64,000 bases of DNA, taken from the NCBI RefSeq assembly GCF_014050225.1, contig NZ_JACFXV010000065.1, positions 62,001-126,000 of the forward strand, given 5' to 3'. The stretch is from Stappia albiluteola. GTDB lineage: Bacteria; Pseudomonadota; Alphaproteobacteria; Rhizobiales; Stappiaceae. Position numbers and translations under genes: made by a program. This document shows positions 1 through 64,000 of the stretch, one piece after another. The notes under the pieces were generated by a model. It was not told the origin of the DNA. It worked only from the letters and a program-made list of their open reading frames with translations, and made no database searches. Positions within the stretch are counted from its first letter, which is position 1, and every line of letters starts with the position of its first letter.

Positions 1-724
1 AAAAATCGTCGAGAACGCCTACAATATGGGCCTCACCCATGAGCTGAAGATCGGCAAGGCCTTGCCGCTCGGCGTTTCGGAAGTCCGCGTGATCGACATG
101 GCGGCGTCCTACGCGAGCTTCGCCACCGGCGGCTTCAAGACCACACCCAATCCGATACTTGAGGTGAAGAACTCTGCCGGAACCGTCATCTACGATGCCG
201 AGCGCGACGCAACGCCGCCCCGCAGGGTTCTGGATGAAATGGCGGCAAGGGAAATGAACGACGTGCTCCACAACGTGGTGGAGAACGGCACCGGCCGGCG
301 TGCCCAGGTGAAGGGCGTCATCGCCGCCGGCAAGACCGGTACCACGCAGGCCTATCGCGATGCCTGGTTCGTCGGCTACACAGGCAATTTCGCCGCAGCC
401 GTCTGGTTCGGCAATGACGACTTTTCGGCCACCAACCGCATGACCGGCGGCTCCCTGCCGGCGATGACATGGCAATCGATCATGGAATATGCCCATCAGG
501 GCATCGAGTTGAAACCGCTGCCGGGCGTCGACGAAGGACCGGCGTTCGCGACTGCCGAAGTGGCCAGCGCGGATGGCGTTGCCGCGGGCAGCCGGCCGCG
601 CCTGCTGCGCGAGCAATCCATGGCCGTGCTGAAGGAGATGGGTGACAGGCTGAGCCGGATCGAACAGGCCGAGCAGGCAGACAGGCGCGCCGAGGTTCCA
701 GCAACAACGACGGTGACCCGGTGA
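1..724 (+). CDS. Penicillin-binding protein 1A-type, C-terminal part (5' end outside window)
   Basis: This is the transpeptidase end of a class A penicillin-binding protein that polymerises and cross-links peptidoglycan at the inner membrane. The frame is open from base 2, so the gene starts upstream of the window. The visible part holds the KTGTT active-site box (bases about 334-348), preceded by the usual A-S-Y-A-F-A-GG segment and followed by a WF-G-D segment. The last 50 residues are a charged, poorly conserved tail. Its TGA stop overlaps the GTG start of the next gene (GTGA), so it is probably co-transcribed with the DUF1214/DUF1254 pair. Confidence 0.9.
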   Translation, partial: KIVENAYNMGLTHELKIGKALPLGVSEVRVIDMAASYASFATGGFKTTPNPILEVKNSAGTVIYDAERDATPPRRVLDEMAAREMNDVLHNVVENGTGRRAQVKGVIAAGKTGTTQAYRDAWFVGYTGNFAAAVWFGNDDFSATNRMTGGSLPAMTWQSIMEYAHQGIELKPLPGVDEGPAFATAEVASADGVAAGSRPRLLREQSMAVLKEMGDRLSRIEQAEQADRRAEVPATTTVTR

Positions 725-1437
725 TCGCAGCACTTGCTTCAAGACTGGGCGGTGCCGAGCGTGGAAGGCGCGGGGCAATCCTCCGGGCCCGCAGGTTCGA
801 TCCCGAAGCGAGTTGGGCGCGTCCCGACCGCAAGCCGGCGATCCTGCGGACGCGAAAGCCATCGCTGACCGCGAACCTGTTCTTGCTCGTCGTGGCCGCA
901 CTCATATTCGGCTTCGGCGCAAGCTATCTGGCGGTGGAGACCGACGCGCAGTTCGGTGCCATGCAACTGGGTGTCTGGCGCGCCTATCCGGCAAGCGGCA
1001 CGCCCGAGGCCGATCCCTATTCGGCGGCCGTCTACGCACGCACCGGCCGCATTCCTCTGGCCGGCGGCGAAGGTCTTGCCTTTACCGCCGAGCGCGACAG
1101 TTCGGACGAATTGCTGAATCCGGCCTGCGACTACACGATCGAGGGCAATACGGCGCCTGCAAGGCTATGGAGCCTGGTGGCGCTTGACCGCGCCCACCAT
1201 CTCGTGCCGACGACTGCGGGCCGCACAGTGCTGACCAGCCAGCATCTGCTGCGCCGGCCCGATGGCAGCTTCGCCATCACCTCTTCCCCTTTCGCGCGCT
1301 CCGGCAACTGGCTGCCGACCGCGCCGCTGGCCAGCGGCCTCGTCTTCGTGCTGCGCCTCTACGACACGCCTCTTTCCACCGGTACGGGCGTGGCGGAAGT
1401 CGACATGCCGGCGATCATCCGCGGACGCTGCAGATGA
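721..1437 (+). CDS. DUF1214 domain membrane-anchored protein
   Basis: A 238-residue protein with a basic N-terminal region of about 45 residues, one membrane segment (about 50-67) and a C-terminal domain with the features of DUF1214 proteins (Y-x-A-x-YARTG-x-IPLA, EGL-F-AERD, C-Y-I-G-x-x-PAR). The biochemical role of the family is unknown. The GTG start overlaps the stop of the penicillin-binding protein, and its end overlaps the next gene by ATGA, so translational coupling is likely. The long basic N-terminus means a start further downstream is possible. The DUF1214 call is from memory of the motif pattern. Confidence 0.75.
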   Translation: MIAALASRLGGAERGRRGAILRARRFDPEASWARPDRKPAILRTRKPSLTANLFLLVVAALIFGFGASYLAVETDAQFGAMQLGVWRAYPASGTPEADPYSAAVYARTGRIPLAGGEGLAFTAERDSSDELLNPACDYTIEGNTAPARLWSLVALDRAHHLVPTTAGRTVLTSQHLLRRPDGSFAITSSPFARSGNWLPTAPLASGLVFVLRLYDTPLSTGTGVAEVDMPAIIRGRCR

Positions 1438-1991
1438 AATCGCCCCTCCTTGCCCGCCTGACCCTGATTGGCCTTGCCGGCTTCTTTGCCGGCGGCATCA
1501 TCCATATCTTCGTCATCTTCAGCATTCCCTCCTTCGTGCCGGACGTTGCCTATGAGCGCATCGGCAGGCTCGGTGCGACGGAAGGCTTCGTGCGCCTCGC
1601 ATCCGTCACCGCAGGCGCGGAACCGCTGCCCATGCTGGATCCGGCCATGGCCCATGCCGCCTGCCGCTATGAGCTCGCCGACGGGCCGGTGCGGCTCGAC
1701 GCGGAAATCGACGCGCCCTTCTGGTCCTTCGCACTGTTCAACCGGCGGGGTGAAACGATCTACAGCTTCAACGACCGCACCTCCGGCACGGGCAAGCTGG
1801 GCATGCTGGTGCTCACCCCCGAACAGCTCAGCGTCTTGCGCGAGCAGCCGCCGGCCGATCTGGAAGACCTGATCGTCATTGAAACCGATGAGGAGGATGG
1901 GTTCGCGCTGTTGCGCGCCTTCGTTCCGAACGACTTGCGCCGGCAGACGATCGAAGCCTCGCTCGACGCCGCACGCTGCGCCCCATTGTAG
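1434..1991 (+). CDS. DUF1254 domain membrane-anchored protein
   Basis: A 185-residue protein with an N-terminal membrane anchor (about residues 8-30) and a periplasmic domain resembling DUF1254, the usual genomic partner of DUF1214. It begins inside the stop codon of the DUF1214 gene (ATGA), which supports translational coupling and a shared function. The pair follows a cell-wall synthase, which hints at an envelope role, but no activity is known. It converges on the downstream lipoprotein with only six bases between stops. Confidence 0.75.
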   Translation: MKSPLLARLTLIGLAGFFAGGIIHIFVIFSIPSFVPDVAYERIGRLGATEGFVRLASVTAGAEPLPMLDPAMAHAACRYELADGPVRLDAEIDAPFWSFALFNRRGETIYSFNDRTSGTGKLGMLVLTPEQLSVLREQPPADLEDLIVIETDEEDGFALLRAFVPNDLRRQTIEASLDAARCAPL

Positions 1992-1997
1992 GGGCGC

Positions 1998-2828
1998 CTA
2001 CTTCTTGTAGACGGGCCCTTCCGTGCCCCAGCCGTTATAGATGCGCGACCGTCGGGCCTGCGCTTCCTGACCGTAGCGGTTTATACCCTTACAGCCCTTT
2101 TCCAGGAACAGGATCTCGCCCGCCAGCCGCTTCCATGCCGAATTGGCATCCCAGACACGCTCCTCGGACGGGGTTTCGATCTCCAGCGCATCGATGGCGT
2201 AGCGATAGGACTTCAGCCGGTAACGGAGGGAAAGCTTCGCCCAGGCGATATACTGACTGTTTTCCCAGACGCGGGCCTGCGCACCGGCAAGCTCTTCCTG
2301 CGTGGTGACGCTGCGCCGCCCCAACGCCCGCAGCCGTTCCTCGTCGGCCGCCGTGACGCGCTCGGCCACCTCGCAGAAGGGCAGCACCAGATCGGCGTCG
2401 CCCTCCGCGTCGACGGCCACGCGGTCATAGCGTGCGTCGCTCGACCGATACTTGTCGGAGCGCAGGTATTTGTAATAGCGACTGGGATCCAGGTTCTGGT
2501 CGCTCTCCGGCAGGACCCGAGTGCGGATGAGCTCGACACGCGATCCCTCTATCCAGTCCTCCGACGAGGGCGGACGGATCAGCGTCCAGCCGCGATCTCG
2601 CAGCAGCTCCTCGTCATTGGTCAGGTTGAACTTGGAAACCGGTTCGCCGCGGCCGCGCGCCGCCTCGTCGCCGATGAAGGGCAGAACCTTGTCGTGAATG
2701 ACGGAGGGAGCCGCCCGGTCGAAGTCGCCTGTGGGGCGGCTGCAGGCGGCGGCAAGGACCGCAAGCGACACGAAAGCGAGCCGGAGTGCCCCCTTCCTGC
2801 CTCGACCGGTATTGCGCGCTTCAGCCAT
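1998..2828 (-). CDS. Hypothetical lipoprotein
   Basis: A protein of about 276 residues starting at the ATG at 2828, which has GAAGAAGGG just upstream. The N-terminus has a basic stretch, a hydrophobic core and a lipobox (LAAAC), so export and lipidation are expected. The mature part is charged, soluble and rich in Arg, Glu and Tyr; I recognise no family. An in-frame ATG at 2858 is an alternative start but would put extra residues before the signal peptide. A 70-codon gene ends 43 bases upstream on the same strand and is probably co-transcribed. Confidence 0.65.
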   Translation of the reverse strand: MAEARNTGRGRKGALRLAFVSLAVLAAACSRPTGDFDRAAPSVIHDKVLPFIGDEAARGRGEPVSKFNLTNDEELLRDRGWTLIRPPSSEDWIEGSRVELIRTRVLPESDQNLDPSRYYKYLRSDKYRSSDARYDRVAVDAEGDADLVLPFCEVAERVTAADEERLRALGRRSVTTQEELAGAQARVWENSQYIAWAKLSLRYRLKSYRYAIDALEIETPSEERVWDANSAWKRLAGEILFLEKGCKGINRYGQEAQARRSRIYNGWGTEGPVYKK

Positions 2829-2871
2829 CCGCCCTTCTTCCGAAAGAAGCGGTGGCATGTTCCGATCCGGC

Positions 2872-3084
2872 CTAAAAGGAAAAGCCCGGATCGCGCTCCT
2901 GCCCCGCCAGCACTGTCTTATCAGTGTTGCGCCCGATTCGGACACTGAGATCAAGCGTATGCCGTTCGATGCGCACACCCGGGAAGACGACGACTTCGCC
3001 GCGCGGAGCGTTTTCGCAATTGCGGCGTGGCCGCGACCAGCGCCTTACCCGGTGGGCCGAGGTGAATTCCAATACAGTTCCCAT
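2872..3084 (-). CDS. Small conserved-looking protein, 70 aa
   Basis: A 70-residue ORF preceded by a very strong ribosome site: AGGAGG ends five bases before its ATG at 3084. The N-terminal MGTVLEF and the later GEVVVFPGVRIERH resemble short rhizobial proteins of unknown function that I remember only loosely. There is no signal peptide or membrane segment. It lies just upstream of the lipoprotein on the same strand. The region overlaps no other convincing gene. Function unknown; gene status rests on the ribosome site and the placement. Confidence 0.6.
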   Translation of the reverse strand: MGTVLEFTSAHRVRRWSRPRRNCENAPRGEVVVFPGVRIERHTLDLSVRIGRNTDKTVLAGQERDPGFSF

Positions 3085-3425
3085 CGCATCCTCCTATTCG
3101 ATCTTCCCCGGCGGCTTTGCGCCAGGGACCCCGTCAGGTGACGCCGTACGAGACTGACATAAGGGAATGAGACGGCAGTTATAGTTAACAAGAACTTAAT
3201 ATCTGCACGTCTTTGATAATGAAATACTACATGTTTCGCGCATCCCTTGTATCCGGTCGACTACCAACTGTCGCAAATTGCAATTTCCCGGGAATTTTAA
3301 CCACGCGTTTATACTTACCGCTGCCACCGCTCGGAAAAATTTGCCGTTTACGATGCGTTATCTTTAACGAATTGTAAGAAATTCCCGCTCAATTCTAAGG
3401 ACGGGGCATCGGGCGTGCCTGACCG
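3085..3425. other. AT-rich divergent intergenic region
   Basis: About 340 bases, clearly AT-richer than its surroundings, between the small minus-strand gene and the plus-strand DUF2336 gene. It contains one perfect and two partial CtrA-type boxes (annotated separately). No tRNA or hairpin terminator was seen. It is a promoter region for both directions. Confidence 0.6.
3185..3199. promoter_or_regulatory. CtrA-type box TTAA-N7-TTAA
   Basis: TTAACAAGAACTTAA is an exact match to the full CtrA recognition pattern TTAA-N7-TTAA. Two near matches follow at 3297-3311 (TTAA-N7-TTTA) and 3364-3378 (TTAA-N7-TAAG). CtrA is the master cell-cycle response regulator of alphaproteobacteria; binding here is inferred from sequence only. 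The clustering of three boxes in one AT-rich intergenic region strengthens the call. Confidence 0.55.
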
Positions 3426-4709
3426 TTGGCTCCTCGGGAAGAGGCGTCTTGCGGAAGGAAGCCTGCCGCGGCCACCTGTCGTTTGCGTATCGAGCCGGTC
3501 AGATCCTTGTCGTCCTACCCGAACCCATCGCCCGACGAACCCCCTCGCCGACCCGCTGCGGAAGACCGCGTGAGGGAAGCGGAAGGCGCGGCGCGCGCCA
3601 AGGTGCTGCTTGCCGCCGCCGAGCTCTATGCCTCCCGTCCCGCGCATGACCGGGCCGAGCGCGGCATCTTTGCCGAGTTGGCCCGCCAGATGCTGCCGGA
3701 AACCGGCGTCGAGAGCCGCCGCCGCATTGCCGAGTTGCTGGCAGGCGCCACCGACGCGCCCGCCGAAACGCTGTCGCAGCTTTGCCGCGACCCGGATCCA
3801 CTGGTCGCCGGCCCGATCCTGGCCGAGGCGGCCGCGCTCAGCGAATGCGACCTGATCCAGGCGGTCGGGCGCGGGCCCGAACCGCTGCGCATGGCAGTTG
3901 CCGACCGAGACGACCTCACGGACGCGGTGGTGACAGCGCTATTTGCTCAGGCTGATGCCGAAACGTTGCGCCACCTGGTAGAACGGCTTGAGGACGGAGC
4001 GATCCCCTGCCTGGCCGGGAACGCCGAAGTCATCCCGGCTGAAGCGCTGGCAGCGCTTGAAACACGGCCGGAACTGCTGTCTGCCCTTGCAGCCGAACTG
4101 TCGGCGATCCGCGCGCTTCCAGCTTCGCTGCTCTTCAACCTGTTTCTCGAACTCGACCATCAAGGCAGGATGGAGGCGATCGCGGCCGCACAGGCGCGCG
4201 CGCTGGCAGAACTTGCGCGGTCCGCGAACGCTCAGCCGCTGCATGCCTTCTTCAAGCCTGCGGTGTTGGACGCGCTGGTTTCGGCGGCACTTTCGGGCGG
4301 CTCGGCCGCCTTCGCATCGCATCTGGCCTACGTGCTGGCGCTTCCGGCGGAAACGGCGGCGCGGATTGCAGACGACAATACCGGCGAGGCGCTAGTGATC
4401 TGCCTGCGGGCGCTTGGCGTCAATGACGGTGACGTGGCGCGCATTCTCGTCCGTCTGCTCGGCGTCCGCCTTACCCTCGACGAATTGCGTGGGCTGCTCG
4501 CCCTGCACGAGCAGATATCGGCCCGCGCCGCAATCCTTCTCGTCACAAGCTGGAACGGCGGCGCTCTGCCCGAGGTTGGCAAGCGCGAAGAGGCTGCCAT
4601 GCACGACACCGTCTATTCGGGCGCGGCACGCATCGGGACGGAACTCCGGACGGCACCGCGATCCCAGCGGGAGGAAAGCCTGTCTCCCCTGCGCCGCGGC
4701 GCGGGTTGA
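3426..4709 (+). CDS. DUF2336 domain protein
   Basis: A long, Ala/Leu-rich, all-helical protein resembling the DUF2336 family of alphaproteobacteria, whose function is unknown. It has repeated patterns of 30-40 residues like helical repeats (for example LSQLCRDPDPLVAGPILAEA) and no signal peptide. The start is uncertain: the frame opens with TTG at 3426, a second TTG lies at 3507, and a GTG at 3570 has GGAAG at a good distance; the GTG would give about 379 residues. It follows the CtrA-like promoter region, so cell-cycle control is possible. Confidence 0.7.
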   Translation: MAPREEASCGRKPAAATCRLRIEPVRSLSSYPNPSPDEPPRRPAAEDRVREAEGAARAKVLLAAAELYASRPAHDRAERGIFAELARQMLPETGVESRRRIAELLAGATDAPAETLSQLCRDPDPLVAGPILAEAAALSECDLIQAVGRGPEPLRMAVADRDDLTDAVVTALFAQADAETLRHLVERLEDGAIPCLAGNAEVIPAEALAALETRPELLSALAAELSAIRALPASLLFNLFLELDHQGRMEAIAAAQARALAELARSANAQPLHAFFKPAVLDALVSAALSGGSAAFASHLAYVLALPAETAARIADDNTGEALVICLRALGVNDGDVARILVRLLGVRLTLDELRGLLALHEQISARAAILLVTSWNGGALPEVGKREEAAMHDTVYSGAARIGTELRTAPRSQREESLSPLRRGAG

Positions 4710-4719
4710 TTCAGAAGCC

Positions 4720-5055
4720 TTAATCCATATCGAGGTAGGCGCGGCCGTTACGATCCTCGATCTCGACCACCCAGAAATCCGGATCGATCCGCGCCTCGCG
4801 GACGAAGCGGGCTTCGACTGTTTCCCGGTCGCATTTTTCCTGCAGCCGTTCGAAGAGACGCCCGCCGGTATCGGCATCGATCAGCATGGTTTGCGGCGCC
4901 GGACCGTAAAGATCATAGGTACCGTCGAGCCTGTCGACCACGAGGAAGATCGCGCCGGCTTCCCTTGCGCCGCGCCGCCGCACGACGGCATAGGCGCCTT
5001 CCGCGAAGCAGCGCCGCACATGGGCGCCAACCCAGAAATCCGAAGTAAGCCGCAT
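4720..5055 (-). CDS. DUF1491 family protein
   Basis: A 111-residue cytoplasmic protein. The start at 5055 (MRLTSDFWVGAHVRRC) matches how DUF1491 proteins usually begin; the frame stays open further upstream but that part is Arg-rich and looks non-coding. Family traits seen are an early WV-A-RRC segment, G-A-Y-V-RRG, a central GAIFLVVDRLDG and a C-terminal DPDFWVVEIEDR. Function unknown. It converges on the DUF2336 gene and diverges from the YnfA-type gene. Confidence 0.8.
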   Translation of the reverse strand: MRLTSDFWVGAHVRRCFAEGAYAVVRRRGAREAGAIFLVVDRLDGTYDLYGPAPQTMLIDADTGGRLFERLQEKCDRETVEARFVREARIDPDFWVVEIEDRNGRAYLDMD

Positions 5056-5231
5056 CCGTAAGTCCCGTTGAAGCGCGTCGCGCAGGCAACGCGAAGATAG
5101 GCAAGGCCGGCGGCGGCCGCCATCCTTGATTTGCAGGCGGCCTTCTGCATCCATCGTCGCAACGCCGAGAGCGATTTCCGATCGATGGAGATCGACTGAG
5201 CGCCAGAAACATACGCCATGCGAGGAAGCCC

Positions 5232-5564
5232 ATGATGAAGACGATCGCCGCCTATGCGGGAGCCGCCCTGGCGGAAATCGCCGGATGCTACGCCTTCTGG
5301 GCATGGCTCCGCCTTGGCAAGTCGGTCTGGTGGCTGGTGCCGGGCGGCCTGTCGCTGGCGGTTTTCGCCTATTTGCTCACGTTCGTGGACAGTATCGCAG
5401 CGGGTCGGACCTATGCGGCCTACGGCGGCGTCTATATCTTCGCGTCGCTCGCCTGGCTTCGCATCGTTGAGGGAATGCGTCCTGACCGCTGGGACGTGAT
5501 CGGAGCGGCAATATGCCTGGCCGGCGCGGCCCTGATCATCGCCGGACCGCGGCCACCGGTATGA
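5232..5564 (+). CDS. YnfA / UPF0060 family membrane protein
   Basis: A 110-residue protein with four hydrophobic segments and the family hallmarks [10 protein letters not shown] near the N-terminus and AAYGGVYI in the third segment. UPF0060 proteins are small inner-membrane proteins related in size and topology to small multidrug-resistance carriers; transport function is not established. Two adjacent ATG codons (5232, 5235) follow GAGGAAG. It appears monocistronic. Confidence 0.85.
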
Positions 5565-5608
5565 AAGCGCGGCAAGACGGTCACCCCGTTACTCGCCCTC
5601 CGGTGGCA

Positions 5609-6361
5609 TCACTCCCCGAGCTTGCGGCCGCTCAGGTTCTCAAGTTCGGCGAAAACCCGCTCTGTCATCTCGCCCGTGACTGGAAGGCTGCGGTCGATCT
5701 CGAAACGCCGGATCGCATCCGCCGTCTGGTCGCCGAAAATGCCGTCGATCTCCAATGGGCCGTAGCCGAGATCCGCCAGGAGCTTCTGTAGCTGGAGGAC
5801 CTGGGTGTCGCCCCTTGGAGCCGGCACCGGCTCGCTCGGCGCACCTGCCACGGACCGCGGAGAGGCCTGGGGCACGGGTACGACAGGCTCCGCCGTGCGG
5901 CCGTCGAAATCGAGCGCCAGGCGGGCCAGAAGCGCCTCGTCGATCCGCCCGGTATCGGGCAATCCGCGCGAGCGCTGATAGGCACGCACCGCGCGCTCTG
6001 TCGCCGGGCCATTCAGCCCGTCGAGCAGGCCTTCGTAGAACCCGAGGCGGCGTAACTCTATCTGCACGTCCCGCACCAGCGGGGCTGCAGAAATGGAACT
6101 GGTCCTGACGGAAATGAGCCGCTCCTGCGCGGCCTTCTCCACCGGGCGTGTGGCAAAGAGTGGCGACGGGTGCGGTCCGGCCTGAAAGCTCGTTGCATTG
6201 GCGATGATGAGGCCCGCCGTCAGCGCCATGACCAACCAGCCGCCGGCAGCGACCGGATTGTCCGCTGCGAAGCTGCCCAGACGGCGCGCGCTCCCACGGC
6301 CGCGCTCGTAGGAGCCCAGAGCGCGGGGATCATCCTTAACTTTGGATACCCGTCTCGCCAT
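5609..6361 (-). CDS. Peptidoglycan-binding-domain protein, membrane-anchored
   Basis: A 250-residue protein with a basic cytoplasmic N-terminus, one membrane segment (about 38-56) and two PG_binding_1-type repeats (about 95-150 and 185-240) with the V-x-x-LQ-x-L-x-x-LG-Y-x-P-x-x-x-DG-x-x-G-x-x-T-x-x-A-I-x-x-F pattern. A Pro-rich linker joins them. The protein probably binds the cell wall from the periplasmic side. The start has AGAGGACTGA before the ATG. It lies downstream of the DivJ-like kinase on the same strand. Confidence 0.8.
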   Translation of the reverse strand: MARRVSKVKDDPRALGSYERGRGSARRLGSFAADNPVAAGGWLVMALTAGLIIANATSFQAGPHPSPLFATRPVEKAAQERLISVRTSSISAAPLVRDVQIELRRLGFYEGLLDGLNGPATERAVRAYQRSRGLPDTGRIDEALLARLALDFDGRTAEPVVPVPQASPRSVAGAPSEPVPAPRGDTQVLQLQKLLADLGYGPLEIDGIFGDQTADAIRRFEIDRSLPVTGEMTERVFAELENLSGRKLGE

Positions 6362-6470
6362 TCAGTCCTCTTCCCGTCGATCCGGATTACCTAACGTTGA
6401 GTCATTTCAGCGCCGAATCGCAAAATCCTCACAACCTACCCGAACGACCTGCACCTCGATGTGAACTTGC

Positions 6471-8276
6471 TCAGGCGATCCGGCGCGCCGGAATAGCCCC
6501 CATTGCCGATGTGGCAGCGTGTGCGGCGGCCGGCGTGTGGCCAGCCGGACGCGGCAGCCGGATGGTGACAGCGGTGCCCTTGCCGAGCCTGCTGTCGAAA
6601 GTAACCTTGCCACCATGCAGTTCGGCCAGTCCCTTCACCACGGACAGGCCCAGGCCCGTCCCCTCGTGGCTGCGGTTGTAGCCGCCATTGACCTGGAAGA
6701 AGGGCATGCCGAGCCGCTTGAGATCGCTTTCGGCGATACCGATCCCGCTATCCTCGACGCGGATGACGAGATCCTCCCGCTCCAGCCGTGCCGAAACCAG
6801 CACTCGCCCGTCCTTGTGGGTGAATTTCACCGCATTGGACAGCAGGTTCAGGATGATCTGCTTGCAGGCCCGCCGGTCGGCCGGGAACTCGCCGAGAGAG
6901 GGCGATATATCCGACAGGAGGGCGATTCCGGCCTTGTCGGCCGCACCCGCCATCATCTTCCGGCAGCTTTCCACGCAATGCCCGACATCGAAGGGCTCGA
7001 CAGACAGCTCGAAATTCCCGGTTTCGATCTTCGACATGTCGAGGATATCGTTGACCACCTGCAGCAGATGGCGGCCGGAATCATGGATGAGGTCGATATA
7101 TTCCAGCGACTTCGCCTGATCCTGCATCAGATGCGGCGAATGGCGCAGCAGGTCGGAAAAGCCGATGATGGCATTGAGCGGCGTGCGCAGCTCGTGGCTG
7201 ACATTGGCGAGGAACCGCGTCTTGGCCGCGCTTGCGGCTTCCGCCAGCTCGCGCGCTTCGGCCAGCGCCGCGTCCTGTATCTTGCGCTCGGAAATGTCGC
7301 GCAGGACGGCAACGACCGCACCGCCGATGCCCGGAACCTTTTCTTCCACGCAGCGCGCATTCATTTCCAGCCAGGAATATTCCGGCCGCTCGCTGTTACC
7401 GCCGCCGCGCTGCACGCGGAATTCGATCGTCGAGGGAGCGGCAAAACCGCAGGCGTCGGAGATCGCCTTCAGGAACGCAGGCCTGTCGGCCACGTGCACG
7501 CGCTGGAACAACCCGCGACCAAGCATTTTTACGCGCGACAGACCAAGCGCCGCCTCCACGGACGGCGAAACGAACAACACGCTCCCATCCGGCTCGTGCA
7601 GCGTGATGACATCGTGAACGTTTTCGGCAAGCAGGCGGTATTTCGCCTCGCCTTCGTCGAGAAGCGCCCTGCCCTGACGCTGATCCCAATCGACCCTGAG
7701 CGCCAGCAGGCCGGCATAGGCAAGCGCGGCCACCGAGGAAATGCCCTCGAGGCCGAAACCCGGAGCCCCGCCCTGCGCAAAGGAAAACTGCGGAACCGCC
7801 GCGAAGGGGGCAAGGCCAAGAAGGACTATGATGGTAGCCGCCGCCAGCGCCACCACCGCAATCACCTTGCGCGAACCGGAGAGCGCCGCTTCCAGCGGCG
7901 CGATCGCCAGCCAGACGATGGCGAAGGAATGCGTGCCGCCGGTCAGCGCCGCAACGCCGCCGATGAATGCGGCGAAGAGCAACGCGGAGGCCAGATGAGC
8001 CCCGGCCAGCGACCCCGACCTCGACAACAGCATGGCGACGGGGATCTGCGCGGCTAGCCAGGCCGCGACAAGAATGAGCGGCAGCGTGATCGGCCCGACC
8101 AGCGCGAGCGCCAACGGCAACACCGACAGTGCCAGAACGCCGCTCGTCAGCCCGGTGAGGATGAAAGCCCGGTGGCGGGCGAACTCCCGTCGATCGTTGG
8201 CAACGTTCGGATGAACGAGGCCGTCAAGTACCCGGACCACCGGACCAAGAGGGACAGAACTACGCAAACTCATCAC
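6471..8276 (-). CDS. divJ: DivJ-like PAS sensor histidine kinase (PdhS family)
   Basis: A 601-residue sensor kinase. Residues about 35-195 hold roughly six membrane helices, a PAS domain follows (about 210-330), then the phosphoacceptor helix with SHELRTPLNAIIGFSD (His361) and an ATPase domain with EDSGIGI and GTGLGLS boxes. The HisKA sequence is that of the PleC/DivJ family, which acts on the single-domain regulator DivK upstream of CtrA. The six-helix N-terminus and the position near mucR match what I remember of Sinorhizobium divJ, so that name is preferred but not proven. Two ATGs (8276, 8273) are possible starts. Confidence 0.7.
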   Translation of the reverse strand: MMSLRSSVPLGPVVRVLDGLVHPNVANDRREFARHRAFILTGLTSGVLALSVLPLALALVGPITLPLILVAAWLAAQIPVAMLLSRSGSLAGAHLASALLFAAFIGGVAALTGGTHSFAIVWLAIAPLEAALSGSRKVIAVVALAAATIIVLLGLAPFAAVPQFSFAQGGAPGFGLEGISSVAALAYAGLLALRVDWDQRQGRALLDEGEAKYRLLAENVHDVITLHEPDGSVLFVSPSVEAALGLSRVKMLGRGLFQRVHVADRPAFLKAISDACGFAAPSTIEFRVQRGGGNSERPEYSWLEMNARCVEEKVPGIGGAVVAVLRDISERKIQDAALAEARELAEAASAAKTRFLANVSHELRTPLNAIIGFSDLLRHSPHLMQDQAKSLEYIDLIHDSGRHLLQVVNDILDMSKIETGNFELSVEPFDVGHCVESCRKMMAGAADKAGIALLSDISPSLGEFPADRRACKQIILNLLSNAVKFTHKDGRVLVSARLEREDLVIRVEDSGIGIAESDLKRLGMPFFQVNGGYNRSHEGTGLGLSVVKGLAELHGGKVTFDSRLGKGTAVTIRLPRPAGHTPAAAHAATSAMGAIPARRIA

Positions 8277-8717
8277 CAGGTTCGGAACGCCGGATCCGAT
8301 AGCCTACGCGTCAGATTGCGCCTGACGTCGAAAGGCCGTTCGGCTTGCCGCCTCCAGACTGCTGCCCCCATACGCAAAGTTGCGTACGGCGGAACAACAC
8401 CCGCAAGACAGGCAATGTCACCTTCCATGCTTGCACCAACGGTTTAAGGAACGATGAAACCGCAACAACCGGCGTACGCGAGGCCATTTACCGCCGTGAA
8501 ACCTTCCGGAAGGGGCGCTCGAATGGAAACGATTAAAATTTGAATCTTTTTTTCCGAAAATACGTCGCGCATTTGAGGAAAATCCTCACGCCCGGCGAAA
8601 CGGCATCTTTCTTCCTCTTCGCTACAGTGCCTCCCAACAGCGAGCGAGACAGCCGGGAAACCGGCGGGACGCGAAAAGAACGCTGAAAGACGACAACTCG
8701 ATCAAGGGCGGCAAAAA
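8277..8717. other. Divergent intergenic region, kinase/DUF5330
   Basis: About 440 bases without a credible gene. Small inverted repeats are visible: CGTCAG/CTGACG at 8309-8327, CGGTTT/AAACCG at 8440-8462 and the perfect palindrome CCTTCCGGAAGG at 8502-8513. A T-rich stretch lies near 8550-8560. It must hold promoters for both flanking genes. No CtrA full site, tRNA or terminator was recognised. Confidence 0.5.
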
Positions 8718-9200
8718 ATGTTCTTTCTTCTCAGAACGGCATTCTGGATCGGACTGGTCATCCTTCTTCTGCCGATCGATACCGGTGACAACGGCGACAG
8801 TTCCGCGAGCATTTCGCCGGTCGAAGCTTTCGTCGCCGCGCAATCGACCGTAAGCGACATTTCCGGCTTCTGCAGCCGCAATCCGGCCACCTGCCAGACC
8901 GGCGGCCAGGCGCTGCAGGCCTTCGGCGCGAAAGCGCGCGAAAGCGCCCGCCTCGTCTACGAATACCTGGACAGCGCCACCACCGAACCGACCGGACAGC
9001 AGGCCTCATCCGGCCAGGGTACCCTTTCGGCAAGCGACTTCGAGGCGGAATGGATCGCGCCCGAAAGTCTCGAACTGCCGACGATCACCGGTTCGATCGC
9101 CGTCGAGCCTGCTCCGCAAGCTGGTCTGGAAAAGGCACCGTCATCCGAGGCGGTGGCCCTGCCCACGCCCAAGCCCGCCAACCGCGAGCGCAAAGCCTGA
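8718..9200 (+). CDS. DUF5330 domain protein
   Basis: A 160-residue protein beginning with a hydrophobic segment (FFLLRTAFWIGLVILLLP) that acts as signal or anchor. A conserved-looking core follows with two Cys in DISGFCSRNPATC and FGAKAR, then a Pro/Ala/Glu-rich variable tail ending PTPKPANRERKA. This architecture fits the rhizobial DUF5330 family of unknown function. A strong terminator lies 50 bases after its stop, so it is a single-gene unit. Confidence 0.75.
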   Translation: MFFLLRTAFWIGLVILLLPIDTGDNGDSSASISPVEAFVAAQSTVSDISGFCSRNPATCQTGGQALQAFGAKARESARLVYEYLDSATTEPTGQQASSGQGTLSASDFEAEWIAPESLELPTITGSIAVEPAPQAGLEKAPSSEAVALPTPKPANRERKA

Positions 9201-9251
9201 GACACCGGCGTCTGCGAATTTCATTCAGCCGAACTGGCGGTCTATCCGCCG

Positions 9252-9300
9252 CGCTGCGGGCCGTTCCTGCCCTTAAGGCCCGCAGCGTTTCTCTTTTTTC
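9252..9300 (+). terminator. Rho-independent terminator after DUF5330 gene
   Basis: A perfect 11-bp stem (CGCTGCGGGCC at 9252-9262 with GGCCCGCAGCG at 9277-9287), a 14-base loop, followed by TTTCTCTTTTTTC. Confidence 0.85.
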
Positions 9301-9381
9301 ATGATCCTGCAATTGCGGCCGTCATTTGCATCCGGCCGAACAATAGCTATATGACCGGTCAGATAGAAAACATCGCACCAG

Positions 9382-9834
9382 ATGAAGAGACACAACGGTC
9401 ACATGGCGGCGCAGCTGGACGAAATCCTTGAGAACTTCGACTTCCTGGACGACTGGGAAGACCGCTACCGCTATGTCATCGAGCTTGGCAAGACGCTGCC
9501 GGAGTTTCCCGACGAAGCTCGCACGGAGGAAAACAAGGTGCGCGGCTGCGTATCGCAGGTCTGGCTGACGCGCACGGTCGAACCCGACGCGTCCGGCGCG
9601 CCGGTCATCAGCTACAAGGGCGACAGCGACGCCCATATCGTACGCGGGCTGGTCGCCATCGTCCTGGCCGTTTTCTCCGGACGAACCGCGAGGGAAATCA
9701 TTGAGACCGATATCGACGCATTGTTCGACCGCATCGGCCTTCGCGAGCACCTGACGCCCCAGCGCTCCAACGGGCTCAAGGCAATGGTGGAACGCATTCG
9801 CAGCGATGCCCGCATGGCGCTGACGGCCGCCTGA
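9382..9834 (+). CDS. sufE: SufE family Fe-S assembly protein
   Basis: A SufE-type protein (150 residues, or 143 from the second ATG at 9403). SufE accepts sulfur from the SufS desulfurase and passes it on for iron-sulfur cluster assembly. The conserved acceptor region is present: EENKVRGCVSQVWL with the sulfur-accepting Cys, then DSDAHIVRGLVAIV and L-PQRSNGL near the end. No clear ribosome site separates the two possible starts; the second (MAAQLDEI) fits family length better. No other suf genes are visible nearby. Confidence 0.9.
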   Translation: MKRHNGHMAAQLDEILENFDFLDDWEDRYRYVIELGKTLPEFPDEARTEENKVRGCVSQVWLTRTVEPDASGAPVISYKGDSDAHIVRGLVAIVLAVFSGRTAREIIETDIDALFDRIGLREHLTPQRSNGLKAMVERIRSDARMALTAA

Positions 9835-9846
9835 CATCATTCCATA

Positions 9847-10353
9847 CTACTTCTTCAATCCGTAGTGGCGGGCCAGCCGATCCAGCGCCAGGGTAAGTAC
9901 GAGCTTGGCCGAACGCGCGGGCCAGCGGCGCTCGCTCTCCACCGTTTCCAGCCCTTTCAGGAAACAACAGACGTCGACCAGGACGCCGGAAAGTTCCGGC
10001 CCGACGGTGGCAAGCGCCCTCTCCACCCTCGCCCTTGCATCCAGCGTCTCGTCACTCAGATCCCTCAGCCCCTTCGACCCGCTATCCGTCTTCGGCTCGC
10101 CCCAGCGCATCGAGGCAAGGCCGGGGCGGATTGCCGCGAAGCTGTAGTCGCCGCGAAGCCGCTCCCCGGCTTCGAACTGAGCCGCGTCGATGAGCGGCTT
10201 GCCGGCCTTGCCCTTTCGGAAATGCAGCCAGGCCAGCGGACTTTCCTTCAGGTTGACCATCGCCGAATGCCGGCCGCCGCGACCGTCGGAAAAGTCCCGT
10301 AGCACACGCACCTGATGCTGCATTCGCACCCCCTCGCCCGCAGCCGCAGTCAT
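9847..10353 (-). CDS. DUF6456 family protein
   Basis: A 168-residue soluble protein with features I associate with DUF6456: N-PLAWL-RK-G-P-L-ID, FEAGERLR-D-F, MRWGEP and a C-terminal GLE-E-R-WP-RSAK-VL-LAL-LARHYG. The C-terminal part looks like a helix-turn-helix. Its start overlaps the stop of the upstream DnaA-domain-like gene (ATGA), so both are made from one message. Role unknown; coupling to a DNA-binding protein suggests regulation or replication control. It converges on sufE. Confidence 0.65.
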   Translation of the reverse strand: MTAAAGEGVRMQHQVRVLRDFSDGRGGRHSAMVNLKESPLAWLHFRKGKAGKPLIDAAQFEAGERLRGDYSFAAIRPGLASMRWGEPKTDSGSKGLRDLSDETLDARARVERALATVGPELSGVLVDVCCFLKGLETVESERRWPARSAKLVLTLALDRLARHYGLKK

Positions 10354-10775
10354 TGACCGGCCTCCGGCCCGGCGACCGCGGTGGCAAGCACCTTCAGTCC
10401 GGCCCCGACAGCCTCTTCCAGGCTTGTCGTTAGCAGATCGAAAGCCGGATCATCCCGCTTGTCCTCCACCAACCGGCATGCATACGCCGCAGTCGTCCGG
10501 TCCCGCCCGAAACGCCTGCCGACATCGGTCAGAGACATGCCAAGCACCACGTGCGCAAGATACATCGCGACCTGCCGGGCCTGCGCAACTTCGGCACGCC
10601 CTCGCTGAGGCGCATGAAGAGAAACGCCCGGCAGTGCGAACACCGCCCGGACACAGCCCTCGATCACCGGGATCGGATCAATCGCTGACGCCCCCGCATC
10701 CCCCGCGCGCAGCCCGCAGATCGCTCCGGGGATCGCGGGGGTGACCGCCTGCCCGGGCTCAAACTCGACCCTCAT
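10350..10775 (-). CDS. Stand-alone DnaA domain IV-like DNA-binding protein
   Basis: A 141-residue protein. The segment RQVAMYLAHVVLGMSLTDVG followed by RRFGRDRTTAAYACR closely follows the signature of DnaA domain IV, the part that binds DnaA boxes, but no AAA+ ATPase domain is present. Starting at the ATG at 10775 gives AAGGAG eight bases upstream; a TTG at 10781 is less likely. It is translationally coupled to the DUF6456 gene. It may bind DnaA-box-like DNA to modulate replication or transcription; this is inference from the motif. Confidence 0.7.
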   Translation of the reverse strand: MRVEFEPGQAVTPAIPGAICGLRAGDAGASAIDPIPVIEGCVRAVFALPGVSLHAPQRGRAEVAQARQVAMYLAHVVLGMSLTDVGRRFGRDRTTAAYACRLVEDKRDDPAFDLLTTSLEEAVGAGLKVLATAVAGPEAGQ

Positions 10776-10823
10776 CTTCAACGCTCCTTGAATAGGAATT
10801 TTTTCTCATATTAGAAGGAGCAA

Positions 10824-11231
10824 ATGCCGCACGGGGATAACTTAAGCGCGATCCCGAAAGCCGCCCGCCCATTGCCTCAAAATCATCCCCGGGCGCTCCG
10901 GGCATGCCATTCTGGTTACATGCAAGGCATTGATAATAATCACAGCATGGAAATTGCAGAGGCTGCGGGAAGCGGCGTCATGGGCGACGCAAGCCGCCCC
11001 GGTGCATGCCCGTCACGAGCCCTCTGCGATCCGGTTGCCGCCGAGCAGGACGCCCCTCCGGTTCAGGCGATTTCAAAACTCGAAAGGGCCATTGCCGCCG
11101 AGCGGCAAAGGGGCAAGGACGGGCACTGGAGTTTCGACGCGAACCGGTTGATTGGCCTGATGCTGGCTCTGGAGCGAGCCGCGGGCGCGAAGACCGGCCC
11201 GACACCGGGCGGCAGGACGAGACAGGACTGA
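10824..11231 (+). CDS. Hypothetical protein
   Basis: A 135-residue ORF with AAGGAG three bases before the ATG at 10824. The first 75 residues look low in structure; the C-terminal half (KLERAIAAERQRGKDGHWSF and then DANRLIGLMLALERA) is regular, helical and looks conserved. No known family is recognised. ATGs at 10920 and 10947 would give shorter proteins that keep the helical part. It diverges from the DnaA-like gene and ends at a shared terminator with mucR. Confidence 0.5.
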   Translation: MPHGDNLSAIPKAARPLPQNHPRALRACHSGYMQGIDNNHSMEIAEAAGSGVMGDASRPGACPSRALCDPVAAEQDAPPVQAISKLERAIAAERQRGKDGHWSFDANRLIGLMLALERAAGAKTGPTPGGRTRQD

Positions 11232-11239
11232 AAACGAAA

Positions 11240-11270
11240 ACGCCGCGCTCGGGGCGCGGCGTCTCTTGCT
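11240..11270. terminator. Bidirectional terminator between hypothetical gene and mucR
   Basis: A perfect 9-bp stem, ACGCCGCGC (11240-11248) with GCGCGGCGT (11254-11262), five-base loop. On the minus strand it is followed by TTTTCGTTTT, making a good mucR terminator; on the plus strand the tail is CTCTTGCTTG. Confidence 0.8.
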
Positions 11271-11293
11271 TGTTCCGTATCGCTAAGACGCGA

Positions 11294-11710
11294 TTACTTG
11301 CCGCGCTTGCGCTGCTGGCCGAGGCCCATCTTCTTGGCCAGCTCGGAGCGGGCCGAAGCGTAGTTCGGCGCAACCATCGGATAATCCGCCGGCAGGCCCC
11401 ACTTCTCGCGATACTCTTCCGGCGTCATATCGTAATGCGTACGCAGATGGCGCTTCAGCGACTTGAACTTCTTGCCGTCTTCCAGGCAGATGATGTAGTC
11501 CGGCGTCACCGACTTCTTCACCGACACGGCCGGCTTAAGCGGCTCCGGCTCCTGCTCGACCGGCGAGCCGCTCGTACGCTGCAGGGCCTGGTGCACCTCG
11601 TTGATGAGGTTTGCAAGATCGGAAGATGCCACTGTGTTGTTGCTAACGTAAGCGGCCACAATATCTGCCGTAAGATCGATCAGATTGTCCCCGGCAATAG
11701 CGTCGGTCAT
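11294..11710 (-). CDS. mucR: Ros/MucR family transcriptional regulator
   Basis: A 138-residue protein of the Ros/MucR family. The C-terminal zinc-finger domain is visible ([19 protein letters not shown] then [18 protein letters not shown]), with the Cys and two His ligands. The N-terminal part ([14 protein letters not shown]) matches the oligomerisation region. MucR controls exopolysaccharide, motility and cell-cycle genes in rhizobia and silences AT-rich DNA; it usually represses itself. The long AT-rich region upstream fits autoregulation. Confidence 0.95.
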
Positions 11711-12069
11711 TTTCTCACCCGTGATTTCTATTTAGTGTGCGGTCATCCAGAGCCGAAGAAAGCGACATTAATACATAAGAAGACAACATTTCGACGATGT
11801 CTGTCCCGTTACTTTCCGTCGATTCCTTCAAGCTAAACTCATGCGTCGTATATAAGGGAGGCTCTGCTAACTAACAAGCCGAAAAAACAAGTTTTCGACC
11901 CTACTATCGCGTCATTTTGAGGAATTCGAATAATCAAATTGAAGCTTTAAAACTATGTTTGCCACTTTAAAAGCCAGTAGCGACACTATCATCAAGTGTG
12001 CGCGAGCGATTCGCGCCATCGTGAATTTTCGCGAAAAAGCGCAGTTTTTCTAGCCTGACAGCCGGAAAA
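11711..12069. other. AT-rich region upstream of mucR
   Basis: About 360 bases between mucR and the end of the pha operon, with many T/A steps and runs such as GAAAAAACAAG and TTTTCGCGAAAAAG. It must contain the mucR promoter and leader. No ORF with a ribosome site, no tRNA and no convincing terminator for the pha operon was seen. MucR-family proteins favour AT-rich DNA with T-A steps, so autoregulatory sites are plausible here. Confidence 0.5.
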
Positions 12070-12417
12070 TCAGACTTTCGTCTCATCTTCAGGCTCGGCC
12101 AAAGCGTCGATTCTCGTGTCCGCACAAGGCTTGTAGCCCACCTCATAGGCGGCTTTGGCGAGCAAATGTGCCGCTACGGGAGCGGTGAGAAGAAAGAAGA
12201 CGACACCGGCGGCAGCGCGAGTAATCACATCGATTTGATGCGCATGAATAGCTAGTGCGATCAGCATAAGGCCGGAACCCAGTGTGCCGGCCTTCGAGGC
12301 TGCATGCATGCGCATGTAGACGTCCTTCAGCCGGATGATGCCAATCGACGCCACCAGAGAAAAGAGCGCGCCGATCACCAGTACGATACCGACGAGAACC
12401 TCGAAAAAATCGTTCAT
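12070..12417 (-). CDS. phaG: Pha/Mrp cation:proton antiporter subunit G
   Basis: A 115-residue protein, last gene of the operon. Three membrane helices are visible, with the MnhG/PhaG traits [20 protein letters not shown] and [14 protein letters not shown]. It is part of the multi-subunit Na+ or K+/H+ antiporter in the inner membrane. Its start codon overlaps the phaF stop (4 bases). The acidic C-terminal tail (EPEDETKV) is short. Confidence 0.92.
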
Positions 12418-12770
12418 TGGCCGGACTCCCTGCGCAGTTCGCTTTCCCTGATTTCCGCCATCACCGTGGCGTCTCCCGCCATGCCGCGGTTGAGCACGAA
12501 GCGGGCGAAGGCAACGGTGGCAAGGAACCCGACCAGGCCGAGCGCGATGGCTATATCGATATAAAGGTAGTAGTCCGTGTGCACGCCGATCGCGGCAATG
12601 AAGCCGATACCGACGGCGACCAGCATGTCGAGCGCCACCACCCGGTCCGGCAGTGTCGGGCCGCGCACGATACGGATGACGATCAGCAGCAGCGAGATGC
12701 TGAGCAGCGCCAGCGATACGCGCACGCAGACATCGAGAAAGGCGGTTGAAAGGTCCACTCCGTCGATCAT
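12414..12770 (-). CDS. phaF: Pha/Mrp cation:proton antiporter subunit F
   Basis: A 118-residue membrane protein with three helices and the family features [16 protein letters not shown] and [21 protein letters not shown]. The start at 12770 overlaps the phaE stop by four bases, so I chose it over the longer open frame. In the antiporter complex subunit F lies next to G and E. Confidence 0.92.
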
Positions 12771-13243
12771 CGGAAAGCCTCCAGTATCCGCCGTTCGAAG
12801 GCGTTCTTGATGTCGTCGATCGTCGCCTGCGGGTCCGGAACGTCGATGCAATGGACATAGATCGTCCTGCGGTCGTTGGAGACGTCGACAGACAGGGTAC
12901 CTGGCGTCAGCGTGATCAGATTGGCAAGCATCGTGATCTCGAAATCCCGGTCGACCGTCAGCGGATAGGCGATAATGCCGGGCTGCAAATCGATCTTCGG
13001 CCGCAGGACGATGCGCGCCACGCGCCACGCCGACAGCACCAGTTCATAAAGGAAGATCAGCGCGAGACTGCCAACCTTGTAGGAGCGGGAGAAATAGCCC
13101 GCCGTGCCGACCTGCTCGCGGATCAGGTAGAGCACAAGCGAGCCGAGCACGAAGCCGAAGCCCAGATTGACGATGTCGAAAGTGCCTGTCACCGCGCCCC
13201 AGGCGAGCGCCAGCAGGATGTTGATCAGAAAAAGGCCGGTCAT
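12767..13243 (-). CDS. phaE: Pha/Mrp cation:proton antiporter subunit E
   Basis: A 158-residue subunit with two or three N-terminal helices and a soluble C-terminal domain carrying the MnhE pattern [22 protein letters not shown]. Start and stop both overlap neighbours by four bases, so expression is tightly coupled to phaD and phaF. Confidence 0.93.
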
Positions 13244-14820
13244 AGGCTGCCTCCGAAGACGGCGCGCACATAGCCAAGCGGATCGACGAGACCGCTCGCT
13301 CCACGTCCCGAGATCTGGAAGAACGGTTCAGGCAAAACACCAAGCAGCACCACGAGGGTGAGCAGCACGCCGAGCGGCAGCCAGACGGCCGCGCGCGTGA
13401 GCACCGGGTCAGCCGCAGGCAGGGCGACCGCGCCGCCGTCCACCGTCCCCTCGGCGCCACCCCGCCAGAAGGCGAAGACCCAGACGCGCCCGACGGCGAT
13501 CGAGGTCAGCAGGCCCGTGAGCAGGATCGTGCCGGCGAGCCAGCCGTGACCCGTGGCAAGGGCAGCATCGACCAGGATGACCTTAGGCCAGAAGCCGGAG
13601 AAAGGCGGCAGGCCTGCGACGCCGAAGGCAAGCACCAGGAAGACGGCCGCAAAGGCGGGGCTTGCACCGTAAAGGCCGCCGAGCTTGCGCAACGAATAGG
13701 AGCCGCCCATCGAATGCATGATGCCGGCGGCCATGTAGAGCGCCGTCATCACGATCACCGAATGGATCGCGTAGAAGATGGTGCCCGCCACCGCCGCGGT
13801 GGTGCCGATGGCGAGGCCGGCCAGCATCGAGCCGATGCCGGAAATGACCAGATAGCCGAAAAGCCGCCGAATGTCGGTCTGCGCCAGCGCGCCGAAGATG
13901 CCGGTGATCATGGTGGCGATTGCGACCAGCGCGATCACGTCGGTCAGCGCAATCCGGGCTTGCGGCATAAGCAGGATGAAAATGCGCAGCAGGGCGTAGA
14001 CACCGACCTTGGTCAACAGGCCCGCAAAGACGGCGGAAACGACGATGCGCGGCGTGTGATAGGACGCCGGCAGCCAGAAATTGACCGGAAAGGCCGCGGC
14101 CTTCATGCCGAAGGCGAGCAAATAGAGCACGGCGATGGACGCAAGCGGGCCGGTGAGCCCGCTTTCGCGCGTCTTGATGGCAATATCGGCCATGTTGAGC
14201 GTGCCGAAAAGGCCATAGAGCAGGCCGGTCGAGATCAGGAACAACGTGGTGGCGATGATGTTGAGCACCGCGTATTTGACCGCGCCGTCGAGTTGCTCCT
14301 TTTCATTGCCGAGCACCAGCATGCCGAAGGAGGAAATCAGCAGCACCTCGAACCAGACATAGAGATTGAAGATATCCCCGGTCAGGAAGGCGCCGCACAC
14401 CCCGGTCATAAGCAGCAGCAGGAAGGGATAGAACCCATAGCGCCGCCCGCTGGTATCGATATCGACTGCGCCGTAGATGCCAGCCGCCAGCGCCACGATG
14501 GATGCCGTCAGCGCAAGGGCTGCACCGGTAATGTCGGCGGTGAAGGCGATGCCGAAGGGCGGCAGCCAGCGGCCCATCACCATGTTGACAACGCCCTTGT
14601 CCAGCACATGGACAAAGAGGCCGCCGCAGGCCAACACAAGCAACGTCAGGAAGAGGATCGCAACACGGGGCTGCGCCTCGGTGTTCTTGCGCGCCATCAG
14701 GCAGATGGCGCCACCCAGGATCGTCAGGATCGACGGCGCCACCACCAGCCAGTCGGCGGGCAAGGTGGGATCGATGACGATCGCCCGGGCGAGGTCCACG
14801 CCGGTCGCGGGAGTAGCCAT
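13240..14820 (-). CDS. phaD: Pha/Mrp cation:proton antiporter subunit D
   Basis: A 526-residue polytopic protein of the complex I NuoL/M/N-like family (proton_antipo_M), with about 14 helices. Signature stretches are seen: GDIFNLYVWFEVLLISSFG, GMKAAAFPVNFWLPASYH, and IRRLFGYLVISGIGSMLAG. It is one of the two proton-translocating subunits. The true start is the ATG at 14820, two bases after the phaC stop; the longer open frame upstream reads into phaC out of frame. Confidence 0.95.
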   Translation of the reverse strand: MATPATGVDLARAIVIDPTLPADWLVVAPSILTILGGAICLMARKNTEAQPRVAILFLTLLVLACGGLFVHVLDKGVVNMVMGRWLPPFGIAFTADITGAALALTASIVALAAGIYGAVDIDTSGRRYGFYPFLLLLMTGVCGAFLTGDIFNLYVWFEVLLISSFGMLVLGNEKEQLDGAVKYAVLNIIATTLFLISTGLLYGLFGTLNMADIAIKTRESGLTGPLASIAVLYLLAFGMKAAAFPVNFWLPASYHTPRIVVSAVFAGLLTKVGVYALLRIFILLMPQARIALTDVIALVAIATMITGIFGALAQTDIRRLFGYLVISGIGSMLAGLAIGTTAAVAGTIFYAIHSVIVMTALYMAAGIMHSMGGSYSLRKLGGLYGASPAFAAVFLVLAFGVAGLPPFSGFWPKVILVDAALATGHGWLAGTILLTGLLTSIAVGRVWVFAFWRGGAEGTVDGGAVALPAADPVLTRAAVWLPLGVLLTLVVLLGVLPEPFFQISGRGASGLVDPLGYVRAVFGGSL

Positions 14821-14822
14821 GA

Positions 14823-15200
14823 TCAGTATCCTTGCGGCGGAGCGGCATCGCCAACCGGCTCGGCGACGCGCATCTCGTTGGCATCGTCGGTGCCGAGTTC
14901 CTGATAGGCGCGGAAGGCCAGCACCAGCAGGAAGGCGAAGAAGGAGAAGGAAATCACGATTGCCGTCAGGATAAGCGCCTGCGGCAGCGGATTGGCGGTC
15001 GCCTCCAGCGGCGTCACGGCCTCCGGCGGAATGACCGGCGGCACTTCGCGCGTCAGCCTGCCCGACGTGAAAATCAGCAGGTTGACCGCATTGCCGAGGA
15101 TGCCGATGCCGAGCAGGATGCGCACGATCTGCCGCGACATGACCAGGTAGACGCTGACTGCAAAGAAGAGCCCGATCAGGATGGAGAAGGTGGCTTCCAT
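14823..15200 (-). CDS. phaC: Pha/Mrp cation:proton antiporter subunit C
   Basis: A 125-residue NuoK-like subunit with three helices; LLGIGILGNAVNLLIF and PQALILTAIVISFS are typical. The ATG at 15200 shares a base with the phaB stop. The C-terminal tail of about 25 residues is acidic and Pro-rich. Confidence 0.93.
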   Translation of the reverse strand: MEATFSILIGLFFAVSVYLVMSRQIVRILLGIGILGNAVNLLIFTSGRLTREVPPVIPPEAVTPLEATANPLPQALILTAIVISFSFFAFLLVLAFRAYQELGTDDANEMRVAEPVGDAAPPQGY

Positions 15201-15619
15201 CAGTCGCTCTCCCTTTCTTCCAGCCCCAGCGCGATCGAGCCGATCGCCCCGACAACGACAAAATACACGCCAATATCGAAGAACATCGGCGTCGACAGCG
15301 GCACCTCCACCCCGAAGGCGTGGATATAGAGCCACTGGCTGGTCATGAAGGGCTGGCTGACGAACAGCGACGGCAGTCCGGAAACCGTGGCCAGGAACAG
15401 CCCGAAGCCTGAAATGGTCATCGGATGGAAACTGATCGCCCGGCGAACCGCAGCCACACCGCAGGCAATACCGTAGATGGCGAAGGCGGAAGCGGCGATC
15501 AGTCCGCCAATGAAGCCGCCGCCGGGCTCGTTATGACCGCGCAGCAGCACGAAGATGGAAAACAGCACCATCAGCGCGGCGAGATAAGGCGCGATCGTGC
15601 GGAATATGACCGTCCTCAT
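15200..15619 (-). CDS. phaB: Pha/Mrp cation:proton antiporter subunit B
   Basis: A 139-residue subunit with four helices and the MnhB traits [20 protein letters not shown] and a conserved glycine-rich turn. It is encoded separately from subunit A, so this is a seven-subunit operon rather than one with a fused AB protein. It overlaps phaA by four bases. Confidence 0.92.
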
Positions 15620-18009
15620 GACGCTGCCTCCTTATGCTTGATCGCGGGCTTCACCGGTTGCTCCGTTGCCGGCGCCACATCCTCGCGCTGGCGCCTTGGG
15701 CGGACGCGGATCAGTGCCAGCACGGCAAGGCCCGTTACCATGACGACCGAGATTTCGCCCAGCGTATCGAAGCCGCGGAAGTCGACGATGATGACGTTGA
15801 CGATGTTGCGGCCATGGGCGATTGCCCGGCTGTACTCGGCAAAGAAATCAGAGAGCTTGCTGTCGAAGGGCAACTCGGTGATCTGCATCAGCAATGCCCC
15901 GAAGCCGAAGCCGATGGCAATCGCGATTGCGCCGTCGAAAACCCGATGGACGACCCGGCGGTGGTCGCGCGGGGCGAGATTGAGCCGCGTCATCACCAGC
16001 GCCAGGATGACGACCGAAAGCGTCTCCACCATGAACTGGGTGAAGGAAAGATCCGGCGCGCCGAAGAGCATGAAGATCAGCGCCACCGCGAAGCCCTGGA
16101 TGCCGAGCGAGACGATTGCCGTGAGCCGGGTGCGCGCGGTGAGTACGGCGACCAGACCAGCGGCGGCGATCGCAAGCACCGTCCACTCATAGAAACGGAA
16201 ATCCGGCACCGACGGGACCTGCGGCCACGAACCGGTGAGTGCTGGAGGAACCAGAAGCGCTAGCGCTGTGACCGCGAAGGTCAACACCAGATAGACCTGC
16301 AGCCTGCCGCCCTGCACGATGCGGGTTACGCCAGTCGAGAGGCTGACGATGCCGGCAATCGCCTGGTCGAACCCCTTGTCCGGCCCCCAACCTATGGCCT
16401 GAAGCAGCCTGAACATGGCATGCCGCAGGGCATCGAGGCGGAGATAGAGAGCGACGCCGAGCGCAATCGTGATCAGCGACAGGAACAGCGGCGCACCGAT
16501 GTGTGTGGGCATGAGATGCAGGTTGAGGGCGTGGGCCTCGCCGAGGATCGAGCCGACCGTGGGCCCGATCAGCGTCTCGCCGGTCCAGTGAGCGGTCAGG
16601 GCGAACAGAAGCCCGAGGATGGAGAGCACGACCGGCCCGGCGATGAGCAGTATCGGCCCCTCATGCGCATGCTTCGGCGTCTCAACCTTCACGCCTGTGA
16701 AGGGACGAAGCGCAACGGCGGCGGCAATGACGAGCATCAGGGCGTTACCGACGACGGCAGTAGCCGTCAGCAAGGCGGACGCGCCGCCTTCGCCCCAGAT
16801 CCCTTCATAGAGATATTCCTTGGCGATGAAGCCGATGAAGGGCGGCAGGCCCGACATGGAAAGGCCCGCAAGACAGGCGGCGGCAAAGGTGATCGGCATC
16901 GCCTTGCGCAAGCCGCCGAGACGGGTGATGTCGCGCGTGCCGGCTTCGTGATCGATGGTGCCGGCGACCATGAAGAGCGCGCCCTTGAAGAGCGAATGGG
17001 CGAAGAGATAGAGCGCCGCGCCTTCGATCGCCTTGTCGATGCTGGTGCCGGTCAGCATGACCAGCAAGCCGAGCGAGGCGACGGTCGTATAGGCGAGCAT
17101 CAGCTTCAGGTCGGTCTGGCGCACGGCAAGCAAGGTGCCGACGATCAGCGTCGTGCCGCCGAACAGCGGCAGCACGAAAGTCCACAGCTCCGTATCGCCC
17201 AGCACCGGCTGGACCCGCATGAGAAGATAGACACCGGCCTTCACCATGGTCGCGGAATGGAGATAGGCGGAGACGGGCGTTGGCGCTTCCATGGCGTTGG
17301 GCAGCCAGAAATGGAAGGGAAACTGCGCCGACTTGGTGAAGGCTCCACCCAGTACCAGCAGGAAGACGACGGGATAGGCGCCACTTTCGCGCAGCAGGTC
17401 GCCGCTGGCCAGCACCGCCGACATGTTGGCCTCGCCCGTGAGACCCATGATCAGCAGGAAACCGGCGAGCAGCGCCAGTCCGCCGCCGCCGGTGACGACC
17501 AGCGCCTGAAGCGCCGCCCGCCGCGAAGCCATACGCAGATGGTCGAAGCCGATCAGCAGGAAGGAGGTGATCGACGTCAGCTCCCAGAAGACGAAAAGCG
17601 TGATCAGGTTGTCGGCCGTCACAAGGCCGAGCATCGATCCCATGAACATGAAGATGAAGGAGAAGAAGCGCCCCTGATGCGGATGCCCCTTCAGGTAGCC
17701 GCCCGAATAGAGGACGATGAAAGTGCCAATGCCGGATATCAGCAGCGCGAACAGCGAGGACAATCCGTCGATATAGAAGGACAGCGTCAGCCCGTAGCTC
17801 GGCGCCCAGTCGGTGGACGGGGCGAACACCGCCCCTTGCGCGACAAGGCCGGCGAGCCCCGCGAAATGCAGGAAGACCACCGCCGGCACGATCGCCAGTA
17901 CCCAGGCTGCATTGTGCTTGAGATGGCGGGTCACGGCAGGGGCGAATATTGCGGCCACGAAGGGCGCCAGGACGGCAAACAGTGTCGCCTCGGGTCCGAA
18001 AAGTGGCAT
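15616..18009 (-). CDS. phaA: Pha/Mrp cation:proton antiporter subunit A
   Basis: A 797-residue NuoL-like subunit, first gene of the operon. The N-terminal two thirds carry the proton_antipo_M core ([38 protein letters not shown]), and the last third has the extra helices of the DUF4040/MbeB-like region typical of long MrpA proteins. The start at 18009 has GGGGAGG upstream; a start 10 codons earlier lacks support. The complex exchanges Na+ or K+ for protons and supports pH and salt tolerance; K+ transport is known for rhizobial Pha, but the ion here cannot be read from sequence. Confidence 0.95.
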
Positions 18010-18251
18010 GAGCCTCCCCTGCGCAAGTGAGTACGGCACGAATCAGCAAAAGCCGATCGCGAATTGCTTATTATGTTGCCTCGCTTAAGTCATCGCTGAC
18101 ATATATGTGCGAATGCGCAGGGGCAAGGGGGTTTGGCTGTCGAAGTAGTGACTGAGAGGTCGCAATCGGTGATTTGGCCACAACAGAATAGCGCCGGCGC
18201 CAGGCTGCATTGTTCTCGCTGGAGGAGCCCGGAGACAGCGAAAGCCCGCCC

Positions 18252-18932
18252 TCACCCCATGCCGCTGGTGCTCGGCGTCCGCCCGAAACGGATGCGATCG
18301 TGCCACTCGCTCCACACGGCAATGCCCAGCCACGCGACGACATAAAGCAGGCCCATGGCGACCATCACTTCGCCGGGAATGGGGCCGACATCGGCGCGGC
18401 GCCAGAACTGCTCGAGGCTTTCCAGCGCCGTGGGATGCACGATCAGCTTGCCGACATAGGCGACCGACTGGATCAGCAGGATCCAGAGATAGTTGCGGCG
18501 GATGCGGCGGCCGACGGCGGTGAGGAAGGAAATGTGGTAGTGCGGGTGCCAGTAATCATGCGCCAGCACCTTCTGCCAGTTCTCCTCCATATGCAGGTCG
18601 CCATCGTCAAGCATCGGTGCGTAGAGATGCTTCTCCATCCAGCGCGCCCTTGCCCGCCAGACGTTGAAATAGCGGTAGCGGCGCGCCTCCAGCACCAGGA
18701 AGAGCATGATGAGAATGCCTACCAGCACCAGAGGCAGCGGCGAGGCGTTGGGTGAGGAGAAGGTGATCGACAGGGCGACGCCCAGCGTCACCACCGCCCA
18801 GTTGGTGGTGGTGTCGAGCCGCGTGCGCCAGATCGTGCTGCGATAGACTTCCGCACGATACAGATGCGCGACCGCGCCCAGCTCGGCACTGGTGAATTTC
18901 CGCGCCTGCCGGATTGCGTCACCCTCGGCCAT
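18252..18932 (-). CDS. DUF2270 family membrane protein
   Basis: A 226-residue protein with the DUF2270 features: SAELGAVAHLYRAEVYRST, then WRTRLDTTTNWAVVT, two adjacent helices (about 45-80) and two more near the C-terminus (about 150-215). The central WRARARWMEKHLYAPML is typical. Function unknown. It is upstream of the pha operon on the same strand with a 242-base gap, so it probably has its own promoter. Confidence 0.8.
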   Translation of the reverse strand: MAEGDAIRQARKFTSAELGAVAHLYRAEVYRSTIWRTRLDTTTNWAVVTLGVALSITFSSPNASPLPLVLVGILIMLFLVLEARRYRYFNVWRARARWMEKHLYAPMLDDGDLHMEENWQKVLAHDYWHPHYHISFLTAVGRRIRRNYLWILLIQSVAYVGKLIVHPTALESLEQFWRRADVGPIPGEVMVAMGLLYVVAWLGIAVWSEWHDRIRFGRTPSTSGMG

Positions 18933-19089
18933 CGCGTCCTCCCCGCGCCAGCCTGCATGGCCTTATTTTACAATACCATTTTTCTGCGCGATAGCTGCCG
19001 GCGCATGAGGAGGGTGCGCAGCCGGAACATTCATCCCGGAGCGACTTCCTGGCCTTCAGGCAACCCAGCCCCAAGGACGGGAAATCGCT

Positions 19090-19383
19090 CTACCCGAAAA
19101 CGCGCCACCAGGCGGGTATGAAGAGTAGTATGTAGCCAAGGAACAGGCAGATCTCGTCGCTTCGCCGCCAACGCCCGGCATCTTCCTCGCGCTGCGTCTT
19201 CAACTCCTTTGCAATCGAGTCGAGGACGCTCTTGTCTCCCCGTTCCTCGCGCCCACGGATCAGCAATACGATCCGGTTCACAGCCTTCTTGCGGGAGTTG
19301 AGTGAGAGCGCAGGCACAGAAAGCGCCAGTATACCCAGTGCGCTCATGACATTCTGCGTCATGGTTGCGGTGGCGGGATCCAT
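19090..19383 (-). CDS. Small membrane protein, third gene of XRE module
   Basis: A 97-residue protein with a hydrophobic segment at about 13-28, a central highly charged helical stretch (RKKAVNRIVLLIRGREERGD, then KELKTQREEDAGRWRR) and a second membrane segment at about 78-94. I recognise no family. The ATG at 19383 shares a base with the stop of the XRE gene, so it is translationally coupled. A toxin, an immunity-like or a signalling membrane partner are all possible; none is shown. Confidence 0.6.
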   Translation of the reverse strand: MDPATATMTQNVMSALGILALSVPALSLNSRKKAVNRIVLLIRGREERGDKSVLDSIAKELKTQREEDAGRWRRSDEICLFLGYILLFIPAWWRVFG

Positions 19384-19718
19384 CACAGAACCGCCACCGC
19401 TATGGGCCCGTTCTCCTCGGCCGCCTCCTCCGGCTGCCTGAGTTCCGGCTGGAACTCGATCCAGACGCGAGCCTTGCAGGCGGCGGCGTATTTCTGCAGC
19501 GTCTCGGTCTGCGGCATCGGCCCCGTCGCCGACTCGATCTTGGAGACATGCGACTGGCTCAGGCCCGAGAGTTCCGCCACCTCGACTTGCGTCAGGCCCG
19601 CCCACTTGCGCATCGCGCGAACGGCAAGCGCAAGATTCCGCTTTTCCGTGTTGCGCTCGAAAGACTCGCGAAGTTCGGCATCCTCGGCAAGCAGCCTGCG
19701 CTTGAGGTCGGTCGTCAT
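19383..19718 (-). CDS. XRE-family helix-turn-helix regulator
   Basis: A 111-residue protein. Residues about 30-83 form a Cro/C1-type helix-turn-helix with GLTQVEVAELSGLSQSHVSK followed by IES. The pattern TETLQKYAAACKARV fits HigA-like antitoxins, in which a short extension follows the DNA-binding fold. It overlaps the upstream 129-residue gene by four bases and the downstream membrane gene by one, so the three are one unit. It probably represses its own promoter. Confidence 0.8.
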   Translation of the reverse strand: MTTDLKRRLLAEDAELRESFERNTEKRNLALAVRAMRKWAGLTQVEVAELSGLSQSHVSKIESATGPMPQTETLQKYAAACKARVWIEFQPELRQPEEAAEENGPIAVAVL

Positions 19719-20104
19719 GGTCTTGGCTCCCAGGTCGGGTTCATCAGGTTGCGATGCCAGATGGCGAGGCGACAGGCTGCCGCGCAGGCATTTGCCGCGC
19801 CGACGGCGCCATGCAGCATCACCGATGGCGGGCTTCCGTCGCCGAAATCAATCGACAATGCCAACTTCGCCCTCGGGCATTGCGGTATCGCCACTGCGTA
19901 GACCTCGAAGCGGTTGTCGAGCAGCCCGCACCGTTCGTCGAGATCCGGATCGTTCGACTTCAACTCCTCTTCGAGCATCAAGACGTTTTCCTTGCACGCC
20001 ATCGTCAGACGGCGGATGGAATCGATCACCGTCTGCGCACGCTCGTCGTCGAAAGGAAGATGGATCGCCCGATCTTCGTACTTCTTATATATACTCATGA
20101 ACAT
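19715..20104 (-). CDS. Hypothetical protein, first gene of XRE module
   Basis: A 129-residue soluble protein of unknown family (or 127 from the ATG at 20098). It has an N-terminal charged helical region and a C-terminal part with alternating strands ([22 protein letters not shown]) and several Cys. Its place directly upstream of and overlapping an XRE regulator is where a RelE/HigB-type toxin would sit, but I do not see the RelE/ParE pattern. The upstream DNA is very AT-rich (TATATATTT) and likely carries the promoter. Confidence 0.55.
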
Positions 20105-20280
20105 ATTCCGTCAAATATATATTTTATGAACGATGCGGGACTGCCGAGAACCTGAAATACGCCGCCCCGTTTCAACTGTACGTCATCTCCCCTTCCTTAC
20201 CACGCCGCGCCTCTTGCTCGAACGTGCCTGCTTGCTACTTCTCTAATCCCGAGACGACTTGCGCATGTTCAGGAGTCACC

Positions 20281-20694
20281 ATGAGCAACACCAACAACCG
20301 GACCAAAGTGGTCAAGACCGATGCGGAATGGCGTGAGCAGCTCACGCCGGAGCAGTTCCACATCCTGCGCAACGCCGGCACCGAGCGCCCCTTCACCGGG
20401 CCCTTCCTCGACAACCACAAGCCGGGTCTCTATTCCTGCGCCGGCTGCGGACAGCCGCTGTTCCGCTCCGATGCCAAGTTCGATTCCCATTGCGGCTGGC
20501 CGAGCTTCTTCGAGCCCGCCTCGGCGGAGGCCATGACCGAGCTCCGCGACACATCGCATGGCATGATCCGCACCGAGATCCGCTGCTCGGGCTGCGACGG
20601 CCATCTCGGCCACGTTTTCCCGGACGGGCCGCGCCCGACAGGCCTGCGCTACTGCATCAACGGCCACGCCCTGACCTTCGATCAGGAAGGCTGA
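20281..20694 (+). CDS. msrB: Peptide-methionine (R)-S-oxide reductase
   Basis: A 137-residue MsrB, which reduces methionine-R-sulfoxide in proteins. Zinc ligands are two CxxC pairs (Cys53/56 in YSCAGCG and Cys102/105 in RCSGCD); the catalytic Cys125 lies in [15 protein letters not shown] and [11 protein letters not shown] are classic family boxes. The ATG at 20281 has AGGAG seven bases upstream; the frame extends further but the family starts here. A strong terminator follows. Confidence 0.97.
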
Positions 20695-20714
20695 ACCGGA
20701 AATCTCCATGAAAG

Positions 20715-20746
20715 ACCGGGGCCGACGCGCCCCGGTTTTTCTTTCT
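20715..20746 (+). terminator. Rho-independent terminator after msrB
   Basis: An 8-bp perfect stem (ACCGGGGC 20715-20722, GCCCCGGT 20729-20736), six-base loop and a TTTTCTTTCT tail, 20 bases after the msrB stop. Confidence 0.9.
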
Positions 20747-20920
20747 GCATGACGTTGGGTGAGAGTTTCAGGTCGAACGACCCGAACGTCACGGGGCTTC
20801 CTTTTTTTGTCCTACGAATGTTATTGTCCGCTCCGCTTTCCGGTTTCCACACGCTTGCGCGATTTCGAGCGCGCTGATGAATACTCAATAATTCCAGTAA
20901 TTTAGGGCGGAGTTCCCCGC

Positions 20921-22162
20921 GTGACCGTTCAAGCACATGCCGAAGGCCCGACCCTGATCGACGGACCCTATGCCTGGTTCCGGCTGGCGATCTGCATCCT
21001 GCTGTCGACCGTCGGCAGCGTCGGCATGTGGTCTGTGGTCGTGGTGCTGCCATCCGTACAGGCGGAATTCGGCGTCGACCGGGCGGCGGCCTCCCTGCCC
21101 TATACGATGACCATGGTCGGCTTTGCCGCCGGCAACCTGCTGATCGGCCGCTGGGTGGACCGCCATGGCGTGCTCCTGCCGCTTCTGGGCTCCACGGTCG
21201 CGCTCGGCGCGGGCTTCATGATGGCGGCACTCGCGCCAAGCCTCTGGTTCTTCTCGGCCGTGCAGGGAGCGCTGATCGGCTTCGGCACGGCCGGCACTTT
21301 CGGCCCGCTGATCGCCGATATCTCGCACTGGTTCCAGCGGCGGCGCGGCATCGCGGTAGCAGCGACCGCCTGCGGCAACTACATGGCGGGCGCCCTGTGG
21401 CCGAACATCGTCCAGTGGGGCGTTGAAACCGAAGGCTGGCGGACGACCTACACCGGCGTCGGCGTCGCCGTGATCGTGGCGATGGTGCCGCTCGCCTTCC
21501 TGCTGCGGCAGCGCCTGCCGGCTGAGGAACTGGCGATGACGCCGGTGAATGTGTCGAGGGCTCGGCCTGTGCAGTCGATAGACATCTCCCCGCGCGGACT
21601 GCAGATCATGCTGGCGATCGCCGGCGTCGGCTGCTGCATGGCAATGGCCATGCCCCAGGTGCATATCGTCGCCTATTGCGCCGATCTCGGCTTCGGCGTG
21701 GCGCGCGGCGCGGAAATGCTGTCGCTGATGCTCTTCGGCGGTATCTTCAGCCGTCTCGCCTCAGGTTTCCTCGCCGACAGGATTGGCGGCGTAAAGACGC
21801 TTCTGATCGGCTCGGTGCTGCAGTGCCTGGCGCTGTTTTTCTACCTACCCTTCGACGGGCTGACGTCGCTCTATGTCGTGTCGCTGATCTTCGGTCTGTC
21901 GCAGGGCGGCATCGTGCCGAGCTACGCCATCATCGTGCGCGAGTACCTGCCGGCGAAGGAAGCGGGCCAGCGGATGGGCGTCGTCATCATGGCGACGATC
22001 TTCGGCATGGCCTTCGGCGGCTGGATGTCCGGCTGGATCTACGACCTGACGGGCTCCTATCAGGCCGCCTTCCTGAACGGCATTGCCTGGAACCTGCTGA
22101 ATATCGGCATCATGGTCACGCTGCTCCTGCGCACCGGGCGCGGACAACTGGCGACAGCCTGA
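20921..22162 (+). CDS. MFS transporter
   Basis: A 413-residue major facilitator with 12 predicted helices. The loop between helices 2 and 3 has the MFS box (GRWVDRHG), and the equivalent in the second half is GFLADRIGG. The overall look is of the oxalate/formate or monocarboxylate-type branch (GTAGTFGPLIADISHWF, RRRGIAVAATACGNYMAG), but the substrate is not readable. The start is a GTG with GGCGGAG upstream. An imperfect hairpin (22198-22223) lies between it and ptrB. Confidence 0.88.
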   Translation: MTVQAHAEGPTLIDGPYAWFRLAICILLSTVGSVGMWSVVVVLPSVQAEFGVDRAAASLPYTMTMVGFAAGNLLIGRWVDRHGVLLPLLGSTVALGAGFMMAALAPSLWFFSAVQGALIGFGTAGTFGPLIADISHWFQRRRGIAVAATACGNYMAGALWPNIVQWGVETEGWRTTYTGVGVAVIVAMVPLAFLLRQRLPAEELAMTPVNVSRARPVQSIDISPRGLQIMLAIAGVGCCMAMAMPQVHIVAYCADLGFGVARGAEMLSLMLFGGIFSRLASGFLADRIGGVKTLLIGSVLQCLALFFYLPFDGLTSLYVVSLIFGLSQGGIVPSYAIIVREYLPAKEAGQRMGVVIMATIFGMAFGGWMSGWIYDLTGSYQAAFLNGIAWNLLNIGIMVTLLLRTGRGQLATA

Positions 22163-22197
22163 GCCCCGTTCAACTCCACGCCTGAATGAGGTGGAAA

Positions 22198-22223
22198 GCG
22201 GCGAGATCGGTTGATCTTGCCGC
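22198..22223. other. Hairpin between MFS gene and ptrB
   Basis: GCGGCGAGATC (22198-22208) pairs with GATCTTGCCGC (22213-22223) with one G-T wobble and a four-base loop. There is no T-run, so it may be a weak terminator or a leader hairpin of ptrB, whose ATG is 22 bases downstream. Confidence 0.4.
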
Positions 22224-22244
22224 CCGATTTGCCTAATTCGAGGC

Positions 22245-24335
22245 ATGTCCGAAAACGCGCTCCCCCCCTTTGCTGCAAAGCATCCCGTCACCGCCACCCA
22301 CCACGGCATCACCACGACCGACCACTATGCGTGGCTGCGCGCCGAAAACTGGCAGGAGGTCATGCGCGACCCGTCCGTGCTGGCCGAGGAGATCCGCGCC
22401 TACCTGGAAGCCGAGAACGCGCATGTCAAAGCCGGCATGGCGGACACGGAGACGCTGCAGCAGCGGCTCTTCGCCGAGATGAAGGGCCGCATCAAGGAGG
22501 ACGACAGTTCCGTCCCCTCGCCGGACGGCCCTTTCGCCTATGCCGTGCGCTACGTCGAGGGCGGCCAGCATCCCAAGCTCGTGCGCATGCCGCGCGACGG
22601 CGGCGGCGAGGCCATGCTGGTGGACGGCGACAAGGAGGCGGAGGGCAAGGCCTATTTCAAGCTCGCCGGCGCGATGCATTCGCCCGATCATCGGTTGCTC
22701 GCCTGGGCGCATGACGACAAGGGCTCGGAGTTCTACACGCTCTCGATCCGCGACCTGGAAACCGGCGGGGACCTCGCAGACCGGATCGAGGATACCGGAG
22801 GTGGTGGCGTGTGGTCGGCCGACGGCCGCCATGTCTTCTACGTGCGTCTCGACGCCAATCACCGCCCGTCGAAGCTGTTCCGCCACGAGGTTGGCAGCGA
22901 TCCGTCAACCGACGCGCTCGTCTATGAGGAAGCCGATCCGGGCTTCTTCATGGGTGTGGGCAAGACGCAATCCGGCCGTTTCATCGTTATCGAGAGCCAC
23001 GATCACGAAACGTCGGAAACCCGCCTGATCCCCGCCGACGACGCGACCGCCGAGCCTCGCCTCGTGGCGGCGCGCGAAACCGCGATCGAATACTCGCTCG
23101 ACGATCACGGCGACAGGCTCTTTATCCTGACCAATGCCGACGAGGCGGAAGACTTCAAGATCGTCACCGCGCCGCTCGACAATCCGGGACGGGAGACGTG
23201 GGAAGACTATATCCCGCACCGGCCCGGTTGCCTGATCCTGTCGATGACGGTCTACCGCAACCACCTCGTCCGCCTGGAACGGGAGGACAGCCTGCCGCGC
23301 ATCGTCATCCGGCGGCTTTCCGATGGCGAGGAGCACAGCATCGCCTTTGCCGAGGAGGCCTATTCGCTTGGCCTTGGCGACGGCTACGAATACGACACCA
23401 CGACGATCCGCTTTTCCTATTCGTCGATGACGACGCCGTCGCGCGTCTACGACTACGACATGGAGACGCGCGAGCGCGTGCTGCGCAAGGAGCAGGAAGT
23501 CCCCTCGGGCCACGATCCGGCCCGCTACGTGACGCGCCGCCTGCACGCACCGGCGGCCGACGGCGAGACCGTGCCCGTTTCCCTGCTCTACCGGGCGGAT
23601 ACGCCGCTCAACGGCTCCGCGCCCTGCCTGCTCTACGGCTACGGCTCCTACGGCATCTCGATCCCGGCAAGCTTCAACACCAATTGCCTGTCGCTGGTCG
23701 ATCGCGGCTTCGTCTATGCCATCGCCCATATTCGCGGTGGCAAGGACAAGGGCTTTCGCTGGTACAAGGACGGCCGGCGCGAGAAGAAGTTGAACACTTT
23801 CACCGATTTCATCGCAGCCGCCGACTACCTGGTCGCGGGAGGCTTCACCAGCCACGAGCGGATCGTCGCGCAGGGTGGGTCGGCGGGCGGCATGCTGATG
23901 GGCGCGGTTGCCAATATGGCGGGCGAGAAATTCGGCGGCATCGTCGCCGAGGTGCCCTTTGTCGACGTGCTCAACACCATGCTCGACGACAGCCTGCCGC
24001 TGACCCCGCCGGAATGGCCGGAATGGGGCAACCCGATCACGGACAAGGCGGCCTACGACTATATCGCCGCCTATTCGCCCTACGACAACGTGGCGGCGAA
24101 AGCCTATCCGGCGCTCCTGGCGCTGGCCGGCCTGACGGACCCGCGCGTCACCTATTGGGAGCCGGCGAAATGGGTGGCAAGGCTCAGGGAATTGCGCATC
24201 AACGACGCGCCACTTTTCCTGAAGACCAACATGGAGGCAGGCCATGGCGGCGCATCCGGCCGCTTCGACCGGTTGAAGGAAGTGGCGCTCGTCTATGCCT
24301 TTGCGCTGAAGGTTGCCGGCAAGGCACAGGGCTGA
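22245..24335 (+). CDS. ptrB: Oligopeptidase B (protease II), S9 family
   Basis: A 696-residue serine oligopeptidase. The N-terminal two thirds form the beta-propeller that screens substrates, beginning with HGITTTDHYAWLR as in oligopeptidase B. The catalytic domain shows LLYGYGSYGIS, HIRGGKDKG, the nucleophile box AQGGSAGGMLMG and the final His in EAGHGGASGRF. It cleaves short peptides after basic residues in the cytoplasm. It ends in front of a large GC-rich hairpin. Confidence 0.95.
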   Translation: MSENALPPFAAKHPVTATHHGITTTDHYAWLRAENWQEVMRDPSVLAEEIRAYLEAENAHVKAGMADTETLQQRLFAEMKGRIKEDDSSVPSPDGPFAYAVRYVEGGQHPKLVRMPRDGGGEAMLVDGDKEAEGKAYFKLAGAMHSPDHRLLAWAHDDKGSEFYTLSIRDLETGGDLADRIEDTGGGGVWSADGRHVFYVRLDANHRPSKLFRHEVGSDPSTDALVYEEADPGFFMGVGKTQSGRFIVIESHDHETSETRLIPADDATAEPRLVAARETAIEYSLDDHGDRLFILTNADEAEDFKIVTAPLDNPGRETWEDYIPHRPGCLILSMTVYRNHLVRLEREDSLPRIVIRRLSDGEEHSIAFAEEAYSLGLGDGYEYDTTTIRFSYSSMTTPSRVYDYDMETRERVLRKEQEVPSGHDPARYVTRRLHAPAADGETVPVSLLYRADTPLNGSAPCLLYGYGSYGISIPASFNTNCLSLVDRGFVYAIAHIRGGKDKGFRWYKDGRREKKLNTFTDFIAAADYLVAGGFTSHERIVAQGGSAGGMLMGAVANMAGEKFGGIVAEVPFVDVLNTMLDDSLPLTPPEWPEWGNPITDKAAYDYIAAYSPYDNVAAKAYPALLALAGLTDPRVTYWEPAKWVARLRELRINDAPLFLKTNMEAGHGGASGRFDRLKEVALVYAFALKVAGKAQG

Positions 24336-24351
24336 CGCCGAGGATACGAGC

Positions 24352-24383
24352 CCGCGCGCCGGTGGCCGCACACCGGCGCGCGG
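24352..24383. terminator. GC-rich convergent hairpin after ptrB
   Basis: A perfect 13-bp stem (24352-24364 with 24371-24383) and a six-base loop lie between the convergent ptrB and DUF2892 genes. There is no T-run on either side, so it may work as a Rho-assisted or bidirectional barrier rather than a classical terminator. Confidence 0.5.
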
Positions 24384-24398
24384 CGCCCCTGCCCACGC

Positions 24399-24599
24399 TC
24401 AACCGGTCCGGCAGGTCTCGATTCCCAGCAGCGCATAGAGCGGGCACCAGCCCACGCCTGCCGAGACCGCCGGAAACAGCCCCAGCCAGCCTATTCCCGT
24501 CCAGGGAACATCCGGCGGTCCGAAGGCCGCGAAGGTGAGAAGGGTAAAACCGATGACCGCCCGGGCGAGCCTGTCGGAAGAGCCCACATTCGCGCTCAT
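24399..24599 (-). CDS. DUF2892 (YgaP transmembrane-like) protein
   Basis: A 66-residue inner-membrane protein. SSDRLARAVIGFTLL, then G-I-GWLGLFPAVSAGVGWCPLYALLGI with the conserved W-CPLY-L-G end, is the DUF2892 pattern. Such proteins often accompany rhodanese or sulfur genes, but none is adjacent here. The start at 24599 gives the usual length; the frame is open ten codons further. Confidence 0.88.
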   Translation of the reverse strand: MSANVGSSDRLARAVIGFTLLTFAAFGPPDVPWTGIGWLGLFPAVSAGVGWCPLYALLGIETCRTG

Positions 24600-24907
24600 G
24601 ACCTCACTCCACACTGCGATGACACGCACAGAGTAACGTCGGATCCTGCCGCAATCTTTGATTTAACCCCGTGCAGGATTTGGGACGCGAAATCTCAGTG
24701 CAAAGCGGTTCTGCCTGTTGCCCTTTCTTGCATCCCTTTGCCTTCTGGCAGCCGCTCGTGTTTCGCCGGTACCGCAGCGTTGCAGCGGGTAGCGGTCCGT
24801 CTTGCCGGGTTTACTTATTCTTCCGTTGCGGGATACGAAGAGGCGATTATCAATGCTATGATGCAAAAGCAGTTTTCAAGCGGTCAGGCAATGGATGGAG
24901 TAGCCGT
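24600..24907. other. Intergenic region, no gene seen
   Basis: About 308 bases between the DUF2892 gene and the small lipoprotein gene, which diverge. I see no ORF with a good ribosome site, no tRNA and no strong hairpin; it must hold both promoters. Confidence 0.5.
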
Positions 24908-25273
24908 ATGTACAGGAAGCCGCTGATCGCCGCAGCCGTTTCTCTCGCCTTCGTCGCGGCTGCCTGTCAGTCCACGCAGTATCAGGCCGACAATATCGTC
25001 GACTATCTCCTCTTCGCTCCCACCTACAATCCCATGTACGTGCCGCAGGTCTACGGCACGCCCTACGAATGCAGGACGGCGGCGGCACGCTACGGCGGCG
25101 CCAATGTCTGGCGCGCGAATATCGGCGGGCGCGTGTTCGACATCGACCAGCAGCGCCCAGTCGGCCGCGAGGCCTGCTTCCAGACCCAGGCCGAATGCTT
25201 TGCCTTCCTCAATCTCATGGAAGGCTATATCGACATGGTGATCTCCCGCACCTGCACCAGGGGCTACGGCTGA
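24908..25273 (+). CDS. Small lipoprotein, hypothetical
   Basis: A 121-residue protein with a lipoprotein signal (MYRKPLIAAAVSLAF, lipobox VAAAC). The mature part has six Cys outside the lipobox and a Tyr-rich middle (PTYNPMYVPQVYGTPYEC), suggesting a disulfide-stabilised periplasmic fold. I know no named family. GGAG lies seven bases before the ATG. The next gene starts 12 bases after its stop, so they may be co-transcribed. Confidence 0.7.
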   Translation: MYRKPLIAAAVSLAFVAAACQSTQYQADNIVDYLLFAPTYNPMYVPQVYGTPYECRTAAARYGGANVWRANIGGRVFDIDQQRPVGREACFQTQAECFAFLNLMEGYIDMVISRTCTRGYG

Positions 25274-25285
25274 GGCTCGATCGCC

Positions 25286-25759
25286 ATGACCGGAGAGCTT
25301 GAAGGCGGCTGCACCTGCGGAAGCACGCGCTACAGACTGAAGGCGCGTCCACTCTTCGTCCATTGCTGCCATTGCACGTGGTGCCAGCACGAGACCGGCT
25401 CGGCCTTCGCCATCAACGCGATGATCGAGGCGAGGGAAGTGGAGGTCACGAAAGGCGGCATCATGCGCGTAAGGCTCCCTTCCGCCAGCGGCGAGGGCCA
25501 GGTCTTCGCCCGATGCCCGGATTGCGGGCTGACGCTGTGGAGCAACTATGCCGGCGCCGGTGACGCGGTGAATTTCATCCGCGTCGGCACGCTGGACGAG
25601 CCGGGAAAAGCCCCGCCCGACATCCATATCTACACGTCGACCAAACTGCCCTGGGTGGTTTTGCCAAAGGACGTGCCCGCGGTGCCGGAATACTACCGCC
25701 GGTCGGAGCACTGGCCGGCGGAGGCGATCGCGCGGTTGAAGGCCGTAAAGCCGGAATAA
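25286..25759 (+). CDS. GFA (CENP-V) family zinc protein
   Basis: A 157-residue protein of the glutathione-dependent formaldehyde-activating (GFA/CENP-V) fold. Zinc-binding Cys are seen in GGCTCGSTRY, HCCHCTWCQ and RCPDCG. The name comes from the Paracoccus enzyme; most family members have unknown substrates, so only the fold is claimed. It follows the lipoprotein gene closely. Confidence 0.88.
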   Translation: MTGELEGGCTCGSTRYRLKARPLFVHCCHCTWCQHETGSAFAINAMIEAREVEVTKGGIMRVRLPSASGEGQVFARCPDCGLTLWSNYAGAGDAVNFIRVGTLDEPGKAPPDIHIYTSTKLPWVVLPKDVPAVPEYYRRSEHWPAEAIARLKAVKPE

Positions 25760-25766
25760 ACCCCTA

Positions 25767-25884
25767 GAGAATATCCCGCCAAATCTGAATCGGATTTGGC
25801 GATAAGGATATGCTCAAAGCATTGATCCTGGAGCGATTTCTTGATCCACGAAAGCGATCCCGCTTTCGTGGAAAGCGCTCTAGG
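25767..25884. repeat. Palindromic intergenic repeat-like element
   Basis: Two nested palindromic units lie side by side. The first joins ATATCC (25771-25776) to GGATAT (25806-25811) around CGCCAAATC/GATTTGGCG (25777-25785, 25793-25801). The second is a perfect 11-bp stem CCACGAAAGCG/CGCTTTCGTGG (25846-25856, 25861-25871) with a four-base loop. The layout resembles the mosaic palindromic repeats scattered between rhizobial genes; copy number elsewhere cannot be tested here. Confidence 0.6.
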
Positions 25885-25891
25885 CAAACAA

Positions 25892-25917
25892 AAAGGCGGG
25901 CCGAACGACCCGCCTTT
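25892..25917 (-). terminator. Rho-independent terminator of superoxide dismutase gene
   Basis: A perfect 9-bp stem (AAAGGCGGG 25892-25900, CCCGCCTTT 25909-25917) with eight-base loop. Read on the minus strand it continues into TTGTTTGCC, 23 bases after the sod stop. Confidence 0.85.
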
Positions 25918-25939
25918 CCGCTGTCCGGTATGCCGTTTC

Positions 25940-26539
25940 TTACGACGCGGCCTGGAACATCTCGTCCACGTAGTCCCAGTTGACGAGGCTGTCGAACCAG
26001 GCTTCCAGGTACTTCGGGCGCGCGTTGCGGTAGTCGATGTAGTAGGAGTGCTCCCACACGTCGCAGCCGAGCAGCGGAGCTGCGCCATGCACCAGCGGGT
26101 TCTCGCCGTTCGCCGTCTTCATGATGGCGAGCTTGCCGTCCTTCAGTGCCAGCCACGCCCAGCCGGAACCGAATTGCGTCACGCCGGCATTGATGAAGTC
26201 GGCGCGGAACTTGTCGAAGCCGCCGAGGTCGGAATCGATCTTCGCGGCGAGCTGGCCCGGCAGCGACTTGCCGCCGCCGTTGGGCTTCATCCACTTCCAG
26301 AAATGGATGTGGTTGTAGTGCTGGCCTGCATTGTTGAAGAGGCCGGCATTCTTGCCAAAGCTCTCCTTCACGATGTCCTCCAGCGACTTGCCTTCCAGGC
26401 CGCTGTCCTTCAGCAGATTGTTGCCGTTGGTGACATAGGCCTGATGGTGCTTGTCGTGGTGGTATTCCAGCGTCTCGGCCGACATGTAGGGCGAAAGCGC
26501 ATCATACGCATAGGGAAGGTCTGGAAGTTCGAATGCCAT
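25940..26539 (-). CDS. sodB: Superoxide dismutase, Fe/Mn family
   Basis: A 199-residue Fe/Mn superoxide dismutase. Metal ligands are visible: His27 (EYHHDKHH), His77 (YNHIHFWKW), Asp160 and His164 (CDVWEHSYY). GSGWAWL and DYRNARPKYLEAW are standard. Iron versus manganese cannot be decided firmly by eye. The start at 26539 has GGGAG upstream; the frame is open far upstream but without homology. A terminator follows. Two palindromes sit in its upstream region. Confidence 0.95.
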   Translation of the reverse strand: MAFELPDLPYAYDALSPYMSAETLEYHHDKHHQAYVTNGNNLLKDSGLEGKSLEDIVKESFGKNAGLFNNAGQHYNHIHFWKWMKPNGGGKSLPGQLAAKIDSDLGGFDKFRADFINAGVTQFGSGWAWLALKDGKLAIMKTANGENPLVHGAAPLLGCDVWEHSYYIDYRNARPKYLEAWFDSLVNWDYVDEMFQAAS

Positions 26540-26905
26540 GGCGGATCTCCCGGCAGTGTCTTGTTGTGGATTTCGGCGAACCGTAAGGTGCCACGCCCCA
26601 CGCGAAAGCGGTAAGGCATCACCCCGTTCGTGCGGCACGATACGGTCCCCGGGGCCGTACGGCAATGCCTGAGGCGCTGAATTTGAAAATATTTTTCTTG
26701 CTATATTGCATTGCACATGAAATTTATCTCGCAAGTGCGAGATGATGGCTTGTTGCGCGGCCGTTCGTGGCACGCAAATGTGACGGCGCCTCCTGCCTGC
26801 GGACAGCTTGCGGGAATTTGTACGATCTATTCTGATTGACGGATTCGTTCGGAAACCTTCCCAGGCGGCTCAGGCGCAGGCCCCCAACAGCGGCATCGGG
26901 CAGAC
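26540..26905. promoter_or_regulatory. Divergent promoter region, sod / MFS, with two palindromes
   Basis: A 366-base region. ATCTCGC-aagt-GCGAGAT (26726-26743) is a perfect 7-bp inverted repeat about 190 bases before sod and 160 before the MFS gene. TACGG-t-CCCC/GGGGCCGTA (26641-26659) is a second near-perfect palindrome 100 bases before sod. An AT-rich stretch (26680-26730) between them probably holds promoter elements. The binding proteins are unknown. Confidence 0.5.
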
Positions 26906-28063
26906 ATGCAATCGACCTCGAACTCCCCCTACCCCCTGGCTTTCGCCGGACTTTTGGCGTTGACAGCGGCCATGGGCATCGGCCGCTTCGCGCTGACGCC
27001 GATCCTACCCTTCATGATCGAGGGGATTCCCCTGTCGCCGGCCGATGCAGGCTTCATCGCCTCGGCGAATTTCCTGGGTTACCTTGCCGGTGCCATCGGC
27101 GCGTCCGCCCTTCCCTCGGGCGGCGACGGCCGGCGCTGGTTTCTCGCTGGCCTCGTCCTGTCGGTGATCACCGTCACCGCGATGGGACTGAGCGCGGACC
27201 CGGTCGCACTCGCCGTCAACCGCTTCGTCGGCGGCGCTGCAAGCGCGCTGGTGCTGGTGTTCTCCGCCAGCCTCATTGTCGAGCCGCTGACGCGGGCCGG
27301 GCGGCCCGAACTGTCCGCCGTGCTTTTCGGCGGCGTCGGTTGCGGAATCATCCTGTCGGCAACCATCGTCGGCATACTTGGCGCGCGGGGCGCCGACTGG
27401 CGCATGCTATGGGAGGCCTGCGGCGCGGCCACCTTCGTCGCAACGCTTGTCATCTGGTACGTCTTGCCGCGCCGGGAGAGTGCCACGGCGACACCCGCCG
27501 TCGCCAGGGCGGCGGCCAGCAACGGCTCAAGCCGCTGGCCGCTCATCCGGCTCAATCTCGCCTACGGCCTCTTCGGCTTCGGCTATGTCATCACCGGCAC
27601 ATTCCTGACGACGATCCTGCGGGGCTCGGCCGATCTTCGCACGCTCGAGGCGCCCGTCTGGGCTCTGGTCGGCCTTGCCGCCGCGTTTTCCCTGTGGTTC
27701 TGGAGCAGGGTTGCCGGCCGCATCGGCCATGCACGATCCTTCGCGCTCGCCTGCCTGGTGGAAGCCGCCGCCGTCACCCTGACGGTGACGAGCAGCGCTC
27801 CCGCCGCTTTCCTTGTCGCCGCTGTCATGTTCGGCGGCACCTTCGTCGGTATCAGCGGCATCGGCCTGATCGTGATGCGGCGGATTTCCTCCGCCAATCC
27901 GAGCAGGGCTTTCGGCGTGATGACGGCGATCTTCGGCGTCGGTCAGGCGATCGGCCCGACCGTTGCCGGCATCGGCGCGGAACTGACGGGCAGCTTCACC
28001 CTGCCCTCGCTCGCCGCCGCGGTGGCCTTGACGGTCGCCGCTGCCCTGTCCTACGGCCTGTGA
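26906..28063 (+). CDS. YbfB/YjiJ-type MFS transporter
   Basis: A 385-residue major facilitator with 12 helices. MGIGRFALTPILPFM near the N-terminus and SADAGF-like SPADAGFIASANFLGYLAG are typical of the YbfB/YjiJ group; the usual MFS box is weak, as in that group. Substrate unknown. It diverges from sod and converges on the aminotransferase gene, leaving seven bases between stops. Confidence 0.85.
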   Translation: MQSTSNSPYPLAFAGLLALTAAMGIGRFALTPILPFMIEGIPLSPADAGFIASANFLGYLAGAIGASALPSGGDGRRWFLAGLVLSVITVTAMGLSADPVALAVNRFVGGAASALVLVFSASLIVEPLTRAGRPELSAVLFGGVGCGIILSATIVGILGARGADWRMLWEACGAATFVATLVIWYVLPRRESATATPAVARAAASNGSSRWPLIRLNLAYGLFGFGYVITGTFLTTILRGSADLRTLEAPVWALVGLAAAFSLWFWSRVAGRIGHARSFALACLVEAAAVTLTVTSSAPAAFLVAAVMFGGTFVGISGIGLIVMRRISSANPSRAFGVMTAIFGVGQAIGPTVAGIGAELTGSFTLPSLAAAVALTVAAALSYGL

Positions 28064-28070
28064 CGCCTAC

Positions 28071-28928
28071 TCAACCGTGCGCGAAGTCCCAATAGAGTTC
28101 GCGCGCGCGCGCCGCGATCGGGCCGGGTTGCAGGTCGCGCGTCTCGATCCGCTTTACCGGCACAACCTTGTTGTAGTTGCCCGTGGAGAAGATCTCGTCC
28201 GCCTCCAGGAAGTCGGCATAGGTCAGCGTACGCTCCCGCACCTGCGTCCCCGCATCGCGCAGCAGGGAAATGATGCGCTGGCGGGTGATGCCGTTCAGGA
28301 ACGTGCCGTTCGGATAGGGCGTGTGGACGACGCCGTCCTTCACCATGAACACATTGGCCGTGGTCAGTTCCGCAACATTACCCAGAAGGTCGAGCACGAG
28401 GGCATTGTCGAAGCCGCGCGACTTCGCCTCCACGATCGCCCGCGCATTGTTCGGATAGAGGCATCCCGCCTTGGCATTGACGGGCATGCACTCCATCGAC
28501 GGCCGACGGAAGGGCGAAAGCGTGACGGAGATCGACGCATCCTTCGGCGCCAGCGCCGCCTCGAAGAGGCAAAGGCAGAAGCGCGTGGTCTCCGCGTCGC
28601 CGGCAATGGTGCCGATGCCGTCGCCTTCCGCCCAATACATCGGCTTGATGTACACCGGGGTGCCGGGAGCAAACTTCGCAAGGCCTTCCCGCGTCAGTTC
28701 CATCATCTGCCCGACCGGCATTTTGGGCTTGAGGCCCAGCGCGACGGCGGAGGCGTTCACGCGCTCGCAATGCAGGTCGAGATCGGGCGTCACCCCCTCG
28801 AAGGCGCGCGCGCCGTCGAAGACGCTCGACCCAAGCCATGCCGCATGCGTGCGCGGCCCCATGATCGGCGGATTGCCCTCATGCCAGCTTCCGTCGATCC
28901 AGGTCCATGTCGTCGACCATTCGGCCAT
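28071..28928 (-). CDS. ilvE: Branched-chain amino acid aminotransferase (class IV)
   Basis: A 285-residue fold type IV aminotransferase that transfers the amino group in the last step of leucine, isoleucine and valine synthesis. The PLP lysine is Lys153 in MPVNAKAG, and GNVAELTTANVFMVKDG plus TPYPNGTFLNGITR are family boxes. AGGGAG precedes the ATG. D-amino acid aminotransferase is a less likely alternative, because the N-terminus (HAAWLGSSVFDGARAFEG) fits IlvE. Confidence 0.85.
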   Translation of the reverse strand: MAEWSTTWTWIDGSWHEGNPPIMGPRTHAAWLGSSVFDGARAFEGVTPDLDLHCERVNASAVALGLKPKMPVGQMMELTREGLAKFAPGTPVYIKPMYWAEGDGIGTIAGDAETTRFCLCLFEAALAPKDASISVTLSPFRRPSMECMPVNAKAGCLYPNNARAIVEAKSRGFDNALVLDLLGNVAELTTANVFMVKDGVVHTPYPNGTFLNGITRQRIISLLRDAGTQVRERTLTYADFLEADEIFSTGNYNKVVPVKRIETRDLQPGPIAARARELYWDFAHG

Positions 28929-29047
28929 GGCGTTCTCCCTTGAATTCTACCGCTCTTTGCCGCGATCGAACGCCCTTCCTGCGCCGAGGTCAAGACAGCG
29001 CGGCCAACAGGCCGAAATCGGGAAGGAATGGACCCATCCAATCGAAT

Positions 29048-29062
29048 GTTCTATTTTTGTTC
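29048..29062. promoter_or_regulatory. LexA box GTTC-N7-GTTC
   Basis: GTTCTATTTTTGTTC is an exact match to the alphaproteobacterial SOS box GTTC-N7-GTTC, with the T-rich spacer often seen in real sites. It lies 68 bases before the VOC gene start and 120 before the divergent ilvE gene. Control of the VOC gene is more likely by distance. Confidence 0.65.
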
Positions 29063-29129
29063 TTTGAATTGACCTGAAAATGGGGAAGAATTCACCCCGA
29101 TGAAATACGAGAAGCCGGGAGGCACCGCC

Positions 29130-29588
29130 ATGGAACAAAGGATTTCGCTGATTACGCTTGGCGTCGACGACCTTGCGGAGGCGAGGCGATTCTTCGAAGA
29201 GGGGCTTGGCTGGAAAAGAGCCGCGATGGAGAGTGACGAAGTCGCCTTCTACCAGACGGGCGGCACTGTCCTCGGCCTGTTCGGACGCAAGGCGCTTGCC
29301 GAGGACGCCGGCCTGCATCTGAACGAGACCGAGGAAAGCGATGGCGGCAGAGGCTACAAGGCGACGTCGATCGCGTGGAACGGGCGCAGCGAGGAGGAGG
29401 TCGACGCGGCCTTCGTCAAGGCGGTCAAGGCCGGCGCCCGGCCGCTGAAGAAGCCGGAGAAGGTCTTTTGGGGCGGTTATTCGGGCTATGTGATGATGCC
29501 GGGGGGCCATCTGCTGGAGTTGGCCTACAATCCGTTCTGGCCGATCGGCAAGGATGGATCTATCGAACTTCCGCCACCCGCGGGTTGA
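29130..29588 (+). CDS. VOC (glyoxalase/dioxygenase fold) family protein
   Basis: A 152-residue vicinal-oxygen-chelate protein with the two beta-alpha-beta modules: LITLGVDDLAEARRFFEEGLGW at the start and GYVMMPGGHLLELAYNP near the end, where the Glu would be a metal ligand. Substrate unknown. The ATG at 29130 has GGGAGG upstream and is preferred to an ATG at 29100. A LexA box 68 bases upstream suggests DNA-damage control. Confidence 0.85.
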   Translation: MEQRISLITLGVDDLAEARRFFEEGLGWKRAAMESDEVAFYQTGGTVLGLFGRKALAEDAGLHLNETEESDGGRGYKATSIAWNGRSEEEVDAAFVKAVKAGARPLKKPEKVFWGGYSGYVMMPGGHLLELAYNPFWPIGKDGSIELPPPAG

Positions 29589-29681
29589 AATCCTGCTTTC
29601 CGCAGCCGGTCATTACCGGTTGACGAAAAAGGCCGTTGTCTGTTCTTTGGTGCCATCCATTCAACAGAGAGAGGCACGTTC

Positions 29682-30362
29682 ATGGCCTTGCCCGCGTCAA
29701 AGCCGATTTCCGTCTATGTCTTCGACGCTTACGGAACGCTGTTCGACGTGCATGCGGCGGTACGCAAGAACGCCGCGGGGCTCGGGCCGGACGCCCAGCG
29801 CCTTTCCGAACTCTGGCGCCAGAAGCAGCTCGAATATTCCTGGATCCGCACGATGATGGACCGGTATCTCGACTTCTGGACGCTGACCGAACAGGCGCTC
29901 GACACTGCCTTCGCGATGGTGCCGACGGCGGACAGGAGCCTGCGCAATACGCTGCTCGACGCCTATTCGCAGCTCGACTGCTATCCCGAGGTACCGCAGG
30001 TCCTGAAGACGCTGAAGGACAATGGCGCAAGGCTTGCCATCCTCTCCAACGGCAATCCGGACATGCTGGACGGCGCCGTGCGCGCGGCGGGCCTCGACAT
30101 GGTGTTCGACGCCGTGCTCTCGGTCGACACGCTGCGGATATACAAGACGCGGATGGAGGTCTATGAGATGGCGACCAACCAGTTCCGCGTCTATCCGGAG
30201 GCGATTTCCTTCCAGTCGTCGAACCGCTGGGACGTGGCCGGCGCCACCGCCTTCGGCTTCCGCACCGTCTGGATCAACCGCACCGGCAACCCCGACGAGT
30301 ACACCGATCTTGCGCCTGCCGCCGTGCTCAGCGATCTCAACGGCCTGACCACGCTTGCCTGA
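29682..30362 (+). CDS. Haloacid dehalogenase, type II
   Basis: A 226-residue L-2-haloacid dehalogenase. The nucleophile box is VFDAYGTLFD, motif II is LAILSNGNP, motif III has the Lys in TLRIYKTRMEVYE and motif IV is SSNRWDVAGATAFGF. The SSN-WD sequence marks the true dehalogenase subgroup rather than general HAD phosphatases. It would hydrolyse 2-haloacids to hydroxyacids. It converges on the LOG gene. Confidence 0.9.
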   Translation: MALPASKPISVYVFDAYGTLFDVHAAVRKNAAGLGPDAQRLSELWRQKQLEYSWIRTMMDRYLDFWTLTEQALDTAFAMVPTADRSLRNTLLDAYSQLDCYPEVPQVLKTLKDNGARLAILSNGNPDMLDGAVRAAGLDMVFDAVLSVDTLRIYKTRMEVYEMATNQFRVYPEAISFQSSNRWDVAGATAFGFRTVWINRTGNPDEYTDLAPAAVLSDLNGLTTLA

Positions 30363-30368
30363 CGACGC

Positions 30369-30950
30369 TCAAATCTCGTCGCGCTTGATCCATTTCGGCG
30401 TCTTTGGCGGCTCATAGGCTCGGAAGGCGTCGATCATCCGCTTCGGATCGTCCTCCACCAGCAGCATGGCGTGCATGTCCGGCTTCACGAACGCTTCCTC
30501 CACGCTCGACGCCAGGAAGGCCAGAAGCTGGTCGTAATAGCCGGTCGCATTGAGAAAACCGCATGGCTTGCGGTGATAGCCGAGTTGCCCCCAGGTCCAG
30601 ACTTCGAAGATCTCCTCCAGCGTGCCGGTGCCGCCCGGAAGCGCCACGAAAGCGTCGGAGAGATCGGCCATCTTCGCCTTGCGCTCGTGCATGGACCCGA
30701 CGATGTGGAGCCCGGCGAGCCCTTCATGCGCCAGTTCCTTTTCCGCCAGCGCAATCGGCAGCACGCCGATCACCTCGCCGCCGGCGGCAAGGGCCGCATC
30801 GGCAACCGCCCCCATCAGCCCGACCTTCGCCCCGCCATAGACGAGCCTGAGACCTTCCTCGGCAATGGCCCGCCCCATGGCGCGGGCGGCCTGCTCGTAG
30901 TCAGGCCGCCGGCCGAAGCTGGAGCCGCAGAATACGCAAATCGATTTCAT
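30369..30950 (-). CDS. LOG family protein (TIGR00730)
   Basis: A 193-residue LOG-family protein with CVFCGSSFG at the start, LVYGGAKVGLMG, and the active-site box PGGTGTLEEIFE with the Arg-rich MHERKAKM before it. LOG proteins release cytokinin bases from their ribotides, and many bacterial ones act as nucleotide pyrophosphatase/phosphoribohydrolases. Whether cytokinin is made here is unknown. Followed on the same strand, upstream, by the M20 peptidase (23-base gap). Confidence 0.9.
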   Translation of the reverse strand: MKSICVFCGSSFGRRPDYEQAARAMGRAIAEEGLRLVYGGAKVGLMGAVADAALAAGGEVIGVLPIALAEKELAHEGLAGLHIVGSMHERKAKMADLSDAFVALPGGTGTLEEIFEVWTWGQLGYHRKPCGFLNATGYYDQLLAFLASSVEEAFVKPDMHAMLLVEDDPKRMIDAFRAYEPPKTPKWIKRDEI

Positions 30951-30973
30951 TCACCGCTCCACGAGAAGACCGA

Positions 30974-32365
30974 TCAGACCCGCGACAGTTCGTCGAGCAC
31001 GCGCGCCCAGCTGCGAATGCCGCGCCGATAGCTTGTCATCTCGTATTTTTCATTCGGCGAATGGACCTGGTCGTCGTCGAGGCCGAAGCCGATCAGAAGC
31101 GAATCCATGCCGAGCTTGCGCTTGAAGTCGCCGACGATGGGGATCGAGCCGCCGCAACCGATGAAGACCGCTTCCCTGCCCCATTCGGCGGCCAGCGCCT
31201 TGCTGCCCTTCGCCAGCGCCTCGCTTTCGAATGGCAGGCGAAGGGCCGGGTTCGCACCGTGATCGGCGAATTCGACGCTGCAGTCGGCCGGCACTTTCGA
31301 GCGGACATAGGCGCGGAATGCGTCGCGGATCTTTTGCGGGTTCTGGTCGCCGACGAGACGGAAGGAGATTTTCGCCTGCGCCTTGGAGGGGATCACCGTC
31401 TTGAAGCCGGCCCCCGAATAGCCGCCGGAAATGCCGTTCACCTCGCAGGTCGGCCGCGTCCAGATCTGTTCGAGCGCCGTGCGATCCTTCTCGCCTGCCG
31501 GAATGGCGAGATCGACGCCGCCGAGGAAGGACTTGGCGTCGAAGCCGAGGCCATCCCAGCGCCGCTTCACGTCTTCCGGCATCTCGATGACGCCATCATA
31601 GAAGCCGTCCAGCGTCACCCGGCCGTTTTCGTCATGCAGTCCCGCGACGATATCGGCGAGCATGTGGATCGGATTGCGCGCCGCCCCGCCATACATGCCC
31701 GAATGCAGGTCCTTGTCCGCGGCGGTGATGATGACCTCCTCGCCGACCAGCCCGCGCAGCATGGTGGTGATCGCCGGCGTCTCGCGGTCCCACATGCCGG
31801 TATCGCAGACCAGAGCGAGGTCGCAGGTCAGCTCTTCCTTGTTTTCCTCCAGAAAGGGCGGCAGCGAAATCGAGCTCGATTCCTCCTCGCCCTCCAGCAG
31901 CACGGAGACGGAAATCGGCAACTCGCCGGTCTCGGCGATCCAGGCCCGCGCCGCTTCCAGGAAGGTCATGAGCTGGCCCTTGTCGTCGGCCGCGCCGCGC
32001 GCCACGATGATCTTCGAGCCGTCCTCGCGCGTCACGACGCACGGCTCGAAGGGATCGGCCTGCCAAAGCTCCAGCGGGTCGACGGGCTGAACGTCGTAGT
32101 GGCCGTAGAAAAGAACATGCGGTCCGCGCTTGTCCTCATCCGTGCGATGGCCGACGACCATCGGATGGCCGATCGTGTCGCGAACGCTGGCCGCGATACC
32201 GGAAGCGGTCATCTCGCGGGCAAGCCATTCCGCCGCAGCCCGGCAATCGGGCGCATAGGCCGGATCGGTCGAGATGCTCTTGATGCGCAGCAAGTCGAAA
32301 AGCCGCTCGAGGCTCTGGTCGAAATCGGCGTCGATGCGGGTGAGGACACGGTCGAGGGACGACAT
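30974..32365 (-). CDS. M20 family dipeptidase
   Basis: A 463-residue M20 metallopeptidase. Zinc-site boxes are visible: LFYGHYDVQP, RGAADDKGQ, LLEGEEESSS and CDTGMWDRE, with the final His ligand in DDQVHSPNEKYEM. The dimerisation domain is about residues 200-340. It probably cleaves dipeptides in the cytoplasm. GGAG stands just before the ATG. It may share a message with the LOG gene downstream. Confidence 0.9.
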   Translation of the reverse strand: MSSLDRVLTRIDADFDQSLERLFDLLRIKSISTDPAYAPDCRAAAEWLAREMTASGIAASVRDTIGHPMVVGHRTDEDKRGPHVLFYGHYDVQPVDPLELWQADPFEPCVVTREDGSKIIVARGAADDKGQLMTFLEAARAWIAETGELPISVSVLLEGEEESSSISLPPFLEENKEELTCDLALVCDTGMWDRETPAITTMLRGLVGEEVIITAADKDLHSGMYGGAARNPIHMLADIVAGLHDENGRVTLDGFYDGVIEMPEDVKRRWDGLGFDAKSFLGGVDLAIPAGEKDRTALEQIWTRPTCEVNGISGGYSGAGFKTVIPSKAQAKISFRLVGDQNPQKIRDAFRAYVRSKVPADCSVEFADHGANPALRLPFESEALAKGSKALAAEWGREAVFIGCGGSIPIVGDFKRKLGMDSLLIGFGLDDDQVHSPNEKYEMTSYRRGIRSWARVLDELSRV

Positions 32366-32476
32366 CTGAAGCTCCGGAAACTGGTACGGTCGGGCGACAC
32401 TTGGCCACAGTTCGCGCGCCCGGGCAACCGTGCCCGGACGTTATGGGCAGACAATCGCGATCGGCGCCCGGAAGCG

Positions 32477-34081
32477 TCAGGAACCCCGCTTCAGCGAGCC
32501 GAGAATACCGCGCACGATGGCCCGCCCAAGCGATGACCCGACAGAGCGGGCCGCCGATTTCAGCGCTGCCTCGATGGGCGTGTCGCGATTGGATCGGCGC
32601 GGCGCCCGGCGTCCGGATCCCGGCCGGTCGTCCCGTCCGAAATCGGGAAGTTGAAAGCCGCTGCGGCTGCGCGGACGCGCATTCTCTTCTTCCTCATGCC
32701 GCCGCTGTTCTTCCTCGCGCATCGCGGCCTCGTCCGCCCGCCGCTTCAGCACCTCGAAGGCTGAATCGCGATCCCGCACCTGATCGTAGAGGGCCGACAG
32801 CCCGCTTTCGGCCATGACGGCCCGACGCTCGTCGGGGCTGATCGGGCCGAGCCTGGACGAAGGCGGACGTATCAGCGTGCGCTCGACGATCGATGGCACG
32901 CCCTTGCCTTCCAGCAGCGACACCAGCGCTTCCCCGACGCCGAGTTCTGTGATCACCCGCTCCGTGTCGAGCTCCGGATTGGGGCGGAAGGTTTCGGCGG
33001 CCGTGCGTACGGCCTTCTGCTCGCGCGGCGTATAGGCGCGCAGCGCATGCTGCACGCGGTTGCCGAGTTGCGAAAGCACGGTCTCCGGCACGTCGAGCGG
33101 GTTCTGGGTGACGAAATAGACGCCTACGCCCTTGGAGCGGATAAGGCGCACCACCTGCTCCACCTTTTCCAGCAGCGCCTTCGGCGCCTCGTCGAATAGC
33201 AGATGCGCCTCGTCGAAGAAGAAGACGAGCTTCGGCTTCTCCGGGTCGCCGACCTCCGGCAATTCCTCGAACAGTTCCGACAGCAACCAGAGCAGGAAGG
33301 TCGCATAGAGGCGCGGGGCGCCCATCAGCTTGTCGGCGGCAAGAATGTTCACTACGCCGCGACCGTCCGGCGCGGTCCGCATCAAGTGGCGAATGTCGAG
33401 CGCGGGTTCGCCAAAGAAAGCCTCTCCCCCCTGGCGCTGCAAAACCAGTAGCTGGCGCTGGATCGCCCCGACCGAAGCCTTGGAGACATTGCCGTAGGTC
33501 TTGGAGAGTTCCGAAGCGCGGTCGGCCACATGGACGAGGAGAGACTGCAGGTCCTTCAGGTCAAGAAGCAGCAGGCCTTCGTCGTCCGCGAGTTCGAAGG
33601 CGACGTTGAGCACGCCTTCCTGCGTGTCGTTGAGTTCCATCAGGCGGGAAAGCAGCAGGGGACCCATCTCCGAAACCGTCGCGCGGATCGGATGGCCCTG
33701 CTCGCCGAAAAGATCCCAGAACGCGGTCGGAAAGGCACTGAAGCGGTATTCGTCGGCAAGCCCTATGTCGGCCGCGCGCCTTGCCAGGAAATCCTTCGGC
33801 TCGCCGCTCGCCGCCACGCCGGAAAGATCGCCCTTCACGTCGGCGGCGAAGACCGGCACGCCGGCGCGCGAGAACCCTTCCGCGAGGATCTGCAGGCTGA
33901 CGGTCTTGCCCGTTCCCGTCGCCCCGGTGATCAGCCCGTGCCTGTTGGCGAGCTTCAGCGTGAGATATTCCGGCTTGACCGAACGGCCCACGAAGATCTT
34001 GTCGTCTGCAAGCACTGGCATTCCCCTGAAATCGGATTCCAACCGAGCGAGATTGCCACTCAAAAGCGGCATTCGCCACAC
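32477..34081 (-). CDS. HerA-like ATPase, DUF853 (YjgR) family
   Basis: A protein of about 534 residues with an FtsK/HerA-type ATPase core: Walker A GATGTGKT (about 53-60), Walker B LVFFFDEAHLLF, and a sensor segment GVGVYFVTQNPLDVPE. The C-terminal 100 residues are charged and coiled (REEEQRRHEEEENARPRSR). The DUF853 family is widespread but its role is unclear. The start is uncertain: GTG at 34081, ATG at 34072 or ATG at 34021. No HerA-partner nuclease is adjacent, so a defence role is not suggested. Confidence 0.88.
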   Translation of the reverse strand: MWRMPLLSGNLARLESDFRGMPVLADDKIFVGRSVKPEYLTLKLANRHGLITGATGTGKTVSLQILAEGFSRAGVPVFAADVKGDLSGVAASGEPKDFLARRAADIGLADEYRFSAFPTAFWDLFGEQGHPIRATVSEMGPLLLSRLMELNDTQEGVLNVAFELADDEGLLLLDLKDLQSLLVHVADRASELSKTYGNVSKASVGAIQRQLLVLQRQGGEAFFGEPALDIRHLMRTAPDGRGVVNILAADKLMGAPRLYATFLLWLLSELFEELPEVGDPEKPKLVFFFDEAHLLFDEAPKALLEKVEQVVRLIRSKGVGVYFVTQNPLDVPETVLSQLGNRVQHALRAYTPREQKAVRTAAETFRPNPELDTERVITELGVGEALVSLLEGKGVPSIVERTLIRPPSSRLGPISPDERRAVMAESGLSALYDQVRDRDSAFEVLKRRADEAAMREEEQRRHEEEENARPRSRSGFQLPDFGRDDRPGSGRRAPRRSNRDTPIEAALKSAARSVGSSLGRAIVRGILGSLKRGS

Positions 34082-34272
34082 ACTCCCGCAGCCGCAGCCA
34101 TTCCCGTCACCCGCTGCACTCAGGCTGTTCCGGCAGGAAAACTGCTCTCCTGCCCTGATATGACGCAGATGGAAGCGCGTAACTGTCTCTCGAATCTAAG
34201 CTTATATCAGTTGCGCAGCTTTCTGGACTGTTGTCTGATGTCCATAAGTAAGTTTGGTAGCCGGAGGGGGAT

Positions 34273-34662
34273 ATGGAAGACCTCATCGCTCAAATCGCCA
34301 AGGCTACAGGCATCAGCGAAAGCGTTGCCCGCAAGGCTGTGGGGATCGTGCTCAAGTTCATCAACCGCGATGGGCCGCACGGCTCCACCCAACGGTTGCT
34401 GGCGGCCTTGCCGGGCGCCGACACGCTGGTTTCCGAACAGGGCGAAGCCGGGTCGAGCGCTCTTTGGGGCGGCTTTTCCGACATGATGGGCGGCGGCATG
34501 GGCGCCATGGCGGCCCTCGGCGAACTGACCAATGCCGGCCTCGACATGGGCCAGGTCCAGGTCGTCACCAGCAAGCTTGTCGCCTTCGCCCGGGACCGGG
34601 CCGGCGACGCGCTCGTCGACGAGGTGATCGACGGCATCCCCGGATTGCGGCAGTTCGTCTGA
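34273..34662 (+). CDS. DUF2267-like small protein
   Basis: A 129-residue protein with an N-terminal helical part (MEDLIAQIAKATGISESVAR, KAVGIVLKFIN), a Gly/Met-rich middle (WGGFSDMMGGGMGAMAAL) and the C-terminus AFARDRAGDALVDEVIDG then IPGLRQFV. It resembles proteins often labelled DUF2267, role unknown; I am not sure of the family number. GGAGGGGG precedes the ATG. The next gene on the same strand follows after 60 bases. Confidence 0.65.
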   Translation: MEDLIAQIAKATGISESVARKAVGIVLKFINRDGPHGSTQRLLAALPGADTLVSEQGEAGSSALWGGFSDMMGGGMGAMAALGELTNAGLDMGQVQVVTSKLVAFARDRAGDALVDEVIDGIPGLRQFV

Positions 34663-34722
34663 CTTTGATCGGCTGATTTTCATCGCCAGCCCCTGACGGC
34701 CGGCTCATTACGGAGGAAGCGC

Positions 34723-35130
34723 ATGTCGTATTCAATTGCTGAGATCGAGGGCATCGGCCCGGCCTATGCGGAAAAGCTGCAGGCGGTGGGGATCAGGACC
34801 ACCGACGCCTATCTTGCCAAGGCGAAAGACCCCAAGGGCCGAAAGGCACTGGCGCAGGACACCGGCATCGACGACAAGCGCATCCTGAAGTGGGCCAACA
34901 TGGCCGACCTTATGCGGATCAAGGGGATCGGCGAAGAATATTCCGAGCTGCTGGAAGCTGCCGGCGTCGATACCGTAAAGGAGCTGAAGACACGCAAGGC
35001 GGCCAACCTCGCGGCGAAAATGAAGGAAGTGAATGACGCTAAGAAGCTTGTTCGCCAGTTGCCCAGCGAAAAGTCCGTGGAAGGTTGGGTCGAGCAGGCC
35101 AAGGCACTACCGCCGATGATGACCTACTGA
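34723..35130 (+). CDS. DUF4332 helix-hairpin-helix protein
   Basis: A 135-residue protein with two helix-hairpin-helix repeats: IEGIGPAYAEKLQAVGI near residue 8 and IKGIGEEYSELLEAAGV near residue 66. This is the DUF4332 pattern. Such repeats bind DNA non-specifically or other proteins. GGAGG lies seven bases before the ATG. It may be co-transcribed with the upstream DUF2267-like gene. Confidence 0.82.
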   Translation: MSYSIAEIEGIGPAYAEKLQAVGIRTTDAYLAKAKDPKGRKALAQDTGIDDKRILKWANMADLMRIKGIGEEYSELLEAAGVDTVKELKTRKAANLAAKMKEVNDAKKLVRQLPSEKSVEGWVEQAKALPPMMTY

Positions 35131-35237
35131 GGTCGGCGGCGTTTTCAACCCAGGCGGGCCCCTTTCCGATATTCAGGCCCGCATTCAAGCTGGCGTTCAG
35201 GCAAGAGTGCCTGGGCGCGGCTGAAAGATGGATCTGC

Positions 35238-35939
35238 CTACATGCGGATTTGGCAATAGCGCAGCGCCTCGACCACCGTATGGGTCTTGTTCGTGGCCTT
35301 GAGCTTGGCGCTGGCGTTTTGCAGGTGCGCGTGGACCGTGCGCTGCGAAATGTCGAGAAGCTCGGCGATTTCATTGGCCGTCTTGCCCAGCGCGGTCAGT
35401 TCGAGCACCCGTCGTTCGCGCACCGACAGGTCGCCGGGCCGCTGCGTCGACAGGCATCCGATCTGCATGAGCCGCCGGAACGCAGCATTGCAGACGAGTT
35501 CCAGGTTCGAAAGGTCGATCCGCGTCGGGCGCAGGTGCGGCCCCGCCCCAAGCACGATTGCCTGGAAAGGATGCACCTCGGTCACTGGAATGATGACCAC
35601 TTTCTGCCCGGCCCCCACGGCGCCGAAGAGATCGGAATGGACAAGGTCTCCTTCGACGATATCCCAGAGCGACGGCCGCACGCAGGAAAGGCTGAGAATC
35701 AGCGCGCTGTCGTCCGAAGCGACTGCCGAGCGCTCGATGCCGCCCTGCCGCTCGTCCGGCCAGCGAAAGCGATGGACAAGCCCGTCGATCGGACGCCCGG
35801 GCATCGGGAGGCCGGTGACGAGAATATGCGTCGCGCCCAGTTTCCGAAGTTGAGCCTCGACGATATCGAGGATATGGGCGGCCGCCTGAGCCTCTGAAAT
35901 TGCTGATATTTTTGCCTGAACGTCATTTGAATCAACCAT
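35238..35939 (-). CDS. LuxR-family transcriptional regulator
   Basis: A 233-residue regulator. The C-terminal part (about 165-228) is a LuxR/GerE helix-turn-helix (LSVRERRVLELTALGKTANE then IAELLDISQRTVHAHLQNA). The N-terminal 150 residues resemble an autoinducer-binding-type domain, but the usual ligand-binding Trp/Tyr/Asp set is not obvious, so it may be an orphan. It faces the methylmalonyl-CoA mutase genes across a 622-base gap. Confidence 0.88.
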   Translation of the reverse strand: MVDSNDVQAKISAISEAQAAAHILDIVEAQLRKLGATHILVTGLPMPGRPIDGLVHRFRWPDERQGGIERSAVASDDSALILSLSCVRPSLWDIVEGDLVHSDLFGAVGAGQKVVIIPVTEVHPFQAIVLGAGPHLRPTRIDLSNLELVCNAAFRRLMQIGCLSTQRPGDLSVRERRVLELTALGKTANEIAELLDISQRTVHAHLQNASAKLKATNKTHTVVEALRYCQIRM

Positions 35940-36561
35940 CTCTACCCGCCCTTGTCTTCACAACGCCAAAGAAAAAAGCGCTTGGCCAGTCAAAGCTTTC
36001 ACTCATCCAATCTGGTGCAGCGTCAGGCCGCCGGAGGTGAAATGCTACGCCGACGGGCTCCTAATTCGTGGCAAAATTGATCCTGATAGAAATACTCCCG
36101 GAAGAATTGTTGTCGCCATCATAAGCACTGTAATTTCTACAATCCATCCTCCGGGAAGCTGCATCACCAGATTTCGCGGCGTGATTGCATAAAATTAACG
36201 ACCTGATGACGAACGAATAACGAAGATATTACGGTGACGAACAAATCCGCTTCGTGAACACGGTATCCGCAGGCAATGAATTCCCTCTCACCCTTACGGA
36301 AGGAATAATCCCTCGTAAACCGACGATTGCATTTCGCGCAAGCCCCTCCCCACCGTCCTTTGCCTAGCTTGATTGCATCATCCGGCAATCCTTATAACGG
36401 GCGAAGGAAAGCTGCACCTCGACAAACACCTCCGATACCGTTGCGGATTGGCGCAAAGCCCAATCTTCCCAACGGCAAGAGCTCCGGTGTGGAAGAATTT
36501 GTGCCTTTTTCCGCTATAATGTTTTGCATGGCTGAAGGTCTGGCGCGCCAGGAGATAGAGT
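35940..36561. other. Long divergent intergenic region, LuxR / mutA
   Basis: 622 bases, AT-richer than the coding DNA around it. A TATAAT at 36515-36520 lies 41 bases before mutA but lacks a clear -35. Imperfect inverted sequences TCCCGGAAG (36094 region) and CTCCGGGAAG (36151 region) are weak. A 74-codon TTG-started frame at 36164-36388 is doubtful. No tRNA or riboswitch was recognised. Confidence 0.45.
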
Positions 36562-38535
36562 ATGGCCGGAAGTGAATTCACCCTGCCCCGGGAGTTTCTC
36601 GACTTCGACAGCGGAGACTGGATGGCGGCGGTGGACAAGGCGTTGAAGGGAGCGCCCTTCGACCGGCTGCGTACACGGACCCTCGACGGCCTGCCAATCG
36701 AACCCCTTTATCCAAGAGCGGGAAATGCCCGTCCGCAAGCTGGCCGGGCTGCGGGCGAGCCGTGGGTCGTGATGCAGCGAATCGATCATCCGGCCCCCAA
36801 GGCGGCGAGAGAGCTGATACTGGCGGACCTCCAGGGCGGGGCGAACGGTATAGAGCTGGTCTTTTCCTCCTCGACTCGGGCACGCGGCAATGGCCTCGTC
36901 GCCGACACCCTGGACCGGTTTTCCATCATGCTGGAGGGGATCCATCCGGAACTCATCCAGGTCCGCCTCGATGCAGGCTATGAGACGGCGGCCGCACTCG
37001 CGCTGTTCCTTGCGCTCGTCGAGGGTCGCGGGCTCGACCCGGCGAAGCTCGATATCGTCTGCTCCGCCGACTATGTCGGCAAGCTCGCGGCGACAGGACA
37101 GTTGCGCACTGCCCTTTCCGTCCTGCAGGCGCGGCTGGGCGATCTCGCGCATCGTAGCGTCGAGCGCGGGATGATCATCCCGATCGTCAATTGCGACGGT
37201 CGCCACTGGCACGATGGCGGCGCATCCGAGGCGCAGGAACTCGCCTTCACCTTCGCGACCGCGCTCGAATACCTGCGGGCGCTGGACAGGGCCGGCATCG
37301 ATGCGGAAGTCATGCCCCGCCTGATCGGCTTCACGCTCGTCGCGGATGCGGACCAGTTCGCAACGCTTGCGAAGGCGCGTGCGGCACGCCGAATGTGGGC
37401 GGCAATCCTTGAGGCCGCGCAGCTTCCGGCCACGCCCATGCGCCTCCATATGGAAACGTCGTGGCGGATGATGAGCCGGCGTGACCCCTGGGTGAACATG
37501 CTGCGGACGACGATCGCGGCCTTTGCCGCCGGTGTCGGCGGCGCCGACAGCGTCACGGTCCTTCCCTTCACGGCCCCGCTCGGACTTCCTGACGCCTTCG
37601 CCCGGCGCATCGCCCGCAACACACAGACCATCCTCATCGAGGAGGCCAATCTTCACAAGGTTGCCGATCCAGGTGCCGGCTCCGGCGCCGTGGAGGCCTT
37701 TACGACGGAACTGTGCGAGGCCGCCTGGCGGCTGATGCAGGAGGTCGAAGCGGAAGACGGTATCGTTTCCACCCTCATGGCGAAGACGGTGCAGCAGAAG
37801 ATCGCCACGGTGACGGCAGCGCGGCGGGCCGAAATTGCAGCACGTCGGCATCGCATCACCGGCACCAGCGCCTTCCCGGATATCAGGGAACGGCCGGTCG
37901 AGGTACTCGCCGTTTCCCCGGACGATCTGGGGACAGCGGGAAGGCGCGTGGACCTGCCGCCGCCAGGACGCGGCGAGCATCAGGCGGCCGTCGAGGCGGC
38001 GCTCAGGAATGGTGCCAGCATGGCCGATATACTGGTATCGCGGCCGGTCAGCACCGGCTTGACGACGACGGCCATTGCCCCCCACCGCGATTCCGAGCCT
38101 TTCGAGGTCCTGCGCGATGCGGCCGACGAGGCCGTCAGGCGCCCGACCGTCTTTCTCGCGACCCTGGGGGCCCTTTCGCAATTCACGGCCAGGGCCACCT
38201 GGACGAAGAATTTCTTCGAGACGGGAGGTATCGAGGCTGTCGGCGGCGATGTCTACGGCGATCTCGATGCGGCACTTGCCGGTTGGAAGGCCTCCGGCGC
38301 CTCTCTCGTCTGCCTGTGCAGTTCGGACGCCGTCTATGCCACGCAGGGCGAAGAGGCTGCCGAGCGCTTTGCCGCCGGCGGGGCCGCCGGACTTTATCTT
38401 GCAGGACGGCCGAAGGATCTGATGCCGGCGCTGGCGGCCGCAGGCGTGGCGACATTCGTCTATGAGGGCTGCGATGCGCTCCATGTGCTGCGCACGGCCC
38501 ATCAGCGCCTCGGCCTTGCGCCGAAGGCTGCCTGA
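36562..38535 (+). CDS. mutA: Methylmalonyl-CoA mutase small subunit
   Basis: A 657-residue homologue of MutA, the subunit that pairs with MutB to interconvert methylmalonyl-CoA and succinyl-CoA. It keeps the mutase TIM-barrel (MRLHMETSWRMMSRRDPWVN then MLRTTIAAFAAGVGGADSV) and a degenerate C-terminal B12-like domain without the cobalt-binding DxHxxG motif, as expected for the non-catalytic partner. GAGATAG precedes the ATG. mutB starts 24 bases after its stop. Confidence 0.9.
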   Translation: MAGSEFTLPREFLDFDSGDWMAAVDKALKGAPFDRLRTRTLDGLPIEPLYPRAGNARPQAGRAAGEPWVVMQRIDHPAPKAARELILADLQGGANGIELVFSSSTRARGNGLVADTLDRFSIMLEGIHPELIQVRLDAGYETAAALALFLALVEGRGLDPAKLDIVCSADYVGKLAATGQLRTALSVLQARLGDLAHRSVERGMIIPIVNCDGRHWHDGGASEAQELAFTFATALEYLRALDRAGIDAEVMPRLIGFTLVADADQFATLAKARAARRMWAAILEAAQLPATPMRLHMETSWRMMSRRDPWVNMLRTTIAAFAAGVGGADSVTVLPFTAPLGLPDAFARRIARNTQTILIEEANLHKVADPGAGSGAVEAFTTELCEAAWRLMQEVEAEDGIVSTLMAKTVQQKIATVTAARRAEIAARRHRITGTSAFPDIRERPVEVLAVSPDDLGTAGRRVDLPPPGRGEHQAAVEAALRNGASMADILVSRPVSTGLTTTAIAPHRDSEPFEVLRDAADEAVRRPTVFLATLGALSQFTARATWTKNFFETGGIEAVGGDVYGDLDAALAGWKASGASLVCLCSSDAVYATQGEEAAERFAAGGAAGLYLAGRPKDLMPALAAAGVATFVYEGCDALHVLRTAHQRLGLAPKAA

Positions 38536-38559
38536 AATCTGATTTCGGAGGATCGCGCG

Positions 38560-40725
38560 ATGAGCCGCATTCCGGATTTCTCGAAGATCGCATTCCGCGA
38601 GGCTTCCCCCGCAGGCCGCAAAGGTTCGGCGGGCACATGGACGACGCCGGAGGGCATCGACGTCGCCCCGGCGCACGATGCCGCGTCGATTGCCGACATC
38701 GCGCATCTGGACACATGGCCCGGCCTGCCGCCTTTCCTGCGCGGCCCCTACCCGACCATGTATGTCCAACAACCCTGGACCGTCCGCCAGTATGCGGGCT
38801 TTTCGACGGCCGAGGATTCCAACGCCTTCTACCGGCGCAACCTTGCCGCCGGGCAGAAGGGCCTTTCCGTCGCCTTCGACCTCGCCACCCATCGCGGCTA
38901 TGACAGCGACCATCCGCGTGTGGCCGGCGATGTCGGCATGGCGGGCGTCGCCATCGACTCCATCCTGGACATGCGCACGCTCTTCTCGGGCATTCCGCTC
39001 GACCAGATGAGCGTATCGATGACCATGAACGGTGCCGTGCTGCCGGTGCTGGCCCTTTACATCGTCGCGGCCGAGGAACAGGGCGTACCGCACGACAAGC
39101 TTTCGGGGACCATCCAGAACGATATCCTCAAGGAGTTCATGGTCCGCAACACCTATATCTATCCGCCATTGCCTTCGATGCGGATCATCTCCGACATCTT
39201 CGGCTACACCTCCAGCCACATGCCGAAGTTCAATTCGATCTCCATATCCGGCTACCACATGCAGGAAGCCGGAGCGACGGCGGATCTGGAACTTGCCTAT
39301 ACGATCGCGGACGGTATCGAATATGCCCGCGCGGGCGTCGCCGCCGGCCTCGACATCGACGCCTTCGCGCCGCGCCTCTCCTTCTTCTGGGCCATCGGCA
39401 TGAACTTCTTCATGGAGGTCGCCAAGCTTCGGGCCGCCCGCCTGATCTGGGCGACCCTGATGAAGGAGAATTTCGCGCCAAAGAGTGACAAATCACTTTC
39501 ACTGCGCACCCATTCACAGACCTCCGGCTGGTCACTGACCGCGCAGGACGTGTTCAACAACGTAATCCGCACCTGCGTGGAGGCGATGGCCGCCACGCAG
39601 GGCCACACGCAGTCGCTGCACACCAACGCCCTGGATGAGGCGCTCGCCCTGCCGACGGACTTTTCCGCCCGCATCGCCCGCAATACCCAGCTCTTCCTCC
39701 AGCAGGAATCGGGCACCACGCGCACGATCGATCCTTGGGGCGGTTCCTTCTATGTCGAGCGGCTGACAGCCGATCTGGCTGCGAAGGCACTCGCGCATAT
39801 CCAGGAAGTGGAGGCGCTTGGCGGCATGGCCAAGGCCATTGAGAAAGGTATTCCGAAGCTTCGCATCGAGGAAGCGGCCGCTAAGACTCAGGCGCGGATC
39901 GATGCCGGTTCTCAGACTGTCGTCGGCGTCAACAAGTACAAGCCCGAAACCGAGGACGTCATCGACGTCCTCAAGGTCGACAATGCCGAGGTGCGGGCGC
40001 GCCAGATCGAAAAGCTCAAGATCCTGAGGACGGAGCGCGACGAGGACGCAACGCAGGCCTCGCTCGAGGCGCTGACGGCTTGCGCGGCTTCCGGCGACGG
40101 AAACCTGCTAGACCTTGCCGTCAAGGCAGCGCGCGCCAAGGCCACGGTCGGTGAGATTTCGCTCGCCATGGAGAAGGTGTTCGGGCGGCACAAGGCGGAA
40201 GTCCGGACGATTTCCGGCGTCTACAAGCGGGAAGCTGGCATCATGTCGGAGCAGATCGCCAAGGTACAGAAGCTGGTTGAGGTCTTCGAGGAGAACGAAG
40301 GCCGCAGGCCTCGCATCCTGGTCGCCAAAATGGGACAGGACGGCCACGACCGGGGACAGAAGGTGATTGCCTCGGCCTTCGCCGATCTCGGCTTCGACGT
40401 CGACATCGGTCCGCTCTTCGCCACGCCCGAGGAGGCTGCGCGCCAGGCAGTGGAAAACGACGTCCACATTGTCGGCGTCTCGTCCCTTGCCGCCGGCCAC
40501 CTGACGCTGGTACCGGCTCTGAAGGCCGCACTTGCCGACGCGGGCCGCGAGGACATCATGATCGTCGTCGGCGGGGTCGTGCCGCCGCAGGATTACGATG
40601 CCCTGCTGAAGGCCGGCGCATCGGCGATCTTCCCGCCCGGCACGGTGATCGCCAGCGCGGCCGAGGAGTTGATCGCCAAGCTCAACCGTCAGCTCGGGCA
40701 TGAACCCGCGCAAGCGGCGCAATAG
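38560..40725 (+). CDS. mutB: Methylmalonyl-CoA mutase large (catalytic) subunit
   Basis: A 721-residue catalytic subunit. The N-terminus binds CoA and the barrel has the [20 protein letters not shown] and [11 protein letters not shown] boxes; the C-terminal B12 domain carries the cobalt-ligand motif in [16 protein letters not shown] (DxHxxG) and [10 protein letters not shown]. Needs adenosylcobalamin. It is cotranscribed with mutA and followed by a terminator. MeaB, the GTPase that protects it, is encoded 2 kb downstream. Confidence 0.97.
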
Positions 40726-40761
40726 GCGGGAGCCGTCACGTTTAAAAGCGTCCTGTGAACG

Positions 40762-40807
40762 AAAGACGGGCGCCGGCATGCTTGACCTGAGCCCGTCTTT
40801 TTCTTTC
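40762..40807. terminator. Bidirectional terminator, mutB / outer membrane protein
   Basis: A perfect 10-bp stem (AAAGACGGGC 40762-40771, GCCCGTCTTT 40791-40800) with 19-base loop; T-rich tail TTCTTTC on the plus strand and TTTCGTTC on the minus strand. Confidence 0.8.
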
Positions 40808-40817
40808 AGGTCGCCTT

Positions 40818-41813
40818 TCAGAAGCGGTATTTCGCCTGTGCTAAGAGGCCGAAACGCTCGCTGGTCGCTTCTGCTTCGAAATCTTCGCTCAATGGCGGCG
40901 ACAGGGATGCGCCGACGGTGGTCTTCACTTCCCGCGAATTCAGCCACCAGTAACGCGCGCCGGCACCAACAGAAAAGCTTTCGTTGAAGGCGTAGTTCAG
41001 GATCGCCTCTGCCTGAACGCCATAGGCACCAGCTCCCCTGCTTTCGACGTTTGGAACCGGGCCGAGGTAGTAATTCACATATTGGCTGTCTTCGTTGTGG
41101 TAGTAGCCAACCGGAATGGCGGCAACTTCGCCATCGAATGAGAATCCGTTTCCGAGGTCGGCCTGAAGACCCAGGCCGACTCTGAACAGGTGCCATTCGA
41201 CTTGTGATTGATAGGTGTGGACCGAACCCGGTACATTCAGGCAAAAGGCCCCGCCTGCGTCATCCGGATTGCAGCGCAAACCGTCCGCATTATAGGTCTC
41301 GCCAATATACTGATACCCGACAAAGGCAGTCGTTTTCACGCGCCCGCCGGAAAATTCGCCCCAGTTGACCCCGGCATCGATGCTGGCATAGGCGAGGGAT
41401 CCGGTTTGGCCGTCAGCGGAACCGTCGAATATCTCGTCGCCAAATGTGAGATCGAAATCCCGTTCGCGGAAGGAACCATTGAAGAGCCCTCCCAAGCCGA
41501 CAGTCCCCTTCAGGAAGCTTCCGTAATACGTATCCTCGATCTGGAAAAAGGCCTCGCCTGCCGCCGAATCCACATCGTTGTATTCAAAGGTCCCGAACTT
41601 GACGCCCGTAGGCGTACTCAGCTTGTAGTCGAAATTCGATCGGCTGAGCCAGGTCCTGAGGCCGATCGAACCCCGCAGCGCGGCGGTTTCCTCGAAGACG
41701 GGCGGACGGGCGTTTCCGAAAATGGGATTTGCCGAAAGATCTGCTGCATCAGCTATTTGAGCCGGGAAGATGAAGGCTGACGCCAGGATGGCGGAAACGC
41801 CAAAATACCGCAT
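40818..41813 (-). CDS. Outer-membrane beta-barrel protein
   Basis: A 331-residue protein starting at 41813, where AAGGAG lies seven bases upstream. It has a Sec signal peptide (cleavage near AADA-ADLS), many alternating strands (YYGSFLKGTVGLGGLFNG, VKTTAFVGYQYIGETY) and ends with a terminal aromatic (AQAKYRF), the usual barrel-assembly signal. Two Cys lie in an outer loop (RCNPDDAGGAFC). It belongs to the porin-like/OMP_b-brl group; ligand unknown. A CtrA-type box lies 71 bases upstream. Confidence 0.82.
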   Translation of the reverse strand: MRYFGVSAILASAFIFPAQIADAADLSANPIFGNARPPVFEETAALRGSIGLRTWLSRSNFDYKLSTPTGVKFGTFEYNDVDSAAGEAFFQIEDTYYGSFLKGTVGLGGLFNGSFRERDFDLTFGDEIFDGSADGQTGSLAYASIDAGVNWGEFSGGRVKTTAFVGYQYIGETYNADGLRCNPDDAGGAFCLNVPGSVHTYQSQVEWHLFRVGLGLQADLGNGFSFDGEVAAIPVGYYHNEDSQYVNYYLGPVPNVESRGAGAYGVQAEAILNYAFNESFSVGAGARYWWLNSREVKTTVGASLSPPLSEDFEAEATSERFGLLAQAKYRF

Positions 41814-41883
41814 CGTCAACTCCTTAAGGAAAAAAAATGAATTCAACCTGAAGTGGATTTCCCTGCATCATTCTTTCTTAAGG

Positions 41884-41898
41884 TTAATGCTGGTTTAA
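41884..41898. promoter_or_regulatory. CtrA-type box TTAA-N7-TTAA
   Basis: TTAATGCTGGTTTAA is an exact TTAA-N7-TTAA. It lies 71 bases before the outer-membrane protein start and 116 before the DUF1131 lipoprotein start, so either or both envelope genes could be under CtrA. Binding is inferred. Confidence 0.5.
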
Positions 41899-42013
41899 TC
41901 GTCCGAGCCTCAACCGTCGTATTTTTCACAAGATGGTCCTGCCCGCTTTCCCTGCCCTTTCCGGTTTGCTATCCGGGGCGCTCGATTTTCGAACAAACGG
42001 TCAAAGGGACACC

Positions 42014-42607
42014 ATGATGCGCAGCCCCACCGCAGCCCTGCTCGCGCTCGCGCTCGCCACCGGCGCCTGCACGCCGGTGCTGGACGAAGGCCCTGTGCTG
42101 GCCTCGCGCACTTCCGACGTTACCCTGGCGAGGATCACGGAACAGTCGGCCGGAGGCATCGACGGGTCGACGACCTATTCGCAAAAAGCGATCGCCGCCG
42201 CATTGCCGGGCTTCACCACCGAGGGGCTCCAGTCTGCCACGGAAAACGACACCGAATGGGTGATCGGGGCCTTCAATTCCGACGGCTTCCAGGTGCTGCA
42301 GGTCTACAAGGGCGATGACGGCAAGGTGCGGGAGGTGCACGGTGTCACCCATCATCTGCAGGGGCCGGACGGTGTCCGTATCGGCATGACCTTCCAGGAA
42401 GCCGGCATGTCGCGCAGCGATTGCCGCGTCGGGCGGAACCTGTGGATCGGCATGGCGATCTGTCCGGCGCCAAGTGCGCCCAACGTCAAGCTGCTCTTCG
42501 CCATTCCCCAGTTCAACGGACCGTTCGACGAACTGGCTCCCGCATCCGAGCTGAAACGGGCTGAGTTGCAGCGCATCGTATGGACCCCGCCGTCACCGCA
42601 TTCCTGA
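42014..42607 (+). CDS. DUF1131 family lipoprotein
   Basis: A 197-residue lipoprotein (signal MMRSPTAALLALALA, lipobox TGAC) with a DUF1131 domain: GIDGSTTYSQKAIAAALPGF, VHGVTHHLQGPDGVRIGM and RVGRNLWIGMAICPA. The enterobacterial member YfeY depends on sigma E; no role is known. AAGGGA precedes the start. It diverges from the outer-membrane barrel gene. The next gene, meaB, starts 58 bases later. Confidence 0.78.
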   Translation: MMRSPTAALLALALATGACTPVLDEGPVLASRTSDVTLARITEQSAGGIDGSTTYSQKAIAAALPGFTTEGLQSATENDTEWVIGAFNSDGFQVLQVYKGDDGKVREVHGVTHHLQGPDGVRIGMTFQEAGMSRSDCRVGRNLWIGMAICPAPSAPNVKLLFAIPQFNGPFDELAPASELKRAELQRIVWTPPSPHS

Positions 42608-42665
42608 CCGCCTGGCCCATGGCACAAAGGGCTACCGTGACGCGGCGTGCCATTTGCGCTAATCG

Positions 42666-43676
42666 ATGGCCATGAGCGAGCACAGCCCACGCCCCCGGCC
42701 GGCAACCGACATCGAAGGCCTGGCCGCAAAGATCCGCGCCGGCGATCGGGCGTCGCTTGCCCGTGCCATCACGCTCGTCGAATCGCGCAGGCACGATCAT
42801 CGGGCAACTGCGCGCGCGCTGCTCCAGCTCCTGATGCCCGAGACCGGCACGGCGCTGCGCGTCGGCATTACCGGCGTTCCGGGTGTGGGCAAGTCCACCA
42901 CGATCGACGTGCTCGGCTCCAACCTGACGGCAGCCGGCCACAAGGTTGCCGTGCTCGCCGTCGATCCCTCCTCAACGCGCACCGGCGGCTCCATCCTCGG
43001 CGACAAGACCCGCATGGCTCAGCTTGCGGTGGATCCAAACGCCTTCATCCGCCCCTCGCCCTCCTCCGGCACGCTTGGCGGCGTGGCGGCGAAGACGCGC
43101 GAAACGATGCTTCTGTGCGAAGCCGCCGGCTTCGACGTCGTGCTGGTGGAAACCGTCGGCATTGGCCAGTCGGAGACGACTGTCGCCGAAATGGTCGATT
43201 TTTTCCTCGTGCTGATGCTACCCGGAGCGGGCGACGAATTGCAGGGCATCAAGAAGGGCGTGCTGGAGATCGCCGACATGATCGCCGTCAACAAGGCGGA
43301 CGGCGAAGGCGCGACCCGCGCGCGGGCTGCGGCTTCTGAATATCGTGCGGCCCTGCACATCCTGCAGCCGCGGTCGCCGACCTGGACGCCGCCGGTCGTC
43401 ACCATTTCCGGCCTCGCCAATCAGGGGCTGGATGAGCTTTGGCAGACGATCGAACTCTACCGCTCCAAGATGACCGCAAGCGGCGAATTTGCGGAACGGC
43501 GTGCCCGCCAGCAGGTGTCCTGGATGTGGGCGATGATCGAGGAGCGCCTGATGTCGGCGCTGAAGGCCCATCCGGGCGTCAAGGCGCGGCTTTCAGGCAT
43601 CGAGGACGCGGTGCGGACCGGAGAATTGCCGGCTTCCGTGGCGGCCGAGGAAATCGCCGGCCTCTTCGGCCTTTGA
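42666..43676 (+). CDS. meaB: Methylmalonyl-CoA mutase-associated GTPase MeaB
   Basis: A 336-residue G3E-type GTPase (ArgK/MeaB). Walker A is GVPGVGKS (70-77), followed by AVDPSSTRTGGSILGDKTRM, then VVLVETVGIGQSE and the NKADG base-recognition box. MeaB gates cofactor delivery to methylmalonyl-CoA mutase and protects it from inactivation, consistent with mutAB 2 kb upstream. ATGs at 42666 and 42672 are both possible. The stop is four bases from that of the convergent gene. Confidence 0.95.
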   Translation: MAMSEHSPRPRPATDIEGLAAKIRAGDRASLARAITLVESRRHDHRATARALLQLLMPETGTALRVGITGVPGVGKSTTIDVLGSNLTAAGHKVAVLAVDPSSTRTGGSILGDKTRMAQLAVDPNAFIRPSPSSGTLGGVAAKTRETMLLCEAAGFDVVLVETVGIGQSETTVAEMVDFFLVLMLPGAGDELQGIKKGVLEIADMIAVNKADGEGATRARAAASEYRAALHILQPRSPTWTPPVVTISGLANQGLDELWQTIELYRSKMTASGEFAERRARQQVSWMWAMIEERLMSALKAHPGVKARLSGIEDAVRTGELPASVAAEEIAGLFGL

Positions 43677-43680
43677 GCAA

Positions 43681-43962
43681 TCAGCCGTCCTGCGCCTGCG
43701 CCAGCTCGTCGCGATGGCCGGCGAGGAAATGGCGCAGCACGGCGAGAAGATCCTTTGCGTGCTGCTGGTCGCCCCGCTGGAGGGCCTCGCGGATATCGTC
43801 CTCGATCATCCTGCGGATCACCACGGCCCCCTTGTCCTTGTGCAGCAGGTAGGCGCCCAGCGCCGCCGCGACGATTTCCGGCACATGCTCGTGCTCCGCA
43901 AGTGCCAGGATCTCCCCCTCTTCGAGCCCGCTCAGCGCGATGCAATCCTCGATGCTGATCAT
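43681..43962 (-). CDS. Hypothetical protein, 93 aa
   Basis: A small acidic, all-helical protein starting at 43962 with AGGAG five bases upstream. It begins MISIEDCIALSGLEEGEILA, then LAEHEHVPEIVAAALG, a pattern I have seen in unnamed alphaproteobacterial proteins. A longer frame upstream lacks support. No membrane segment. Function unknown. Confidence 0.7.
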   Translation of the reverse strand: MISIEDCIALSGLEEGEILALAEHEHVPEIVAAALGAYLLHKDKGAVVIRRMIEDDIREALQRGDQQHAKDLLAVLRHFLAGHRDELAQAQDG

Positions 43963-44197
43963 GTTCTCCTCCCGCGCCCGAAACGCCGCTGTATTGCCGA
44001 AACAGCTTAGCCGCCTCACCCCTTGTGACCATGATCAGTGTCAAGCCGCCGGCGCATATACCCATCAGGTGTGTCATCGCAGGACGGCCAGGGCGGCACG
44101 CATCTTGCGACCGGCGGGACAGCCGCGGCGATACCGCGTGCCAGGGTCGGGACCAGCCAAGAGAATGCGCCTTTTCGGGACAGGAAGAGCTTTGCCG

Positions 44198-45559
44198 ATG
44201 GATCTGGCCCGCAGGGGATTGCTGGTCGGTGCGGCCACCGTCGCCGCCAATGGTGCGGTACATGCGGCGACGCGGGTCGCCGATCTGCGCGGTACGATCG
44301 ACGGCGCCGAATTCGGTCTGCGTCCGGGAGCCGCCGACGACCAGAGCGCCGTGATGCAGAAGGCCATCGACACGGCGGCGGAGCGCGGCCGGGCGCTGTT
44401 CCTGCCCGGCGGACGTTATCCGGTCGCCAACCTGCGCCTGCCCCAGGGCTCCCGCCTCGTCGGCCTGCCCGGCCAGACCCATTTCGTCTATCAGGGCGGG
44501 GGCGGACACCTGCTTTTCTCGGAAGGCGCGGAGAATATCGGCATCGAAGGCATCCACTTCGACGGCGCCAACAAGTCGCTTGGGGAATATACGCCCGGCC
44601 TCCTGCATTTCAGCCATGTGAAGGGCCTGACGCTGGAGGATTGCACGATCACCGGCAGCATGAAGAGCGGCATCGCGCTGGATCGCTGCTCGGGTCGCCT
44701 CACCCGCAATTCGGTTTCCGGCGCGGCGGAGGCCGGCATCCGCTCCATCGAGGCGGCGGGCCTGTCAATTACCGACAATACGGTCAGCGACTGTGCCAAT
44801 GCGGGCATTCTCGTTTACCGCTGGAACGAAGGCGAGGACGGCAGCATCGTGTCGGGGAACCGCGTCGAGCGCATCGCCGCGCGTGCCGGCGGCACCGGCC
44901 AGAACGGCAACGGGATCAACATCTTCCGCGCCGCCGGCGTGATCGTCAGCGGAAACCGGGTGGCAGACTGCACCTTCTCGGCGATCCGCTCCAATGCCGG
45001 CTCCAATGTCACCATCCAGGGCAATTCATGCCTACGCTCGGGCGAAACGGCGATCTATTCGGAATTCACCTTCCAGGGCGCCGTTATCGCCGACAACCTT
45101 GTCGACGGCGCGACCATGGGCATCTCCATCGCCAATGCGCGCGAGGGCGGTCGCCTTGCCGTTTGCTCGGGCAACCTGATCCGCAACCTGTCGACGGTCG
45201 CCCCCTATCCGCAGGAAGTGCAGGGCTTCGGCATCGGCATCGCAGCCGAAAGCGACACCACGATCACCGGCAACGTGGTCGAGAATGCTCCGCTTTTCGG
45301 ACTGATGCTTGGCTGGGGGCCGTACCTGCGCGACGTGATCGCCAGCCAGAATATCCTGCGCGACTGCGGCACCGGCATCGCCGTCAGTGTGGTCGACGGC
45401 GCCGGCCCGGCGCTGATCACGGACAATATCATCCGCAACGCGAAATCCGGCGCCGTCGTCGGCTACCGCTGGCGCGATGCGGCGACCGGCGATCTCACCG
45501 AAGGGCAAGCGGACCGCTGGCCGCACCTGGATATCCGCGGCAATCTGGTCCGGCCCTGA
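44198..45559 (+). CDS. TIGR03808 family Tat-exported repetitive protein
   Basis: A 453-residue protein with a twin-arginine-like signal (DLARRGLLVGAATVAA, cleavage near VHA). The mature part is a right-handed parallel beta-helix: many repeats of the type GNRVxxxxxxGIxxxx, as in pectate lyase-like folds. This matches TIGR03808, a rhizobial family of unknown activity that may act on carbohydrates in the periplasm. The ATG at 44198 follows GGAAGAG; an ATG at 44165 would put 11 residues before the signal. Confidence 0.88.
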   Translation: MDLARRGLLVGAATVAANGAVHAATRVADLRGTIDGAEFGLRPGAADDQSAVMQKAIDTAAERGRALFLPGGRYPVANLRLPQGSRLVGLPGQTHFVYQGGGGHLLFSEGAENIGIEGIHFDGANKSLGEYTPGLLHFSHVKGLTLEDCTITGSMKSGIALDRCSGRLTRNSVSGAAEAGIRSIEAAGLSITDNTVSDCANAGILVYRWNEGEDGSIVSGNRVERIAARAGGTGQNGNGINIFRAAGVIVSGNRVADCTFSAIRSNAGSNVTIQGNSCLRSGETAIYSEFTFQGAVIADNLVDGATMGISIANAREGGRLAVCSGNLIRNLSTVAPYPQEVQGFGIGIAAESDTTITGNVVENAPLFGLMLGWGPYLRDVIASQNILRDCGTGIAVSVVDGAGPALITDNIIRNAKSGAVVGYRWRDAATGDLTEGQADRWPHLDIRGNLVRP

Positions 45560-45568
45560 GCGGAGGGC

Positions 45569-46594
45569 TTACCTGCCCTTCAGCAGCGATCCGAAATTCG
45601 CCGTCGCGCGGACTTCGCCGGCGGCAAAGCCCTTGCGCGTGCGGACGGCCGGCCGGAGCCATGGCGCGAGATCGGCCGCTTCCTGCTCGTCCTGTTCCAC
45701 CAGTTCATCGATGACCGCCGCCAGCATCGTTTCCGACGCCCGCGTCGCGCCGTCGTCGCATTTCAGGGCGATGCCAAGGCCAAGCTCGGGAACGGCAGCG
45801 CAGAACACGCCCTCCGCGCCGGTCTTCACGAAGACCCGGCCGCCGAAGGCCTGCATGATCGAGGTACAGCAGCGTTCGGTTCCCGCCACCATCCACGCTT
45901 CGTCGATGCAGGCGTCATAGAGCCGGCGCGCCGCCTCCGCCCTGCCCTTTTCCAGCCCCTGGCCTGTGCCGAACCGGGCGAAGGCTTGGGCAAGGTTGTG
46001 CAGCGGCGTCGCATAGGTCGGGATCGAGCAGCCGTCGATACCGCATTGATCCGCGCCGAGCGTCGTTCCGGTCATGGCCTCGACCGCGGCCTTCACCTCG
46101 CGCTGCACCGGATGGGCGGCCTCGACATAGCCGCGCGTTTCCACGCCCATCACCTTGGCGAGCCCCAGGAAGCCGGCATGCTTGCCGGAGCAGTTGTTGT
46201 GGAGCGGACAAGGCTCGGCATCCTGCCGGTGCAGTCGGGCGATATCCTCCATGCGGGCCGGCCAGTGGCTGCCGCATTCCAGCGCGTCCTCGTCCAGCCC
46301 CGCCTTCATCAGCATGACGCGGGCGGAATTGACATGACGCTCCTCGCCATTGTGCGAAGCGCAGGCAAGCGCCAGTTCTGCCTCATCGTAGCCAAGCGCA
46401 TCGGCGGCGCCCGATTCCACCAGTGGCAGCGCCTGCAGCGCCTTCACGGCCGAGCGCGGGAACACGGGGCGGGTGACGTCGCCAATGGCGGCGACAACCG
46501 CGCCATCGGCATCGACAACGGCAATCGCGCCGCGATGCCGGCTCTCGACCACGTTGCCGCGGGTCACTTCCACCAGAACGGGATTTTCCATCAT
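45569..46594 (-). CDS. L-asparaginase, class 3 (ReAV type)
   Basis: A 341-residue asparaginase of the Rhizobium etli ReAV type, unrelated in fold to the E. coli enzymes. The two Ser-Lys pairs and the zinc ligands known for ReAV are present at matching positions: Ser48 and Lys51 in PRSAVK, Ser80 in CASHNGE, Cys135 and Lys138 in NNCSGKHAG, Cys189 in GCSIP. It hydrolyses asparagine to aspartate and ammonia. The first two codons are both ATG. It lies 18 bases after an aminotransferase gene on the same strand. Confidence 0.9.
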   Translation of the reverse strand: MMENPVLVEVTRGNVVESRHRGAIAVVDADGAVVAAIGDVTRPVFPRSAVKALQALPLVESGAADALGYDEAELALACASHNGEERHVNSARVMLMKAGLDEDALECGSHWPARMEDIARLHRQDAEPCPLHNNCSGKHAGFLGLAKVMGVETRGYVEAAHPVQREVKAAVEAMTGTTLGADQCGIDGCSIPTYATPLHNLAQAFARFGTGQGLEKGRAEAARRLYDACIDEAWMVAGTERCCTSIMQAFGGRVFVKTGAEGVFCAAVPELGLGIALKCDDGATRASETMLAAVIDELVEQDEQEAADLAPWLRPAVRTRKGFAAGEVRATANFGSLLKGR

Positions 46595-46612
46595 GTTCTC
46601 CAGCCGGACTTC

Positions 46613-47791
46613 TTATCGGCCACGCGCGCCGATGCCGGCAATCCAGTTGCCAAGCCGCTCCACCGCACCGTCCAGCACCTCGTCCCTCTTGCAGAAGCAG
46701 AAGCGGATGAAGGACGTCGGCGCATCGGCGAGATAAAAGGCGGAGACGGGAACGGCGGCCACGCCTGCTTCCACCACCATCCGCCGGCAGATCTCGAAAT
46801 CGTCGCTATTGAGGCCAAGCGAGGTCACGTCGCATGTCACGAAATAAGTGCCTTCGCAAGGCAGCACGTCGAAACCGATCGACTTCAGCCCGGTCGTGAT
46901 GCGGTCGCGCTTGGCCTGCATGTCCGCCGCAAGCCCTTCGAAATAGGCATCTTCCTTGGAGAATCCGTAGGCAACGGCCTTCTGCAGACCGGGCGGCGTG
47001 GTGAAGGTGACGAATTGATGCGCCTTGGCGATCGGATCGAGCAGCTTGGGAGAAGCGGTGACGTAGCCGACCTTCCATCCGGTCAGCGAGAAGGTCTTGC
47101 CGGCCGAACCGATTTTCACCGACAGGTCGCGCATACCCGGGAAGGAGATCAGCGGCCGGTGGCGTCGCCCGTCGAACAGCAGATGCTCGTAGACTTCGTC
47201 GCAGATCGCGTAAACGCCGTATTCGCGGCAAAGCCGCGCCACTTCGGCAAGCTCTTCCTCGGAAAACACCTTTCCCGACGGATTCATCGGATTGTTGATG
47301 AGGATCGCCTTGGTGTTCTCGGTAAAGGCCGCCCGCAGCGCCCTGAGATTGAGCTTCCATTCCGGCGGCGTGACGCGCACGCGCACGGGTATGCCGCCGA
47401 ACCGCTTCACCAGCGGCAAATAGCAGTCGTAAAGCGGTTCGATGAGAATGACTTCGTCGCCGGGTTCCAGCAGGGCGAGCATCGTGTCGGCAAGCGCTTC
47501 CGTCGCGCCGGACGTCACCATGACCTCGGTCTTCCAGTCGGTCTCGAGCCCGTAGAAACGGCGGTTCGCCTCCGCCACCGCCTGGCGAAGCTCCGGCAGC
47601 CCCAGCATCGGCGGATACTGGTTCGGCCCTGCCATCAGTGCGTCGGCAGCCGCCTTGCGCACGTCTTCCGGGCCATCCACATCCGGGAAACCCTGGCCGA
47701 GGTTGATGGCGCCATGCTCGATGGCAAGCCGCGACATGGTCTCGAAAACAGTCGTTGCCAGACCCGTAAAGACCGGATTGGTCGGCTTCAT
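46613..47791 (-). CDS. PLP-dependent aminotransferase, class I
   Basis: A 392-residue fold type I aminotransferase. INLGQGFPDVDGPEDV and NQYPPMLGLPELR are typical of the KAT/YbdL branch (kynurenine-oxoglutarate or methionine aminotransferase). The PLP lysine is in GSAGKTFSLTGWKVG; NNPMNPSGKV and CDEVYEHLLFDG complete the site. Substrate not certain. It is upstream of the asparaginase gene and probably in the same message, which would join amino-acid nitrogen metabolism. Confidence 0.9.
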   Translation of the reverse strand: MKPTNPVFTGLATTVFETMSRLAIEHGAINLGQGFPDVDGPEDVRKAAADALMAGPNQYPPMLGLPELRQAVAEANRRFYGLETDWKTEVMVTSGATEALADTMLALLEPGDEVILIEPLYDCYLPLVKRFGGIPVRVRVTPPEWKLNLRALRAAFTENTKAILINNPMNPSGKVFSEEELAEVARLCREYGVYAICDEVYEHLLFDGRRHRPLISFPGMRDLSVKIGSAGKTFSLTGWKVGYVTASPKLLDPIAKAHQFVTFTTPPGLQKAVAYGFSKEDAYFEGLAADMQAKRDRITTGLKSIGFDVLPCEGTYFVTCDVTSLGLNSDDFEICRRMVVEAGVAAVPVSAFYLADAPTSFIRFCFCKRDEVLDGAVERLGNWIAGIGARGR

Positions 47792-48023
47792 TTACGCACC
47801 CATCCTCACGCGATCCCACAGCACAAGATGCTGAAACTTGCCAATCGCCCTGCAGCTTTCAACATGCCTCGCGTTTTAATCCGTGGCGGAAGCCGCGTCG
47901 AGGCCGGATTGGGTGCAGCAAGGATTCATTCCTCTTGTGACGACCGTCACATCGGAATTGGTTAATCGACCCTATCTTGAACCTATCGGCAAAGCGGGCA
48001 TCAGACCCGCGCCAGAGAGGCTA
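47792..48023. other. Intergenic region with CRP-like palindrome
   Basis: Between the aminotransferase start and the inverted-repeat element. It contains TGTGA-CGACCG-TCACA at 47936-47951, an exact CRP-type half-site pair. No gene, tRNA or terminator was seen. Confidence 0.5.
47936..47951. promoter_or_regulatory. CRP/FNR-type palindrome TGTGA-N6-TCACA
   Basis: A perfect two-fold match to the enterobacterial CRP core. It is 145 bases upstream of the minus-strand aminotransferase gene. Rhizobia have several CRP/FNR proteins with related sites, so the regulator cannot be named. Confidence 0.4.
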
Positions 48024-48287
48024 GGGTCCGGACTCATTCATTTGACTGGAATGGCGTTCGAGATGACGAGAGATGGAAGGAAAAGCTCGAAGAGCGGGGT
48101 TATTCCCCCGGTCGAGGGCTTTGACGCGACAGGTCGAAAACAGCTCGATCGTCCTTTGGATCGGGCGGATCCGCACGGGCTACTTTGTCGCAAACCCTTG
48201 AAAGGCTTTAGCCTTCCTGTGGGCTTACTCCTCGTATCCGCACGAATCCGCTCCGACCATTCCAGCCAAATGAATGAGTCCTGACCC
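48024..48287. mobile_element. MITE-like element with 31-bp terminal inverted repeats
   Basis: Left end 48024-48054 and right end 48257-48287 are inverted repeats matching at 29 of 31 bases (outer part GGGTC-GGACTCATTCATT). Only 264 bases lie between the outer edges, and no transposase frame is intact, so this is a non-autonomous element or the deleted remnant of an insertion sequence, possibly of the IS5 superfamily. Flanks are CTAG on the left and CGAG on the right if read two bases into the ends, so a target duplication is not clear. It ends 16 bases before the next gene. Confidence 0.75.
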
Positions 48288-48303
48288 GAGGATGGAAAGA
48301 ACG

Positions 48304-48600
48304 ATGCTGACCAAGACCACGATAGCGCTGGCGGCGGTGGCGATCACCGCGATTGCCGTGGCCGGCGTTTCGATCACCGGAGCTGATGCGAAGAACCATC
48401 GGGACGTGGCCGTGGTGGCCGGCGCCGTAGCAAGCTTTGCGGGAGGCGCCATGGTGCTAGGCGCTATCGCAAAGCCCCGCCCGCTGAACGAGACCGTCCA
48501 AGCGGTCCGCGTCTATCGCCCCTTCTGCCGGGTCGAGACGACGCGGGAATGGGACAGTTACGCCAATCGCTGGCAGGTCTATACCGAACGGGCCTGCTGA
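48304..48600 (+). CDS. Small exported protein
   Basis: A 98-residue protein with a signal-like N-terminus (MLTKTTIALAAVAITAIAVA) and a second hydrophobic part (about 46-64). The C-terminal CRVETTREWDSYANRWQVYT with two Cys looks conserved. I know no named family. GGAAAGA precedes the ATG. The inverted-repeat element ends 16 bases upstream, so its native promoter has been displaced and it may now be read from the element or from further upstream. Confidence 0.65.
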   Translation: MLTKTTIALAAVAITAIAVAGVSITGADAKNHRDVAVVAGAVASFAGGAMVLGAIAKPRPLNETVQAVRVYRPFCRVETTREWDSYANRWQVYTERAC

Positions 48601-48701
48601 CCGGCCAGCGCTTATAAATGCGGCCGGGCCCGATCACAGGGCAGGAATTTCGGTGGTCGCGTATCCAGACGCAGTAGGCGCAATGGACTAATGACCGCCG
48701 A

Positions 48702-48745
48702 ACCGCAAGCACCCGGTAAGTTGCGTATCATCGGGCGCTTGCGGT
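48702..48745. other. Long hairpin in intergenic region
   Basis: ACCGCAAGC-a-CCCG (48702-48715) pairs with CGGG-c-GCTTGCGGT (48732-48745): 13 of 14 pairs with one mismatch and a 16-base loop. No T-run follows on either strand, so it is not a plain terminator; it could be a weak terminator for the converging genes or another palindromic repeat. Confidence 0.5.
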
Positions 48746-48766
48746 CAATATCCGGCATGGAGGCGG

Positions 48767-48964
48767 TCACACGTCCCGGCATCTCCTCTCCCCGGCCAAC
48801 CGTCCGTCGATCAGCCCGATATCCCTCTTCAGATACTCCGGCATGTCCTTGAGCGCGAGCCTCGCCCGCTTGCGTCGGCGGCGCTCCGAGATGGCGGAAA
48901 CAACCGCTCCCATGCCCGTCACAAGGCCTCGGAGTGCAAAAATCCGTCCGGCAAGCGATCGCAT
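48767..48964 (-). CDS. DUF1127 domain small protein
   Basis: A short basic protein (65 residues from the ATG at 48964) ending with the DUF1127 pattern: RRRRKRARLALKDMPEYLKR followed by DIGLIDG. DUF1127 proteins are 40-60 residue Arg-rich factors, some of which bind small RNAs or affect phosphate and carbon metabolism in alphaproteobacteria. The start is uncertain, because the frame is open to 49180. It diverges from a LysR gene. Confidence 0.7.
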   Translation of the reverse strand: MRSLAGRIFALRGLVTGMGAVVSAISERRRRKRARLALKDMPEYLKRDIGLIDGRLAGERRCRDV

Positions 48965-49085
48965 GCTGGCACCCAACGCCCTGCGAGAGGGCTCCTCAGT
49001 TGATGTATTCGCTATCCTTTTCCATCGAATTTCCGTTACGATCCAATCGAATGATCGAACCGATGCATAAGGTATCTTTATCCAC

Positions 49086-49976
49086 ATGAGGCACCGGCTT
49101 CCTCCACTCGCCGCAATCCGCGTATTCGAGGCGGCCGCAAGGCATCTCAGCTTCACCAGAGCGGGCGAGGAACTGGGCATGACGCAGGCGGCGGTGAGCT
49201 ATCAGATCAAGCTGCTGGAGGAGCGCTTCGGCGCACCGCTTTTCATTCGCCGCCCGCGACAGGTCACCCTCACCGAAAGCGGCCACCGGCTGGCGCCGGC
49301 AGTCAGCGAGGCGTTCGAAACGCTGGCAACCGCATTCGACGACGCTCGCGGCGCTGTCGAAGGCGTGCTCTCGATCAGTTCGATACCGACCTTCGCCGCC
49401 CAGTGGCTGGCGCAGCGGATCGGGTCCTTTCAGATCGCCCATCCCCATCTGGCGGTTCGCCTTTACGCGGATCCCACCACCGCCGATTTGTCCAGGCAGG
49501 AAATTGACGTCGGCATTCGATCCGGCCACGGCAACTGGCCGGGCATTGTCGCGCACAAGCTGATCGATGTGCGCTTCACGCCCATGATCAGCCCCGATCT
49601 CCTGAAGGACGGCGACGGGTTTTCGAAGCCTGAAGACCTGTTGAAATTCAGGATTCTGTCACCTGGCGATCCGTGGTGGAAAGTCTGGTTTGCGGCGGCT
49701 GGCGTTTCCTCCGTTTCGCTGGAGGGGCTGCAGGAAACGAAGTTCGGTGCACAGTCGCTGGAGGCCGCCGCGGCACTGGCCGGAAACGGCATCGCGATCC
49801 TGACGCCTGCTTTCTACCAGACCGATATTACGCTTGGACGTCTCATTCAGCCCTTCGACCTCGTTTGCGAGGACGGGCGCGGCTATTGGCTCGTCTACGC
49901 GGAAAGCCGGCGCAACGTCCCGAAGATCCGCGCTTTTCGTGAGTGGCTGCTCAATGAAATCGCCGACCTGACCTGA
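49086..49976 (+). CDS. LysR-family regulator, GcvA-like
   Basis: A 296-residue LysR-type regulator. PPLAAIRVFEAAARHLSFTR, then AGEELGMTQAAVSYQIKLLE, is the GcvA-like helix-turn-helix; the effector domain follows from about residue 92. The likely target is the divergent DUF1127 gene or itself, as is usual for the family, but this is inference. Effector unknown. Confidence 0.9.
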   Translation: MRHRLPPLAAIRVFEAAARHLSFTRAGEELGMTQAAVSYQIKLLEERFGAPLFIRRPRQVTLTESGHRLAPAVSEAFETLATAFDDARGAVEGVLSISSIPTFAAQWLAQRIGSFQIAHPHLAVRLYADPTTADLSRQEIDVGIRSGHGNWPGIVAHKLIDVRFTPMISPDLLKDGDGFSKPEDLLKFRILSPGDPWWKVWFAAAGVSSVSLEGLQETKFGAQSLEAAAALAGNGIAILTPAFYQTDITLGRLIQPFDLVCEDGRGYWLVYAESRRNVPKIRAFREWLLNEIADLT

Positions 49977-50247
49977 CCGCCGAACCCCCGGGCAATACAA
50001 GGGAACCACCTGCGAAAAGATGAGGGATCGTTCGTCCAAACGACACTTTCAAGACGCTGCGTGCACTTTTTGTTCAAAGTTTTTTGAGCATGCAGCGGGT
50101 CGATTTCCGGCTATCCCATGCCAAGAATGACGCAGCGGTTGGGAGGTTGCTATCCGGCAATCGGCCGACGGTTCGGATGCAGCGCAACGGATCGGCCGAA
50201 CGAACACCGCCAGGCAGGCCGGAACGGCAAGCAACGGGAGCGAGAAA

Positions 50248-51558
50248 ATGACCACGGCAAACGTGCCCGCCGCCCAGACCGCGAGCGCCGCCCACGCAGG
50301 CAGCGAAGCTGAGGGCTTTCCAGCAGAGCGCCTGTTTGCCACGCGCAGGCAGAGCCTCGCTCTGACGGACCACCTTTCCGACGCCGACCAGACGGTCCAG
50401 TCCATGGACGATGCAAGCCCGGCCAAATGGCATCTGGCGCATACGACCTGGTTCTTCGAGGCCTTCATCCTGCGCGATCACATGCCGGGCTATCGGCCCT
50501 ATGACGATCGCTTCTTCTATCTCTTCAATTCCTATTACGAGAACGAGGGCGAGCGACATCCCCGCCCCTATCGCGGCATGATCACGCGGCCGTCCGCCGA
50601 CGAGGTGCGCCAGTATCGCGCCCATGTCGACGGCTGGCTGGAGAAGCTGGTGACGACCTCCGACGAGGCGCTGGCGCGCAAGCTCGCGCCGCTGGTCGAG
50701 CTCGGCATCCATCACGAGCAGCAGCATCAGGAACTGCTTCTCACCGATATCCTGCATCTCTTCGCGCAGAACCCGCTGAAGCCAGCCTATGCGCTCGAGG
50801 CGCCGAGAAGCGCGCCGCATGCGGCGCCCGCCGACACGTGGTCGTCCTTCGACGGCGGCATCCGCCGTATCGGCCACGAGGGTGGCGGCTTTTTCTATGA
50901 CAACGAAGGTCCGGCGCATGAGGTCCTTCAACGCCCGTTCAAGCTGGCGGACCGGCTGGTCACCAACCGCGAATGGCTCGCCTTCATGGAAGATGGCGGC
51001 TACGAGACCGCGACGCTGTGGCTCGCCGACGGCTGGGGCACCGTCAATCGCGAGGGCTGGCGTGCTCCGCTCTACTGGCTGAAGCGCGACGGCGCCTGGC
51101 ATCAGATGAGCCTGCACGGTTTGCGGCCGATCGAGCTTGACGCCCCCGTCTGTCACGTCAGCTATTACGAGGCTGACGCCTTCGCCCGCTTCGCCGGCAA
51201 GCGCCTGCCGCTGGAAAGCGAGTGGGAAGTCGCCGCGGCCGGTCTGCCGCTGAAGGGGAACACGGTCGGCACCGGGGAGCTTCGCCCGCTTGTCGCCGGC
51301 CATGCGTCTTCCGGCCCGCGCCAGATGATCGGCGATGTCTGGGAATGGACCGCTTCTCCGTACGTCGCCTACCCCGGCTTCAAGCCGGCGGCCGGCGCGG
51401 TCGGCGAATACAACGGCAAGTTCATGGTCAATCAGCTTGTGCTGCGCGGCGGATCCTGCGCTACGCCGGAAGGCCATATCCGCGCCACCTATCGCAATTT
51501 CTTCTATCCGCATCATCGCTGGCAGTTCATGGGGCTGCGGCTGGCAGAGGACGCGTAA
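50248..51558 (+). CDS. egtB: Ergothioneine sulfoxide synthase EgtB
   Basis: A 436-residue enzyme with an N-terminal DinB-like domain (about 35-190) and a C-terminal formylglycine-type domain (about 200-432). Iron ligands are in KWHLAHTTWFFE and GIHHEQQHQELL (HxxxH). GDVWEWTASPY and LRGGSCAT near the end are typical. It joins a thiol donor to hercynine in ergothioneine synthesis. GGGAG precedes the ATG. EgtD follows after three bases, so they form an operon. Confidence 0.95.
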   Translation: MTTANVPAAQTASAAHAGSEAEGFPAERLFATRRQSLALTDHLSDADQTVQSMDDASPAKWHLAHTTWFFEAFILRDHMPGYRPYDDRFFYLFNSYYENEGERHPRPYRGMITRPSADEVRQYRAHVDGWLEKLVTTSDEALARKLAPLVELGIHHEQQHQELLLTDILHLFAQNPLKPAYALEAPRSAPHAAPADTWSSFDGGIRRIGHEGGGFFYDNEGPAHEVLQRPFKLADRLVTNREWLAFMEDGGYETATLWLADGWGTVNREGWRAPLYWLKRDGAWHQMSLHGLRPIELDAPVCHVSYYEADAFARFAGKRLPLESEWEVAAAGLPLKGNTVGTGELRPLVAGHASSGPRQMIGDVWEWTASPYVAYPGFKPAAGAVGEYNGKFMVNQLVLRGGSCATPEGHIRATYRNFFYPHHRWQFMGLRLAEDA

Positions 51559-51561
51559 TTC

Positions 51562-52545
51562 ATGTCCGTGGCTCTGGCGAAAGCACGTTCCACCGCCTTC
51601 GAGGCGATCAACGGCACCGAGGAAGGCGGCTTCCTGGACGCGGTCCTCAACGGCCTGTCCCTACCGCAAAAGGCGATCCCCAGCCGCTTCTTCTACGACA
51701 AGCGCGGCTCGGAACTCTTCGAGGACATCACCCGGCTGAAAGCCTACTATCCCACCCGTTCGGAGCTGGAAATCTTCGACATTCGCGGCGAGGAAATCGC
51801 GGCCCTCGTGCCGGATGCCGAGGCGATGGTGGAGTTCGGCTCGGGCTCCAGCCGCAAGATCCGCGCAATCCTGAAGGCGCTGACCCATCTTCGCCTTTAC
51901 GCGCCGATCGACATCTCGCCGGAGATGCTGGCCGCCGAGGCGAAGGCGCTTTCCGCCGACTTCCCGGACCTCAAGGTTGTGCCGATCCATGCCGACTTCA
52001 TGAGCCCGGTGCAGCTTCCCGCCGAAATTCGGGGCACGAAGCGCCTTGCCTTCTTCCCCGGCTCGACGATCGGCAATCTGGAGCCGCACGAGGCGTTCCA
52101 GTTCCTGCAGCGGGTGCGGGACGTCGTCGGTTCGTCCGGCCATCTCCTGATCGGCGTCGACCGCAAGAAGGACGAGGCGACGCTGGTGCGGGCCTATGAC
52201 GATCCCGAGGGCGTGACGGGCGCCTTCAACCTCAACCTGCTGGTCCGCGCCAATCGCGAGCTGGGTGCGGATTTCGACCTGGAGCGCTTTGCCCACGAGG
52301 CGCGCTACAATGCCGATCACGGCCGCATCGAGATGCACCTGAAGAGCCTTGCCGACCAGCGGGTGACGATCGGCGACCGCCATTTCGATTTCAGGGCGGA
52401 CGAGACGATCCACACCGAGAATTCGTACAAGTACACGCCGGACGAATTCCACCTGCTGGCGCGCGCTGCCCGCTTCGAGCCGGTCAGGAGCTGGACCGAC
52501 AGCGCCTCGCGCTTCGGCGTCTACCTGCTGCAGAATCAGGGATAG
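51562..52545 (+). CDS. egtD: L-histidine N-alpha-methyltransferase EgtD
   Basis: A 327-residue SAM-dependent methyltransferase that trimethylates histidine to hercynine, the first step of ergothioneine synthesis. SRFFYDKRGSELFEDITRL, YYPTRSELEI and VEFGSGSSRKIRAI (SAM site), then FFPGSTIGNLEPHEA, are the family boxes. It follows egtB in the same operon. No egtC or egtA is visible, as expected for the shorter alphaproteobacterial route. Confidence 0.95.
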   Translation: MSVALAKARSTAFEAINGTEEGGFLDAVLNGLSLPQKAIPSRFFYDKRGSELFEDITRLKAYYPTRSELEIFDIRGEEIAALVPDAEAMVEFGSGSSRKIRAILKALTHLRLYAPIDISPEMLAAEAKALSADFPDLKVVPIHADFMSPVQLPAEIRGTKRLAFFPGSTIGNLEPHEAFQFLQRVRDVVGSSGHLLIGVDRKKDEATLVRAYDDPEGVTGAFNLNLLVRANRELGADFDLERFAHEARYNADHGRIEMHLKSLADQRVTIGDRHFDFRADETIHTENSYKYTPDEFHLLARAARFEPVRSWTDSASRFGVYLLQNQG

Positions 52546-52583
52546 TGGTTGGCGCAGAGCCCGGCAATGCGGCCGCCGATTGA

Positions 52584-52619
52584 CTGTTTGTTGTAAAATG
52601 CGCATTTTACAACAAACAG
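52584..52619. promoter_or_regulatory. 36-bp perfect palindrome, toxin-antitoxin operator
   Basis: CTGTTTGTTGTAAAATGC (52584-52601) is followed directly by its exact reverse complement (52602-52619). It ends three bases before the first possible ATG and overlaps the antitoxin ribosome site (AGGAG). The position and symmetry are those of an autoregulatory operator bound by the antitoxin or the toxin-antitoxin complex. As RNA the same bases would fold into a hairpin that includes the ribosome site's edge. Confidence 0.75.
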
Positions 52620-52628
52620 GAGATGACC

Positions 52629-52880
52629 ATGGCGGACGCCACAACGATCAGCGCCACCGAATTCGCGCGTGGCTTCGCGCGCATTCAGGAAGATGTGCGC
52701 GAATACGGTGTCATCAAGGTGACCAGCCACAACCGCGTTGTCGGCGGCTTTCTTTCTCCGAAAGAAATGGAGAATTACGAGCGGCTGAAGCGCCGGGAGC
52801 GGGAGATCCTGAAGGCCGGCCAATTGCCGGACGATCTCGTGGCCGAGCTTGAGGCGTCGAGAGATCTCCATGGCGAATAG
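52629..52880 (+). CDS. Phd/YefM-type antitoxin
   Basis: An 83-residue protein starting at 52629 (AGGAG six bases upstream; an ATG at 52623 is too close to it). ISATEFARGFARIQEDVREY and KVTSHNRVVGGFLSPKEMEN follow the Phd/YefM pattern: an N-terminal dimer and DNA-binding part and a C-terminal charged tail that would neutralise the toxin. The toxin gene begins five bases after its stop. Confidence 0.85.
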   Translation: MADATTISATEFARGFARIQEDVREYGVIKVTSHNRVVGGFLSPKEMENYERLKRREREILKAGQLPDDLVAELEASRDLHGE

Positions 52881-52885
52881 GCTGT

Positions 52886-53344
52886 ATGCCGCTGCCTGAT
52901 CCGAAGCGCGGTCTGGTCATCCGCTATTCGTTTCTATGGAGCGATGAGCGCCGGACCGGAGCAACGGAAGGCCGCAAGGACCGGCCATGCGCGATCGTTA
53001 TTTCGAAGAAGTTTGAAGAGACCGGCGCCACGCAGGTCACGGTCGTGCCCATCACCCACGCCGCACCACCACAAGCCGATAGACGTATCCATCTCAAACT
53101 TGATGACGCGGACTGCCGCAAGCTCGGTCTTGACCATCAGGATCACTGGGTGGTGCTGGATGAACTGAACCGCTTCGAGTGGCCGGGTTACGATCTCCGG
53201 CCGATACCCGGTACCGACCGTTATGATTACGGCATGCTGCCCCAGTCCACATTCCAGAAGATCGTGCAGGCAATCATCGACCTGGATAAAGAGCGCAAGG
53301 CAACGAATCAGAGGCGGCTGGCGCCGCTCGACCGCGACGCGTAA
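52886..53344 (+). CDS. PemK/MazF-type growth inhibitor toxin
   Basis: A 152-residue protein with the PemK/MazF-like beta-barrel pattern: GLVIRYSFLWSDERRTG, KDRPCAIVIS, TQVTVVPITHA and WVVLDELNRFEWPGYDL. MazF-like toxins cut RNA at short sequences. It is longer than canonical MazF (about 110 residues), with a C-terminal helical extension. Pairing of this type of toxin with a Phd/YefM-like antitoxin rather than MazE is an unusual but known mix. Confidence 0.8.
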   Translation: MPLPDPKRGLVIRYSFLWSDERRTGATEGRKDRPCAIVISKKFEETGATQVTVVPITHAAPPQADRRIHLKLDDADCRKLGLDHQDHWVVLDELNRFEWPGYDLRPIPGTDRYDYGMLPQSTFQKIVQAIIDLDKERKATNQRRLAPLDRDA

Positions 53345-53390
53345 GCCGATCCTCGGGGACCAGGGTCAGGACCTAGCCACCCATACCCCC

Positions 53391-54869
53391 TTACCTGACC
53401 AGAATGTTCCGGAACTGCCAGGGGTCGCTCTCGTCGATATCCTCGGCGAAGAGACCGGGGCGGTTCTCCAGCGGCGTCCAGTCGGTGTAATAGCCCTTCA
53501 CCGGGCCGAGATAGGGCTTCTGCACCTCAAGGCAGCGCCGGTAATCTATCTCGTCGGCTTCCACGATGCCGGCTTGCGGGTTCTCCAGCGCCCAGACCAT
53601 GCCGGCGAGCACGGCGGAACTCACCTGCAGGCCTGTCGCGTTCTGATAGGGCGCAAGCTCGCGTGCTTCCTCGATCGAAAGCTGCGATCCGTACCAGTAG
53701 GCATTTTTCTTGTGGCCGTAGAGCAGGACGCCGAGTTCGTCGATACCGTCCTCGATCTCGTCCTCATGCAGCACGTGGTGCTTGGGCTGCACCTTGCCGG
53801 CAGCGCCGAAGAGTTCGTGCAGCGACAGCACCGCGTCATTGGCCGGGTGATAGGCATAGTGGCAGGTCGGCCGGTAGATCACCTTGCCGTCTTCCTCGAC
53901 CGAATAGTAGTCGGCGATCGAAATCGACTCGTTATGGGTCACTAGGAAGCCGTATTGCGCGCCCGGCGTCGGGCACCAGGTGCGCACCCGGGTATTGGCG
54001 CCCGGCTGCTCCAGATAGATCGCTGCCTTGCAGCCCTTCTTCTGCTTGCGGGCGTTCTTCGGCATCCACTTCTCGTGGGTGCCCCAGCCCAGTTCCGCCG
54101 GTTGCATGCCTTCCGAGAGGAAACCTTCCACCGACCAGGTGTTCCAGAAAACGCCCATCGGCTTCGGGTGCTTGGTGCGCTGCGTATCGCGCTCGGCGAT
54201 ATGCACGCCCTTCACGCCAAGCTTCTTCATGAGCCTGGCCCACTGCTTGCGGCTCTTTGGCTCCTCGATTTCAAGGCCCGTATCGCGCGCGATGTCGACC
54301 AGCGCCTGCTTCACGAACCAGGAGACCATGCCCGGATTGGCGCCGCAGCAGGAGACGGCCGTCGTCCCGCCGGGGTTCTTGCGCTTTTCCTTCCGCACCG
54401 GTTCGCGCAGGGCATAGTTGGTACGGTCCGCGTTGCTGGCGCTCGTGTCGAAATAGAAGCCGAGCCAGGGCTCCACCACGGTGTCGATATAGAGCACGCC
54501 CAGTTCGCGGCAGAGCTTCATCAGGTCCAGGGATCCCGTGTCGACCGAAAGGTTGACGCAAAAGCCCTGCCCCTCGCCTTCCGTCAGCAGCGGCGTCAGC
54601 ACCTTGCGATAGTTGTCGCGGGTAATCGCGGTCTTTTCAAAACGGTAGCCGCGCTCGTCGGCCAGCCCTCTGTCTTCGTCATTCGGGTCGATGATGGTGA
54701 CGCGCGACCGGTCGAAATTGAAATGGCGTTCGATCAGCGGCAACGTGCCCTTGCCGATGGACCCGAAGCCGATCATCACGATCGGGCCGGTAATCGTGCC
54801 GTGGACAGGATAGTCCTTGCCCCCGGCCTTGGCAGACGCCTCTGCGCTCTTGCTGGTCGCGTCGTTCAT
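53391..54869 (-). CDS. hss: Homospermidine synthase
   Basis: A 492-residue enzyme that condenses putrescine (or putrescine with spermidine) to homospermidine using NAD. The Rossmann start VMIGFGSIGKGTLPLIERH and later ANPGMVSWFVKQAL, FWNTWSVEGFLSEGMQPAEL and TCHYAYHPANDAV are characteristic. AAGGA precedes the ATG. The putrescine source is encoded next door by a type III decarboxylase. A hairpin (54910-54930) separates it from the GNAT gene. Confidence 0.96.
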   Translation of the reverse strand: MNDATSKSAEASAKAGGKDYPVHGTITGPIVMIGFGSIGKGTLPLIERHFNFDRSRVTIIDPNDEDRGLADERGYRFEKTAITRDNYRKVLTPLLTEGEGQGFCVNLSVDTGSLDLMKLCRELGVLYIDTVVEPWLGFYFDTSASNADRTNYALREPVRKEKRKNPGGTTAVSCCGANPGMVSWFVKQALVDIARDTGLEIEEPKSRKQWARLMKKLGVKGVHIAERDTQRTKHPKPMGVFWNTWSVEGFLSEGMQPAELGWGTHEKWMPKNARKQKKGCKAAIYLEQPGANTRVRTWCPTPGAQYGFLVTHNESISIADYYSVEEDGKVIYRPTCHYAYHPANDAVLSLHELFGAAGKVQPKHHVLHEDEIEDGIDELGVLLYGHKKNAYWYGSQLSIEEARELAPYQNATGLQVSSAVLAGMVWALENPQAGIVEADEIDYRRCLEVQKPYLGPVKGYYTDWTPLENRPGLFAEDIDESDPWQFRNILVR

Positions 54870-54909
54870 TTTTTCAATCCTTTTTTCCTGCAGCGGCCGA
54901 AAACGACCT

Positions 54910-54930
54910 CAGGCCGGTTTTGCCGGCCTG
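54910..54930. terminator. Hairpin between GNAT gene and hss
   Basis: CAGGCCGG and CCGGCCTG pair perfectly (8 bp) around a TTTTG loop. On the minus strand it follows the GNAT stop by 47 bases and precedes the hss ribosome site; the tail (AGGTCGTTTTC) is only mildly T-rich, so it is a partial terminator or processing hairpin. Confidence 0.5.
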
Positions 54931-54976
54931 GGGTTCGTACAAGGCAGATTTCACCCGGACCGGGGTCCGTTTTCAA

Positions 54977-55579
54977 TCAGCGGGCGGGCGGCCAGGGTTT
55001 CATTGCGATCTGCCCTTCGGCTTGGGTGAACGGATCGGCCGCCATACGGCCGGTGAGCGAGGAAATGCGGCCTGTCGCGGCGAGGCAGCCGCGCGCACCG
55101 GCAAGCGCGCCCTGAGAAAGTTCCAGACCGAGAAAGCGGTGCCGCTCCACAGGCCCCGGCATGTCGAGCCCTTCGGTGAGCTCGGCCGAAAAGCCGAACC
55201 GTTCGTAATAGGGAGCATCGCCCACGAGAATGACGGCGCCATGACCGGCAATCGCCGCCCGGTTCAGCGCCCAGCGCATCAGCCGGCCGCCGAGACCCGT
55301 GCCGCGATAGCTGGCATCGACGGCAAGCGGCCCGAGCAGCAGCGCAGGCCGGCCGTCACCGGTGGCAACGTTCCACAGCCGCACGGTGCCGGCGAGGTTA
55401 CCCTCGCCGTCCGCATCCTCGCTGACATCGAGCGCGCTGAGCGCGATCGCCGGCGCGCGTCCCTCGCGCAGCCGCTCGGAGGTTTTTTCGAAACGCGCCA
55501 GACCGAAGGCACGGTCGAGCAGCGCCTCGCGGGCACTCCCTTCCCAGGGCGCCTCGTCGCGAATGTCGAACATCGGCAT
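54977..55579 (-). CDS. GNAT family N-acetyltransferase
   Basis: A 200-residue GNAT protein. LLLGPLAVDASYRGTGLGGR holds the acetyl-CoA loop, followed by ILVGDAPYYERFGFS. The second half is longer than usual and ends WPPAR. It lies between the decarboxylase and hss, seven bases after the decarboxylase stop, so a polyamine or amino-acid substrate is possible, but there is no direct evidence. ATGs at 55579 and 55573 are both possible. Confidence 0.88.
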   Translation of the reverse strand: MPMFDIRDEAPWEGSAREALLDRAFGLARFEKTSERLREGRAPAIALSALDVSEDADGEGNLAGTVRLWNVATGDGRPALLLGPLAVDASYRGTGLGGRLMRWALNRAAIAGHGAVILVGDAPYYERFGFSAELTEGLDMPGPVERHRFLGLELSQGALAGARGCLAATGRISSLTGRMAADPFTQAEGQIAMKPWPPAR

Positions 55580-55585
55580 CGGCCT

Positions 55586-56716
55586 TCAGATCACGTAGGA
55601 AGCCAGGGGCGAGAAGCCGTTGAACGCCACCGACGAATAAGTCGTCGTATAGGCGCCACAGGCCTCGATCAGCACCTTGTCGCCGATCGCCAGCGACACG
55701 GGCAGCTCGTAGGGTGTCTTCTCGTAGAGCACGTCGACGCTGTCGCAGGTCGGGCCGGCCAGCACGCAGGGCGTCTTGCGGTCGCTGTCCTTGTCCGTGA
55801 GGATCGGATAGCGGATCGCCTCGTCCATGGTCTCGGCCAGGCCGTTGAACTTGCCGATATCGAGATAGACCCAGCGCACCTCGTCGTCGTCGGACTTGCG
55901 GGAGATCAGCACCACCTCGGCCTCGATGAGGCCGGCATTGCCGACCATGCCGCGCCCCGGCTCGATGATCGTCTCGGGCAGCCGGTTGCCGAAGTGACGG
56001 GTCAGCGAGCGGAAGATCGCCTCGCCATAGGCCGGCACACCGGGCATTTCCTTGAGGTACTTCGCCGGGAAGCCGCCACCCATGTTGACCATGGAAAGCT
56101 GGATGCCGCGCTCGGCCATGTCATGGAAGATCGCGGCGGCCGAACCGAGCGCACTGTCCCACGCATCCACATTGCCCTGCTGGGAGCCGACGTGGAAGGA
56201 AATGCCGTAGGCGGCGAGGCCGAGGCGATGTGCGAGCTCCAGCACGCGCGGCGCCATTTCGGGCGCGCAGCCGAACTTGCGCGACAGCGGCCAGTCCGCG
56301 CCGGCGCCGTCGCACAGGATGCGGCAGAACACGCGCGAACCGGGCGCCGAACGGGCGATCTTCTCCACTTCGGCTTCGCAATCCACCGCGAAGAGGCGGA
56401 CGCCGAGCTCGAACGCGCGCGCAATGTCGCGCTCCTTCTTGATCGTGTTGCCGAAGGAGATGCGGTCGGCACCGGCACCCGTTGCCAGCACCATCTCGAT
56501 CTCCGCCACCGAGGCGCAGTCGAAGGACGAGCCCAGCTCGGCCAGGAGGTTGAGGATCTCCGGCGCGGGATTGGCCTTCACCGCGTAGAAGACGCGGGTG
56601 TCGGGCAGCGAATGCGCGAAGGCATGATAGTTGTCGCGCACGACGTCGAGGTCGACCACGACACAGGGACCATCTTCACGTCGGTTGCGAAGGAATTCGC
56701 GGATACGCTCAGTCAT
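55586..56716 (-). CDS. Type III PLP decarboxylase (ornithine/lysine)
   Basis: A 376-residue alanine-racemase-fold decarboxylase that probably makes putrescine from ornithine. The PLP lysine is Lys47 in YAVKANP; GPTCDSVDV supplies the Cys and Asp that take part in the active site at the dimer interface; MVNMGGGFPAKY and EPGRGMVGNAG are family boxes. Lysine may also be used, as with rhizobial homologues. The GNAT gene follows closely, then hss. GGGAG precedes the ATG by eight bases. A long structured leader lies upstream. Confidence 0.92.
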   Translation of the reverse strand: MTERIREFLRNRREDGPCVVVDLDVVRDNYHAFAHSLPDTRVFYAVKANPAPEILNLLAELGSSFDCASVAEIEMVLATGAGADRISFGNTIKKERDIARAFELGVRLFAVDCEAEVEKIARSAPGSRVFCRILCDGAGADWPLSRKFGCAPEMAPRVLELAHRLGLAAYGISFHVGSQQGNVDAWDSALGSAAAIFHDMAERGIQLSMVNMGGGFPAKYLKEMPGVPAYGEAIFRSLTRHFGNRLPETIIEPGRGMVGNAGLIEAEVVLISRKSDDDEVRWVYLDIGKFNGLAETMDEAIRYPILTDKDSDRKTPCVLAGPTCDSVDVLYEKTPYELPVSLAIGDKVLIEACGAYTTTYSSVAFNGFSPLASYVI

Positions 56717-56970
56717 CGGGGCAACTCCCGTTCCGGTTCAAGACGCAGGGCCGCATAGCCGGAATCGAGACCTCCCCCGTTTTGGAGACGGCGGCTCGCT
56801 TGCGGCGATGCGAACGGGAACACGCGCCGCCACGACGGACGACAGGCTTTCCCGGGAATAATGCCTTGGATTGGAACAGGGAGGATCCCCGCACCGCACG
56901 GCCGGCAATGATGTAACAAGTGCCTCTTCAGTGACCCCGGAGGTTGGAAACCCCGGCAGAGACCAAAAAA
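56717..56970 (-). ncRNA. Candidate structured leader RNA of the decarboxylase gene
   Basis: About 250 bases before the decarboxylase start, rich in pairing. CCGG-a-GGTT/AACC-CCGG (56937-56956) is a compact hairpin; TTCCGG/CCGGAA (56731-56736, 56759-56764) closes a stem beside the ribosome site; GGGAGGATCCCC (56879-56890 region) is nearly self-complementary. Alphaproteobacterial ornithine decarboxylase genes are known to carry the speF leader motif, and this region has the right place and orientation, but I could not check its consensus. Confidence 0.45.
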
Positions 56971-56989
56971 GCCCTCTTACGTCGTTGCT

Positions 56990-57118
56990 TTAAGCCGTCC
57001 TGTTTTGCCGCCACCCCGAAACAGTCCGAAGGGGTTGCTGGCGGCTGCCACAGAATTCTGGACGACCACGGGCACGTGCGAATTTGGGCAACGCCGTCTT
57101 CGCGCAAAACGCCTTCAT
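56990..57118 (-). CDS. Possible 42-codon upstream ORF in the decarboxylase leader
   Basis: An ATG at 57118 opens a 42-codon frame (MKAFCAKTALPKFARARGRP, then EFCGSRQQPLRTVSGWRQNR) ending in TAA at 56990, about 270 bases before the decarboxylase start. It is basic, with eight Arg in 42 residues. There is no good ribosome site (GGAAGGGGCGG lies about 14 bases upstream), so translation is doubtful. A leader peptide controlling ornithine decarboxylase is known for gammaproteobacterial speF, so the idea is worth noting. Confidence 0.25.
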   Translation of the reverse strand: MKAFCAKTALPKFARARGRPEFCGSRQQPLRTVSGWRQNRTA

Positions 57119-57174
57119 GATCAAGAAAAAATCCGCCCCTTCCCGAATTTTTTGATGGGCACTTGCCAAACCAT

Positions 57175-57210
57175 TGAAAAAACAAAGGGCGGCACCGCCG
57201 CGCCGCCCTT
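57175..57210 (-). terminator. Rho-independent terminator of EF-hand gene
   Basis: AAGGGCGGC (57185-57193) and GCCGCCCTT (57202-57210) form a perfect 9-bp stem with an eight-base loop. On the minus strand the tail is TGTTTTTTC, 34 bases after the EF-hand stop. Confidence 0.85.
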
Positions 57211-57243
57211 GAGTAAGGTATGTTTTGGGAAACTTTCGCGACG

Positions 57244-58176
57244 TTAGTTGCTTGATTCGCCATCGTCGCCGCGCTGCATCCAGCGAGGTCCGCGCCGCCC
57301 TTCGCCGCGCATCCCCTCGCCATGCCGCGGACCGTCCTGGATCGACAATGCACCGTCGCCGTCGCGGTCCATTCGCTTGACCAGGTTGGCGAAGAGGCGA
57401 TCGACCTCTGCACGCGTAACTTTGAGATCGCCGTCCCGGTCAAACCGCTGGAAGGCCCGCACGATGCGGCCATCAGATTCCACCAGCCAGATGTCCTGGA
57501 ATTCCGCCAGCGTAACCGCATTGTCGCCATCCTTGTCCGCCTTGGCGAACAGCTCGGCGCGGCCGCTGGTAAATTCCTCGCGGCTCACATCGCCGTCGTC
57601 GTCCGTGTCGAAGAGTTCCAGCAGCATGCCGCCGCCACGGCCGTAGCCGCGGCGTCCGCCCCTGTCGTCACTCTCGATGCTGTCGTCATCGTCCCTGTCA
57701 AGGCGCGCGAACTGCCTCTCGCCGCGCCGAGCGAACTCGGCCTCGGTGACCTTGCCGTCGCCGTCGCGGTCGAGGCGCTGGAACGAGCGTACGCGCCGCT
57801 CGGCAAAGGTGTCGGCGAAAGCCGGCTTGAATTCCTCAAGCGTCACGCCGCCATCGCCATTCGTATCCGCCTTGCCGAATCGCTCCGTCACGACGGCATC
57901 GATTTCCGCCTGCGTAACCTTGCCGTCCTTGTCGGTATCGAAGGTGTCCATGAAGAAGATGGCCCCGCCCATCATGCCGCGATGATGACCGCCGCCGTGG
58001 TGACGGCCCTCTCCCCTGCGTCCTTCCCATCGACCATGGTGCTCTCCGCGCTCGCCGTGGCGCCAGCCGTGACCTTCGCCGCGTCCCTCGCCACGATCGG
58101 CGAATGCAGGCAAGGCGACCGATCCGGCAAGAACGATTGCAAGAGCGGACAGTGTGGCGACCTTCAAGGGTTTCAT
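57244..58176 (-). CDS. Exported protein with eight EF-hand loops
   Basis: A 310-residue protein with a signal peptide (cleavage near AFA-DR), then a Gly/Arg/His-rich part (about 28-68, with GHGWRHGERGEHHGRW) and eight EF-hand loops starting at residues 80, 104, 136, 160, 190, 214, 246 and 270. Loops come in pairs 24 residues apart, giving four EF-hand pairs. Seven end with Glu or Asp at position 12. It should bind calcium in the periplasm or outside. The ATG at 58176 has AAGGAG. It diverges from the two-component genes. Confidence 0.9.
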   Translation of the reverse strand: MKPLKVATLSALAIVLAGSVALPAFADRGEGRGEGHGWRHGERGEHHGRWEGRRGEGRHHGGGHHRGMMGGAIFFMDTFDTDKDGKVTQAEIDAVVTERFGKADTNGDGGVTLEEFKPAFADTFAERRVRSFQRLDRDGDGKVTEAEFARRGERQFARLDRDDDDSIESDDRGGRRGYGRGGGMLLELFDTDDDGDVSREEFTSGRAELFAKADKDGDNAVTLAEFQDIWLVESDGRIVRAFQRFDRDGDLKVTRAEVDRLFANLVKRMDRDGDGALSIQDGPRHGEGMRGEGRRGPRWMQRGDDGESSN

Positions 58177-58227
58177 CGCCGGATCTCCTTCGGTTTCAAT
58201 TGCTATGATCCCGAGATAGGCACTCCC

Positions 58228-58276
58228 TGTCGCAGAACTACGACGGCAATCCCGCCTTTGTGTCGCGTCCTGTCGC
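58228..58276. promoter_or_regulatory. TGTCGC repeats, possible response-regulator site
   Basis: TGTCGCG occurs twice as a tandem repeat with a 10-base period (58261-58267, 58271-58277), and TGTCGC occurs again at 58228-58233. One-helical-turn direct repeats are the usual binding mode of OmpR-family regulators. The region separates the EF-hand gene from the response regulator gene. Confidence 0.5.
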
Positions 58277-58380
58277 GGAAGGGCAGGCTGATACATTCCG
58301 TTACACTTTCCGCTGCCAGGATTGCCTCCGGCATATTACTTCTGGAGAAACCGAAGGATAAGGACCGCGCGGCCCAGCAG

Positions 58381-59109
58381 ATGAGCGAACCCAGCCCTCA
58401 CATCCTCGTCGTCGACGATCACCGCGATATCCGCGAGACGCTCGCCCGCTATCTGGTGAAGAACGGCCTGCGCGCGACCACGGCGGAAAGTGCTGCCCAG
58501 GCGCGCAAGCTCCTGAAGGCATCGTCGATCGACCTGGTCGTCCTCGACATCATGATGCCGGGCGAGGACGGACTGTCGCTCTGCCGACACCTCGTGGAGG
58601 CGAGCAGCACACCCGTGATCCTGCTGACCGCGATGGCCGAGGATACCGACCGCGTTGTCGGCCTGGAGATCGGTGCGGACGACTACGTGACCAAGCCCTT
58701 CAACCCGCGCGAACTGCTGGCCCGTATCCGCGCGGTGTTGAGACGCACGGCCAACCCTTCCCGCGAGCGCGATCCCGTGGAAAGCGACAAGCTCCTGTTC
58801 GATCGCTGGGCGCTCGACGTCGCAAGGCGTCACCTGGTCAGTGACGACGGTGTCGTTACAGCCCTTTCAACCGGCGAGTATCAGCTGCTGATCGCCTTTC
58901 TGAAGCGTCCCCGCATGGTCTTGTCGCGCGACCAGTTGCTCGATCTCACCTCCGGGCGCTCACCCAACATCTTCGACCGCTCGATCGACAATCAGGTCAG
59001 CCGGCTCCGGCGCAAGATCGAGGCGGATCCGAAGAACCCGGAACTCATCAAAACCGTGTGGGGCGGCGGCTATACATTCACCGCCGATGTCAGGGAATCC
59101 GGCACATGA
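58381..59109 (+). CDS. OmpR-family response regulator
   Basis: A 242-residue response regulator. The receiver has Asp12/13 (VVDDH), phosphoacceptor Asp56 (VVLDIMMPGEDG), Thr83 and Lys105 (DDYVTKPFNP). The C-terminal winged helix (about 145-238) ends ELIKTVWGGGYTFTADV. It overlaps the kinase gene by four bases (ATGA), so the two are co-expressed. It probably controls its own promoter and the divergent EF-hand gene; this is inference. Confidence 0.95.
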   Translation: MSEPSPHILVVDDHRDIRETLARYLVKNGLRATTAESAAQARKLLKASSIDLVVLDIMMPGEDGLSLCRHLVEASSTPVILLTAMAEDTDRVVGLEIGADDYVTKPFNPRELLARIRAVLRRTANPSRERDPVESDKLLFDRWALDVARRHLVSDDGVVTALSTGEYQLLIAFLKRPRMVLSRDQLLDLTSGRSPNIFDRSIDNQVSRLRRKIEADPKNPELIKTVWGGGYTFTADVRESGT

Positions 59110-60560
59110 AGGGCGCGCGCCTTCGCCTGTGGCCGCAAAGCCTCGGCGGCCAGTTGATCGCCCTGCTGCTGGCAAGCCTCGTCCTCGCGCAGGTCGCCAG
59201 CCTCTGGCTCTTTGCCGGAGAGCGGCGCGGGGCTCTCGCCGATCTTGCGCGCCAGGGCCTGGCCCAGCGCACCGCCTCGCTGGTGGAGCTCATCGAGGCA
59301 ACCCCGGGGAACCTTCACACGCAGGTGGTGGAAACCGTCTCAAGTCCCTTCCTGACCTACTGGATCGCCGACAGGCCATCGGTCGGGAAAAGCGGCGACG
59401 GCTGGGCGGACCGGCAGCTCTCCAGCCTGATTTCCGAGGAACTGGGCGGCAATCGCGAGATCCATGCCGACGTCTCGCGCGTCGTCCTGCCGCCGCGCCG
59501 CCATTCCCATTCGGCCGATCATCATGACGGGGACGAAGACGACGAGGAGGAGGAAGACGCGAGGCCCGGCCGGCGCAATTCGGGCTGGTTCGGCTTCTGG
59601 CGGCAGCCGCGCCAGAGCCTGACGCTGAACGCCTCCGTCTCGCTTGCCGATGGCAACTGGCTCAACATGGCCGGCCGGTTCCGCCTGCCCTACCGGTCGC
59701 TGACACCGCTCTTCCTGTCGATCATGGTCATGGGACTGGCCGTCGTGCTGGTCGTCGCCTTCACCGTGCGCAGGCTGACGCGCCCGCTGCGGGACCTCAG
59801 CCGCGCCGCCGACCGACTCGGCCGTGGCGAGGACGTCGAAAGCCTGCCCGTCAGCGGTCCGCTGGAGATTCAGGGAACCATCCACGCCTTCAATGTCATG
59901 CAGGATCGCCTGTCGCGCTTCGTCAGGGATCGGACGCGAATGCTGGCCGCCATCAGCCACGACCTGCGCACGCCGATCACCTCGCTGCGCATCCGGGCAG
60001 AGTTCATCGAGGACGAGGAAAACCGGGACAAGATCATCGCCACGCTGGAGGAAATGCAGCGGATGACGGAGGCGACCCTCGCCTTTGCGCGCGAGGACGG
60101 CACGAACGAAGCGCCGGTCGAAGTCGATCTCGGCGATTATCTGGATGCCATGGCCGAAGACTACCGGGCGATGGGACAGGACGTGAGTTTCACGCCACCC
60201 GAAAGCCGCATCGTGCTCACCTGCCGCCCGCTCAGCCTGAAGCGGGCGGTGCGCAACATCCTCGACAACGCCATCCGCTACGGCGAGAGGGCGCGCATGG
60301 ACCTGGCGGCGCGCGGCGGCGAAGCGGTCATAACCATCGCCGACGACGGGCCGGGCATTCCGGAGGCAAGGCTCAAGGACGTCTTCGAGCCCTTCGTCAG
60401 GCTGGAAGAATCGCGCAGCGAGGAAACCGGCGGCATCGGCCTTGGCCTGGCGATCGCCCGGTCCGTGGTACACGCCCTGGGCGGCACGCTGACGCTCGCC
60501 AACGGCCCGCAAAAGGGTATCGTCGCGACGATCGCCCTTCCCGTTTCATTGACCAGCTGA
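59106..60560 (+). CDS. Sensor histidine kinase with His/acid-rich periplasmic segment
   Basis: A 484-residue kinase: membrane helices at about 15-36 and 201-221, a periplasmic domain between them, HAMP (about 222-275), phosphoacceptor His285 in AAISHDLRTPITSLR, then NILDNAIRYG, ADDGPGIPEARL and GGIGLGLAIARS. The periplasmic part has an unusual stretch at 131-152 (RRHSHSADHHDGDEDDEEEE) that looks made for metal ions. It resembles PhoQ/EnvZ-like kinases in architecture only. Ligand unknown. Confidence 0.93.
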   Translation: MKGARLRLWPQSLGGQLIALLLASLVLAQVASLWLFAGERRGALADLARQGLAQRTASLVELIEATPGNLHTQVVETVSSPFLTYWIADRPSVGKSGDGWADRQLSSLISEELGGNREIHADVSRVVLPPRRHSHSADHHDGDEDDEEEEDARPGRRNSGWFGFWRQPRQSLTLNASVSLADGNWLNMAGRFRLPYRSLTPLFLSIMVMGLAVVLVVAFTVRRLTRPLRDLSRAADRLGRGEDVESLPVSGPLEIQGTIHAFNVMQDRLSRFVRDRTRMLAAISHDLRTPITSLRIRAEFIEDEENRDKIIATLEEMQRMTEATLAFAREDGTNEAPVEVDLGDYLDAMAEDYRAMGQDVSFTPPESRIVLTCRPLSLKRAVRNILDNAIRYGERARMDLAARGGEAVITIADDGPGIPEARLKDVFEPFVRLEESRSEETGGIGLGLAIARSVVHALGGTLTLANGPQKGIVATIALPVSLTS

Positions 60561-60566
60561 AACAGA

Positions 60567-60596
60567 TCGGCCCGCATCCTGGCGGACACGGGCCGA
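60567..60596. terminator. Convergent hairpin, kinase / glcB
   Basis: TCGGCCCG and CGGGCCGA pair perfectly (8 bp) around a 14-base loop, seven bases after the kinase stop and 27 before the glcB stop. The tail is only weakly T-rich. Confidence 0.5.
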
Positions 60597-60622
60597 GTTC
60601 GATTTCATCGACAGGCGTTGGT

Positions 60623-62806
60623 TCAGGCTCCGGCGCGCGCCGCCTTCACCTCGAGCCGGCGCTTGTGCAATATCGGCTCGGTATAGCCGGCCGGCTGCTC
60701 GCGGCCCTTGAACACCAGGTCGCAGGCCGCCTGGAAGGCGATCGAGCGGTCGAAGTCTTCAGCCATCGGCAGGTAGGCCGGATCGCCCGCGTTCTGTCCG
60801 TCGACGACCTTGGCCATCCGCTTCATCGTCTCCGTCACCTGCTCGGCGCTGCAGACGCCGTGGGCAAGCCAGTTGGCGATATGCTGCGAGGAGATACGCA
60901 AGGTCGCGCGATCCTCCATCAGGCCGACATTGTTGATGTCCGGCACCTTGGAACAGCCGACGCCCTGATCGACCCAGCGCACCACGTAGCCGAGAATGCC
61001 TTGGGCATTGTTGTCGAGTTCGGCCTGGATCTCTTCCGGTGACCAGTTCGGGCGGTTCGCGACGGGAATCGACAGGATATCGTCAAGGCTGGCGCGGCCA
61101 CGCGAGGCGAGTTCCTTCTGCCGCGCCTTCACGTCGACCTTGTGGTAGTGCAGCGCATGCAGCGTCGCTGCCGTCGGCGACGGCACCCACGCGGTATTGG
61201 CGCCGGCCATCGGGTGGCCGACCTTCTGCTCCAGCATCGCCTTCATCAGGTCCGGCATTGCCCACATGCCCTTGCCGATCTGGGCGTGGCCCGGCAGGCC
61301 GCATTCCAGGCCGATATCGACGTTCCAGGCTTCGTAGGCCTGGATCCAGGCCGCCGTCTTCATGTCGCCCTTGCGGATCATCGGTCCGGCTTCCATCGAG
61401 GTATGCATCTCGTCGCCAGTCCGGTCCAGGAACCCGGTATTGATGAAGAACACCCGCTCGGAGGCGGCACGGATGCATTCCTTGAGGTTGACGGTCGTGC
61501 GCCGTTCCTCGTCCATGATGCCCATCTTGAGCGTGCTCTTCTCAAGCCCGAGCGTTTCCTCGACACGGCCGAACAGGCGATTGGAGAAGGCGACCTCTTC
61601 CGGCCCGTGCATCTTCGGCTTGACGATATAGAGCGAGCCGGCGCGGCTGTTCGCCCGCCGACCGCCGCCATTCGTGCCGCCCTTGCCGATATCGTGGATG
61701 GCGATGGCGGACGTCACCATGCAATCGAGAATGCCTTCCGGGATCTCGTTGCCGTCGCGGTCGAGGATCGCCGGATTGGTCATCAGGTGGCCGACATTGC
61801 GCACCAGCATCAGCGAGCGGCCATGCAGGCGAACCTCGCCCGCGCCGTCGGCGGCCGTATAGAAGCGGTCGCCATTCAGCTTGCGGGTGACCGTCTTGCC
61901 GCCCTTTTCGAAGGTGTCGGCGAGATCGCCCTTGATGAGGCCAAGCCAGTTGCGATAGGCGACGACCTTGTCCTCGGCATCGACCGCGGCAACCGAATCC
62001 TCGCAGTCCATGATCGTGGACAGCGCTGCCTCAAGCACGACATCGGCGATGCCCGCCTTGTCCGTCTTGCCGATGGGATGGGCGCGATCCACGACGATTT
62101 CCAGGTGCAGGCCGTTGCGGACGAGGAGCACCTTGTCCGGATTTTCGGCGGAGCCGGTAAAGCCGCGGAACTGGGCCGCGTCCTTGAGCGATGCCTTCTC
62201 GCCGCCTTCCAGAGTAACGACGAGGGATCCGCCGGCAACGGCGAGGCCGGTCGCCGCGGCCCAGTCGCCGGAGGCGAGCGGAGCGCTTTCGTTCAGGACA
62301 TTGCGGGCATAGGCGATGACTTCTGCCCCGCGTGCCGGATCGTAACCGCCGGCAGTCGGCGTCGACCCCATTGCGTCCGTACCGTAGAGCGCGTCATAGA
62401 GCGAGCCCCAGCGCGCATTCGCGGCGTTCAGGGCGTAGCGTGCGTTCATGATCGGCACGACAAGCTGGGCACCGGCAATCGAGGAGATCTCCGGATCGAC
62501 ATTTGCCGTCGTGACCCTGAACGCCGGGCCTTCCTCGACGAGATAGCCGATTTCCTTCAGGAAGGCCTTGTAGGCGGCAAGATCGATGGGGCCGCGATGC
62601 GCCTTGTGCCAGGCGTCTATTTTTTCCTGAAGCGCGTCACGCTTGGCCAGCAACGCGCGGTTTTCGGGAGCAAGGTCGTGCACGATCGACGACAGGCCCT
62701 GCCAGAATGCGTCCGCGCTCACGCCGGTCCCCGGAAGGACGTCGTTGTTGACGAATTCATAGAGTTCGGCGGCGACCTTCAGGCCAGCGGCATCGACCCG
62801 TTCCAT
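60623..62806 (-). CDS. glcB: Malate synthase G
   Basis: A 727-residue malate synthase G that condenses glyoxylate with acetyl-CoA. The start at 62806 ([18 protein letters not shown]) matches the family; the frame is open 13 codons further. Active-site boxes are seen: [52 protein letters not shown]. It lets the cell grow on acetate, glyoxylate or fatty acids. No isocitrate lyase gene is in the window. It converges on the two-component genes. Confidence 0.95.
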
Positions 62807-63086
62807 GGCGTCGGTACTCCCTCGCAATCTTCGCAAAAGCTGCAATTCTCGACCGGCGAGATAGGCAAGCCGGTTCTTCGTGGCTGCACACTGTCAGAAA
62901 GGCCTTACACCCGTCAATCAGTCACAAATCCAAAGGACTTTATCCAATCAGGAACAAATACTGCCGACCGGAGTGCCGCGCCAGGCGCATGGCTGCCCAT
63001 CAATTGATAATACGATTGCGCACCGTTATAGCAGGCAGGCTATCCGTATTCGTTGCATGCCGCGATCAAGGGCCGATGGGATTTTC

Positions 63087-63992
63087 ATGCTGACCACGTT
63101 CTACTCCCGGCCGATCCTGCTTCTGATCCTGACCGCTCTTTTCTGGGCGGGCAACACGATCGCGGGCCGGCTGGCGATCGGCGAGGTATCTCCATTCGTC
63201 GTCGTCACGCTGCGCTGGGTCATCGTTTCCGGCCTGCTGATGGTCTTTTTCGGCCGCCAGGTCGTGGCCGAGTGGGCAACCCTGCGTCGGCACATGATCG
63301 CGCTGATCCTGATGGCGATCTTCGGACTGACGGCCTTCAATTCGCTTTTCTACGTCGCGGCACACTCCACCACGGCACTCAATCTCGGCATCATTCAGGG
63401 GTCCATGCCGATCTTCGTGCTCGTCGGCGCGCTTGTCTTCCACCGCACGCCAGTCGGACCGCTGCAGATAGCGGGCGTGATGATCACCATGCTCGGCGTC
63501 ATTTATATCTCGGCACATGGCGATCTCGCCCGGCTGGCAGAACTCGAGATCAATCCGGGTGACGGATTGATGATCATCGCCTGCGTCTTCTACTCCGCAT
63601 ACGCGGTTACGTTGCGCAACCGTCCAAAGGTTCCCGGCATCGTGTTCTTCACGATGCTGTCGGTCATTGCCGCGATCACTTCGCTGCCCGCCCTCGGCTA
63701 TGAGATCGCAAACGGGACCGTGCAATGGCCCACACCCGAAGGCTGGCTGATCGTGCTCTACATCGCTCTTGGACCGTCATTCCTGTCGCAGATCTTCTTC
63801 ATGCGCGGCGTGGAATTGATCGGGCCCGGCCGCGCCGGCGTCTTCATCAACCTGGTGCCGATCTTCTCCTCGATCATGGCTGTCGTGCTGTTGAGCGAAC
63901 CGTTCCAAAGCTATCACGCGGTGGCGCTTGCGCTTGTCTTTGCCGGAATCTGGCTATCGGAGCGCAGGCCCGCCCTTCGGGAAGCCCGCTGA
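63087..63992 (+). CDS. EamA/DMT family transporter
   Basis: A 301-residue protein with ten predicted helices in two EamA repeats; LTALFWAGNTIAGRLAIGEV then SPFVVVTLRW marks the first and GPSFLSQIFFMRGVELIGPGRAGVF the second. DMT carriers export amino acids or other metabolites; the substrate is not readable. The ATG at 63087 starts just before the first helix; frames further upstream lack support. It diverges from glcB across 280 bases. Confidence 0.92.
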   Translation: MLTTFYSRPILLLILTALFWAGNTIAGRLAIGEVSPFVVVTLRWVIVSGLLMVFFGRQVVAEWATLRRHMIALILMAIFGLTAFNSLFYVAAHSTTALNLGIIQGSMPIFVLVGALVFHRTPVGPLQIAGVMITMLGVIYISAHGDLARLAELEINPGDGLMIIACVFYSAYAVTLRNRPKVPGIVFFTMLSVIAAITSLPALGYEIANGTVQWPTPEGWLIVLYIALGPSFLSQIFFMRGVELIGPGRAGVFINLVPIFSSIMAVVLLSEPFQSYHAVALALVFAGIWLSERRPALREAR

Positions 63993-63999
63993 AGCGGGC
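63984..63999 (+). terminator. Hairpin spanning the stop codon, at window end
   Basis: GCCCGC (63984-63989) and GCGGGC (63994-63999) pair around TGAA, which includes the TGA stop of the transporter gene. Any T-run would be beyond the window, so the terminator call is tentative. Confidence 0.4.
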
Positions 64000-64000
64000 G

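Follow-up and report, generated by a model that had tools for sequence, protein, structure and literature searches.

An ar45–speF leader upstream of a putative ornithine decarboxylase gene, with two candidate competing folds

The RNA leader of a putative ornithine decarboxylase gene on the minus strand of the window (the whole 64,000-nucleotide stretch of Stappia albiluteola DNA analyzed here) belongs to two already described RNA families, ar45 and speF. We read the two as neighbouring halves of one leader and not as two separate elements. We lean slightly towards a scheme in which this region is a single leader for the decarboxylase, a GNAT acetyltransferase and a homospermidine synthase, with an ar45 half and a speF half, two competing folds, and a signal of the polyamine-pathway type. 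What we add to the described families is the predicted competition between the fold of ar45 alone (fold A) and a helix that would connect both halves (helix B); within a partial literature search, no description of their mutual exclusion was found in print. As a riboswitch candidate, speF has stayed an orphan since 2005; ar45 (SmrC45), described in 2007, was still said in 2025 to have an unclear function, as far as the accessible part of that source goes.

Table 1. Positions of the leader elements and neighbouring genes in the window (position 1 is its first nucleotide).
Feature	Position	Strand	Remarks
Homospermidine synthase, third gene	53391–54869	−	PDB homospermidine synthases, 5.1e-244; Pfam saccharopine dehydrogenase domains
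GNAT acetyltransferase, next gene after the decarboxylase	54977–55579	−	Pfam PF13508, 2e-09
Ornithine decarboxylase (putative substrate), 376 aa	55586–56716	−	Pfam PF02784, 3.5e-55
Ribosome-site hairpin, Shine-Dalgarno G-run with C-run just before the ATG	56717–56730	−	51/70 family genomes
speF leader (RF00518)	56785–56958	−	49.7 bits, gathering cut-off 37
Helix B 3' strand, ACUGAAGAGGCACUUGUUACAUCAUUGC	56905–56932	−	core helix, 91.8% of cells paired (50 distinct 26-nt strand pairs)
U6 tract at the ar45 3' end	56965–56970	−	predicted to pair with 56929–56924 in fold B
ar45 RNA (RF02347), 5' half of the leader	56967–57089	−	51.9 bits, gathering cut-off 40
Shared strand, GCAACGACGUAAGAGGGC	56971–56988	−	would serve fold A as 3' strand and helix B as 5' strand
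Arg-rich 42-codon frame, judged no gene	56990–57118	−	start at −29; 7 Arg
Stem GGUCGUCC	57060–57067	−	pairs with 56993–57000; compatible with folds A and B
Fold A second stem, 5' strand	57072–57080	−	predicted to pair within 56980–56988, the strand of helix B
Fold A closing stem, 5' strand GCCC	57086–57089	−	predicted to pair with GGGC 56974–56971
TTG of the −35 box (CTTGATC)	57122–57124	−	kept 35–36 nt upstream of ar45 in 71/71 family genomes
Terminator-like hairpin behind the upstream EF-hand gene	57185–57210	−	11-pair stem and T-run; gene has EF-hand domains

Linkage of the ar45 and speF families

Both RF00518 and RF02347 score above their gathering cut-offs upstream of the decarboxylase gene (COG0019-type, COG itself being unsearched). 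Together with a predicted folding energy of −44.9 kcal/mol over the first ~130 nt of the leader, these two matches bear out the original prediction of a long structured 5' region, and its guess of an alphaproteobacterial speF RNA proved right, the RF00518 covariance model matching the minus strand (Table 1).

Covariance-model searches of 87 genomes of the family found ar45 and speF together in 71 and neither in the remaining 16, 15 of which have merely 29–31%-identical decarboxylase matches. The gap between the two RNAs is 8 nt in 66 family genomes and 7 nt in 5, a homologue of the window decarboxylase lies downstream of the leader in all 71, and the decarboxylase ATG follows the ar45 5' end after 363–446 nt (one genome, G059, has no ATG at the aligned site). 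The sixteenth genome lacking both RNAs, G027, of the leaderless genus, carries a 51%-identical decarboxylase.

The same arrangement extends beyond the family. A sample of 199 genomes of the order, 7 of them from the family, has ar45 in 74 and speF in 86. Outside the family, 64 of 67 ar45 loci are followed by a speF model match 6–12 nt downstream, and the remaining three (G137, G173 and G267) by speF-like sequence as judged by eye; conversely, 13 of the 14 speF-only genomes have, on visual inspection, an upstream stretch resembling ar45, that of G129 having diverged. One speF match below cut-off and without ar45 (G119) has the appearance of a chance match and was set aside. In a class-level sample of 240 genomes (3 already counted), the same nine have both RNAs and 231 have neither. 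That ar45 and speF never occur apart is valid for these samples, given that models and filters can miss matches and that in searches over more than 40 genomes the filters lose weak ones.

A helix predicted to connect both halves

Helix B would pair ar45 GCAACGACG-X-GGGC with speF GGC-Y-UUGC, where X and Y vary; in the window it would span 84 nt (56988–56905) and continue into pairing of the U6 tract. It is well supported by comparison among genomes, 154 of 158 of which could be parsed (G038, G041, G057 and G119 were dropped). Native duplexes have a mean energy of −10.94 kcal/mol versus −8.38 ± 0.28 kcal/mol for partner-swapped ones (0/5000; 57 distinct strand combinations), and with one representative for each of 21 X types the values are −10.50 versus −8.11 ± 0.46 kcal/mol (0/20000 swaps), the native partner ranking tenth or worse in 6 of the 21 types. 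The covariation score is 0.268 versus 0.126 ± 0.013 after shuffling (0/500) and at most 0.120 when the strands are slid against each other. Variable pairs are paired in 119 of 150 cells versus 74.1 ± 6.4 in shuffles (0/10000); the three concerned exchange U-A/G-C/A-U, A-U/U-A and G-C/A-U/C-G, with 5, 10 and 16 of 50 cells unpaired, respectively. Of the five measures, two are no better than in the shuffles, namely pairs with double-sided change (497/500) and further pair types (136/500), and strand shuffles keep shared ancestry in all helix tests. Taken on these terms, clear covariation suggests that helix B joins the ar45 and speF halves.

A possible further pairing, between CGCAC in the 5' strand (57071–57079) and GUGCG/CGUGC of speF (56896–56903), appears in the minimum-free-energy (MFE) structure of 37 of the 61 sequences, out of 65 in the alignment, that have CGCAC; this helix shows no covariation beyond shuffles (paired cells 137/500, score 83/500).

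These data bear on how ar45 has been interpreted in print, namely as an independent sRNA. Under that account, ar45 would be an Hfq-dependent, trans-acting RNA made from a promoter of its own and ending at its own terminator; speF would be a distinct leader that just happens to lie beside it. A separate short transcript is indeed reported in Sinorhizobium (S. meliloti) and Bartonella (B. bacilliformis), SmrC45 co-immunoprecipitates with Hfq in S. meliloti, and in Bartonella ar45 is reported to be expressed independently of speF, the speF transcript being longer than 700 bases, all according to the accessible parts of these publications. Yet ar45 and speF are not clearly apart in any searched genome, several cases being judged by eye, bar the one chance-like match below cut-off; the family gap is only 7–8 nt, and the covariation of helix B would tie both halves together. 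We therefore consider a wholly independent sRNA unlikely, though ar45 may have a dual role.

Fold A and its predicted competition with helix B

Fold A would close the ar45 half on itself. Across an alignment of 65 sequences, one per distinct strand combination, its closing stem is paired in 99.6% of cells; the outer pair is GC in 59 sequences, GU in 3, AU in 2 and a gap in 1, so the change from G-C to A-U is seen in 2 of 65 and may represent one event. The second stem is 99.3% paired and almost invariant, hence uninformative. Because its own stems hardly vary, covariation barely tests fold A. The stem GGUCGUCC, which either fold could contain, is paired in 93.6% of cells and has both-sided changes in 7 of its 8 pairs. 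We accordingly grade the ar45-only closing stem as marginal: plausible, and weakly tested by these comparisons.

Structure prediction places the two folds on RNAs of different length. For 148 of the 154 parsed genomes (six class-level genomes were left out), the MFE structure of the short RNA contains fold A in 145, and that of the longer RNA never contains fold A but contains helix B in 142, leaving 6 with neither. When the window RNA is lengthened by 2-nt steps, fold A is predicted at 119–139 and 149–171 nt, neither fold at 141–147 and 173–183 nt, and helix B from 185 nt. With a shuffled speF tail, the outer stem of fold A survives in 26% of MFE structures (24 chosen genomes × 40), as against 0 of the 24 genomes with the native RNA, which makes the loss of fold A in the native RNA mild evidence for a switch. 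The two folds would exclude each other because both use the strand 56971–56988, and we infer that they may be alternative states in cells.

The sequence of events could be as follows. If only the first ~123 nt are made, the 5' end would pair with GCAACGACG..GGGC beside the U6 tract, giving fold A and a short ar45 RNA. If the polymerase reads on, the same strand would instead pair with the speF half, opening fold A, and helix B, a long stem with bulges, would bury the U-tract. The hairpin at the ribosome site would add translational control, and a polyamine-pathway signal, possibly homospermidine, would tip the balance between A and B. On this scheme ar45 would be the short form of the leader, arising by termination or processing, and speF the form made by read-through. 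Viewed as an attenuator, the leader would combine a supported helix B, a marginal fold A and a candidate terminator at the U6 tract (56965–56970), which a terminator scan did not call as a canonical one. The accessible descriptions of SmrC45 in S. meliloti assign its 3' end to the U-run without mapping it, and published lengths differ (181 versus 148 nt). Helix B cannot be a classical antiterminator, because its 3' strand is made after the U-tract.

A bolder version, which we put forward tentatively and regard as rather unlikely in its full form, holds that ar45 is not a separate gene family. A single bistable leader of the decarboxylase, present throughout the order of the window and in a few more members of its class, would sense homospermidine or another polyamine-pathway signal; ar45 would be its aborted form, and this U-tailed short RNA may act in trans via Hfq.

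The 5' end of the leader and the Arg-rich frame

Upstream of the leader, the TTG of a putative −35 box is conserved. Outside the family, all but one of 67 genomes of the order (66) have a TTG 31–38 nt before ar45; its chance rate is 350 in 3550 random stretches of family loci. A sigma-70 consensus scan of the locus called no promoter; conservation is what the promoter claim rests on. The −10 region of the window (~57101–57096, GAAGAC) is poor and departs from the family consensus CATATAC, and promoter strength may differ accordingly.

Position 57089 is the probable transcription start. In S. meliloti, TAP-RACE mapping identified the 5' end of SmrC45 as primary (PMC2780559, as partly available). 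The tabulated SmrC45 coordinates (3105298–3105445, minus strand; PMC7143759) and the limits of the intergenic region that holds it (3105052–3105637, before SMc02983; PMC2573895), both from partial texts, together place this 5' end ~394 nt before SMc02983. A transcript start downstream of the hairpins is contradicted, by homology to the mapped SmrC45 end only. The 7–8 nt gap and the conserved promoter before ar45 make one start with short and read-through products the simplest reading. Further upstream, the strong hairpin at 57185–57210 should shield the leader from upstream transcription. Matches to suhB, sRNA71 and snoZ168 at 57172–57272 are sub-threshold, overlap the terminator of the EF-hand gene and were rejected.

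The original prediction had also pointed to a 42-codon frame with eight Arg. The frame exists, at 57118–56990, but contains seven. It would be the starting point for leader-peptide control of the kind known from gammaproteobacterial speFL/orf34, where an Arg-rich upstream frame stalls ribosomes on ornithine or arginine, and that precedent (PMC6386406, as partly available) and the Arg content speak for it. Its ATG, however, lies 29 nt before the conserved ar45 5' end, between the −35 TTG and the −10 region, and would fall inside the promoter. Only 17 of 71 family genomes have an ATG, GTG or TTG at this alignment column; the frames measure 4–43 aa, and the corresponding frame in the two other genomes of the window's genus is 20 aa long. 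The Arg-rich part, KFARARGR, is what the conserved RNA AAATTCGCACGTGCCCGTGG spells in one of its reading frames. Among start-codon columns common to at least 50 of the 71 family genomes, none has a length-conserved frame besides the decarboxylase ATG (70/71). The upstream frame is not conserved, and a combined control by peptide and RNA is not supported; judged by this non-conservation, the leader-peptide reading is already refuted, and we assign it almost no likelihood. The rejection agrees with the published lack of significant coding potential in smr genes (PMC2780559, in the part available). A TTG-started 12-codon frame was also tried as an upstream frame and rejected: among the 63 genomes with this start, 36 have its length, and it is preceded by a U-run and not by a Shine-Dalgarno sequence.

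The ribosome site and the downstream genes

The hairpin predicted beside the ribosome site is present in the window, where CGGG (56730–56727) pairs with CCCG (56720–56717) at −6.2 kcal/mol. A hairpin with at least 3 GC pairs, ending at most 8 nt from the ATG, is found in 51 of 70 family genomes (70 of 71, G059 being left out) versus 15.1 ± 3.2 after single-base shuffles, which ignore relatedness. This enrichment suggests a further, translational step.

Such a step could also operate alone. A plain translational riboswitch or protein-binding leader would always hold fold B and act on the ribosome-site hairpin, fold A being an artefact of the Rfam model or a decay product. The evidence for helix B is much stronger than that for fold A, and the enrichment of the ribosome-site hairpin fits this account as well; it would have to accommodate the short ar45 RNA reported in two genera, the primary 5' end mapped in S. 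meliloti (both from partly available sources) and the double-sided change in the fold A closing pair (2/65). We hold it to be improbable, and keep the two-fold leader as the working scheme.

The closest PDB relatives of the decarboxylase (55586–56716) are lysine/ornithine decarboxylases (7.1e-60). All NCBIfam models score below cut-off for it, the nearest being lysA at 173.2 bits versus 297.9, and because none reaches its cut-off the substrate is assigned provisionally. The homospermidine synthase (53391–54869) likewise has no NCBIfam match. The decarboxylase, GNAT acetyltransferase and homospermidine synthase genes probably form one operon. Among eight family genomes inspected, the acetyltransferase gene lies within the downstream stretch in seven and the homospermidine synthase gene in five, one copy of the latter being truncated where the stretch stops. 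In the family genome G059, GCGGGG stands at the aligned ATG site of the decarboxylase, so another start or an error is possible.

Relation to known RNAs and implications

The window leader resembles published speF RNAs (RF00518) in its model match and in its place before an ornithine-decarboxylase-like gene. The Rfam speF model covers only 56958–56785 of the window and includes neither helix B nor the ar45 half. In the available text of Corbino et al. 2005 (PMC1273637), the motif is conserved from a putative transcription start and comprises a stem carrying a large insertion as well as ~80 conserved nucleotides that fold as a long bulged stem-loop; this would match ar45 plus helix B, the stem-loop probably corresponding to helix B (84-nt span here). 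The Agrobacterium speF RNA bound none of ornithine, lysine, meso-diaminopimelate, putrescine, cadaverine or spermidine, and homospermidine is absent from that list of six compounds in the available text of the same paper (PMC1273637). Greenlee et al. 2018 are said to extend the speF motif (PMC7266159, in part available).

The window is alike to ar45/SmrC45/SmelC706 (RF02347) in its model match and in its similar distance before the decarboxylase. Published accounts, as far as available, treat ar45 as an sRNA, whereas its counterpart here is read as the short form of a leader; that smrC45 is at the same time a 5'-UTR element had been pointed out in 2008 (PMC2573895, as partly available).

Two other leaders of ornithine decarboxylase genes are comparable, both known to us from partial texts. 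The alphaproteobacterial odc1 motif (PMC8632094) likewise precedes an ornithine decarboxylase and sequesters the ribosome site, but it has two adjacent UUG starts, the second two nucleotides upstream, and an 11-aa upstream frame, whereas the window leader has an ATG start (70 of 71 genomes at the aligned column) and no conserved upstream frame. speFL/orf34 of Salmonella speF shares the long leader controlling an ornithine decarboxylase and requires a translated, conserved upstream frame (PMC6386406), while at the window's locus 17 of 71 genomes keep the start codon.

If the leader halves do form two states, ligand tests would need the whole RNA from 57089 onward, and searches for trans-targets of ar45 would have to be re-read. 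Homospermidine, as the product of a downstream gene here, would then be the obvious candidate ligand. If the U-tailed short form also acts in trans, a single RNA would signal the pathway state in two ways, once in cis and once in trans. A minor observation concerns the ar45 half itself: its matches range from 57 nt (L140/G153 and L143/G218) to more than 200 nt, which makes the apical part of ar45 look dispensable.
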